Source of the DNA: Aquificota bacterium
GTDB taxonomy: Bacteria > Thermosulfidibacterota > Thermosulfidibacteria > Thermosulfidibacterales > B14-G1
Reading direction: 5' to 3'
NCBI GenBank assembly: GCA_015486105.1
Contig: WFSI01000020.1
Span: 1 to 33,419, forward strand
DNA: 33,419 nt
Of this stretch, positions 1 to 33,419 are shown piece after piece. The notes below the pieces were generated by a model that had not been told where the DNA came from, ran no database searches, and saw only the letters and a list, made by a program, of their open reading frames with translations. A program made the position numbers and the translations under genes. Position 1 is the stretch's first letter, and each line of letters opens with the position of its first letter.

Positions 1-316
1 CAAAAAGCAGATACAGATGTGGGCCCTCACTCTCCTTTCTTTCCAATGGTAGATGGGCCTGAGCTTCAGTACCTCTTTGAGCTCTCTAAAAACCCTCTCC
101 ACCATCCATAGGTCTTTGTAAGCCAGGGCCACCTCTTTGCTTGTGAGATCCAGACCTATTTGGGTGCCGGAAGGTGCCCCCGTTTGCTCCAACATCCGTA
201 CAAATACTTACCTTAGTAACAGGAATCTTGCCTTGAGCTATCACCTTTCCCCCTTCCCCCTGGGCCACAAAGACCGTGCTCTTGCAATGAACTTCCATGC
301 CGATATACACCTTCAT
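1..316 (-). pseudogene. Chimeric transposase remnant: IS110 N-terminus joined to IS1634 C-terminus
   Basis: Read on the minus strand from ATG 316 (good GGAGG ribosome site upstream), the product begins MKVYIGMEVHCKSTVFVAQ, the N-terminal RuvC-like start of IS110-family transposases, with the first catalytic Asp replaced by Glu (IGMEV for the usual IGMDV). A one-base indel near 205-215 shifts the frame. In the new frame the text continues with an IS110-like stretch (MLEQTGAPSGTQIGLD). From about position 150 it turns into a piece typical of IS1634/IS4-type DDE transposase C-termini (EVALAYKDLWMVERVFREL, then RPIYHWKE). The fragment runs off the left window edge. It is frameshifted and chimeric, so it is not expected to be active. 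The family names are from recognition of conserved segments, not from a search. Confidence 0.7.
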
Positions 317-463
317 AAGGCTGTACCTCCTTATTAATTTTTTGTGGCGCATCAAGCCACCACTTGGTTGGCGGTGTACCTAAACCTCCCCTGGAGGACA
401 GCCCTCTTTCATGGATACATTCTGAGGTGAAGATCGCCGTGCCAGAGCCAGGGTGTCAGATGA

Positions 464-506
464 GGTGGGGAGTTTCACTGGAATGGGTGGGGACTTTGAC
501 TGGAAT
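464..506. repeat. Tandem direct repeat resembling an IS21-family terminus
   Basis: Two 21-bp units (464-484 and 486-506) match at 19 of 21 positions; both begin GGTGGGGA and end CTGGAAT. Repeats of this GTGGGGA-TTT type are typical of the multi-site transposase-binding ends of IS21-family elements. No istA or istB coding sequence is visible nearby, so this would be an orphan end. The rest of the 356-615 gap shows no gene on either strand. Confidence 0.35.
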
Positions 507-615
507 ATGCAGGCAGTCAAAAAATCAGACTCCCTTAACCTAATGATGTAAAAGAGGTTTTAAAATTAAACTGTCAAAGTCAGGATTTCACTATCATGAA
601 CCAAAATGTTCCATT

Positions 616-645
616 AAAAATGCCCGGTCCCTGACGGGACCGGGC
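616..645 (-). terminator. Rho-independent terminator of the hdr operon
   Basis: On the minus strand a perfect 10-bp GC-rich stem (GCCCGGTCCC / GGGACCGGGC, loop GTCA) is followed by ATTTTTAAT. It lies 24 bp past the stop codon of the last operon gene, which sets the 3' end of the eight-gene unit. Confidence 0.85.
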
Positions 646-669
646 CAAAACAACGACCGGGAGAGAAGG

Positions 670-1812
670 TTATGAAGAGGATGGGCAGTGAGTGGTACTC
701 TCTGTGTAGGGTTGTTCCCAGTCTTGGAGCTCCTCCTCCTTGTAGTCAATGAAGGGGATGGGCTCCTCTATGTATCTTCCTGGGACATAGTCAAAAATGG
801 CTTGGGTTTTATCTGCTACCATGGCAAATAAGCGAGATACAGGTACATCATTGGGACATGCATCCTCACAGGTGCCACAGGATACACAAGAAGTACTCAT
901 GTGATTCATTCTTCCTAAGTGAAAAAGGAGGGTGTCGGGTAGGAGCCTTAAAGCTCCTTTCCTTTGAGCCCTCATGAGGTAGTTTTCTGGTGTTACCTTT
1001 AGGGCATCGGAATCGAAGAAACACTCCCTGCAGAAGCAGATGGGACATACCCTCATGCAGTTATGACAGTTTATGCAAGAGTGGAGGGTAGATAGAATAC
1101 CCTGAGGACCAGAGACCTGGGGGCCAAATTCCTTTTGGAAGTAGTTTTCTCTGGCTTCGGTTCTCTCGCTCACCAGTTCTTGGAGGGTTTCTTCTCTCTC
1201 TTTAAGCTCTATTTCCTCTTGGTACTCTAGAGCCCTTAAGGCCTCTTCCCCTTGAGCGGTATGGGCTATGAGATAATGGCATCCCTCAGGGGCTCCTAAG
1301 AAACCCACCTCTATATCCGCCGTATCTCCTGTAAATCTGTTACAGATCTGGCACAAGGGTCTGGTTCCTGAAAGCCTAAGGTGGCCAAGACCTTCTTCCA
1401 GATTGGCTTTCATAAGGGATTTATCACTGTTGATGTATTGCCTCAGGGGATAAGCCCCTGGACAATCAAAGCTTATAGTGAGCAGACCCTCTGGTTTTAC
1501 CTGGTTAAGCTTGATAAGCTCCCTTGCCGCTCTAAGCTCACAGGGGCGGAGAATCACTGCTGTGGGCATCTCTACGGGCCCTCTCTTGGTAAGTTTGGAT
1601 ACTACCCTTCCCCCTTGAACGGGTATGACAGGAGGTAAGGACCAAGCTTCATTTATTATGGAGGGATCCCGGGTAAGGATATGGGCGTAGGATTCGCCTC
1701 CTGGTATTTCCATGGGGATCAACACAGCCTGTACCATTCCCTTTTCCAGGAGCCCCTTCAGTAAACCCCTTAAAGCCTGGCTTCCCTTCCCTTCTCCTTT
1801 TACTGATAGCAT
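670..1812 (-). CDS. FrhB/FdhB-like flavin and iron-sulfur electron-input subunit (second copy)
   Basis: Protein of 380 residues. I chose ATG 1812 over the longer open frame (to 1941) because it has a GAGGAG site just upstream and avoids overlapping the preceding mvhD gene. The N-terminal two thirds resemble the beta-subunit domain of F420 hydrogenase and formate dehydrogenase (FrhB/FdhB), with the RPCELRA motif followed by LIKLNQ. The C-terminal third carries two iron-sulfur motifs: a cysteine-rich CINCHNCMRVCPICFCREC and a classic CVSCGTCEDACP. Family knowledge: such subunits pass electrons between a soluble carrier (F420, NAD(P)H or ferredoxin) and MvhD/HdrA. It is the last gene of the operon, 11 bp after mvhD. 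It shares YVPGR-I-E and LFHLGRM-HM-TSCV with the first operon gene, so the two are paralogs. The carrier it uses cannot be read from sequence. Confidence 0.8.
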   Translation of the reverse strand: MLSVKGEGKGSQALRGLLKGLLEKGMVQAVLIPMEIPGGESYAHILTRDPSIINEAWSLPPVIPVQGGRVVSKLTKRGPVEMPTAVILRPCELRAARELIKLNQVKPEGLLTISFDCPGAYPLRQYINSDKSLMKANLEEGLGHLRLSGTRPLCQICNRFTGDTADIEVGFLGAPEGCHYLIAHTAQGEEALRALEYQEEIELKEREETLQELVSERTEARENYFQKEFGPQVSGPQGILSTLHSCINCHNCMRVCPICFCRECFFDSDALKVTPENYLMRAQRKGALRLLPDTLLFHLGRMNHMSTSCVSCGTCEDACPNDVPVSRLFAMVADKTQAIFDYVPGRYIEEPIPFIDYKEEELQDWEQPYTESTTHCPSSS

Positions 1813-1823
1813 GTTTTTTCTCC

Positions 1824-2252
1824 TCAAGTATCCCAACGCTGGGTGAGGGGGTTGGGCCCCTTTTCTTTGATATGGGCATCGAACTCGTAGGCTGTATCCA
1901 CCAATCTCTTTCCCTCCCCGTGGGCTACCCACCGGAGCCATAGGCGTTCCCCATCCAATCCCAAGGTGTCCAATACCTCTTTCATAACCGCTAAGCGGCG
2001 CCTAGCCCGGAAGTTGCCCAGGTTGTAATGGCAATCCCCCGGATGGCATCCGCTTACCACCATACCGTCAGCCCCTTCGATGAGGGCCCTGAGGACATAT
2101 GCAGGGTCTAAAGCACCAGTACAGACTACTCGGAAGGGGCGTACATTCTCCGGATATTTAAGCCACACGGCCCCTGCTGTTTCCGATCCTCCAGTACCAC
2201 ACCAGGCGCATAGGGCGTAAAGGATTTTGGGGATGAACCCATTCTCTCCCAT
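1824..2252 (-). CDS. mvhD: MvhD/HdrD-type [2Fe-2S] electron-transfer subunit (second copy)
   Basis: Protein of 142 residues, the normal length for the MvhD delta-subunit family that links an electron-input enzyme to HdrA. The ligand cysteines expected for its [2Fe-2S] cluster are present: C15 and C18 (ALCAWCGTGG), C44 (VVCTGALDP), C69 and C74 (SGCHPGDCHY). The start ATG has an excellent AGGAGG site and lies 10 bp after the stop of the tandem HdrA gene. Compared with the first MvhD of this operon it lacks the usual SYAGADLAG-like stretch after the CxxC (here GTGGSETAG), so it has diverged and probably docks on a different partner. The function call is firm at family level; its place in the complex is inferred from gene order. 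Confidence 0.85.
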   Translation of the reverse strand: MGENGFIPKILYALCAWCGTGGSETAGAVWLKYPENVRPFRVVCTGALDPAYVLRALIEGADGMVVSGCHPGDCHYNLGNFRARRRLAVMKEVLDTLGLDGERLWLRWVAHGEGKRLVDTAYEFDAHIKEKGPNPLTQRWDT

Positions 2253-2262
2253 CTCTATCCTC

Positions 2263-5247
2263 CTATATCAACAGGGCGTCTATACTGGGGATCATCTGCT
2301 CTCCCCTGGCATCCCTTAAATAAGCGGCTTCACTGGGACAGGCTACCAAGCAGGCCCCACAGGCATCGCATAGGTAGGGCCTCACCCGGGCTACCCCTTT
2401 GTTCTCGTCAATCTCCCGGGCATAGTAGGGACACACATCTACGCATAGGCCGCATCCCACGCACTTAGATTCCCGTACTGCCGATACGTACATGGCGTTT
2501 GGAGGCGGAAGTTGGGGTTTACCTAAAATGGTTAGAGACCGTCCTGCTGCATCTTTAGCGGTAAGGAGAGCCTCGGTGAAGGAACGGGGTGAATGGGCCA
2601 ATCCTATAGGGAATATGGCGTTGCTGGAGAGCTCCCAGGGTTTCATAAGGCGCTTTATGGCTTCTTCATAGGGACACATACTGGTTTCTGTATCGAAGAA
2701 TCCTGAGGAATCCAGTTTATAATTCAACCCCTGGGCCAAATCTTGATAGTTTTCCTTGTCGGGAACTATGCCTACGGATAGGACCAGTGCCCCTGCCTCA
2801 ATGGTCTCTGAGGCATCCTTCTCTACATCATGGACGAGAACCTCCAGTTTTTCCCCTTTGGCTTTTACCCTGGGGTATTGATCCATGGCAAAGCGCACGA
2901 ATCTAATACCTTTTTCCTGGGCCATCTTTCGGTAGTCTTCTTTGAATCCATATGTGTTGAGGTCTCTGTAGAGGATAGTTACCTCCATCCCTTTTTCTGT
3001 TAGATCCAGGGCGTTTTTTAGTGCCTGGGAGCAACACACTCGACTGCAGTAGGGATGGGCCTTGTTTCTGGATCCTACACACTGGATCATGACTACGGGC
3101 CCCTTGGGCAGGTCCCCCTTGACCAACAGTTCTTCTATCTCCCTCTGGGTGAAAACCCTTTCATCTTTGCCATATAAGAAGGCCCCTTCAGGATTGAAGG
3201 GCTTGGCCCCTATGGAGGGCATAACAATCCCTGCCTGGATCAGCTTGGACTCTTCTCCTGTTTGTATCTCAGCATAAAAGTGGCCTGCGTATCCCCACAT
3301 GTCCTTGACCTGGGCCCCTTTGTACAAGGTGATGTTGGGGTGGTTCTCGACCTTGTTCATAAGCTGGGCTAAGTACCCTGGTATATCATGACCCTCTAAG
3401 TCTTTAGTAAGGGTTTTAGCCAAACCACCCAATTCCCCTTCTTTTTCTATTAAGGTTACTGGAAAGCCCCTTTCGGCTATGGTTAACGCTGCTTCCATGC
3501 CTGCTGCTCCTCCACCTATGACCAGGACAGCACTGTTAAAAGTCTCTGTGGGTGGAGGAGCAGCTTGAGCCTTCTTCACTTTCTCTACCCCGGATGCTAT
3601 GAGGGCCAGGGCCTTTTCCAACATGGCCCCTTTGTTTTCGTGAACCCTGATCACATCTTCTCTAAGCCTCAAAAATTCAGACAAAAGGGGATTCAGGCCA
3701 CCTATCATCACTACCCGCCGGAATTTCAGGAGCTTCTGCAAGGGGGTACAAGCCGCTAACACCACCCTGTTTACTCCTGATGCCTTGATCTTTTCTCCCG
3801 TCTCCTGGATGGTGGGTGGGGTGCAACAACCTTTTATTATTTCTGCATGGGTCACACCTGGAAGGCCTTCCGCTTTCTCCCTTAGGGCCTCCAGATCCAT
3901 ATAGTTATTGAACTCGCCGAAACAGGAGCAAATAAAGACCCCTACCTTGGGTGCTTCACCTGTTATGTCCCTAAGGGGAGGGGGGGGAGAGGGAGCAAAG
4001 TTCTTATTCCCAAGGTATTCCAAGACTTCCGTAGCGGTACCGTACCCTTCCCAAACCGTTTCGGGGTTCCCTTTAGGGCCGGTGAATTCTCCCACGGCAA
4101 ATACCCCTTCCCGGTTAGTCTTACCACAGGTGAAGGGCAGCACTTTACAGAAGCCATGCTCGTCTGCTTCTATTCCCAAGAGGTTAGAGAGTTTCTCCAT
4201 GAGGGTAGGGGGTTTTTGACCTGTGACAAGTATGACCAAATCCTCTTCCAAGTCATGCTCTTGGTTGCCCAAGGAATATCTAAGCTTCAGATTGTTATTA
4301 GAGATCTCCTGGATTTCAATGTCATGGGCTCTTACAATTTCTACTCCCGCCTCTAATGCCTTTTCGAACCACACATAGTGGCCTTTGCCAAAGCCCCTAA
4401 ATTCTCTAAAGAAAACCTTCACCTCTGCATTGGGTAGGAGTTCCTTGGTTCTATAAGCTCGGTAAATGGCAGAGATGGTGGTGTTGTAGTTTTCGTATTC
4501 TACCCCTTGATTGTAATGGGGGGTTACTACGATAGCTATCCTCTTGGGAAGGCTCCCGTCGGAGGGGCGCTCCAAGGAGTTTTTTACAAAGTTAGTGAGG
4601 AGAGATTTCCTTGCCAGATCCGAGGAATTCACCACATTGGGCCACTGGCCGAAGCCAAACTTTGCCAGATCCTTTTCTGTGGGCTCGTCGTATTCCGGGG
4701 CTAAAACGATGGCTCCCACATCCATTTCCATGGTTTCCTCTGTTCTATCCAGCTTCAGACAACCAGTGGGGCATACCTTCTCACACTCTCCACACTTGGT
4801 GCAATGCTCTTCGTCTATAAGGAAGATGTTTTCCCAGGCGATCTCAGGCCGCACGTAGATGGCCTTTCTTTTGCCTTTTTTGTCCTCTACCTCTACAGGA
4901 CAAACATTTATGCAGGCCTCACATTCGGTACAGGCAAAGTTGTTGACGTAATGGTCTTTCTTTTTAATTTTAACCGTAAAGTTTCCTGGTTCCCCAGAGA
5001 CCTCTATCAAATCGGCATTGTAGAAGACCCGCATGGCTCCTAAACCTATAAAGAGACGTTGAGGCATGTGGCCGCATGCCCAGCAAAAGTCTAAGGGGAG
5101 TTGGGCCAGGGCTTGGTTTCTGTATTCATCTACATAAGAACCTCTGTTGAGCATAACGGTCTTGTAACCCATTTTGGCCAAGGCATAGGCTACTCTATAA
5201 CCTGCAAGGTTGGTGCCATAGACCAGAACAGTGCTTGCCCTTTCCAC
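2263..5247 (-). CDS. hdrA: Tandem HdrA-HdrA fusion flavoprotein with a degenerate first half
   Basis: Protein of 994 residues; start is GTG 5247 with a GGAGGTGATC ribosome site. Residues 1-420 are an HdrA-like half whose nucleotide-binding loop has lost the glycine pattern (YGTNLAGYRVAYALA), followed by two ferredoxin-like motifs (CTECEACINVCP at 106-117 and CTKCGECEKVCP at 149-160). After a proline-rich linker at about 418-424 a second HdrA begins: its N-terminal cysteine domain (VGVFICSCFGE, 435-445), an intact FAD loop (VLVIGGGAAGMEAAL, 574-588), the HdrA signature QCVGSR with YCSRVCCSQ (722-741), and two C-terminal [4Fe-4S] motifs (CVGCGLCVDVCP, 929-940; CDACGACLVACP, 960-971). HdrA is the electron-bifurcating flavoprotein of heterodisulfide reductase complexes. 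The first half may be a structural or wiring module rather than a flavin site (inference). BamE-like tandem HdrAs are possible relatives. Confidence 0.85.
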   Translation of the reverse strand: MERASTVLVYGTNLAGYRVAYALAKMGYKTVMLNRGSYVDEYRNQALAQLPLDFCWACGHMPQRLFIGLGAMRVFYNADLIEVSGEPGNFTVKIKKKDHYVNNFACTECEACINVCPVEVEDKKGKRKAIYVRPEIAWENIFLIDEEHCTKCGECEKVCPTGCLKLDRTEETMEMDVGAIVLAPEYDEPTEKDLAKFGFGQWPNVVNSSDLARKSLLTNFVKNSLERPSDGSLPKRIAIVVTPHYNQGVEYENYNTTISAIYRAYRTKELLPNAEVKVFFREFRGFGKGHYVWFEKALEAGVEIVRAHDIEIQEISNNNLKLRYSLGNQEHDLEEDLVILVTGQKPPTLMEKLSNLLGIEADEHGFCKVLPFTCGKTNREGVFAVGEFTGPKGNPETVWEGYGTATEVLEYLGNKNFAPSPPPPLRDITGEAPKVGVFICSCFGEFNNYMDLEALREKAEGLPGVTHAEIIKGCCTPPTIQETGEKIKASGVNRVVLAACTPLQKLLKFRRVVMIGGLNPLLSEFLRLREDVIRVHENKGAMLEKALALIASGVEKVKKAQAAPPPTETFNSAVLVIGGGAAGMEAALTIAERGFPVTLIEKEGELGGLAKTLTKDLEGHDIPGYLAQLMNKVENHPNITLYKGAQVKDMWGYAGHFYAEIQTGEESKLIQAGIVMPSIGAKPFNPEGAFLYGKDERVFTQREIEELLVKGDLPKGPVVMIQCVGSRNKAHPYCSRVCCSQALKNALDLTEKGMEVTILYRDLNTYGFKEDYRKMAQEKGIRFVRFAMDQYPRVKAKGEKLEVLVHDVEKDASETIEAGALVLSVGIVPDKENYQDLAQGLNYKLDSSGFFDTETSMCPYEEAIKRLMKPWELSSNAIFPIGLAHSPRSFTEALLTAKDAAGRSLTILGKPQLPPPNAMYVSAVRESKCVGCGLCVDVCPYYAREIDENKGVARVRPYLCDACGACLVACPSEAAYLRDARGEQMIPSIDALLI

Positions 5248-5261
5248 AGATCACCTCCCCC

Positions 5262-5714
5262 TCACAGGAAAAACTCTCTTTTAACTAGACTGGGACCAAG
5301 TTTTTTGATCTCTTCCGTAAACTCCTTGGCTACTTGGGCGAATTTGGGACCTTCGGAAGCAGCGATCCACGAGAGCTTCACCCGCTCAGGCTCTAACCCT
5401 ATACTTTCCAGTAGTTTCTTCGTAAGAGCCATCTTCCTCCTAGCGTAGTAGTTACCCTTCTGGTAGTGACAATCCCCTGGATGACACCCCGCTACCAACA
5501 CACCATCAGCGCCGTCCAGAAGGGCCTTCAGAATAAACACAGGATCCACCCTACTGGAACACATCACCCTCATGACCCTAAGGTTGGCGGGATACTTTGT
5601 GCGGCTCACCCCTGCTAAATCAGCAGCAGTATAGCTGCACCAGTAACATAGGAACCCCACTATCTTGGGTTCGAATTCCCTTTTCACCTCTGTATCTTTA
5701 TCCCTGTTTTCCAT
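5262..5714 (-). CDS. mvhD: MvhD-type [2Fe-2S] electron-transfer subunit (first copy)
   Basis: Protein of 150 residues, with a charged N-terminal tail of about 17 residues ahead of the conserved MvhD fold. Ligand cysteines are all present: C23 and C26 (GFLCYWCSYTAADLAG), C52 (VMCSSRVDP), C77 and C82 (AGCHPGDCHY). This is the canonical form, closer to archaeal and acetogen MvhD than the second copy. In the operon it sits 34 bp after HdrA-GltD and 14 bp before the tandem HdrA. It therefore probably bridges HdrA to an FrhB/FdhB-like input subunit, since no hydrogenase large or small subunit is encoded nearby. The ribosome site is weaker (AGGGG about 8 nt before ATG) than for other genes of the operon. 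Confidence 0.9.
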   Translation of the reverse strand: MENRDKDTEVKREFEPKIVGFLCYWCSYTAADLAGVSRTKYPANLRVMRVMCSSRVDPVFILKALLDGADGVLVAGCHPGDCHYQKGNYYARRKMALTKKLLESIGLEPERVKLSWIAASEGPKFAQVAKEFTEEIKKLGPSLVKREFFL

Positions 5715-5748
5715 GGCTTAAACCCCTACGCCTTGTTCAACTCAGTTT

Positions 5749-8700
5749 TCACAGGAGCACCCCTTCTAACTCTGAGAAGATTTCCTCGTTGTTGAAGTGT
5801 TTTGTGGTAACCGCCTTGTTGGGGCACGTGGCGGCGCAGAGGCCGCATCCCTTGCATATAGCCTCGTTCACCACACAGATGCCCCGAGCGGGATCGTAGT
5901 CGATAGCCGAGTACATGCAGATCTTTTTGCACTGCTGACAGCCCACGCAGACCTCGGGATCTATATAGGATGTGGCTGCCTCCACCTCAACCTGTCCCCT
6001 CATTATGAGGGATAGGGCCTCTGCAGCTGCTCCTGCTGCCTGGGACACAGTGTCGGGAATATCCTTAGGCCCCTGACAGCAGCCCGCTATGAATACTCCA
6101 TCGCTGGCAGTGGATACGGGGGCCAGCTTGGGGTGGAGTTCTATGAACCACCCATCTTGGTCTTGGGATATACCCACCAGATGGGCTATTTCTTCGGCTC
6201 CATGTGCAGCCTGAAGCCCTACAGATAGGATCACCATGTCTACTGGCACCCTTCTCACCTTTCCTGCCAAGGTATCTTCGGCGACCACTACGAGCCTCCC
6301 ATTTTCCTCGGGAGATAGGGCCACATCCGTGATCTCTGCCACTTTGCCCCTAATGAAGTGGGTGCCTTCTTCCTGAAGGCGGTTGTAAAACTCCTCGTAC
6401 ATCTTTCCCGGTGATCGAATATCGATGTAAAATTCATATACTTCCGCCCCCGTTTTTTCTCTAACAAGGTGGGCAAATTTCATGGAGTACATGCAGCAGA
6501 CCCTGGAACAGTAACGGTTGGTGTTTTCGTCCCTAGACCCCACGCAATGGATGATAGCCACCTTTTCAGGTACCCGACCATCTTTCATCTTTATTTCCCC
6601 TTCGGTGGGTCCAGCGGCGTTGTTGAGCCTCTCAAACTCTATACTGGTGTAGACCTCGGGGAAACGCTTGTAGCCGTATTGTACTAAAGAGGTCGGATCA
6701 AAGGTTTTGAACCCTGTGGCTACCACTATGGAACCTACCTTAACTTCGATCGTCTCTTCCTTCATGTAGTGGTCTATGGCTTGGGCCTCGCAGAGGAGCT
6801 CGCATTGGCGGCACTCGCAGCATCCAGCACAGTCTAAGCACCTCTTCCCCTCATTCACGGCCTCATCTTCTGACATGGGGGCCTCTATCTCCCCGAAGTC
6901 CTTGATACGCTCTTGGGGAAGCCTTTCAGATAACTTAGTGGGAAGGGTGACGGTGAAAGAACGCTTCTTCAACACCTCTTCTTTATCCACGGTTTCAAGC
7001 CAGTGCTCCTCGTAGGGTCTGGCTTTTAGTTCCTCGCCTTCCACGTATCGACGAATATACTCCGACGCCCTTCTTCCCAAACCAATGGCTTCCACTATGG
7101 TGGAGGGTCCTTTAGTGGCGTCTCCACCTGCAAACACTCCTTCTCTATTGGTGGCTAAGGTTTCAGGATCTACCCATAGAGTACCATCCCTGTTGATTTC
7201 CAGGCCCTCCTGTTCCAGCACCTGGGACTCTGGCATCTGTCCGATGGCCAGGATCACGTCGTCAGCAGTCATTTTGAAATTGGATCCTTCAATGGGAATA
7301 GGACGGCGACGTCCTGACTCATCAGGCTCCCCCAACTCCATCTTCACACACTCTACCTCTTTCAGTCTTCCTTTTTCCCCGTGAAAGGCCACGGGATTAG
7401 TAAGGATCTGAATTTTAACCCCTTCTGCTTCGGCAGCTTCTATCTCTTCGGGAAAGGCAGGCATTTCTACCCGGCTACGGCGATAGAGGATAGTGACATC
7501 CTCGCTTCTTAAACGCAGGGCCACCCGGGCGGCATCAATGGCTGAGTTCCCCCCTCCCACCACAAAGACCCTATTACCCAATTTCACTGATTCTCCTGAA
7601 TTGACCCTCTTGAGGAACTTGATGGATGTATGAACGCCTTCTAAGTCCTCTCCAGGTATACCCATTGTTCTATCCTTATGGGCCCCAATGGCTAAGAAAA
7701 GGGCCTGGTAACCCTCTTTAAAGATACCCTCTATGGATTTGCCCCCTTGACCCACAGGGACATTGCACACGATTTCTACACCTGCCTGCTTGATAAATTC
7801 GATCTCTTTATCCACCAGACTATTGGGGAGCCTGTATTCGGGGATAGCGTATCTCAACATGCCCCCTGGTTTTTCTAAAGCCTCAAAGACCGTGACAGGG
7901 TATCCTTGTACTGCCAAGTAATATGCACAGGCCAATCCAGCAGGGCCAGCTCCCACCACGGCTACTTTTTTATCTTCCTTCTTTTCCATGGGTTCCACGG
8001 GCAGCTTCTCCCCTATATTTTGGTAGTACCAGTCGGCTACGAATCGTTTTAAGGCTCTGATCTGGATGTGACCTCCGGCTAGATCACGAGTGCATTCCCT
8101 TTCACAAAAAGCGGGGCATGCCCTACCCAGACTGGCGGGGAATACAACCTTCTCCATGATGAGCTTAAAGGCCTCCTCAAACTTTCCTGCTGATATAAGC
8201 TTCACGTATCCATGGGCGTTTAGCCCTGCAGGACAGGCGTTTCTACATGGAGAGAAACCTTCCTTGTGAATGACAAAGACGTTGGGCACGGCTTGGGGGA
8301 AAGAGCGGTATATGGCAGTTCTTTCCATCATACCGCATTCGAAGTCATTAGGCATGGTTACGGGGCATCCCTTTATGCACTCCGAGCAGCCTGTGCATTT
8401 GTCTTCCAACACGTATCTGGGTTTTCTCTTTATCTTTACGTCAAAGTTGCCTATATACCCTGACACCTCTTCCACTTCACTGTAGGTATAAAGCTTTATG
8501 TTCTCATGTTGGCCCACCGAGACCATCTTAGGGGTTAAGATACAAGCGGAGCAGTCCAGGGTGGGGAAGGTTTTGTCGAACTTGGCCATGTGGCCACCTA
8601 TGCTGGGTTCCCTTTCCACCAAGTAGGCGGTTTTTCCGGCGTCGGCTATTTCCAAGGCCGCCTGCATTCCTGCTATGCCACCTCCTATCACCAAGACGTT

Positions 8701-9138
8701 GGGGTTGATGTCCACTATCCTGGGTTGGAGGGGCTGATGGTGTACTACTCTACGGACGGCAGCTTCCACATAATCTTTGGCCTTTTCGGTGGCTTCCTCC
8801 TCGTCTTCTGTCACCCAGGATACCAATTCCCTGATGCTGGCCATTTGGAAGAGGTAAGGGTTTAACCCTGCTTTCTTGCAAGCGCTTCTGAAGGTTTTTT
8901 CATGCATCCTTGGAGAACAGGAAGCTACCACCACCCTGTTCAGATTGTACTGCTTAATATCATCTATAATGAGGCCTTGGCCGATGTTGGAGCACATGAA
9001 CTTATAGTCCCGGGCTACTGTTACGTGCTCTAATTTAGAGGCGAATTCTACCACTTCTTCCACGTCTACCTTATAGGAGATATTGATGCCGCAGTGGCAT
9101 ATATAAACCCCAACCCTGGGTTCTTCTCTTCTGGCCAT
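5749..9138 (-). CDS. hdrA: HdrA with an inserted GltD-like NAD(P)H-dependent oxidoreductase domain
   Basis: Protein of 1129 residues against about 650 for ordinary HdrA. Order of parts: HdrA N-terminal cysteine domain (VGVYICHCGINI, 9-20); FAD loop (VLVIGGGIAGMQAA, 148-161) with GGHMAKFDKTFPTLDCSACI downstream; first ferredoxin motif CTGCSECIKGCP (248-259). Then, from about residue 285 to 760, comes a complete GltD/NfnB-type module: CRNACPAGLNAHGY (298-311), CPAFCEREC (341-349), FAD loop VVGAGPAGLACAYYLA (394-409), NAD(P)H loop VVGGGNSAIDAARVAL (526-541), and GGDATKGPST (671-680). HdrA then resumes with CAGCCECRQCELLC (770-783), HCVGSRDENTNRYCSRVCC (864-882) and C-terminal clusters CVGCQQCKKIC and CKGCGLCAATCP. 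Family knowledge: GltD-like domains oxidise NADPH (or reduce NADP+). The fusion implies that this HdrA can exchange electrons directly with pyridine nucleotide. Start has an AAGGAGG site. Confidence 0.9.
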   Translation of the reverse strand: MARREEPRVGVYICHCGINISYKVDVEEVVEFASKLEHVTVARDYKFMCSNIGQGLIIDDIKQYNLNRVVVASCSPRMHEKTFRSACKKAGLNPYLFQMASIRELVSWVTEDEEEATEKAKDYVEAAVRRVVHHQPLQPRIVDINPNVLVIGGGIAGMQAALEIADAGKTAYLVEREPSIGGHMAKFDKTFPTLDCSACILTPKMVSVGQHENIKLYTYSEVEEVSGYIGNFDVKIKRKPRYVLEDKCTGCSECIKGCPVTMPNDFECGMMERTAIYRSFPQAVPNVFVIHKEGFSPCRNACPAGLNAHGYVKLISAGKFEEAFKLIMEKVVFPASLGRACPAFCERECTRDLAGGHIQIRALKRFVADWYYQNIGEKLPVEPMEKKEDKKVAVVGAGPAGLACAYYLAVQGYPVTVFEALEKPGGMLRYAIPEYRLPNSLVDKEIEFIKQAGVEIVCNVPVGQGGKSIEGIFKEGYQALFLAIGAHKDRTMGIPGEDLEGVHTSIKFLKRVNSGESVKLGNRVFVVGGGNSAIDAARVALRLRSEDVTILYRRSRVEMPAFPEEIEAAEAEGVKIQILTNPVAFHGEKGRLKEVECVKMELGEPDESGRRRPIPIEGSNFKMTADDVILAIGQMPESQVLEQEGLEINRDGTLWVDPETLATNREGVFAGGDATKGPSTIVEAIGLGRRASEYIRRYVEGEELKARPYEEHWLETVDKEEVLKKRSFTVTLPTKLSERLPQERIKDFGEIEAPMSEDEAVNEGKRCLDCAGCCECRQCELLCEAQAIDHYMKEETIEVKVGSIVVATGFKTFDPTSLVQYGYKRFPEVYTSIEFERLNNAAGPTEGEIKMKDGRVPEKVAIIHCVGSRDENTNRYCSRVCCMYSMKFAHLVREKTGAEVYEFYIDIRSPGKMYEEFYNRLQEEGTHFIRGKVAEITDVALSPEENGRLVVVAEDTLAGKVRRVPVDMVILSVGLQAAHGAEEIAHLVGISQDQDGWFIELHPKLAPVSTASDGVFIAGCCQGPKDIPDTVSQAAGAAAEALSLIMRGQVEVEAATSYIDPEVCVGCQQCKKICMYSAIDYDPARGICVVNEAICKGCGLCAATCPNKAVTTKHFNNEEIFSELEGVLL

Positions 9139-9148
9139 GATGTCCTCC

Positions 9149-9991
9149 TTAAAGGGCCCCCTTAAAAGGTACCAAGAGCTTGCTCAAACCCAGCCTCTTT
9201 TCTCCTATGCCCATGGCTAAGCCCAGGAGCTGAGTAAAATAGACCACAGGGATCTTTTCTATGTGGAGCCTTTCTTGAGGTGCGTCCAGGTTGAACTGGC
9301 ACAGGGGGCAAATAGCTGCTATAAAATGGGCCCCTTTTTGTTTAGCGTCTGTGAGGATCCTTTTTACTAAGGGCTCGCAGGCCTCTTCATGGGCTACCAT
9401 CTGGGCAGCACCACAGCAGGCGGTTCGGGAGCTGAAGTCTACTACTTGGCATCCTAAGAATTCTAAAAAGCGATCTAGAGCTTGGGGCCTTTCAGGATGG
9501 TCTTCATCTTCTACTTGGGGACGGGTGTATTGACAACCATAGTAGGGAGCAATCCTGAAGGATTCCAAGGGATGTACTATCTTTTCTTTCCATGTAGGAA
9601 GGATTTCAGGGTCCAGGTAGTAGTCCAAGAGGTGTTTCACCTTTACCTTGCCCCCGTATCTTTTGCCCTCTTCGGCCAGGGCCTTGTTCACTTTATCTTT
9701 TACATCTTCTTCATCTGCCAAAATGTAACGGGCCTTTCTGAGAGTGGCGTAACAGGCATTGCAGGGAGTGATGATAATTTCTGCTCCCATGGCTTCTGCT
9801 ATAGCCATAATCCGGGCTGGTAAGACCAGGGCTATCAGCTCGTCTAAGCTGAAGTAAGCCGTTGCTCCACAGCAGTTCCAATCTTCTACTTCAGGGATAG
9901 ATAAACCTAAAGCCGCTAAGGTAGCCCTTATGGATTCCTCATATCCTGCTGCGCTTTTCAATGTACACCCGGGATAAAAGGCGTATTTCAT
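9149..9991 (-). CDS. hdrB: HdrB, heterodisulfide reductase catalytic subunit (two CCG domains)
   Basis: Protein of 280 residues, normal HdrB length. Both CCG domains are complete: first C9, CC at 40-41 (WNCCGATAYFS), C77 and C80 (CNAC); second C153, CC at 192-193 (ACCGAAQMVAHEE), C228 and C231 (CPLC). In methanogen HdrB these cysteines hold the two non-cubane [4Fe-4S] clusters that split the CoM-CoB disulfide. In bacteria without these coenzymes the natural substrate is usually unknown. The start ATG overlaps the hdrC stop (ATGA) and has a GGAGGAGC site, so the two are translationally coupled. All ligands are intact, so an active disulfide-type site is expected. It is the only HdrB in the operon, serving two HdrA paralogs. 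Confidence 0.92.
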   Translation of the reverse strand: MKYAFYPGCTLKSAAGYEESIRATLAALGLSIPEVEDWNCCGATAYFSLDELIALVLPARIMAIAEAMGAEIIITPCNACYATLRKARYILADEEDVKDKVNKALAEEGKRYGGKVKVKHLLDYYLDPEILPTWKEKIVHPLESFRIAPYYGCQYTRPQVEDEDHPERPQALDRFLEFLGCQVVDFSSRTACCGAAQMVAHEEACEPLVKRILTDAKQKGAHFIAAICPLCQFNLDAPQERLHIEKIPVVYFTQLLGLAMGIGEKRLGLSKLLVPFKGAL

Positions 9992-10533
9992 GGTTGCTCC
10001 TCCAGTTCCCTGGCCTTTTCTATCACCTTTTTGAACCCCTGCAGGTTCTGGAGAGGCTCCACCTTAAATTCCATGCGGCCTTTAGCCAGTAGTTTCAGTC
10101 CTAAGGAGACGTTCCTAAAGGCATCGAAAGGCACCTTCATATAGTATTTCTGCATCATCTTCAGTTCTGAGAGCCTCCCTTTCTCTTCCATCGCCTCTTT
10201 GAAGGCCTGATACACATAAGCCGATTTTTCCTTGGGGGTGTAACCCTGGGCCTGGGCCAGGCGTTTTAGGGCATACATAATGTCAGTGATCTTGATTCCC
10301 CGTGGGCAACGGACAGTACAGAAATAACAGGAGGCACAGATCCAACAGGTATTGGAAGAGAAGACCTGTTCAAAATCTCCCCCTTTAGCCAAGGCAAAAA
10401 GTTTTCTGGGGCCATAGTCCATAATTTGGGCCATGGGACAAGAACCAGTACAGGTGCCACACTGGATGCACTTAAGGATTTGCTCTCCCCCTGGCATCTC
10501 TAACAGTTTCTCCAAAAGCCCTTTTGTTTCCAT
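9988..10533 (-). CDS. hdrC: HdrC, heterodisulfide reductase iron-sulfur subunit
   Basis: Protein of 181 residues with the two [4Fe-4S] motifs of HdrC: CIQCGTCTGSCP (22-33) and the HdrC-specific CWICASCYFCTVRCP (63-77). HdrC carries electrons from HdrA to HdrB. There are no membrane segments, so this is the soluble HdrABC type rather than HdrDE. The ribosome site GGAGGAATAG overlaps the end of the preceding FrhB/FdhB-like gene, leaving only 2 bp between the genes. The 3' end overlaps hdrB by 4 bp. Confidence in the family is high; the physiological partner is inferred. Confidence 0.92.
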   Translation of the reverse strand: METKGLLEKLLEMPGGEQILKCIQCGTCTGSCPMAQIMDYGPRKLFALAKGGDFEQVFSSNTCWICASCYFCTVRCPRGIKITDIMYALKRLAQAQGYTPKEKSAYVYQAFKEAMEEKGRLSELKMMQKYYMKVPFDAFRNVSLGLKLLAKGRMEFKVEPLQNLQGFKKVIEKARELEEQP

Positions 10534-10535
10534 AA

Positions 10536-11621
10536 CTATTCCTCCACCTCAGAAAACTCTACGGTTCTGTAAATGGTGAGGGGCAACTCTTCTTGGATGC
10601 TCCGCCCAGGGACATACCCAAAGAGTTCCTGCAGGTCTCTTCCCACTGCTTTAAAGACTTGAGACACAGGAATACCTGCGGGACAGGCATCTTCACACAT
10701 ACCGCACGCCACGCAGGAAGTAGCCATGTGGGTCATTCTTCCTAAATGGAAGAGTATAGTATCCATGGGCACTCTTAAGGCCTTTTTTTTATCCATTCGC
10801 ACGCTATAGCTTAAGGGTTCATAGTCAAAGGTAGCTGACTCAAAGAAACAATCCTTGCAGTAGCAAATAGGACACACGTGAGAACAACAGTGGCACCCTA
10901 TGCACTTGCCGAAGACCTCCAAGAGTCCTCCTATTCCTTTTACTTCTGTTTTTATTGTTTCTGTAAGTTGTGTTCTTTTCTCCAATCTACTTTTCAGAAG
11001 TTCCTGGGAAGCGAAGGTGAAAACGTCTCCATCGCTAAGATCTAATCCTACGCCCTTTGCCAATGCTAAGCCTTCCTCCGTGAGAAAGGCCAGCTGGGGT
11101 TTGTCTCTGCCCAGCAAGGAAACCACCACATCGGCTCCTATGGGTTGGAATAGATCGCATCCTTGGCAAACGGGCCTTAAATCAGGGGGTATCTCTCCCT
11201 TCTTTAAAGCTCTAAAATAAGAATCTAAAACAAGATCACCTTTTTCCTTCGTCATTTTGGTTAAGGGGTAAACTCCCCCACATTCAACGCCGATGATATA
11301 AAGATTCTCTCTATGGGCTTGATCCAGTTTCACCAGCTCTACAAAGGCCCTTAACTCACACGGTCTTAGTACAACTGCCAAAGGCTTTGAGGTAGGTTTC
11401 TCCATGGTGAGCCGGGAAAGAGCTTTTCCCGCATTGGCGGGCATAAAGGGGAAAAGGGGTGCCATACCTTCTGTTTCTCCGCCCCTGGGTATAAGAGCAT
11501 AGGAGACTTTTGATGGCTCCTTCAGAAATTTCAGGGCCATCACTCCCTCCACAAGTCCTTGCTCTAAAATAGAAATGAGAAAGGCATTAAGATCTTGGGG
11601 TGCTTTCGCCACTTTGGCCAT
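10536..11621 (-). CDS. FrhB/FdhB-like flavin and iron-sulfur electron-input subunit (first copy, operon leader)
   Basis: Protein of 361 residues starting at ATG 11621 (MAKVAKAPQDLNAFL), which has a GGGGGATT site. The frame stays open to a TTG at 11693, but that TTGACA is the -35 box of the operon promoter, so the longer version is rejected. Domains: FrhB/FdhB beta-subunit domain with RPCELRA and LVKLDQ motifs, then CIGCHCCSHVCPICYCKDC and CVACGMCEDACP iron-sulfur motifs, then a YVPGRSIQEE tail. It is a paralog of the last operon gene. Members of this family bind FAD and connect F420, NAD(P)H or ferredoxin to Hdr or to a formate dehydrogenase; here no catalytic FdhA or hydrogenase is adjacent. 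Which carrier it uses is unknown. Confidence 0.8.
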   Translation of the reverse strand: MAKVAKAPQDLNAFLISILEQGLVEGVMALKFLKEPSKVSYALIPRGGETEGMAPLFPFMPANAGKALSRLTMEKPTSKPLAVVLRPCELRAFVELVKLDQAHRENLYIIGVECGGVYPLTKMTKEKGDLVLDSYFRALKKGEIPPDLRPVCQGCDLFQPIGADVVVSLLGRDKPQLAFLTEEGLALAKGVGLDLSDGDVFTFASQELLKSRLEKRTQLTETIKTEVKGIGGLLEVFGKCIGCHCCSHVCPICYCKDCFFESATFDYEPLSYSVRMDKKKALRVPMDTILFHLGRMTHMATSCVACGMCEDACPAGIPVSQVFKAVGRDLQELFGYVPGRSIQEELPLTIYRTVEFSEVEE

Positions 11622-11664
11622 ATCCAATCCCCCTAAAAAGCCTATTGGAGCACTTTCTTGAGGT

Positions 11665-11693
11665 TTTATAATATTCGAATATTCTAATGTCAA
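11665..11693 (-). promoter_or_regulatory. Strong sigma70-type promoter of the hdr operon
   Basis: On the minus strand TTGACA (11693-11688), a 17-bp spacer, then TATAAA (11670-11665). The predicted start is near 11658, giving a leader of about 37 nt that contains the GGGGGATT ribosome site for ATG 11621. Six of six bases match the -35 consensus, and five of six the -10. Confidence 0.8.
11666..11687. promoter_or_regulatory. Palindromic operator candidate inside the hdr promoter spacer
   Basis: A perfect 14-bp palindrome AATATTCGAATATT (11670-11683) extends to 22 bp with one mismatched pair (69/84), ending TTA...TAA. It fills the spacer and overlaps the -10 box, an ideal position for a repressor. 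The sequence does not match an operator that I can name with confidence, and no regulator gene is adjacent. Confidence 0.55.
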
Positions 11694-11862
11694 TACTACC
11701 CCTTCTCATTTTCATAATTTGCCAAAAGCTCTCTAAGGCAGAATCTGTATAAGGTCAACAAGTATGGAAGAGGGGAAAATTCGTAGTGGTGAGGTCCTGA
11801 TCCGATGCAGGGTAAGGAGCTTATGGTATAGCCTGGGGGAACAAGCACGGGGAAGAAGGAAA

Positions 11863-11946
11863 ATGCCCTATAATCTCCTGTTGTGGTCTGTGGGTTTTTG
11901 TGGTTTATTTTCTTCGCTTCTCTGGTTTGGAGCTGAAGGTGAATAA
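11863..11946 (+). CDS. Possible 27-residue hydrophobic peptide upstream of ahbD
   Basis: Short frame [20 protein letters not shown]... ending in an acidic tail, with a GAAGGA ribosome site 3 nt before ATG. It could form one membrane helix. It ends 20 bp before the ahbD start on the same strand. A longer in-frame start at 11764 exists but has no good ribosome site. There is no known family, and it may be chance. Confidence 0.25.
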
Positions 11947-11966
11947 CTCTTTACAGTAAGGTGAAG

Positions 11967-13037
11967 ATGGGCAAAAAGGAGTTTATTCCCAAGTGGATTG
12001 CCTGGGAGATTACGGGCAGGTGTAACCTGAACTGCATCCACTGTCGTTCCGCCTCCAGTGTCTCCTCCGATGAAGGGAACTTCACACTGGAGAAGGCCCG
12101 ATGGCTTATAGATGAAATCATTAGTTTTTGTAGCCCCTCCGTGGTCCTTACCGGTGGTGAGCCACTGCTCAGACCCGACGTCTTTGACATAGCTAAATAT
12201 GGCACCGAAAAGGGGCTTCGTATGTGTATGGCAACCAATGGCACCCTGGTAACCACCGATGTATGCCAGAAGATCAAGGACTCGGGCATCAAAATTGTCT
12301 CCTTAAGCTTAGACGGATCCACTTCCGAGATCCACGACGATTTCAGAAAGCAGCCTGGGGCCTTCGAAGCTACAGTAAAAGCCGCTAAACTTTTCAAAGA
12401 ACAAGGTATAGAGTTCCTCGTCAACTCCTCCTTCACCAAACGCAACATCCACGACGTGGAAAACATATATGAGCTGGCCAAATCCTTGGGAGCCACGGCC
12501 TGGTACCTCTTCATGATTGTGCCTGTGGGACGGGGGAAAAATGTTTTATCCGAGCTCATTGATGCCGACCAGTACGAAGAGGTGCTGCGCTGGCACTATA
12601 ACTTGGAGAAGCACGAAAAGGAGATGCTGGTGAGGCCCACCTGCGCCCCCCACTACTACCGGATATTCAGCCAGATGGCCCGGGAGGAGGGGGAGTCCCT
12701 GGAGCGCAGAAGCCTTAAGTTCTCCACAGGGGGGGCCAAGGGATGCGTAGCTGCCCAGTTTATTGCCTTCATAGATTGCCACGGAGAGGTAAAACCCTGC
12801 AGCTACTTTCCCCTCTCAGCGGGGAACGTCTTCAAAGAAGGTTTCAAAGAGATCTGGTACAACTCTAAACTCTTCAACGAGCTGAGGGATTTTAAGTCAT
12901 ACAAGGGGAAATGCGGCGTTTGCGAATACCTGCATATCTGTGGGGGATGCCGAGCCCGGGCCTACGCTTACTACGGCGACTACTTGGCCGAGGAGCCCCA
13001 CTGTAACTATGTGCCCATCAGGATAAAGCGGGATTGA
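11967..13037 (+). CDS. ahbD: Radical SAM/SPASM protein, AhbD (NirJ2)-type heme b synthase
   Basis: Protein of 356 residues; ATG 11967 is preferred over GTG 11961, which lies inside the AAGGTGA ribosome site. The radical SAM cysteines CNLNCIHC (19-26) are followed by [13 protein letters not shown] and then by PVGRGK and TCAPHYYRI, segments I recognise from AhbD/NirJ2. The C-terminal SPASM-like part has [21 protein letters not shown] and [18 protein letters not shown] with EEPHC. Family knowledge: AhbD decarboxylates the propionates of iron-coproporphyrin III to vinyl groups in the siroheme-dependent heme pathway of sulfate reducers and archaea. The other ahb genes are not in the window. Alternatives are AhbC or NirJ1; the sequence looks closest to AhbD. 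It is divergent from the hdr operon. Confidence 0.72.
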
Positions 13038-13253
13038 ATAAGCCAGGGACCCTACCTACCCCTGGATGGTGTTGGCTCTCCCTACCCAAAGGCCTCCCCA
13101 CAAAAACCAAGGCGCATCTCCCATGACGAGCTATTTCCCCGACTTTGACACTTAACCGACCTTTCTGGAGCCATCCTCTGCTTTATAAGCCTATCTCTGC
13201 TCCCTTTTCTCCTAAAAATTTCATATCTGTAGTCGCATTGACTGGGGGAGGTC

Positions 13254-13570
13254 ATGCTCCTTAAAAGGGTCAAGGGTGGTTCCAAAAACAATCCCATCTA
13301 CTACTTTCAGATTGCCGAGTCCTACAGGTCTAAAGAAGGACCTAAGCACAAGACCATCTGCACTGTGGGCAGGGTGGATGATGTTATCAAGAACGGCACC
13401 CTCAAGAGGTTCATGGAGAGCATAGCCAGGCACTTAGAGAATGTGGCCCCCCTGTACAGCATTTGTACAGGGCCCTTGATGTCCTGTCTGAGGAGGCCGA
13501 GGATCTAAAAGGACACACCTATAGGGGGATAAGGAGTCTGAGTTTGTTCAAGCCTGAGGTGAGAGTGTGA
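13254..13570 (+). pseudogene. IS1634-family transposase fragment, N-terminal, frameshifted
   Basis: ATG 13254 with a GGGGGAGG site opens a frame with KGGSKNNPIYYFQIAESYR and HKTICTVGRVDD, the usual N-terminus of IS1634-type transposases. The frame stops at 13508, but a shift near 13450 restores homologous text (YRALDVLSEEAEDLKGHTYR) up to a stop at 13570. The catalytic DDE domain is missing, so this is a dead remnant. No inverted-repeat end was located. The gap from 13038 to 13253 upstream and the one from 13571 to 13728 downstream contain nothing else that I can support. Confidence 0.75.
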
Positions 13571-13728
13571 GATTCACATAGATCGTTTCAGGGCCTTTCA
13601 CACAATAACCCCTCTAGCGTTATTGGTCTGTCTGGTCTGTTGCGTTGATTGCGTTTCTTTAACCCTCAATCCTTCCCTCTCTTGCCATGGGTTATCAGCC
13701 ACGAGCTGAATCCCCGCTCCCCGGTCTT

Positions 13729-14751
13729 CTACACGCCAGTCTCCACTTCTTTTGCCCAGGTCCTGTTCTCCCTGAACCAGTCCACCAGATTTCCCACCCC
13801 CTCCTCAAAGGAGGTTTTAGGTCTCCAGCCCAAGAGTCTCTCTGCCTTACTGATATCCGCCCAAGTAGCAGGTACATCGGCAGGATGCATGGGCAGAAAC
13901 TCCAGATTGGCCTTTTTACCCACAAGGGCCTCCACCAACTCCACCGCATCCATGAGCACCACAGGGGTATCGGATCCTAAGTTGATGATTTCATAGACGG
14001 GAGACGGGGAACCAGAGACGGGGGGTTCTCTCCTTTCCATGTACTTCACCGCAGCAATGGTGCCCAAGGCGATGTCGTCTACATAGGTAAAGTCCCGGGA
14101 CTGGGTACCGTCTCCATAGATCAAGACAGGTTTACCTTCCATTATCCACTGAACAAACCGAAAGAGGCTCATGTCCGGCCTTCCTCCTGGACCATAAACA
14201 GTGAAATAGCGGAACACGATGATATCCAAACCATAGAGGTAATGATAGGTGTAGCATAGGGTTTCCGCAGCCTTCTTGGAAGCAGCGTAGGGGGAAAGGG
14301 GACCGTTTGTATCTGCATCCTCCCTATAAGGCATGGGGTTATGGCTTCCATAGAGGGAAGAAGTGGAAGCCAGGACAAACTTTTTTATTCCCTTACAACG
14401 ACACAACTCTAAGAGATTCAAGGTGCCTGTTACATTGGTCTCGTAGTAGACCCAAGGGTCTTCTACAGACTGGCGTACCCCCGCCCGAGCCGCCAGATTG
14501 ATGATGGCATTAAAGGGAGCATCCTGGGCGTGGAAGAGGCCCTCCAAGGCGTCTCTGTCACAGATATCCATTTTATGGAAGGAGAAACCCTGCCGTCCCA
14601 GGAGCCCCTTTAAACGCCACTCTTTCAACCTTACATCGTAAGCATGGTTCAAGTTATCCAGACCCACTACCCTATGTCCTTGATTCAAGAGAAACTCAGC
14701 CACCTTGGAGGCAATAAACCCAGCAACACCAGTTACTAAATAAAAAGACAT
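13729..14751 (-). CDS. SDR-family nucleotide-sugar epimerase (UDP-glucuronate 4-epimerase-like)
   Basis: Protein of 340 residues with the extended-SDR layout: NAD-binding TGVAGFIASK near the N-terminus (an unusual V and A in place of the common GGAGFIGS), NLAARAGVRQSVEDP, the catalytic serine region STSSLYG, YAASKKAAE (YxxxK), FRYFTVYGPGGRPDM and SRDFTYVDDI. The AARAGVR and FTVYGP stretches are typical of UDP-glucuronate or UDP-N-acetylglucosamine 4-epimerases (CapI/GalE-like). Substrate is not certain. A GGGGGAAGG site precedes ATG, and a TATAAT (14778-14773) without a good -35 lies just upstream. It is the last gene of the minus-strand sugar block led by the NusG paralog, which suggests a surface polysaccharide role. 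Confidence 0.8.
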   Translation of the reverse strand: MSFYLVTGVAGFIASKVAEFLLNQGHRVVGLDNLNHAYDVRLKEWRLKGLLGRQGFSFHKMDICDRDALEGLFHAQDAPFNAIINLAARAGVRQSVEDPWVYYETNVTGTLNLLELCRCKGIKKFVLASTSSLYGSHNPMPYREDADTNGPLSPYAASKKAAETLCYTYHYLYGLDIIVFRYFTVYGPGGRPDMSLFRFVQWIMEGKPVLIYGDGTQSRDFTYVDDIALGTIAAVKYMERREPPVSGSPSPVYEIINLGSDTPVVLMDAVELVEALVGKKANLEFLPMHPADVPATWADISKAERLLGWRPKTSFEEGVGNLVDWFRENRTWAKEVETGV

Positions 14752-14845
14752 ATTATTACCTTCCCCCTTCAGATTATAAAAACATAAGCTACTGCCATTA
14801 GCATACCATTAAAGGCATAAAGGCACGCTTCACCACCTCGATGCA

Positions 14846-14992
14846 TCATATGGTCCGCCGGCAACCTCCAAAAATCAAAGAAAAAGCAGAGATCCTACCC
14901 AAAGTACATACTTTTAATTTTGCCTTATAGGGGATAAAATCCCGTACCGCACGCGCATTCTTATGAAAACCTACCAAGGGATACACCTTCAT
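14846..14992 (-). CDS. Possible 48-residue ORF coupled to the NusG paralog
   Basis: ATG 14992 overlaps the TGA of the nusG-like gene (ATGA), the classic coupling arrangement, with AGG just upstream. The basic product starts MKVYPLVGFHKNARAVRDF and has no family that I recognise. It could be the residue of a longer gene lost by deletion or a chance frame; it ends 94 bp before the epimerase start. Confidence 0.3.
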   Translation of the reverse strand: MKVYPLVGFHKNARAVRDFIPYKAKLKVCTLGRISAFSLIFGGCRRTI

Positions 14993-15498
14993 GACCTGCC
15001 AACGAAATCAGGTTCTATCTCTACCTTAGCCTGACAGCGAATAGCGTTCAGTAGAATCAACACCCTCTCCTTGGGCTTGATCTCCTCTAAAAAGATGCCC
15101 TCTAACCCCCTCAAAGGACCTTCCTGTATCACCACCTTCTCCCCTGGGGCAAACCTCTGGGGCCGAAGGCTCACAAAACCCCCTACCATCCTCGATTCTA
15201 TAGCTTCTATTATGGCATCATCCACCACATAAGGGTTACCAAAGCTGTCTCCCACAATTCTCCTGATGCCCCGGGTATATTTAATGGTGTGAAAGTATCG
15301 ACCCAATTCGAACCGGGAAAATATGTAGCAAGGGAAAAGCTCCTCTAAGGCTTCCACAAACCTTCCCCTCACAAACTTCTTTCTCTTAATTTTGGGGTTG
15401 AAGACCTTCAAATCCAGACGTTCCCGCAGAGACTTACTGACAGCATCCTCCTTGCCAGCCTTCGTGTAAATGCAGTACCAGTTTCTTATGTCCTTCAT
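14989..15498 (-). CDS. Specialised NusG/RfaH/LoaP-like antitermination factor
   Basis: Protein of 169 residues starting at ATG 15498 (MKDIRNWYCIYTKAGKE). The N-terminal NGN domain is clear (WYCIYTKAGKE near the start, LEELFPCYIFSRF, IKYTRGIRRIVG), and a C-terminal KOW domain follows (FAPGEKVVIQEGPLRGLEGI). The text upstream of this start lies in a mobile repeat, so the longer frame to 15648 is not coding. Such NusG paralogs ride with RNA polymerase to prevent premature termination in long polysaccharide operons. Here the linked genes are an epimerase downstream and galE upstream. The start codon coincides with the predicted transcription start, so the mRNA may be leaderless. It is distinct from housekeeping NusG, which normally lies beside secE and rplK. 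Confidence 0.85.
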   Translation of the reverse strand: MKDIRNWYCIYTKAGKEDAVSKSLRERLDLKVFNPKIKRKKFVRGRFVEALEELFPCYIFSRFELGRYFHTIKYTRGIRRIVGDSFGNPYVVDDAIIEAIESRMVGGFVSLRPQRFAPGEKVVIQEGPLRGLEGIFLEEIKPKERVLILLNAIRCQAKVEIEPDFVGRS

Positions 15499-15505
15499 AG
15501 AACCC

Positions 15506-15534
15506 ATTAAACGTAAACCTGGGGAAAGTGTCAA
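15506..15534 (-). promoter_or_regulatory. Promoter of the NusG paralog, possibly giving a leaderless mRNA
   Basis: Minus strand TTGACA (15534-15529), 17-bp spacer, TTTAAT (15511-15506). A start 7-8 bp downstream falls at 15499-15498, on the A of ATG 15498. No convincing Shine-Dalgarno sequence is present. It sits 5 bp outside the end of repeat copy A. Confidence 0.6.
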
Positions 15535-15539
15535 TCTAC

Positions 15540-15809
15540 CAGGACTTCCCCCATTCCTCTGGAAGGAGAGGGGCAGTGCATTTCGATCGCACCCTATAAG
15601 ATGGAATATAGCTGATGGCTGATAGCTAACAGCTGTATTCGTAGACATGCGACGAATTCATGGGCAAGAGAGGAATGGGGTCCCCACAAAATCAAAAGAT
15701 TTTGTGGGGTAAAAAAGGAATGCACCACCTTTTCACTTGCTTTCAGACAGACTTCCTTTAATTTGAATATGTTAACTAAGGCATTGGCCAGTTCCTGAGG
15801 GAAGTCCTG
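15540..15809 (+). mobile_element. MITE-like element, copy A
   Basis: The ends are perfect 11-bp inverted repeats, CAGGACTTCCC (15540-15550) and GGGAAGTCCTG (15799-15809). Between them are a left arm (TCTGGAAGGAGAGGGGC), a core starting CGATCGCA and ending ATTCATGGGCAAGAG, and a right arm (TTTCAGACAGACTTCC, then TTAACTAAGG). A 39-bp palindromic insert (15678-15716) interrupts the right inner repeat. No clear 9-bp duplication flanks this copy. It fills most of the gap between galE and the nusG-like gene, and no ORF of known family lies within it. Confidence 0.75.
15678..15716. repeat. Nested 39-bp palindromic insert with 6-bp flanking repeat
   Basis: A perfect 12-bp stem, CCCCACAAAATC and GATTTTGTGGGG, has an AAAA loop. 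It is bracketed by GGAATG at 15672-15677 and 15717-15722, whereas copy D has this hexamer once at the same place. A near-identical hairpin occurs in copy B (24407-24434). It looks like a small insertion with a target duplication, not a terminator, because no T-run follows on either strand. Confidence 0.6.
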
Positions 15810-15832
15810 TCAGGAAATGAAGGAGTCACTTT

Positions 15833-17924
<2,092 letters not shown>

Positions 17925-17937
17925 ACCGGGCAAAACC

Positions 17938-18372
17938 TCAGCACGCCAGTCTTTTCTTCTTGATGACCTCCAAAGCCCTCTTCACCACCTTTCTCTCCGT
18001 GGGAAAGGTGAGAAGCTTTAAAGCCTCACTGGCAGGGAAGAAAGAGGCATCATCCACCTCCCAGTCATGGTTTCGGGGATCACCAGACTGGTAACTAAAA
18101 AGGAAAAAATCCACCAGTTTTCTGTGCTTCTTGCCCTCCCAGTAATACCAATAGGAGATAGTATCTAAGGGGCAAATAATCTCCCCTTCCACCCCTCCTT
18201 CTTCCCTCACCTCCCTCTCAGCAGCCTCCTGGGAATTCTCTTCAGGCTCTACCTTCCCCTTGGGCAACTGCCAACGGGTCCTTCCCTTGGTGGCCACCAA
18301 AAGGACCTCTACTTCCCCCTTCCCTTTCCTGAAAACCACACCTCCAGCCGAATGATCCCTGATAAAAAACAT
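17938..18372 (-). CDS. Nudix hydrolase (diadenosine polyphosphate hydrolase-like)
   Basis: Protein of 144 residues from ATG 18372 (MFFIRDHSAGGVVFRKGKG), where homology begins; the longer frame to 18612 is rejected because it overlaps the divergent gene and its promoter. A perfect Nudix box, G(x5)E(x7)REVxEExGV, runs through GKVEPEENSQEAAEREVREE. The N-terminal SAGGVVFR and later ISYWYYWEGKKHRKLVDFFLF resemble bacterial Ap4A/MutT-like hydrolases. It likely cleaves a nucleoside diphosphate-linked substrate; the exact substrate is unknown. It is convergent with bioB, 13 bp apart. Confidence 0.88.
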   Translation of the reverse strand: MFFIRDHSAGGVVFRKGKGEVEVLLVATKGRTRWQLPKGKVEPEENSQEAAEREVREEGGVEGEIICPLDTISYWYYWEGKKHRKLVDFFLFSYQSGDPRNHDWEVDDASFFPASEALKLLTFPTERKVVKRALEVIKKKRLAC

Positions 18373-18460
18373 GGAATCCTTTGTAGAACAAAAGAAAAAA
18401 AATGGCCAGGGAGACCATCGAAAACTTTTTGAGATTGAGGAGTCTCTCTGGACCACTCCA

Positions 18461-18489
18461 TTGACACTAAGGTAGGGGCCTCTTAGTAT
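18461..18489 (+). promoter_or_regulatory. Promoter of the GAF-mreB operon
   Basis: TTGACA (18461-18466), 17-bp spacer, TAGTAT (18484-18489). The -35 is perfect and the -10 matches at four of six positions. It lies 28 bp before the GAF gene start, which carries an AGAGGAAG ribosome site. Confidence 0.55.
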
Positions 18490-18517
18490 AAGGGCACATC
18501 TGGTACCAGAGGAAGAG

Positions 18518-19855
18518 ATGCTTTTCAGGGAAGAGTTCCAAGAAATCGTTGAGTTAGCCAGCAACACCTTAGAGGCATTTACCACGGCCTTCTTTCTCGT
18601 AAGGGGCAACAAACTGGCCCTGGTAGCCCATCACTCCCTGAGCAGCCACATGACTTCCCCTTTGTTCCTGAATCTGGAAGAAGGAGGGGTGTTGGCCTTA
18701 GCTTTAGAGAAAGGTGCCTTCATAGCAAACCACATGGACAGGGAAGCCTACGAGATCCCATATTACAACCGGGAAGAAGAGATAAAGGCCTTTATGGCCG
18801 TACAAGTAAGTAGCGGTAGAGGCCTTTTATGTGTAGATACCAAGCGGAGGTATAGCTTCACAGATAAACATCAGAAACTCCTACAGCAGCTTTCCCTCCT
18901 CACAGGACAATTATTGGAGAGGGCCCGATCCCTGAGGCCCAAGCTGGTGGACAGCGGCAAGTACCTGCTCCTAAGGGAAATGCTTCAACTCTTAGCCTCC
19001 CCCCCCTCTAAAGCTGATGACCTCCAAGGTTCATTTTCCCAGGTTATCCAGGAGATGGGGGTAGAGGAAGCCATGGTCCTTCTGAAGGAAGGTGGGGCGT
19101 TCAAAGTCGCCCTAAGCCACGGCCCCCTTTCCACGGAACGCCTCCATTCATTCCTACCCATCCAGAACACACCCTGGGAAAAGGTCTGGACCACCAAGGA
19201 CCCTTTTGTCCAGAGGGATCCCAAAGGGGTACCTTTTATAGTGGAGATGAAACGGAACACCTTCACATCCCTCCTCATTGTCCCTTTAGAAGAAATGCCA
19301 GGGATGCTGGGTATGGCATCTAAAAACCCCCGGGGCCTTTCTGTAGAACTCCTTGATTTAGCTAGCCTCCTGGTCTTCCTCTTAGAATCCGCCTTCAAAA
19401 AACTAAAAGCAAAACCATCCTCCAAGGTTCTCAGCCCCTTAGACTTTTTCCACAACTTAGAAGATGCCTTGAACAAAACCCAGGGAACTGAATCAATTCT
19501 CCTCCTGGTGGGTTGCAAGATAAAAAACCTGGAGGATATAGACAGGAAAAGGGGCATAAGGGAAGCGGAGAAGATAATTAAAGAGCTCCAGGAAGACTTC
19601 ACCCGCCATTTAGGAAGCCCATCTTGTCTCTTCAGGGGGCATATCATCATGGGATACAAGATTCACCATGACAAAAAGAGACTGGAAGCCGAGGGAAAAG
19701 CCATGGGGAAAAATCTGCCCCTAAACGGTAGCAAAGCCGAAATAAAGGTGGCCTGGAAACTGACCCCCTTATCCAAAAAGAAAGGGAGCGAGGAACTGAT
19801 GAAGAACATGCTGAAAGAATTGAACAGTGGAAAAGGGCTCTTGGGGATTAGGTGA
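18518..19855 (+). CDS. Two-GAF protein with a degenerate GGDEF-like C-terminus, coupled to mreB
   Basis: Protein of 445 residues with no membrane segment or signal peptide. Residues 1-135 look like a GAF domain (AFFLVRGNKLALVAH, then AFMAVQVSSGRGLLCVDTK, YSFTDKHQKLLQQLSLLTGQLLE split over the end). Residues 150-300 look like a second, weaker GAF (VEEAMVLLKEGGAFKVALSHGP; FTSLLIVPLEE). The final 130 residues have the secondary-structure rhythm of a GGDEF domain (LLVGCKIKNLEDIDRKRGIREAE), but where GGDEF is expected the sequence reads RGHIIMGY, so no cyclase activity is expected. The stop codon overlaps the mreB start (TGATG), suggesting joint production. It may sense a ligand or nucleotide state and influence MreB or cell shape (inference). 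Domain assignments are by eye. Confidence 0.6.
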   Translation: MLFREEFQEIVELASNTLEAFTTAFFLVRGNKLALVAHHSLSSHMTSPLFLNLEEGGVLALALEKGAFIANHMDREAYEIPYYNREEEIKAFMAVQVSSGRGLLCVDTKRRYSFTDKHQKLLQQLSLLTGQLLERARSLRPKLVDSGKYLLLREMLQLLASPPSKADDLQGSFSQVIQEMGVEEAMVLLKEGGAFKVALSHGPLSTERLHSFLPIQNTPWEKVWTTKDPFVQRDPKGVPFIVEMKRNTFTSLLIVPLEEMPGMLGMASKNPRGLSVELLDLASLLVFLLESAFKKLKAKPSSKVLSPLDFFHNLEDALNKTQGTESILLLVGCKIKNLEDIDRKRGIREAEKIIKELQEDFTRHLGSPSCLFRGHIIMGYKIHHDKKRLEAEGKAMGKNLPLNGSKAEIKVAWKLTPLSKKKGSEELMKNMLKELNSGKGLLGIR

Positions 19856-20895
19856 TGAAGCTTATATCCAAGGTCTTAGACAAACTACCCACTCCAAGCT
19901 CCAAAGACTTGGCCATGGACTTAGGCACAGCCAACACACTCATATATGTGAAGGGAAAGGGCATCGTGTTGGACGAGCCCTCCTTCATTGCCATCAACAC
20001 TCAAAATAAGTCCATTCATGCCGTAGGCATGGAGGCCAAAGTCATGTGGGGCAGGGCACCCAGGGAGATCAGAATCCACAGACCTATAAGGGACGGAGTC
20101 ATCAATGACCTGGAACCTGCCCAACTCATGATCAAGCACTTTATAAGCAAAACCCTTTCCCGGATCAGAATTCTCAAGCCCCGCTTCGTCATATGCGTGC
20201 CATCAGGAATCACCCAGGTAGAGATGAAGGCCGTCATAGATGCATCCATCCAGTGCGGTGCAGGAAAGGTCCACCTCATAGAAGAACCTATGGCCGCTGC
20301 CATTGGGGCAGGACTGGCCGTGGATCGCCCCCAAGGGTTCATGGTGGTGGACATTGGAGGAGGCACCACCGATGTAGCCGTCATCTCCATGGGAGCAGTA
20401 GCCAACAGCCAATCGGCCAGGGTGGCAGGGGACGAGATGGATAAGGCCATCGTCCAGTACGTGAAGGAGAACCACCACATGATCATCGGAGATCTGGAAG
20501 CCGAGGAAGTGAAGATCCAGGTAGGCTCAGCCTATTCCCAGGATGAAGGCGAATCCTACCCCGTACGGGGGAGAGATTTGGTCAAGGGAGTACCCAAAGA
20601 GGTACGTCTCAACCCAGGTCAGGTGGCTGAAGCTATCCAGGGACCTCTCCAACAGATATTGGAAATCATTAGGGAGGTCTTAAACGACACCAGTCCCGAA
20701 CTCCAATCGGATATCCATAGAGGAGGTATCTTCCTCACAGGAGGAGGCTCCCTCATACAAGACATGGATAGATACATAGAGGGATACATCGGGGTACCTG
20801 TGAGAAAGGTGGAGGACCCCCTCACCAGCGTGGTGAAAGGAGCGGGGAGGGCATTAGAAGAATTCCAGCGTTTCAAAAAGGCCTTCATCACTTAG
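19855..20895 (+). CDS. mreB: Rod-shape actin homolog MreB
   Basis: Protein of 346 residues, normal for MreB. ATP-binding signatures are intact: phosphate 1 [40 protein letters not shown], phosphate 2 [17 protein letters not shown], and the adenosine loop [13 protein letters not shown]. The start is ATG 19855, overlapping the upstream stop by one base; a GTG one codon earlier is less likely. MreB polymerises under the inner membrane and guides elongation-mode peptidoglycan synthesis. Unusually, no mreC, mreD, pbp2 or rodA follows; instead the convergent nth gene overlaps its 3' end by 4 bp. A second MreB may exist elsewhere in the genome. Confidence 0.95.
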
Positions 20896-21548
20896 CGGTG
20901 CCTGTTTACTCCCAGCCGGGGACACATATTCCCCAAAGGACAGCGACTGCAAAAGGGGGAAAGGGGTCTGCATACGTTCTGACCAAAGGCCACCAAGAGA
21001 TCATTGATCCGCTGCCAATACCGGGTAGGGAGCTTTTTCCGAAGGACCATCTCCGTTTCCTCAGGGGTAGAGGTATCTACGTAACCCCACCTGTTGCATA
21101 TGCGATGGACATGAGTGTCCACGCATATCCCCTGCGTATTGAAGCCCCGGGTGAGAACCAGATTAGCCGTCTTTCTCCCCACCCCGGGAAGCTCCAATAA
21201 GTCCTCCAAGGTGCCAGGGACATCTCCCCCGTATCTGTCCAGGAGGATACGACATATCTCCTTAATCTGCTTGGCTTTGTTTCTATAAAAACCCACAGGA
21301 TAGATGGCCTCGGCAATCTCCTCCTCGGGAAGATTCACCATGTCCTGAGGGGTCTCCGCCAGGGCATAGAGCCTCTGAGAGGCTTCCTTGGTAGTCTTGT
21401 CCTGAGTCCTGAGGCTGAGGATACATGATACAAGCACCTTGAAGGGATTCCTCTTCTCCCTCGCCAACCGGGTCACTATGGGCTCCCTCCACTTGGAGTA
21501 CTCCCTCTCTAAAATCTCCATGACCCTGCGAATCTCAAATTCCTCCAA
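20892..21548 (-). CDS. nth: Endonuclease III
   Basis: Protein of 218 residues. The helix-hairpin-helix [13 protein letters not shown] contains the catalytic lysine, [11 protein letters not shown] carries the catalytic aspartate, and the C-terminal [4Fe-4S] loop has the exact C-x6-C-x2-C-x5-C spacing ([17 protein letters not shown]). It removes oxidised pyrimidines and nicks abasic sites. The start codon appears to be TTG 21548, supported by GGAGGTGAAG six bases upstream; no in-frame ATG gives a full N-terminus. It is 35 bp after rsmE in a minus-strand group with comF, and it overlaps mreB tail to tail by 4 bp. Confidence 0.93.
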
Positions 21549-21583
21549 TCTTCACCTCCAACATCTGGCATTCTCCCCTTCCA

Positions 21584-22261
21584 TCATCCCCACAACAGTA
21601 AGGCAGTCCCCACCACAGCAGCCGTTTCAGCCCTAAGGACCCGGAGACCCAACGTGACGGGGAGAAAACCTCGCTCCTTCAAAAGATCTATCTCTTCATC
21701 CTCCCATCCACCTTCGGGTCCCACCACCAAAGCACCCAGGGGACCGGGAATCCCCCGGGGTAGTTCCCTCTCCCTTTCACCCTCCCAAAGGACCCATCCT
21801 GGTCCTTCTACTATCTCCAAAGGCTGGGGGAAATAGATCCGGGGCAAGACCGTGCCTCCACACTGTTTCAAGGCCTCTTTGGCAATGGTATTCCACCGAT
21901 CTATCCTGGAGGAAGGGGGGCGAGGGAGGCTACGACGGGTGAGAAGGGGGACTATCTCAGCCACCCCCAACTCTGTGGCCTTCTGAATCACCAAGGCCAT
22001 CTTATCTCCTTTAAGAACCGCTACATAAAGGGTAAGTCTAACGGAATGCTCCCTCTCCAAAACCAGATCCACCTCCTGGATCTTCAAGACCCCGGAAACC
22101 ATGAGACGCCCCCGGGCCTCTCTCCCCCTACCATCCAGGATCAATACCTCTTCACCGGGAACCACCCTCCTCACCCTAAGATGATGGGCCTCCTCCGAGG
22201 AAAGAACCAACTTCTCTCCAGGAGGAGGGATAGCATCTACCAAGACCCTAACCACGGACAA
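21584..22261 (-). CDS. rsmE: 16S rRNA m3U1498 methyltransferase
   Basis: Protein of 225 residues. The SPOUT-knot signature is clear: VVGPEGGWEDEEIDLL and then TLGLRVLRAETAAVVG near the C-terminus. The N-terminal PUA-like part has HHLRVRRVVPGEEV, and the middle has KGDKMALVIQKATELGV with SLPRPPSSRIDRW, as in RsmE. It methylates U1498 of 16S rRNA using S-adenosylmethionine. The start is TTG 22261 with GGGGAGGGG upstream (a GTG two codons later is possible). This continues the local habit of non-ATG starts seen in nth, plsY and the PP-loop gene. Confidence 0.93.
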   Translation of the reverse strand: MSVVRVLVDAIPPPGEKLVLSSEEAHHLRVRRVVPGEEVLILDGRGREARGRLMVSGVLKIQEVDLVLEREHSVRLTLYVAVLKGDKMALVIQKATELGVAEIVPLLTRRSLPRPPSSRIDRWNTIAKEALKQCGGTVLPRIYFPQPLEIVEGPGWVLWEGERERELPRGIPGPLGALVVGPEGGWEDEEIDLLKERGFLPVTLGLRVLRAETAAVVGTALLLWG

Positions 22262-22349
22262 GGAGCACCCCTCCCCAAGGCTCTAAGGACGTCTCCCCTA
22301 AACCCAGGTCCACCAGCCCCCGAAGCAAAATACAGGCCATCCAAAGCAT
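22248..22349 (-). CDS. Possible 33-residue ORF between comF and rsmE
   Basis: ATG 22349 with TGAGGTAGGGGG upstream opens a short frame (MLWMACILLRGLVDLGLGET...) that ends 14 bp inside rsmE. It fills the 92-bp gap after comF and could couple translation of rsmE. No family is known; the hydrophobic start could be a membrane peptide or chance. Confidence 0.22.
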   Translation of the reverse strand: MLWMACILLRGLVDLGLGETSLEPWGGVLLVRG

Positions 22350-22353
22350 CCCC

Positions 22354-23061
22354 CTACCTCACCGCCCTGGCCAGAACCAAGAGATGGACCTCTAAAGCCC
22401 CTCCCTTCATCAAAACTCTCCCTATCTCCGAAGCAGTGGCGAGGGTAGTGGCCACATCGTCCACTACCAGGATACTTTTGCCTTTAACGTTTTCTGTCAA
22501 GACAAAGGCCCCCCGGATGTTCTCTTGCCTCCTCCGAAAAGAGGAAGCCCTCTGAGGAGGGGTGTGACGCACCCTCTTCACCGCCTCCATGACGGGAAGA
22601 GAGAGGAAATCCCCTGCTAAAGCACCTATCATCTTAGACTGGTTAAACTCTCTCACCCAGCGCCTCCTCCAGTGAAGGGGCACAGGAACCACTCCATGGG
22701 CCGAAAGGGCTTTCAGTACTTCCCCCTTGGCCTCCAGAGCCGAAAGAAAGAGATCCCTCACCAAAACCCATGAACGGTGGCTTCTATGGTACTTCCACCG
22801 ATGGATTACTTCCTTCAAAGGGGACCTATAGAGATAAAGGGAAACCACCGAATCCAGATAAAACCTCTTGCCCACGCAAGCGCCACATATAGGCACATTT
22901 TGGGGATAGGGCAATCCACACCGAGCGCAGGTCCCCTCCATCACCTTCACCTTCTCTAAACACCGGTCACAGAGAGAAGCCACGGATGGAGACCTACATC
23001 CCTGACAACGGGAGGGAATCACCCGTCCCAGACAAAACGAAAGAATCCCTTTGCCCACCAT
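22354..23061 (-). CDS. comF: ComF-family amidophosphoribosyltransferase-like protein
   Basis: Protein of 235 residues. The N-terminal zinc-binding region has paired cysteines (SRCQGCRSP, SLCDRCLEK, GTCARCGLP, ICGACVG), and the C-terminal phosphoribosyltransferase motif reads ILVVDDVATTLATASEI. VVPVPLHWRRRWVREFNQS and QRASSFRRRQENIRGAF are typical ComF stretches. ComF proteins act in DNA uptake in competent bacteria, and many members are of unknown role. The expected VDDVxTTGAT core has L in place of G (TTLAT), which is a mild deviation. ATG 23061 has no obvious ribosome site, and the divergent promoter of the next gene overlaps it. Confidence 0.88.
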   Translation of the reverse strand: MVGKGILSFCLGRVIPSRCQGCRSPSVASLCDRCLEKVKVMEGTCARCGLPYPQNVPICGACVGKRFYLDSVVSLYLYRSPLKEVIHRWKYHRSHRSWVLVRDLFLSALEAKGEVLKALSAHGVVPVPLHWRRRWVREFNQSKMIGALAGDFLSLPVMEAVKRVRHTPPQRASSFRRRQENIRGAFVLTENVKGKSILVVDDVATTLATASEIGRVLMKGGALEVHLLVLARAVR

Positions 23062-23079
23062 GTCACAAAGATTTATAAC
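23051..23079 (+). promoter_or_regulatory. Promoter of the dihydroorotate-dehydrogenase-family gene
   Basis: TTGCCC (23051-23056), 17-bp spacer, TATAAC (23074-23079), then a leader with GAGGAGGG before ATG 23112. The -35 box lies inside the divergent comF start region, so the two genes may interfere. Confidence 0.5.
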
Positions 23080-23111
23080 AAAAAAGGATAAACTCCAAGA
23101 GAGGAGGGAAC

Positions 23112-24221
23112 ATGGGCATTAAGGACACATCCACTTACAACATGGAAAAGGATTACTATGAAAACCTTCAGGAGGGACCCAGGTTCATGGGAGAGATCCC
23201 CCCCTGGAACTCCAAGCCCTCCTTCCCCTTTATAGGTCAACGGCTCAACTCCCCCCTGGGCATCCCCGCAGGCCTCCTCCTGGACTCCAAATGGGTAGGC
23301 CTGTACGCATCCTTAGGGTTTGACATCCTGGCTTACAAAACAGTGAGGAGCCATCAATACCCCCCACATCCCTGGCCCAATTGCCTCTTCGTAAAGACAG
23401 ACATGATAAAGCCCCATGAACCCCCTACCCAACTGGTAGCACCCAAAGACTGGGAACCCCCCTCTCCCCGCCGGGTGACCATCACAAACTCTTTCGGCAT
23501 GCCCAGCTTAGACCCTATCCGGTGGCAGGATGACGTGGAAAAGAGCCTGGGACTTTTGAAGGAAGGACAGGTCCTCATAGTAAGCGTGGTGGGGACCTTC
23601 AAAGGGAGTCAGGAAGGACTGGTAGAAGACTTCATCCGGGTGGCCTCCATGGCCTCAGAAGCCGGTGCTCCCATCATAGAACTGAACTTCTCCTGCCCCA
23701 ATATCACCGAAGGAGAGGGCACCATCTACACTGATCCCCCATTGGCAGGGTGGATCGCCCGAGAGGTGAGCAAAGCGGTGAAGGGCATCCCCCTTCTCGT
23801 CAAAGTAGGCCTCCTTTTGGGCCAAGACTTGGACACCCTCATGAGAGCGATAGCACCTTGGGTCCAAGGGGTGGTAGGCATAAACTCTGTGTCCTTAGCA
23901 GTGGTAAACGAAGAGGGAAAGCCTGCTCTGAGTCCTGATAGGAAGACCAGCGGTGTCTGTGGATGGGCCATCCGCCAGTGCGGTCTCACCTTCGTCAAAG
24001 AAGCCAGGACTATGAAAGAGAAAGAGAGATACGAGTTAGCCATATACGGGTGCGGAGGAGTAACGGAAGGGGAACACATAAGGGCATACCTTAAGCATGG
24101 TGCTCAGGCCGTCTTCACCTGCACCGGGGCCATGTTCAATCCCTACCTGGCCTTGGAATACAAGGGGGTGATGGAGCCCCAGACAAACCACAAACCATTA
24201 AACTACCAAAGCCCCGTATAA
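23112..24221 (+). CDS. Dihydroorotate dehydrogenase-family FMN protein
   Basis: Protein of 369 residues with the PyrD barrel pattern: SPLGIPAGLLLDSKW and GFDILAYKTVRS (FMN/substrate lysine region), TITNSFGMPS, the family hallmark ELNFSCPN, VKVGLLLG, VVGINSVS, and the glycine-rich phosphate site YGCGGVTEGEH followed by QAVFTCTGA. The N-terminus is longer than in PyrD class 1 (about 310 residues). The glycine-lysine segments are also unusual, so it may be a paralog acting on another pyrimidine or a related substrate rather than the biosynthetic enzyme. No pyrK is adjacent. The start has a strong GAGGAGGG site and its own promoter. Confidence 0.72.
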   Translation: MGIKDTSTYNMEKDYYENLQEGPRFMGEIPPWNSKPSFPFIGQRLNSPLGIPAGLLLDSKWVGLYASLGFDILAYKTVRSHQYPPHPWPNCLFVKTDMIKPHEPPTQLVAPKDWEPPSPRRVTITNSFGMPSLDPIRWQDDVEKSLGLLKEGQVLIVSVVGTFKGSQEGLVEDFIRVASMASEAGAPIIELNFSCPNITEGEGTIYTDPPLAGWIAREVSKAVKGIPLLVKVGLLLGQDLDTLMRAIAPWVQGVVGINSVSLAVVNEEGKPALSPDRKTSGVCGWAIRQCGLTFVKEARTMKEKERYELAIYGCGGVTEGEHIRAYLKHGAQAVFTCTGAMFNPYLALEYKGVMEPQTNHKPLNYQSPV

Positions 24222-24238
24222 ACTTAGGTAACAGCAAA

Positions 24239-24440
24239 TAGGACTCCCCACACTTTTCTGTAAGGAGAGGGGGCGTTTCGATCGCAGCCCATGAGATGGA
24301 AGATAGCTGATGACTAATGGCTAATAGCCGTATTCATGGACATGCGGCGAATTCATGGGCACCTGTCTGCCGTGTCCCCGGCACAGGCAGGAAAGAGGAA
24401 CGGGGTCCCCACAAAATCTGTTGATTTTGCGGGGTAAAAC
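24239..24440 (+). mobile_element. MITE-like element, copy B (right end missing)
   Basis: It begins 17 bp after the previous stop codon with TAGGACTCCCC, the degraded left end. A left arm (TTTTCTGTAAGGAGAGGGGG) and the core CGATCGCAGCCCATGAG ... GACATGCGGCGAATTCATGG follow. A GC-rich inverted repeat (CTGCCGTG/CACAGGCAG) and the CCCCACAAAATC hairpin (24407-24434) are inserted near the right inner repeat. The TTTCAGACAGAC right arm of copies A and D is absent, so the copy is truncated against plsY. Confidence 0.65.
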
Positions 24441-24453
24441 CTGTTACCCATCC

Positions 24454-25056
24454 TCAGAAGAACCTGGGTTCTTCTCCCCTGATGAGTCTCTTGATATTCC
24501 CCTCATGCCTCCAGGTGATGAGCAAAGCGATAAGGGCAGTGAACAGGGTAAGCATAGGGCTCCTCTCCATCAGATAGACAAGGGGCACCATGGCCCAGGC
24601 AGCCCCCATGGAAGAAAGGGCTACGTAGCGAAAACGCCAGATTAAGAAGCCAAAAACCAGCGCAGCCAACAGCACGGCCAAGGGTGAAAGAGCAAGATAA
24701 ACCCCCAAGCCCGTAGCCACCCCTTTTCCCCCTCTGAAACCCAGGAAAGGAGAATAGCAGTGGCCCAGAATGGCAAAAAATCCCACCAAAGCCACACAGC
24801 CAGGGCTTTTCAGCCAGCTCCAGGCCAGGACCACGGGAAGATACCCCTTAGCAGCATCCAAGACCAAAGTGAGGACGCCCGCCACCTTTCCCGCTGCCCG
24901 GGCCACATTAGTAGCCCCCACATTACAGCTTCCCACCTCCCGGGGATCCTGACTTCCAAATAGACGGGCAAAGAGCAAACCAAAGGGCACAGAACCCAAA
25001 AAGAAGGCCACCAGGACCAACAAGAGAGTTTTGCTCATCGTCACGTAACCAGCCAC
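24454..25056 (-). CDS. plsY: Glycerol-3-phosphate acyltransferase PlsY
   Basis: Protein of 200 residues, an integral membrane enzyme with several hydrophobic helices (starting LLLVLVAFFLGSVPFGLLFA). The PlsY motifs are present: motif 1 GSVPFG, motif 2 VGSCNVGATNVAR, GHCYSPFLGFRGGKGVATGLG, and the C-terminal TWRHEGNIKRL. It transfers the acyl group from acyl-phosphate to glycerol 3-phosphate, the first step of phospholipid synthesis. The start is GTG 25056, supported by GGAGGTTGAAAG, and overlaps the end of the PP-loop gene by 16 bp; ATG 25038 lacks a ribosome site. Motif 2 normally reads IRSGNIGATN, so SCNVGATN is a slight variant. Confidence 0.93.
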   Translation of the reverse strand: MAGYVTMSKTLLLVLVAFFLGSVPFGLLFARLFGSQDPREVGSCNVGATNVARAAGKVAGVLTLVLDAAKGYLPVVLAWSWLKSPGCVALVGFFAILGHCYSPFLGFRGGKGVATGLGVYLALSPLAVLLAALVFGFLIWRFRYVALSSMGAAWAMVPLVYLMERSPMLTLFTALIALLITWRHEGNIKRLIRGEEPRFF

Positions 25057-26027
25057 CTTTCAACCTCCTGATGGAAAAGGGGACTAACCTCCCTTTCTCC
25101 CTCCTCTTCCCCCTTGTAGGAGAAGACAAAGGGACCTTCACCCTTGCAATAACGAGCCATTATAGAGAGGGCCAAAACCAGATCTTCCCCATCTGCCTTC
25201 CCCACCAAAAGTCCAGAGGGACCGGGGAAACCCTGGGGTACCAACAACACATCCTTCGGCGTAGCCAGAGACCTAACCACCTCGTTTTCTTCTTTCCGCC
25301 TGCCCATCACCAGCTTCAAACCACCTGACAGACGAAAGTGACGACCCACCTTGAGAAGCTCCAGGTCCCTGAGGGAAGGAAGGATACCAGGGGAAAGATG
25401 ATCCAGAAGATCCTTCAACTTCCTCGAGAAGGGGGGATCCGTGAGGAGACATCCTCCAGCAGGAGATGGAAAAGCCCCCCACCCAAAAGCCCGGGCCAGC
25501 TCCAGCTGCCTCTTTCTGCCCCTGCCCCTAATAGCCTCCAGCCTTCCTCTGTCCACCAACCCTTCCCTCTCGGGTAGGCTTGGAGGCAGAAGGCGAGCGG
25601 AAAGGGGACGCAACACTAGACTTTCCAGTCCAGAGGCCCTCTCTATTAAAGACAAAACCTCTTTTCTCTGAGACATGGGCCGCTGCCCTATCACCTCTCC
25701 TGTTATGACAAAAGAGGCCCTTTCCTCCTCCAAGATTTCCCGGGCCTTCCCCAGAAAGAGGATCTTACAATCGATACAGGGGTTGAGATGTTTTCCAAAG
25801 CCATGGGGAGGATCCCTTAGGAGGGGGAGAAAGGCCTCCTTTATATCCACCAACCTGCACCCCTTTATGCTATACCTCTCCTTCAGCTCTTTCAGAAAGA
25901 GAGGATCTAACACCCCTGTGAAAGGGGTGACCATATGCAGGGGCACTACCTTCACCCCTTGATCCTCCATCAGCCTCACAGCCAAAAGGCTATCCAGCCC
26001 TCCAGAAACCAAGGCTACTGCCTTCAC
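25041..26027 (-). CDS. PP-loop ATPase, ThiI/MnmA-like tRNA sulfuration family
   Basis: Protein of 328 residues. The PP-loop ATP site SGGLDS lies near the N-terminus (VALVSGGLDSLLAVRL). NPCIDCKI, GEVIGQRPMSQ and AGGCLLTDP follow, motifs I associate with archaeal and bacterial proteins annotated as ThiI-like or tRNA methyltransferase (MnmA)-like. The paired cysteines of NPCIDCK and the lone AGGC cysteine could carry a persulfide or bind an iron-sulfur cluster. It probably thiolates a tRNA base; the position modified is not known. The start is GTG 26027 with a GGAG site, 15 bp after DUF763. It shares an operon with plsY. Confidence 0.75.
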   Translation of the reverse strand: MKAVALVSGGLDSLLAVRLMEDQGVKVVPLHMVTPFTGVLDPLFLKELKERYSIKGCRLVDIKEAFLPLLRDPPHGFGKHLNPCIDCKILFLGKAREILEEERASFVITGEVIGQRPMSQRKEVLSLIERASGLESLVLRPLSARLLPPSLPEREGLVDRGRLEAIRGRGRKRQLELARAFGWGAFPSPAGGCLLTDPPFSRKLKDLLDHLSPGILPSLRDLELLKVGRHFRLSGGLKLVMGRRKEENEVVRSLATPKDVLLVPQGFPGPSGLLVGKADGEDLVLALSIMARYCKGEGPFVFSYKGEEEGEREVSPLFHQEVERWLVT

Positions 26028-26042
26028 AACTTCTCCTTATAG

Positions 26043-27119
26043 TCAGCCCAATATCCCATTCAATCTCCTATGGACCCGTTCCCTCTCCCCAGGAGAAATG
26101 CGGGCCTTTCTCACTGCCTGGCGGAGCATCTCAATGGTGGTATCGTAAAGACCTTTATCTACAGGGTAAGGGTGACCGTCCTTCCCTCCATGGGCAAAGG
26201 CAAAGCGGGCAGGGTCCCTAAAGCTCACAGGGGTGCCATAGAGGACCTCTGCTGTCAAGGCCAAAGCCTTCATGGTCTTGGGACCCAGGTTAGGGGTCTC
26301 CAACAGACCCTGGAAATGGATGGGGGCCCGGTGATAGGCCTCCTTCAGCCCGTTTTTGATACGATCAATCCTTATGTCCTTCAGAAGAATGGCGTGACAG
26401 GGGGGCATATCCAGCTCCTGGAGCCTCTTCATCTCCCTTTCCAACTTGTCCGGGGAATATCCCTTCACCAACTCCACAACCCCTTCCCTAATCCTGTTGC
26501 CCTCCCGTGCCACCATATTCAGAGCCTTTCCTCGGGCCATGGAGCACACGGCTTTGTGGGGCTCCTCCACAAAAGAAGAAAGCCCCTTGCTGAGCCAGTG
26601 ATACCGGCGGGCATATCTGGTTGCCATATTCATTCCCTGCTGGACCACTGCCCAGTGCCCCTGAAGGGTAAAGATGATCACATGATGGTACAACTGATAA
26701 CCATCCTGGAGGGCTGTCGTATCCACCTTGGCAGCCATACGGCTGGCGTAAATTAGGGGAGCCGGGTCGAAACCCACCATCTCTCCCGTCTCCTCCAGCT
26801 CCTGAGGGGTCCTTCGGGACATCCTACCCTTGCCTCCAGCCACAAAGAGCCCCAGCTCCAAGGACAAACCTTTCAAGGCCTCCTTTACAGCCCCCGTCAC
26901 CGTAGTGGTCACTCCGCTGGAATGCCAGTCAAAGCCCAGAAGGCAGCCCAAGGCCTGAAACCAAAAGGGATCAGAGAAACGGCGGAGCACCTCTTCGCTA
27001 CCGTAGTCCTCTACCATAAGGACAAGAATCTCCCTGGCTAGCCTCACCATCCTGTTAAAGAGCCAGAAAGGAGCCCTGCCCCCGTGCAAAGGCAAATGGG
27101 CCGTTCCCGTAGGTCTCAT
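26043..27119 (-). CDS. DUF763 family protein of unknown function
   Basis: Protein of 358 residues from ATG 27119 (MRPTGTAHLPLHGGRAPFWL), where conserved text starts; an ATG 18 codons earlier has no ribosome site. Family marks that I recognise: LPLHGGRAP, FSDPFWFQALGCLLGFDWHSSG, LPPCHAILLKDI-like (DMPPCHAILLKDI), LLETPNLGPKTMKALAL and FRDPARFAFAHGGKDG. The LGPKTMKALAL segment resembles a helix-hairpin-helix, hinting at nucleic-acid contact (inference). The family is found mostly in archaea and thermophilic bacteria (from memory). It is first in a three-gene unit with the PP-loop ATPase and plsY, suggesting but not proving an RNA-related role. Confidence 0.85.
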   Translation of the reverse strand: MRPTGTAHLPLHGGRAPFWLFNRMVRLAREILVLMVEDYGSEEVLRRFSDPFWFQALGCLLGFDWHSSGVTTTVTGAVKEALKGLSLELGLFVAGGKGRMSRRTPQELEETGEMVGFDPAPLIYASRMAAKVDTTALQDGYQLYHHVIIFTLQGHWAVVQQGMNMATRYARRYHWLSKGLSSFVEEPHKAVCSMARGKALNMVAREGNRIREGVVELVKGYSPDKLEREMKRLQELDMPPCHAILLKDIRIDRIKNGLKEAYHRAPIHFQGLLETPNLGPKTMKALALTAEVLYGTPVSFRDPARFAFAHGGKDGHPYPVDKGLYDTTIEMLRQAVRKARISPGERERVHRRLNGILG

Positions 27120-27209
27120 GACACCCCCTGGGTCTAAAAGACCCCTCAAGAAAGATAGGACTTGCCCATCCAAAAAGGCAAGTCTCTTCCCATAAAAAAG
27201 CCTGGAGAT

Positions 27210-27222
27210 GGTAAAAGTCCCG
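27210..27222 (-). repeat. Inverted 13-bp copy of the element C end
   Basis: GGTAAAAGTCCCG is the exact reverse complement of CGGGACTTTTACC, the first 13 bases of element C (27232-27244). The two face each other across the 9-bp GCGACAAAA. It may be the end of a lost neighbouring element or a local inverted duplication. As a hairpin it has no T-run and does not look like a terminator. Confidence 0.6.
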
Positions 27223-27231
27223 GCGACAAAA

Positions 27232-27444
27232 CGGGACTTTTACCAAAAACTGACCATTGCTGTAGTTAAGACATTAAAATTAAAGGGAATCCGGAAAGTA
27301 AGTGAAAGGCGTTCCACTCCGATCGCAGACCATGAAATAGCTAATAGCTGACAGCTGATAGCGGTATCCGTGGACATGCGGCGAACTCATAGGCAAGAGA
27401 GAAATGCCCCGCCCCTCTCCTTCCAGAAAATTGAGGGAGTCCTG
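27232..27444 (-). mobile_element. MITE-like element, copy C, with perfect 9-bp target duplication and flipped core
   Basis: Flanked by GCGACAAAA on both sides (27223-27231 and 27445-27453). The left end CGGGACTTTTACC leads into the reverse complement of the copy D right arm (ACATTAAAATTAAAGG, GAAAGTAAGTGAA). The right end CCCTCTCCTTCCAG...GGGAGTCCTG is the reverse complement of the left arm, so the element as a whole is inserted on the minus strand. The core (CGATCGCAG ... GTGGACATGCGGCGAA) nevertheless reads on the plus strand as in copies A and D. It occupies most of the 401-bp gap between DUF763 and rpmB. Confidence 0.8.
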
Positions 27445-27456
27445 GCGACAAAAAAC

Positions 27457-27486
27457 TTGCCAAAGGAAAAGTGGCTGTGGTATGGA
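27457..27486 (+). promoter_or_regulatory. Candidate rpmB promoter
   Basis: TTGCCA (27457-27462), 18-bp spacer, TATGGA (27481-27486), placed 4 bp beyond the target duplication of element C. The -10 match is modest. It implies that the element inserted right against the promoter. Confidence 0.35.
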
Positions 27487-27520
27487 GGTCTTCGCTTTAA
27501 AACCACGGGAGGAGTTAATC

Positions 27521-27712
27521 ATGGCTAGGCGCTGCGAGATCTGCGGAAAGGGCCCCATGAGCGGTCACAAAATCAGCCACGCCCATAACGTGAGCAAAAG
27601 GCGATTTTTGCCCAATATCCAAAGGGTGAGAGTGCGTTATCCTAACGGAACAGTGAGAACTATCAAGGTTTGTACTAAGTGCCTTAAGGCAGGGAAAGTG
27701 GCAAAGGCCTGA
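27521..27712 (+). CDS. rpmB: 50S ribosomal protein L28
   Basis: Protein of 63 residues starting at ATG 27521 ([20 protein letters not shown]), with a GGGAGGAG site upstream; the open frame reaches back into the repeat but that part is not L28. Two CxxC pairs (CEIC near the N-terminus, CTKC near the C-terminus) make it the zinc-ribbon (C+) form. [12 protein letters not shown] is the L28 core. It is convergent with the RelA/SpoT gene, with 9 bp between stops. Confidence 0.96.
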
Positions 27713-27721
27713 GCCAGGCTT

Positions 27722-29896
27722 TCACCGCATCACTCTATCCACCCGCACCACTCCGGGGATCTTGCGGATAGACTTTTTCACTCTCTCCAACTGATCCACA
27801 TCCTTCACATCTATAATAAAATTAAGCAAGGCCTTCTTATCCACCGTAGTCATTACCTGGGCCTTCTCCACATTGATGCCTTCTTTGGCGATAGCCCCAG
27901 AAACCTCAGCCAAAAGGCCTTGCTTGTCCTCCGTCTCCACCTTGAGCTTCACGGGCAATGCACTTCTGTCGTTCAAAGCCCAACAGGCTTCCACCCTTCT
28001 TTCGGGATCTATCTGGAGATGAAGAAGATTGGGACAGTCAGCTGTATGAACGGTGATACCCTTTCCCCGGGTGATGTATCCCACGATCTCGTCCCCAGGA
28101 ATGGGATTGCAACAACGGGCAAAGCGCACCAGCACATCGTCCAAACCCTTCACCACCACTCCCACCTCCCTTTTCTTCTTCTTAGTGAGCTCCACCTTTT
28201 GAAGCCTCTTTTGCTCCCGTCCTTCCAACTCTTCGGGAGGTAAGACCTTCCTCAGTACCTGCCTGGGAGAGACCCTACCAAAACCCACCGCCACCACCAT
28301 GTCCTGGGGGTTATTAAACCCCAAATCCTGAGACACCTGATCCAGGTCACCCCTCTCCATAGTTTTCAAAAAGTTTTTCCTGAACTTCCTGAATTCCCTT
28401 TGGCACATATCCCTGCCCACTTCAAAGGCCTTGCTTCTCTCCTGGGCCCTGAGCCAGGTGTTTATCTTGGCCCTGGCCCTGGTGGTTTGAACAAGCCTAA
28501 GCCAGTCCCTGCTGGGATGGCGCTCTAAGGAGGTAAGGATCTCCACCTGCTCCCCTGTCTTGAGCTGGTAGCTCAAAGGAACAAGCCTACTATCCACCTT
28601 AGCACCAACACAGTGATGCCCCACCTCTGTGTGAACGGCGTAAGCAAAGTCCAATGGGGTAGCACCCCTGGGAAGGGACTTCACCTCACCTTTGGGGGTA
28701 AAGACATAGACCTTCTCGGGGAAAAGATCCACCTTCAAGTTCTGGAGAAACTCCCGGGAGTCCTCCATTTCCTGCTGCCACTCCAAGAGATGACGGATCC
28801 AGCGGATTAGCTGGTCTTCCTCCATGTCGCTCCGCCCCTCTTTGTACTTCCAATGGGCCGCAATCCCCTCCTCAGCTACCCGGTGCATCTCCCAGGTACG
28901 GATCTGGAACTCCACCTTTTCCCCTTCAGGACCTATAACCGTGGTGTGGAGGGACTGGTACATGTTGGGCTTGGGCATGGCTATATAATCCTTGAAACGC
29001 CCCGGGATATAAGGCCAGGAGGAATGGATTATTCCCAGAACCATGTAACACTCGTCCACTGTATCCGTTATGATACGCAGAGCCACGAGGTCATAGAGAT
29101 CCTCAAAGGTGAGGTTCCGCTCCAGCATCTTGTTATAAATGGAATAGAAGCTCTTAGGTCTGCCGGTAACCTCTGCCTTTATGCCCCGAGAAGCAAGTTT
29201 CTCCTCTACCACACGGGTCATCATATTGATATAGGCTTCCCTCTCTTCTCTCTTCTTGACCACCCTTTCCTTGATGTATCCGTACATCTCAGGGTTGACC
29301 TCATGAAAAGCCAAATCCTCCATCTCCCACTTCAACCAAGCAATCCCTAAGCGATGAGCCAAAGGAACATAGATATCCAGAGTCTCCTGGGCTATGCGTT
29401 TCCTCTTGGACTCTTTGGTTATAAACTGAAGAGTCCTCATATTATGGAGCCTATCCGCCAGCTTGATGATGATAACGCGGATATCATTGGCCATGGCCAG
29501 AAGCATCTTTCTGATGGTTTCCGCCTGCTGCTGGAGCATAGTTCTGGACTCCACCTTCCCTATCTTAGAAACCCCTTCCACCATGAAGGCTATATCTTCA
29601 CCGAATTCCTGAGCCACATTCTGAAAGGTGATAGAGGTATCCTCTAAGACATCGTGGAGAAGACCCGCAGCCACAGTATAAGGATCCATCCTCAACTTTG
29701 CCAAGATCGTAGCCACATTCACGGGATGAACAATGTAAGGCTCCCCCGACTTCCTCTTTTGACCCGCATGGGCCTTCGAAGCATAGACAAAGGCCTTGTC
29801 CAGTATTCCCACATCGCTCTTTGGATGATGGGACAGGACCTCGGCTTTTATGCCTTCCAGTCTGTCCGTCAGCTTGTCCACATAAATACGCTTCAT
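27722..29896 (-). CDS. spoT: Bifunctional (p)ppGpp synthetase/hydrolase, RelA/SpoT (Rsh)
   Basis: Protein of 724 residues; ATG 29896 is chosen because AGGAG lies 8 bases before it, too near to the ATG at 29902. The HD hydrolase domain is intact (KRKSGEPYIVHPVNVA, AAGLLHDVLEDT, IIKLADRLHNMRTL). The synthetase domain has GRPKSFYSIYNKM, EDLYDLVALRI and GRFKDYIAMPKPNMYQSLH; the RxKD motif (RFKD) is the type found in bifunctional enzymes rather than the ExDD of RelA. TGS (VYVFTPKGEVKSLPRGATPLDFAY) and a C-terminal ACT domain (LLAEVSGAIAKEGINVEKAQV) follow. It sets the stringent response. It is transcribed alone from its own promoter. Confidence 0.95.
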   Translation of the reverse strand: MKRIYVDKLTDRLEGIKAEVLSHHPKSDVGILDKAFVYASKAHAGQKRKSGEPYIVHPVNVATILAKLRMDPYTVAAGLLHDVLEDTSITFQNVAQEFGEDIAFMVEGVSKIGKVESRTMLQQQAETIRKMLLAMANDIRVIIIKLADRLHNMRTLQFITKESKRKRIAQETLDIYVPLAHRLGIAWLKWEMEDLAFHEVNPEMYGYIKERVVKKREEREAYINMMTRVVEEKLASRGIKAEVTGRPKSFYSIYNKMLERNLTFEDLYDLVALRIITDTVDECYMVLGIIHSSWPYIPGRFKDYIAMPKPNMYQSLHTTVIGPEGEKVEFQIRTWEMHRVAEEGIAAHWKYKEGRSDMEEDQLIRWIRHLLEWQQEMEDSREFLQNLKVDLFPEKVYVFTPKGEVKSLPRGATPLDFAYAVHTEVGHHCVGAKVDSRLVPLSYQLKTGEQVEILTSLERHPSRDWLRLVQTTRARAKINTWLRAQERSKAFEVGRDMCQREFRKFRKNFLKTMERGDLDQVSQDLGFNNPQDMVVAVGFGRVSPRQVLRKVLPPEELEGREQKRLQKVELTKKKKREVGVVVKGLDDVLVRFARCCNPIPGDEIVGYITRGKGITVHTADCPNLLHLQIDPERRVEACWALNDRSALPVKLKVETEDKQGLLAEVSGAIAKEGINVEKAQVMTTVDKKALLNFIIDVKDVDQLERVKKSIRKIPGVVRVDRVMR

Positions 29897-29922
29897 AACC
29901 ATTTCTCCTAAGGCTAAAGAGG

Positions 29923-29951
29923 AATATAGGCACCCCCCACTGCCTTAGCAA
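29923..29951 (-). promoter_or_regulatory. Promoter of the RelA/SpoT gene
   Basis: Minus strand TTGCTA (29951-29946), 17-bp spacer, TATATT (29928-29923), followed by an AGGAG site and ATG 29896. The predicted leader is about 20 nt. Confidence 0.55.
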
Positions 29952-30046
29952 GATTTGACTCTTCCCTACTTGTCGTGGAAAAGGGCAGGAGATTGAACAG
30001 ACGGGTAGACTTCGTCATCCTGAAGTGAGATAAAAGGGGCAAGACA

Positions 30047-30078
30047 GGGGGCAGATCCTTATCTGGATTTCTGCCCCC
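30047..30078 (+). promoter_or_regulatory. Stable hairpin in the purC leader
   Basis: GGGGGCAGA (30047-30055) pairs with TCTGCCCCC (30070-30078); TCC and GGA inside can extend the stem across a two-base bulge. It ends 22 bp before ATG and just upstream of the GGAG site. No T-run follows. It could affect mRNA stability or purC translation. No known purine riboswitch core was recognised, and no clear promoter was found in the rest of the 29952-30046 stretch. Confidence 0.45.
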
Positions 30079-30100
30079 AATCCACGCTTAGGAGACGAAG

Positions 30101-30982
30101 ATGAAGGCAGTAACCCAAACAAATATCGAGGAACTTACCAGGCTCTTTAAGGGCAAGGTGAGGGATGTATACGAAGCAGATGGAAACCGACTTCTGTTGG
30201 TAGCCACCGACAGAATTTCTGCCTTCGACGTGGTTTTTTCCGAAGGTATCCCAGAAAAAGGCCAGGTTCTCACCCGCATATCCAACAAATGGTTCGGCAT
30301 GATCAACCAAATCCCCAACCATCTCATCTCTACAACTCCCCAAAGGGAGCTACCCTTTTTGGCCCACTATCCCGAACTAAAAGACAGGGCCGTCTTAGTG
30401 AAAAAATTGAAAAGACTGGACGTAGAGTGTGTAGCCCGAGGATATCTCTTTGGAAGCGCATGGAAGGAGTACCAGGAAAAGGAGGAGGTCTGTGGAATTC
30501 AGCTACCTCCAGGTATGAAACAGGCGGAGCGCTTGCCCCGCCCCATCTTCACTCCAGCCACCAAAGCAGCCAGCGGCCATGACGAGAACGTATCCTTCGA
30601 AGAATGCATCAACATCGTGGGAGAGGAAGAGACAGTCCGGACCATGAAAGAGATATCTTTAGAAATCTACTCCTGGGCCCACAATCTACTGTGGGCCCAG
30701 GGCATCATCCTATCAGATACCAAGTTCGAGTATGGAGTAGATGAGAAGGGAAAGATCTATCTCATAGACGAAGTGCTCACCCCCGACTCCAGTCGCTTCT
30801 GGTCCATCAAAACCTACCGCATAGGCACCAGTCCTCCCAATTACGACAAGCAGTTCATCAGGGACTACTTAGAAACCTTAGATTGGGATAAAAGGCCCCC
30901 TGCTCCTCCCCTGCCTCAAGAGATCATTGAGAAGACCATTGCCCGATACAAAGAGATAGAAGAAATCATTTGCTCCATTTAA
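30101..30982 (+). CDS. purC: SAICAR synthase (phosphoribosylaminoimidazole-succinocarboxamide synthase)
   Basis: Protein of 293 residues, the longer type of PurC. Signatures: KGKVRDVYEADGNRLLLVATDRISAFDV at the N-terminus (split here: FKGKVRDVYEA, ATDRISAFDVVF), ECVARGYLFGSAWKEY, PIFTPATKA with HDENVSF, ILSDTKFEYGVD and the ADE-type IYLIDEVLTPDSSRFW. It joins CAIR and aspartate using ATP in purine synthesis. It stands alone without other pur genes. ATG 30101 has TAGGAG upstream; a hairpin lies in the leader. The small membrane-peptide gene converges from the right with 6 bp between stops. Confidence 0.96.
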   Translation: MKAVTQTNIEELTRLFKGKVRDVYEADGNRLLLVATDRISAFDVVFSEGIPEKGQVLTRISNKWFGMINQIPNHLISTTPQRELPFLAHYPELKDRAVLVKKLKRLDVECVARGYLFGSAWKEYQEKEEVCGIQLPPGMKQAERLPRPIFTPATKAASGHDENVSFEECINIVGEEETVRTMKEISLEIYSWAHNLLWAQGIILSDTKFEYGVDEKGKIYLIDEVLTPDSSRFWSIKTYRIGTSPPNYDKQFIRDYLETLDWDKRPPAPPLPQEIIEKTIARYKEIEEIICSI

Positions 30983-30988
30983 AAAGCG

Positions 30989-31087
30989 CTACAACCTTCT
31001 CCGAAAGAACTTGAAGGCAAACCATAGGAGCACGGCTACTACGTTCACCCAGGCTATGATCTTAATAACGAGGAGACCCTTGCCCAT
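30989..31087 (-). CDS. 32-residue single-span membrane peptide
   Basis: From ATG 31087 (strong GGAGGAG site 5 nt before it) the product is MGKGLLVIKIIAWVNV... then VAVLLWFAFKFFRRRL. That is one hydrophobic helix of about 20 residues with a short N-terminus and a positively charged C-terminal end (KFFRRR). A longer in-frame start to 31213 overlaps the end of the LOG gene and lacks a site. It follows the LOG gene on the same strand by 94 bp. The function is unknown; the ribosome site and clean topology make it more than a chance frame. Confidence 0.5.
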   Translation of the reverse strand: MGKGLLVIKIIAWVNVVAVLLWFAFKFFRRRL

Positions 31088-31181
31088 ACTTACTCCTCCA
31101 AGGCCTGGGGATCCGCGAGCTGGGATAAGGTGGGGTCCACCACCACAAACAAAAGCAAAAGGGGAAACAAGGGAGAGATCC

Positions 31182-31865
31182 TCACAGGACAAACTCCCTA
31201 TGATGCTGATCATACCAGGAAATGATCCTTTTCACCGCTTTCTGAGGATAATCCTCTACCTGAAAAATGTCCATGTCCTCCTGGCCGATATAGCCCTTTG
31301 CCAACACCCCTTCCCTTATCCAACCCATCAAACCCTGCCAATAGTCTGATCCCATGAGAATGACAGGGAAAGGGTGTATCTTACAGGTCTGAATCAAGAG
31401 GATAGTTTCGAAAAACTCGTCCAAAGTGCCCAACCCCCCGGGAAGAAGTATGAAGGCTGTAGCGTATCTCACCAGCATCACCTTCCTCACGAAAAAGTAA
31501 TGAAAGTTGAGGGTAAGGGTAGTGTAGGGATTAGGCTTCTGCTCGTGGGGTAATTCTATATTAAGACCCACAGACCTACCCCCCTCATCCAATGCTCCCC
31601 TGTTAGCCGCCTCCATAACCCCAGGTCCCCCCCCTGTAAACACAGAAAAACCCTCTTTGGCCAATTCCCCTCCCAACCTCCTGGCCAATTCATAGATCCG
31701 CTCTCCATTTTTCACCCGAGCGGATCCAAAAACAGTGACAGCGGGAAGAAAGGCTGGGAGGGCATCAAACCCTTCTACAAAATCCCCTATGATCCTGAAC
31801 ATCCTCCAGGCCTCTTCCTTGCACAGATGGTTGAACTCATCGAAAAGGGTTACACCCTTAGCCAT
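31182..31865 (-). CDS. LOG-family Rossmann-fold protein (TIGR00730 type)
   Basis: Protein of 227 residues from ATG 31865 (MAKGVTLFDEF), preceded by GGGGGGTAG. The LOG motifs are intact: TVFGSARV, the phosphate-binding GGGPGVMEAANRGA, and PGGLGTLDEFFE. Family members remove ribose 5-phosphate from cytokinin nucleotides or AMP, and many bacterial ones were once annotated as lysine decarboxylases. The physiological role here is unknown. A longer start at 31925 would enter mobile element D and is rejected. Confidence 0.88.
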   Translation of the reverse strand: MAKGVTLFDEFNHLCKEEAWRMFRIIGDFVEGFDALPAFLPAVTVFGSARVKNGERIYELARRLGGELAKEGFSVFTGGGPGVMEAANRGALDEGGRSVGLNIELPHEQKPNPYTTLTLNFHYFFVRKVMLVRYATAFILLPGGLGTLDEFFETILLIQTCKIHPFPVILMGSDYWQGLMGWIREGVLAKGYIGQEDMDIFQVEDYPQKAVKRIISWYDQHHREFVL

Positions 31866-31917
31866 AACTACCCCCCATTTTTTTAACAAGCCTACCAAAG
31901 GAGGAGGCGAGTTTAAA

Positions 31918-32158
31918 CAGGACATCCCCCATTTTTCTGGAAGTGAAGGGGCGGTGCATTTCGATCGCAGCCCATGTCTGAGCCGCCCAGGGAGGTAAGC
32001 AATGAGTTATAAAGTAGTTGGAAACCGCACTCCACGTGGACATGCGGCGAATTCATGGGCAAGAGAGGAATGCACCGCCCCTTCACTTACTTTCAGACAG
32101 ACTTCCTTTAATTTTAATGTGTTAACTAGGCAATAGTCAGTATCTGGGGGAAGTTCTG
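31918..32158 (+). mobile_element. MITE-like element, copy D, with near-perfect 9-bp target duplication
   Basis: The ends CAGGACATCCC and GGGAAGTTCTG are imperfect inverted repeats, flanked by GAGTTTAAA (31909-31917) and GACTTTAAA (32159-32167), 8 of 9 identical. The inner repeats TGAAGGGGCGGTGCATT (from 31943) and AATGCACCGCCCCTTCA (ending 32085) are perfectly complementary and enclose the core. The middle of the core (31976-32034) differs completely from copies A, B and C, although its two edges agree. It lies between the LOG gene and eno and contains no supported gene. Confidence 0.8.
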
Positions 32159-32227
32159 GACTTTAAAGGAGTGGTTGCCACTTCTTGGAAAGTGACCCCA
32201 ACAGCAAATCCCATTTTTTAAAACTGA

Positions 32228-32254
32228 CCAGGGTTCCAGGACAGGAAGCCCTGG
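32228..32254. repeat. Stem-loop in the enolase leader
   Basis: CCAGGGTTCC (32228-32237) pairs with GGAAGCCCTGG (32244-32254) with one bulged G and an AGGACA loop. It lies 59 bp before the eno start. No T-run follows and no convincing promoter was found in 32159-32313, so its role is open. Confidence 0.35.
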
Positions 32255-32292
32255 CCTTGACCCCCTTTATATGCTACCTGAAAAAGTGATGA

Positions 32293-33419
<1,127 letters not shown>

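Follow-up and report, generated by a model that had tools for sequence, protein, structure and literature searches.

A conserved eight-gene Hdr operon with two HdrA scaffolds and two FdhB-type arms in a bacterial lineage that is uncultured and probably hydrothermal

An operon of eight tightly packed genes, kept in the same arrangement across an uncultured bacterial order that is probably hydrothermal, may encode a soluble two-armed Hdr complex that works by flavin-based bifurcation or confurcation, a reading whose chances we regard as even. Such a complex would most likely join NADPH (through GltD), the donors of the two arms, ferredoxin, and a disulfide (at HdrB). What the sequences show directly is which genes are present, how well they are conserved, which motifs were gained or lost, and that searches for F420 synthesis genes came up empty; that the subunits assemble, which cofactors they bind, how and in which direction electrons flow, the preference for NADPH, and the substrates are inferred. 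The component parts are familiar from methanogens and acetogens, and their combination here is uncharacterised. Tandem and GltD-inserted HdrAs are widespread, and here the two kinds stand together in a single conserved two-arm set; it is a test case for the number of donors that an Hdr complex can join and for an FrhB/FdhB arm working without F420.

The operon lies in a window of 33,419 nucleotides (the whole stretch of DNA analysed; GCA_015486105.1 WFSI01000020.1:1-33419) from a 1.9-Mb MAG (94% complete, 5% contaminated). Labels of close relatives conflict (Aquificota for isolate B14_Guay1, Thermodesulfobacteriota for Dive96, and "bacterium"), and none of the 98 relatives returned was a same-class or same-phylum genome outside the order; the host cannot be placed in Desulfobacterota, where a sequence-only reading had suggested looking for the same gene order.

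Operon structure and conservation

The genes lie on the minus strand from 11621 or 11693 down to 670 (Table 1), in the order FrhB1, HdrC, HdrB, HdrA-GltD, MvhD1, tandem HdrA, MvhD2, FrhB2, with gaps of 2 to 34 nt and one 4-nt overlap, and each is supported by Pfam and NCBIfam profile matches. Gene calls and strong family assignments agree with the composition, order, and strand of the sequence-only reading, which had also placed one MvhD after each HdrA, taken the first and last genes for paralogs (they are 37% identical), and noted the lack of FdhA and hydrogenase among the eight genes. Its promoter-to-terminator unit held at one end: a terminator-like hairpin follows frhB2, but promoter-like sites were fewer than chance (5 found, against 10.6 expected in shuffled sequence).

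Table 1. Features of the eight-gene operon, in window coordinates
Feature	Position	Strand	Basis
FrhB1, FdhB-type arm protein	10536..11693	-	Weak PF04432 and Fer4_8; PDB relatives; fold match
HdrC, two [4Fe-4S] motifs	9988..10533	-	TIGR03290 (E 8e-25), under curated cut-off
HdrB, two complete CCG motifs	9149..9991	-	PF02754 twice; Cys positions
HdrA-GltD, 1129 aa, "type III"	5749..9138	-	Profiles; alignment; GltD Rossmann motif
MvhD1, [2Fe-2S] linker, 5 Cys	5262..5714	-	PF02662 (E 1e-57)
Tandem HdrA, 994 aa, "type II"	2263..5247	-	Two cores; alignment of halves
MvhD2, [2Fe-2S] linker	1824..2252	-	PF02662 (E 4e-38); 45% identical to MvhD1
FrhB2, FdhB-type arm protein	670..1812	-	PF04432 (E 2e-12); PDB relatives; fold match
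Intrinsic terminator-like hairpin and T tract	622..645	-	10 pairs, 9 G-C

The start of frhB2 is the ATG at 1812, not 1941; the ATG further upstream falls within mvhD2. FrhB1 may begin at a TTG (11693) or at an ATG 24 codons into that frame (11621). Residues 1 to 24 have pLDDT <50 in the predicted model, and same-family orthologues align from residue 25; the orthologue from the same genus aligns from residue 1, which counts for the TTG. Most of the window's other genes serve housekeeping or general metabolism, and with such neighbours and unconserved flanks, hints of function from adjacent genes were dropped. The divergent neighbour (11961-13037, plus strand) resembles the radical SAM heme b synthase AhbD (430 bits, under the 500-bit cut-off).

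All eight genes are intact and in the same order in two relatives (G001 and G002); a third (G006) holds seven of them starting at a contig edge, and five more (G003, G004, G005, G007, and G008) hold fragments consistent with that arrangement. Gene order is thus identical in every complete relative within the order, at protein identities of 50 to 93% (70 to 93% to same-genus G001, with dN of 0.05 to 0.20 and synonymous sites saturated). Genes flanking the operon differ between families of the order, so the association goes beyond chance. The frhB2 gene is broken into two reading frames in two of these MAGs, G004 (L045:4028-5232) and G005 (L047:109-1276), probably by assembly or sequencing error.

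A search of gene neighbourhoods, proposed with Desulfobacterota in mind, recovered the eight-gene order within the host's order; in one Desulfococcus MAG the components are arranged differently. This locus, L066 (Desulfococcus sp. 4484_241 MAG), is the nearest gene set outside the order, with a tandem HdrA (55% identity), two MvhDs, FrhB1 and FrhB2, HdrC, HdrB, and a one-core HdrA, but in another gene order and with no GltD insertion. Its one-core HdrA is ~70% identical to HdrA-GltD on both sides of the insert; GltD was therefore either gained here or lost in L066. That the set recurs in a different gene order suggests selection on the set rather than on its order. Among 88 loci with a reading, 86 have a tandem HdrA (39 of these with at least one FrhB), and two FrhBs, two MvhDs, and HdrB occur together in seven, one of them from this order. 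One further cluster (G031) combines HdrA-GltD, MvhD, FrhB, tandem HdrA, HdrC, HdrB, and a gene resembling HdrD.

HdrA scaffolds, HdrBC, and FrhB arms

The features of an HdrABC-type system are present: an HdrA FAD core with N-domain cluster, HdrC with two [4Fe-4S] motifs, and HdrB with two CCG motifs. HdrB, which had been proposed as the acceptor-side subunit, is complete (C9, C40-C41, and C77-C80; C153, C192-C193, and C228-C231); its profile scores are 172 bits for a fumarate-reductase subunit model and 170 for HdrB, both under cut-off. There is one HdrBC for the two HdrA genes. The host encodes about five CCG-domain proteins, HdrB included.

HdrA sequences were aligned to PDB 8rvu, with numbering converted to that of 5ODC by an offset of 8. 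HdrA-GltD retains the N-domain Cys, Cys197, E356, K409, and the C-terminal ferredoxin; GltD (about residues 295 to 705) interrupts the inserted-ferredoxin domain of this one-core HdrA, as in type III. Entry of NAD(P)H through GltD, as had been suggested, agrees with a pyridine-nucleotide motif, GGGNSA (of GXGXXA form) plus YRRSR, for which we predict NADPH; GXGXXA (NADP) has been set against NAD-type GXGXXG (PMC12054007), and the archaeal type III HdrAs of that study have GXGXXG, unlike HdrA-GltD. Elsewhere in the host genome, the complex I operon includes a 1025-aa fusion of NuoF with a GltD/NfnB-like domain (L152:13340-16414, minus strand; G000:C93), another GltD-based NAD(P)H module.

The tandem HdrA has two TrxR/FAD cores of the complementary type II kind. 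Its N-half carries Cys197 and the inserted ferredoxin and lacks the N-domain, C-terminal ferredoxin, and E356/K409; its C-half carries the N-domain, E356/K409, and C-terminal ferredoxin and lacks Cys197 and the inserted ferredoxin. The halves are complementary in this way throughout the 94 tandem HdrAs (from the fetched loci, a few genomes counted twice), in which the N-half has the inserted ferredoxin and, in 77 of 94, Cys197. E356 and K409 are published markers of bifurcating HdrA flavins (PMC9430772); both are present in HdrA-GltD and in the tandem C-half, and neither in the tandem N-half. Most tandem HdrAs retain them in both halves. An N-half Tyr at K409 occurs in ten rows, which are exactly this order and L066, the two positions being mostly Ala and Tyr; this loss is new, and among the fetched loci confined to those genomes. 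It offers a natural mutant for the bifurcation signature.

FrhB1 and FrhB2 each have the four FrhB-cluster [4Fe-4S] cysteines and two further C-terminal [4Fe-4S] motifs. Their best sequence relatives in the PDB are FdhB/ElpB of the Fdh-Hdr and Elp-Hdr complexes, and their predicted structures match 7bkb_E/8rvu_E (FrhB1; TM 0.61 to 0.64) and 8rvu_E (FrhB2; TM 0.70), ElpB being nearer to FrhB2 than any other protein of solved structure. In the arms the flavin/F420 loop has changed: FrhB1 is missing much of it and therefore may carry no flavin. In a tree, the FrhB1 and FrhB2 clades (support 100/99 and 99/94) each hold this order, L066, and Cloacimonadota, so that the pair recurs together in three lineages; the placement of Archaeoglobus within the FrhB1 clade, on a branch 5.7 long, was disregarded.

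No further MvhD or FrhB domain was found by profile search in the host genome outside the operon, so the host apparently has no HdrABC system besides this one; because FrhB1 itself falls under the Pfam cut-off, a divergent FrhB at another site might have escaped detection. CofD and CofE (F420 synthesis) were found in none of nine genomes of the order, with positive search controls, and the FrhB arms therefore probably do not use F420. Above cut-off the host has neither a dedicated FdhA nor a NiFe large subunit, its only matches being NuoG and NuoD of complex I; some other genomes of the order do carry a molybdopterin oxidoreductase or NiFe large subunit. DsrC as a partner of HdrB was rejected (no DsrC found in genomes of the order, no sulfite reductase domain in the host), as was a Wood-Ljungdahl/MetF link (no CdhC (ACS) found in genomes of the order). 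These absences are soft because the MAGs are incomplete.

Proposed electron routes and alternatives

We propose that HdrA-GltD acts as a homodimer or together with the tandem HdrA, and that its flavin with E356/K409 would split electrons, one branch leading to HdrC-HdrB (a disulfide at high potential) and the other to the inserted ferredoxin, at which GltD may replace or supplement ferredoxin with NADP(H); NADPH could instead be a mid-potential input rather than an acceptor. The tandem HdrA would be a pseudo-dimer within one polypeptide, having a single arm and a single inserted ferredoxin domain, that of the N-half, as the putative ferredoxin site. By analogy with the solved Elp-Hdr geometry, the flavin adjoining arm 2 would be that of the tandem N-half, which, its bifurcation residues lost, may do no more than pass electrons on to ferredoxin. 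As flavo-iron-sulfur proteins of the F420 type, the arms would now serve a donor other than F420; the two further distinct carriers that the sequence-only reading assigned to them are putative. Each HdrA gene supplies one pair of N- and C-terminal domains of the arm type, matching the two MvhDs and two FrhBs.

Tentatively, the eight proteins could make up a single asymmetric complex, a central redox hub of two FdhB-type arms (derived from F420 enzymes but with non-F420 donors), two HdrA scaffolds, and one HdrBC, in which one HdrA would be linked to NADPH and the other, with its de-bifurcated flavin, to ferredoxin; the lineage in question lacks F420 synthesis and, in the host, hydrogenase and formate dehydrogenase. 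It is also possible, if doubtful, that one transcript encodes two separate machines: a bifurcating complex of HdrBC, HdrA-GltD, MvhD1, and FrhB1, and a donor-ferredoxin complex of tandem HdrA, MvhD2, and FrhB2. HdrA-GltD has all features for a homodimer, the tandem HdrA brings along a partner half of its own, and other lineages combine tandem HdrA, MvhD, and FrhB with different HdrA partners, but there is only one HdrBC, the eight genes stay together across the order, and L066 holds the same components, minus GltD, in a different order.

Retention of E356 and K409 in HdrA-GltD and the tandem C-half makes it improbable that the HdrA flavins serve as simple relays in a non-bifurcating NADPH:disulfide (or thiol:NADP) oxidoreductase, although the tandem N-half flavin lacks both residues and such HdrA complexes do exist, according to a passage of PMC9430772 that cites Appel 2021. 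Least probable is an F420-dependent complex, both arms oxidising or reducing F420, of the kind represented by Elp-Hdr and the HdrA-FdhB clusters of archaea. F420-active FdhB/ElpB are indeed the nearest PDB proteins to the arms, by sequence and by fold, but the altered flavin/F420 loop and the missing CofE and CofD argue against it, and after the searches for these two genes it was rejected as the main reading.

Relation to known Hdr systems

Among the closest known systems is Elp-Hdr of Methanothermobacter marburgensis (ElpABC-HdrABC, PDB 8rvu), in which electrons travel from ElpB by way of MvhD-like ElpC to the flavin in the HdrA of the other protomer, the arm is mobile and built with the HdrA N- and C-terminal domains, and an FdhB-like protein plus MvhD feed HdrA with no formate dehydrogenase activity (PMC12350162). 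The same protein types occur here. Elp-Hdr, however, is F420-dependent and has ElpA, a symmetric HdrA dimer, and neither GltD nor tandem HdrA, whereas the operon has two different arms, two different HdrAs, no ElpA homologue among its eight genes, and no CofE/CofD in nine genomes. ElpA is part of the arm in the M. marburgensis structure, and with no ElpA/FdhA homologue here arm attachment therefore differs. Nor does the operon encode the FdhA of Hdr-associated formate dehydrogenases, for which NuoG is the only match in the host.

HdrCBA-MvhD-MetVF of Moorella thermoacetica and Sporomusa ovata has a tandem HdrA, and the GltD-inserted HdrA of M. thermoacetica oxidises NADH (PMC9430772), which among experimental results comes nearest to the GltD part. 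Tandem HdrA, GltD insertion (M. thermoacetica), HdrBC, and MvhD are shared; M. thermoacetica has a single tandem HdrA that includes GltD, with MetVF and no FrhB, whereas GltD here lies in the one-core HdrA and MetVF is absent from the eight genes. Several lineages have long tandem HdrAs (1476 to 1528 aa; L057, L061, L080, L121, and L122) with GltD within the N-half, resembling the arrangement described for M. thermoacetica.

In archaea, ANME-1 HdrA9-11 have a GltD/NfnB insertion in the HdrA ferredoxin domain, and tandem HdrAs show Cys197/N-domain complementarity (PMC9012536, PMC12054007); some ANME-1 clusters have FdhB without FdhA (PMC9012536). The present tandem HdrA fits the heterodimer logic of fused HdrA halves, but the half bearing the N-domain comes second, not first as in ANME HdrA3/4 (PMC9012536). 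Type II and III HdrAs of archaea are without biochemistry (PMC12054007), and neither ANME paper describes the eight-gene set. The building plan is thus not new, since tandem and GltD-inserted HdrAs and FrhB/FdhB-Hdr without formate dehydrogenase are known in archaea; new are the exact eight-gene set and the FrhB1/FrhB2 pair common to the order, one Desulfococcus MAG, and Cloacimonadota. The sequence-only reading knew of no characterised complex of this composition, and we found none described in the open-licence literature.

FlxABCD-HdrABC is a soluble NAD(P)H-linked Hdr system with MvhD-like FlxD. No FlxA/HydG-like FAD-NAD(P) reductase occurs among the eight genes or in loci L064 and L066, and pyridine nucleotide access would be through GltD instead. 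Related clusters of archaea and Cloacimonadota do encode HydG-like proteins: those of Archaeoglobus, of Lokiarchaeota, and of part of the Cloacimonadota combine shorter FrhB/AsrA-like proteins with a HydG-like reductase for NAD(P), which makes a Flx-like arm, and tandem HdrA is accompanied by a HydG/AsrB-like NAD(P) reductase next to short FrhB/AsrA-like proteins in L067, L072, L075, L089, L094, L108, L092, L115, and L122.

Follow-up and report, generated by a model that had tools for sequence, protein, structure and literature searches.

The core of one copy of a short repeated element lies inverted relative to the arms of that copy. Copy C occupies exactly positions 27232–27444 of the window (the whole stretch of 33,419 nucleotides analyzed) and is a short non-autonomous (MITE-like) element without a gene. 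Its core was probably inverted by a rare polymerase template switch at the short internal inverted repeats, which would have left a heritable and probably functionless change. The parts of copy C and its flanks are as follows.

27232–27444, arms on the minus strand: copy C, the whole MITE-like element, 213 bp, with a terminal inverted repeat and a duplication at each side, from the module map
27223–27231, no strand: first copy of the 9-bp target-site duplication GCGACAAAA, with the same letters as 27445–27453
27445–27453, no strand: second copy of the 9-bp target-site duplication GCGACAAAA, a perfect match to the first
27232–27304, minus strand: right arm of copy C, with the altered end CGGGACTTTTACC, 92% identical to the C54b right arm and 88% to that of C74
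27305–27413, plus strand: core segment of copy C with internal repeats, inverted versus the arms; the C74 core matched only on the strand opposite the arms
27308–27311, no strand: inferred changeover toward the right arm (GGCG), from right-arm outer sequence to left-type inner CGATCGCAGACCATG
27406–27413, no strand: inferred changeover toward the left arm (GCCCCGCC), from left-arm outer sequence to right-type inner CATTTCTCTCTTGCC
27414–27444, minus strand: left arm of copy C, 94% identical to the C151 left arm and 87% to that of C74

The perfect target duplication around both arms shows that the whole unit of copy C came to this site by one transposition. A perfect 13-bp palindrome is also present at 27210–27244, formed by GGTAAAAGTCCCG (27210–27222) and CGGGACTTTTACC (27232–27244); the 9-bp target duplication is its loop, and the partner sequence lies beyond the duplication. 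This arrangement suggests that the right end of copy C was altered to match the flank, with the normal end replaced through hairpin-templated correction.

Judged from their sequences, the repeats to which copy C belongs are a non-autonomous transposable element (MITE-like). They start with CAGGACTTCCCCC and finish with its reverse complement GGGGGAAGTCCTG. With at most one mismatch, these ends were found 25 times in the genome that contains the window (hereafter the source genome) and 133 times in G002, the MAG JAJSAC01 (Thermodesulfobacteriota bacterium Dive96_bin4.269), a relative of the same family; a reversed control gave 3 and 5, respectively. The elements are about 195–320 bp long (mostly 210–290 bp) and have no coding capacity, and in copy C a core of ~100 bp lies between short, imperfect internal inverted repeats. 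Among the 55 elements having both ends and flanks, 29 are bordered by a direct duplication of 7–11 bp (mostly 8–10 bp), compared with a mean of 0.8 for partner-shuffled flanks. The source genome has roughly 30 copies, many of them decayed, and G002 has more than 55 that are more alike. No convincing copy was found in the same-genus genome G001. A core-motif scan of named genomes returned 22 stretches, and the three examined, all from JAJSAC01, carry the element; the others are expected to be mostly chance matches. Very divergent apparent members occur at L091 (C113), L092 (C70c), and L265 (C83), with the C113 and C70c cores starting like GTTCCGAGCGCAGGGCATGTCTGAGCCGCC, which suggests older waves of the element.

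In being short and non-coding, with terminal inverted repeats, target-site duplications, and tens of copies per genome, these elements resemble MITEs. They differ in having a modular core that is enclosed by internal inverted repeats and is inverted in two copies, and in that a parent transposase was not found. The family appears to be undescribed, in a little-studied Thermodesulfobacteriota lineage; no paper joining this element type with that lineage was found in a literature search.

Regarding the source of the ends, insertion sequences of the ISAs1 family have ends beginning with CAGG and target duplications of 8–10 bp, and the elements share both the CAGG-type ends and this duplication length. 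However, the ISAs1-associated domain PF13808 was not found in the source genome or four kin genomes (control genomes matched 3/14), so the element was not filed as ISAs1-derived. An IS4-type parent was likewise rejected: PF01609 matches numbered three in two genomes, and none bears the element ends. In these fragmented drafts, no autonomous parent with the element ends was found via PF13808 or PF01609 or at unpaired ends, including those in G002 (C67, C68, and C74), where inspection of the open frames revealed no recognizable transposase. At the contig start, positions 1–150 on the minus strand have a weak, sub-threshold DDE_Tnp_1 (PF01609) match that may be left over from another transposase; contig C58 bears a match above the cut-off. 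The possibility that the core encodes an RNA was also considered and rejected, as Rfam returned nothing on the elements (window plus four element loci, E up to 1); the sole match is weak, unrelated, and located at 613–675 of the window.

Besides copy C, the window contains three copies with normal core orientation.

15540–15809, plus strand: copy A, core in normal orientation, containing a nested GGGTCCCCACAAAATC palindrome, from the module map
24240–24439, plus strand: copy B, left arm and core in normal orientation, right arm lost, two small palindromes, from the module map
31918–32158, plus strand: copy D, core in normal orientation, flanked by a near-perfect duplication GAGTTTAAA/GACTTTAAA, from the module map
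31941–31960, plus strand: left internal inverted repeat of copy D, 20 bp and perfect, pairing with 32069–32088
32069–32088, minus strand: right internal inverted repeat of copy D, pairing with 31941–31960

Many copies have a palindrome of ~35 bp, GGGTCCCCACAAAATC-n4-GATTTTGTGGGGTAAA, at the right internal repeat (about 15678–15713 in copy A, about 24403–24439 in copy B, and at L002–L005 and L100), bordered by a direct repeat of ~9 bp such as AGAGGAACG/AGAGGAATG. G002 and G003 have similar palindromes at further sites (L125, L126, and L132), so this sequence may itself be a very small mobile unit. Another small palindrome, CCTGTCTGCCGTGTCCCCGGCACAGGCAGG, is inserted beside the right end of the core in three copies (about 24362–24391, L002, and L100). 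Two mechanically called open reading frames on the minus strand, NusG-like (14989–15648) and lysine-decarboxylase-like (31182–31925), begin within copies A and D; the real starts of these genes probably lie farther downstream, or else the element supplies them.

For core orientation, four modules were mapped onto the copies, namely the left arm (LA), left core end (CL), right core end (CR), and right arm (RA). Copies A and D both read LA+ CL+ CR+ RA+, the plus-strand order of left arm, core, and right arm given for them in a preliminary description of this DNA. Copy C reads RA− CL+ CR+ LA−, which bears out the claim made there of a core inverted with respect to the arms. When the arms are set in LA-to-RA order, the reverse-complemented core of copy C scored 143 against the closest normal core, and the opposite strand scored 37. 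The perfect inverted repeats earlier said to bound the core of copy D are also present and, at 20 bp (AAGTGAAGGGGCGGTGCATT), are slightly longer than claimed.

Copies in the source genome (a draft of 1.89 Mb in 155 contigs) were gathered by search and from retrieved stretches, and the copy set covers one genome per species. The tabulation of core against arm orientation suggested in the preliminary description was made over copies that carry one or both arms together with one or both core ends. In the source genome, 20 of these 22 orientable copies are normal and two are inverted, namely copy C and a copy at positions 1096–1334 of contig C2 (hereafter the C2 copy). All 55 orientable copies of G002 are normal, a difference that is not significant (one-sided exact p ~0.08, calculated by hand), and one orientation is thus found in 75 of the 77 oriented copies in both genomes. 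A search for the left-arm/right-inner junction pattern returned only copy C; the C2 copy is beyond its mismatch limit, so this search was not exhaustive. At C127c (L095, C127:25200–25550), a left arm is followed by the right-type inner bases GTTCCTCTCT / GCGTTCCTCTCT. This might be a third inverted remnant, truncated and too short for counting.

The existence of the second inverted case on a different contig bears on whether copy C was simply misassembled. In a draft fragmented into 155 contigs an assembly artefact is conceivable, yet it is very unlikely here, given that the exact words that 27271–27420 shares with other copies of the set are at most 18 nt long and that the target duplication of copy C is intact. 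Target duplications flank both inverted copies (9/9 positions for copy C and 9/10 for the C2 copy), indicating that both arms of each arrived as one unit.

Comparison with normal copies points to a conservative inversion, without net gain or loss, that a second insertion does not explain. Copy C and its closest normal relative, C74, are both 213 bp long, with 88% identity in the right arm and 83% over 105 aligned positions of the core (that of copy C being on the other strand). The C2 copy (239 bp) is similarly close to copy D (241 bp) and C155 (242 bp). As one explanation, the preliminary description had offered that the core inserted a second time independently. In this reading, the core would be a separate mobile unit inserted in the opposite orientation into an arms-only element. 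Core-less elements do exist (C43 and C82), but they resemble deletions at short matches (C43 is joined at TTTC). No arm-free core was found among the copies examined, the apparently arm-less C150 having degenerate arms, and the core has no flanking duplication. Together with the identical total length of copy C and C74, these observations make such an insertion very unlikely.

The junctions further locate the exchange. In both copy C and the C2 copy, the outer sequence of each arm is retained and, within ~4–9 shared bases, switches to the inner sequence of the other arm, such that the inner repeat bases travelled with the core. These changeovers within shared bases place the exchange in the internal inverted repeats. 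Because copy C and the C2 copy have different core types and belong to different right-arm subfamilies, separate events are probable, and two independent inversions are probably a better account than one. Alternatively, exchange of cores between copies may be the source of the C and C2 arrangements.

Homologous (RecA-type) recombination, with either the internal inverted repeats or two oppositely oriented copies of the element as partners, could also have flipped the core. The changeover points do lie inside shared sequence, other copies may have long matching repeats (20 bp in copy D), and core and arm types are mixed among copies, between which exchange seems to occur. However, RecA recombination in E. 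coli usually needs a match longer than 20 bp, so that the ~4–9 bp at the changeovers, and even the repeats of copy D, fall below this minimum. Moreover, the arms and the core of copy C are both close to those of C74. Homologous recombination is therefore unlikely. Of the flip by recombination at the internal repeats that was proposed earlier, the site of the flip has held, with length conserved, changeovers inside the repeats, and a second, probably independent, example; recombination as its means is less likely, the repeats of copy C being short and imperfect.

Repeats this short and imperfect favor template switching over both a programmed switch and homologous recombination. As the DNA was replicated, the nascent strand would have moved to the complementary template at one internal repeat arm, copied the core in reverse, and returned at the other internal repeat arm. 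Such template switching would invert the spacer and could also homogenize the repeat arms. Both outcomes are described for short inverted repeats in yeast in PMC8604942; in the cases examined from that paper, the inverted spacers are 3–5 bp and the arms longer than 9 bp. The inversion in copy C resembles those cases in being a complete inversion of a spacer between short inverted repeats, with the arms in place, length conserved, and apparent arm homogenization elsewhere in the element family. It differs in that the spacers here are ~100–130 bp and the arms imperfect; because the spacers documented in those cases are only a few bp, template switching over ~100 bp is an extrapolation. One junction of copy C also carries extra bases (..CGTTCC ACTC CGATCG..), which were counted against template switching.

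The perfect 20-bp arm pair of copy D combines left-type and right-type bases, as would be expected from homogenization. This perfect internal repeat is exceptional, and the internal repeats of copy C now match poorly. Arm similarity within copies only marginally exceeds that among different copies (permutation p 0.046, n = 12, an effect to which copy D apparently gives rise), so the case for homogenization across the family is suggestive. Of the 10 elements tested for single-strand folding, seven (A, D, C74, C2, C27, C31a, and C151) gave much stronger folds than their dinucleotide shuffles (z −3.2 to −8.2); copy C folds no better than chance (z 0.15), and strong folding is also absent in C3 and C155.

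A programmed invertible switch, in which a site-specific recombinase acts on the internal repeats to produce phase variation, would account for a family that has the core in both orientations between inverted repeats, as is seen in phase-variable invertible segments. The elements differ from such segments in that 75 of the 77 oriented copies share one state and in that no recombinase adjoins copy C, its neighbors being genes for DUF763, ribosomal protein L28 (rpmB), and RelA/SpoT. Furthermore, the repeats of the inverted copies are degraded, and no sigma-70-like promoter match was found in or around copy C. A programmed switch is thus highly improbable. Still less probable is that the internal inverted repeats evolved for core flipping in the life cycle of the element, for example through a hairpin intermediate of transposition, with orientation as a heritable switch.

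Taken together, the inversion is best explained by a mutational process that is already known, probably the template switch, and the sequences examined revealed no sign of programmed switching or of a function for the inverted core. The inverted core would then be a curiosity in a decayed MITE-like element, in what is otherwise ordinary genome decay. The two cases are nevertheless of value as probably independent inversions, at very short inverted repeats, of a spacer of ~100–130 bp, in which the ancestral arrangement is clear and the spacers exceed the few bp inverted in the PMC8604942 cases. Multi-copy families of this kind could be used to gauge the frequency of template-switch inversion for longer spacers in bacteria.
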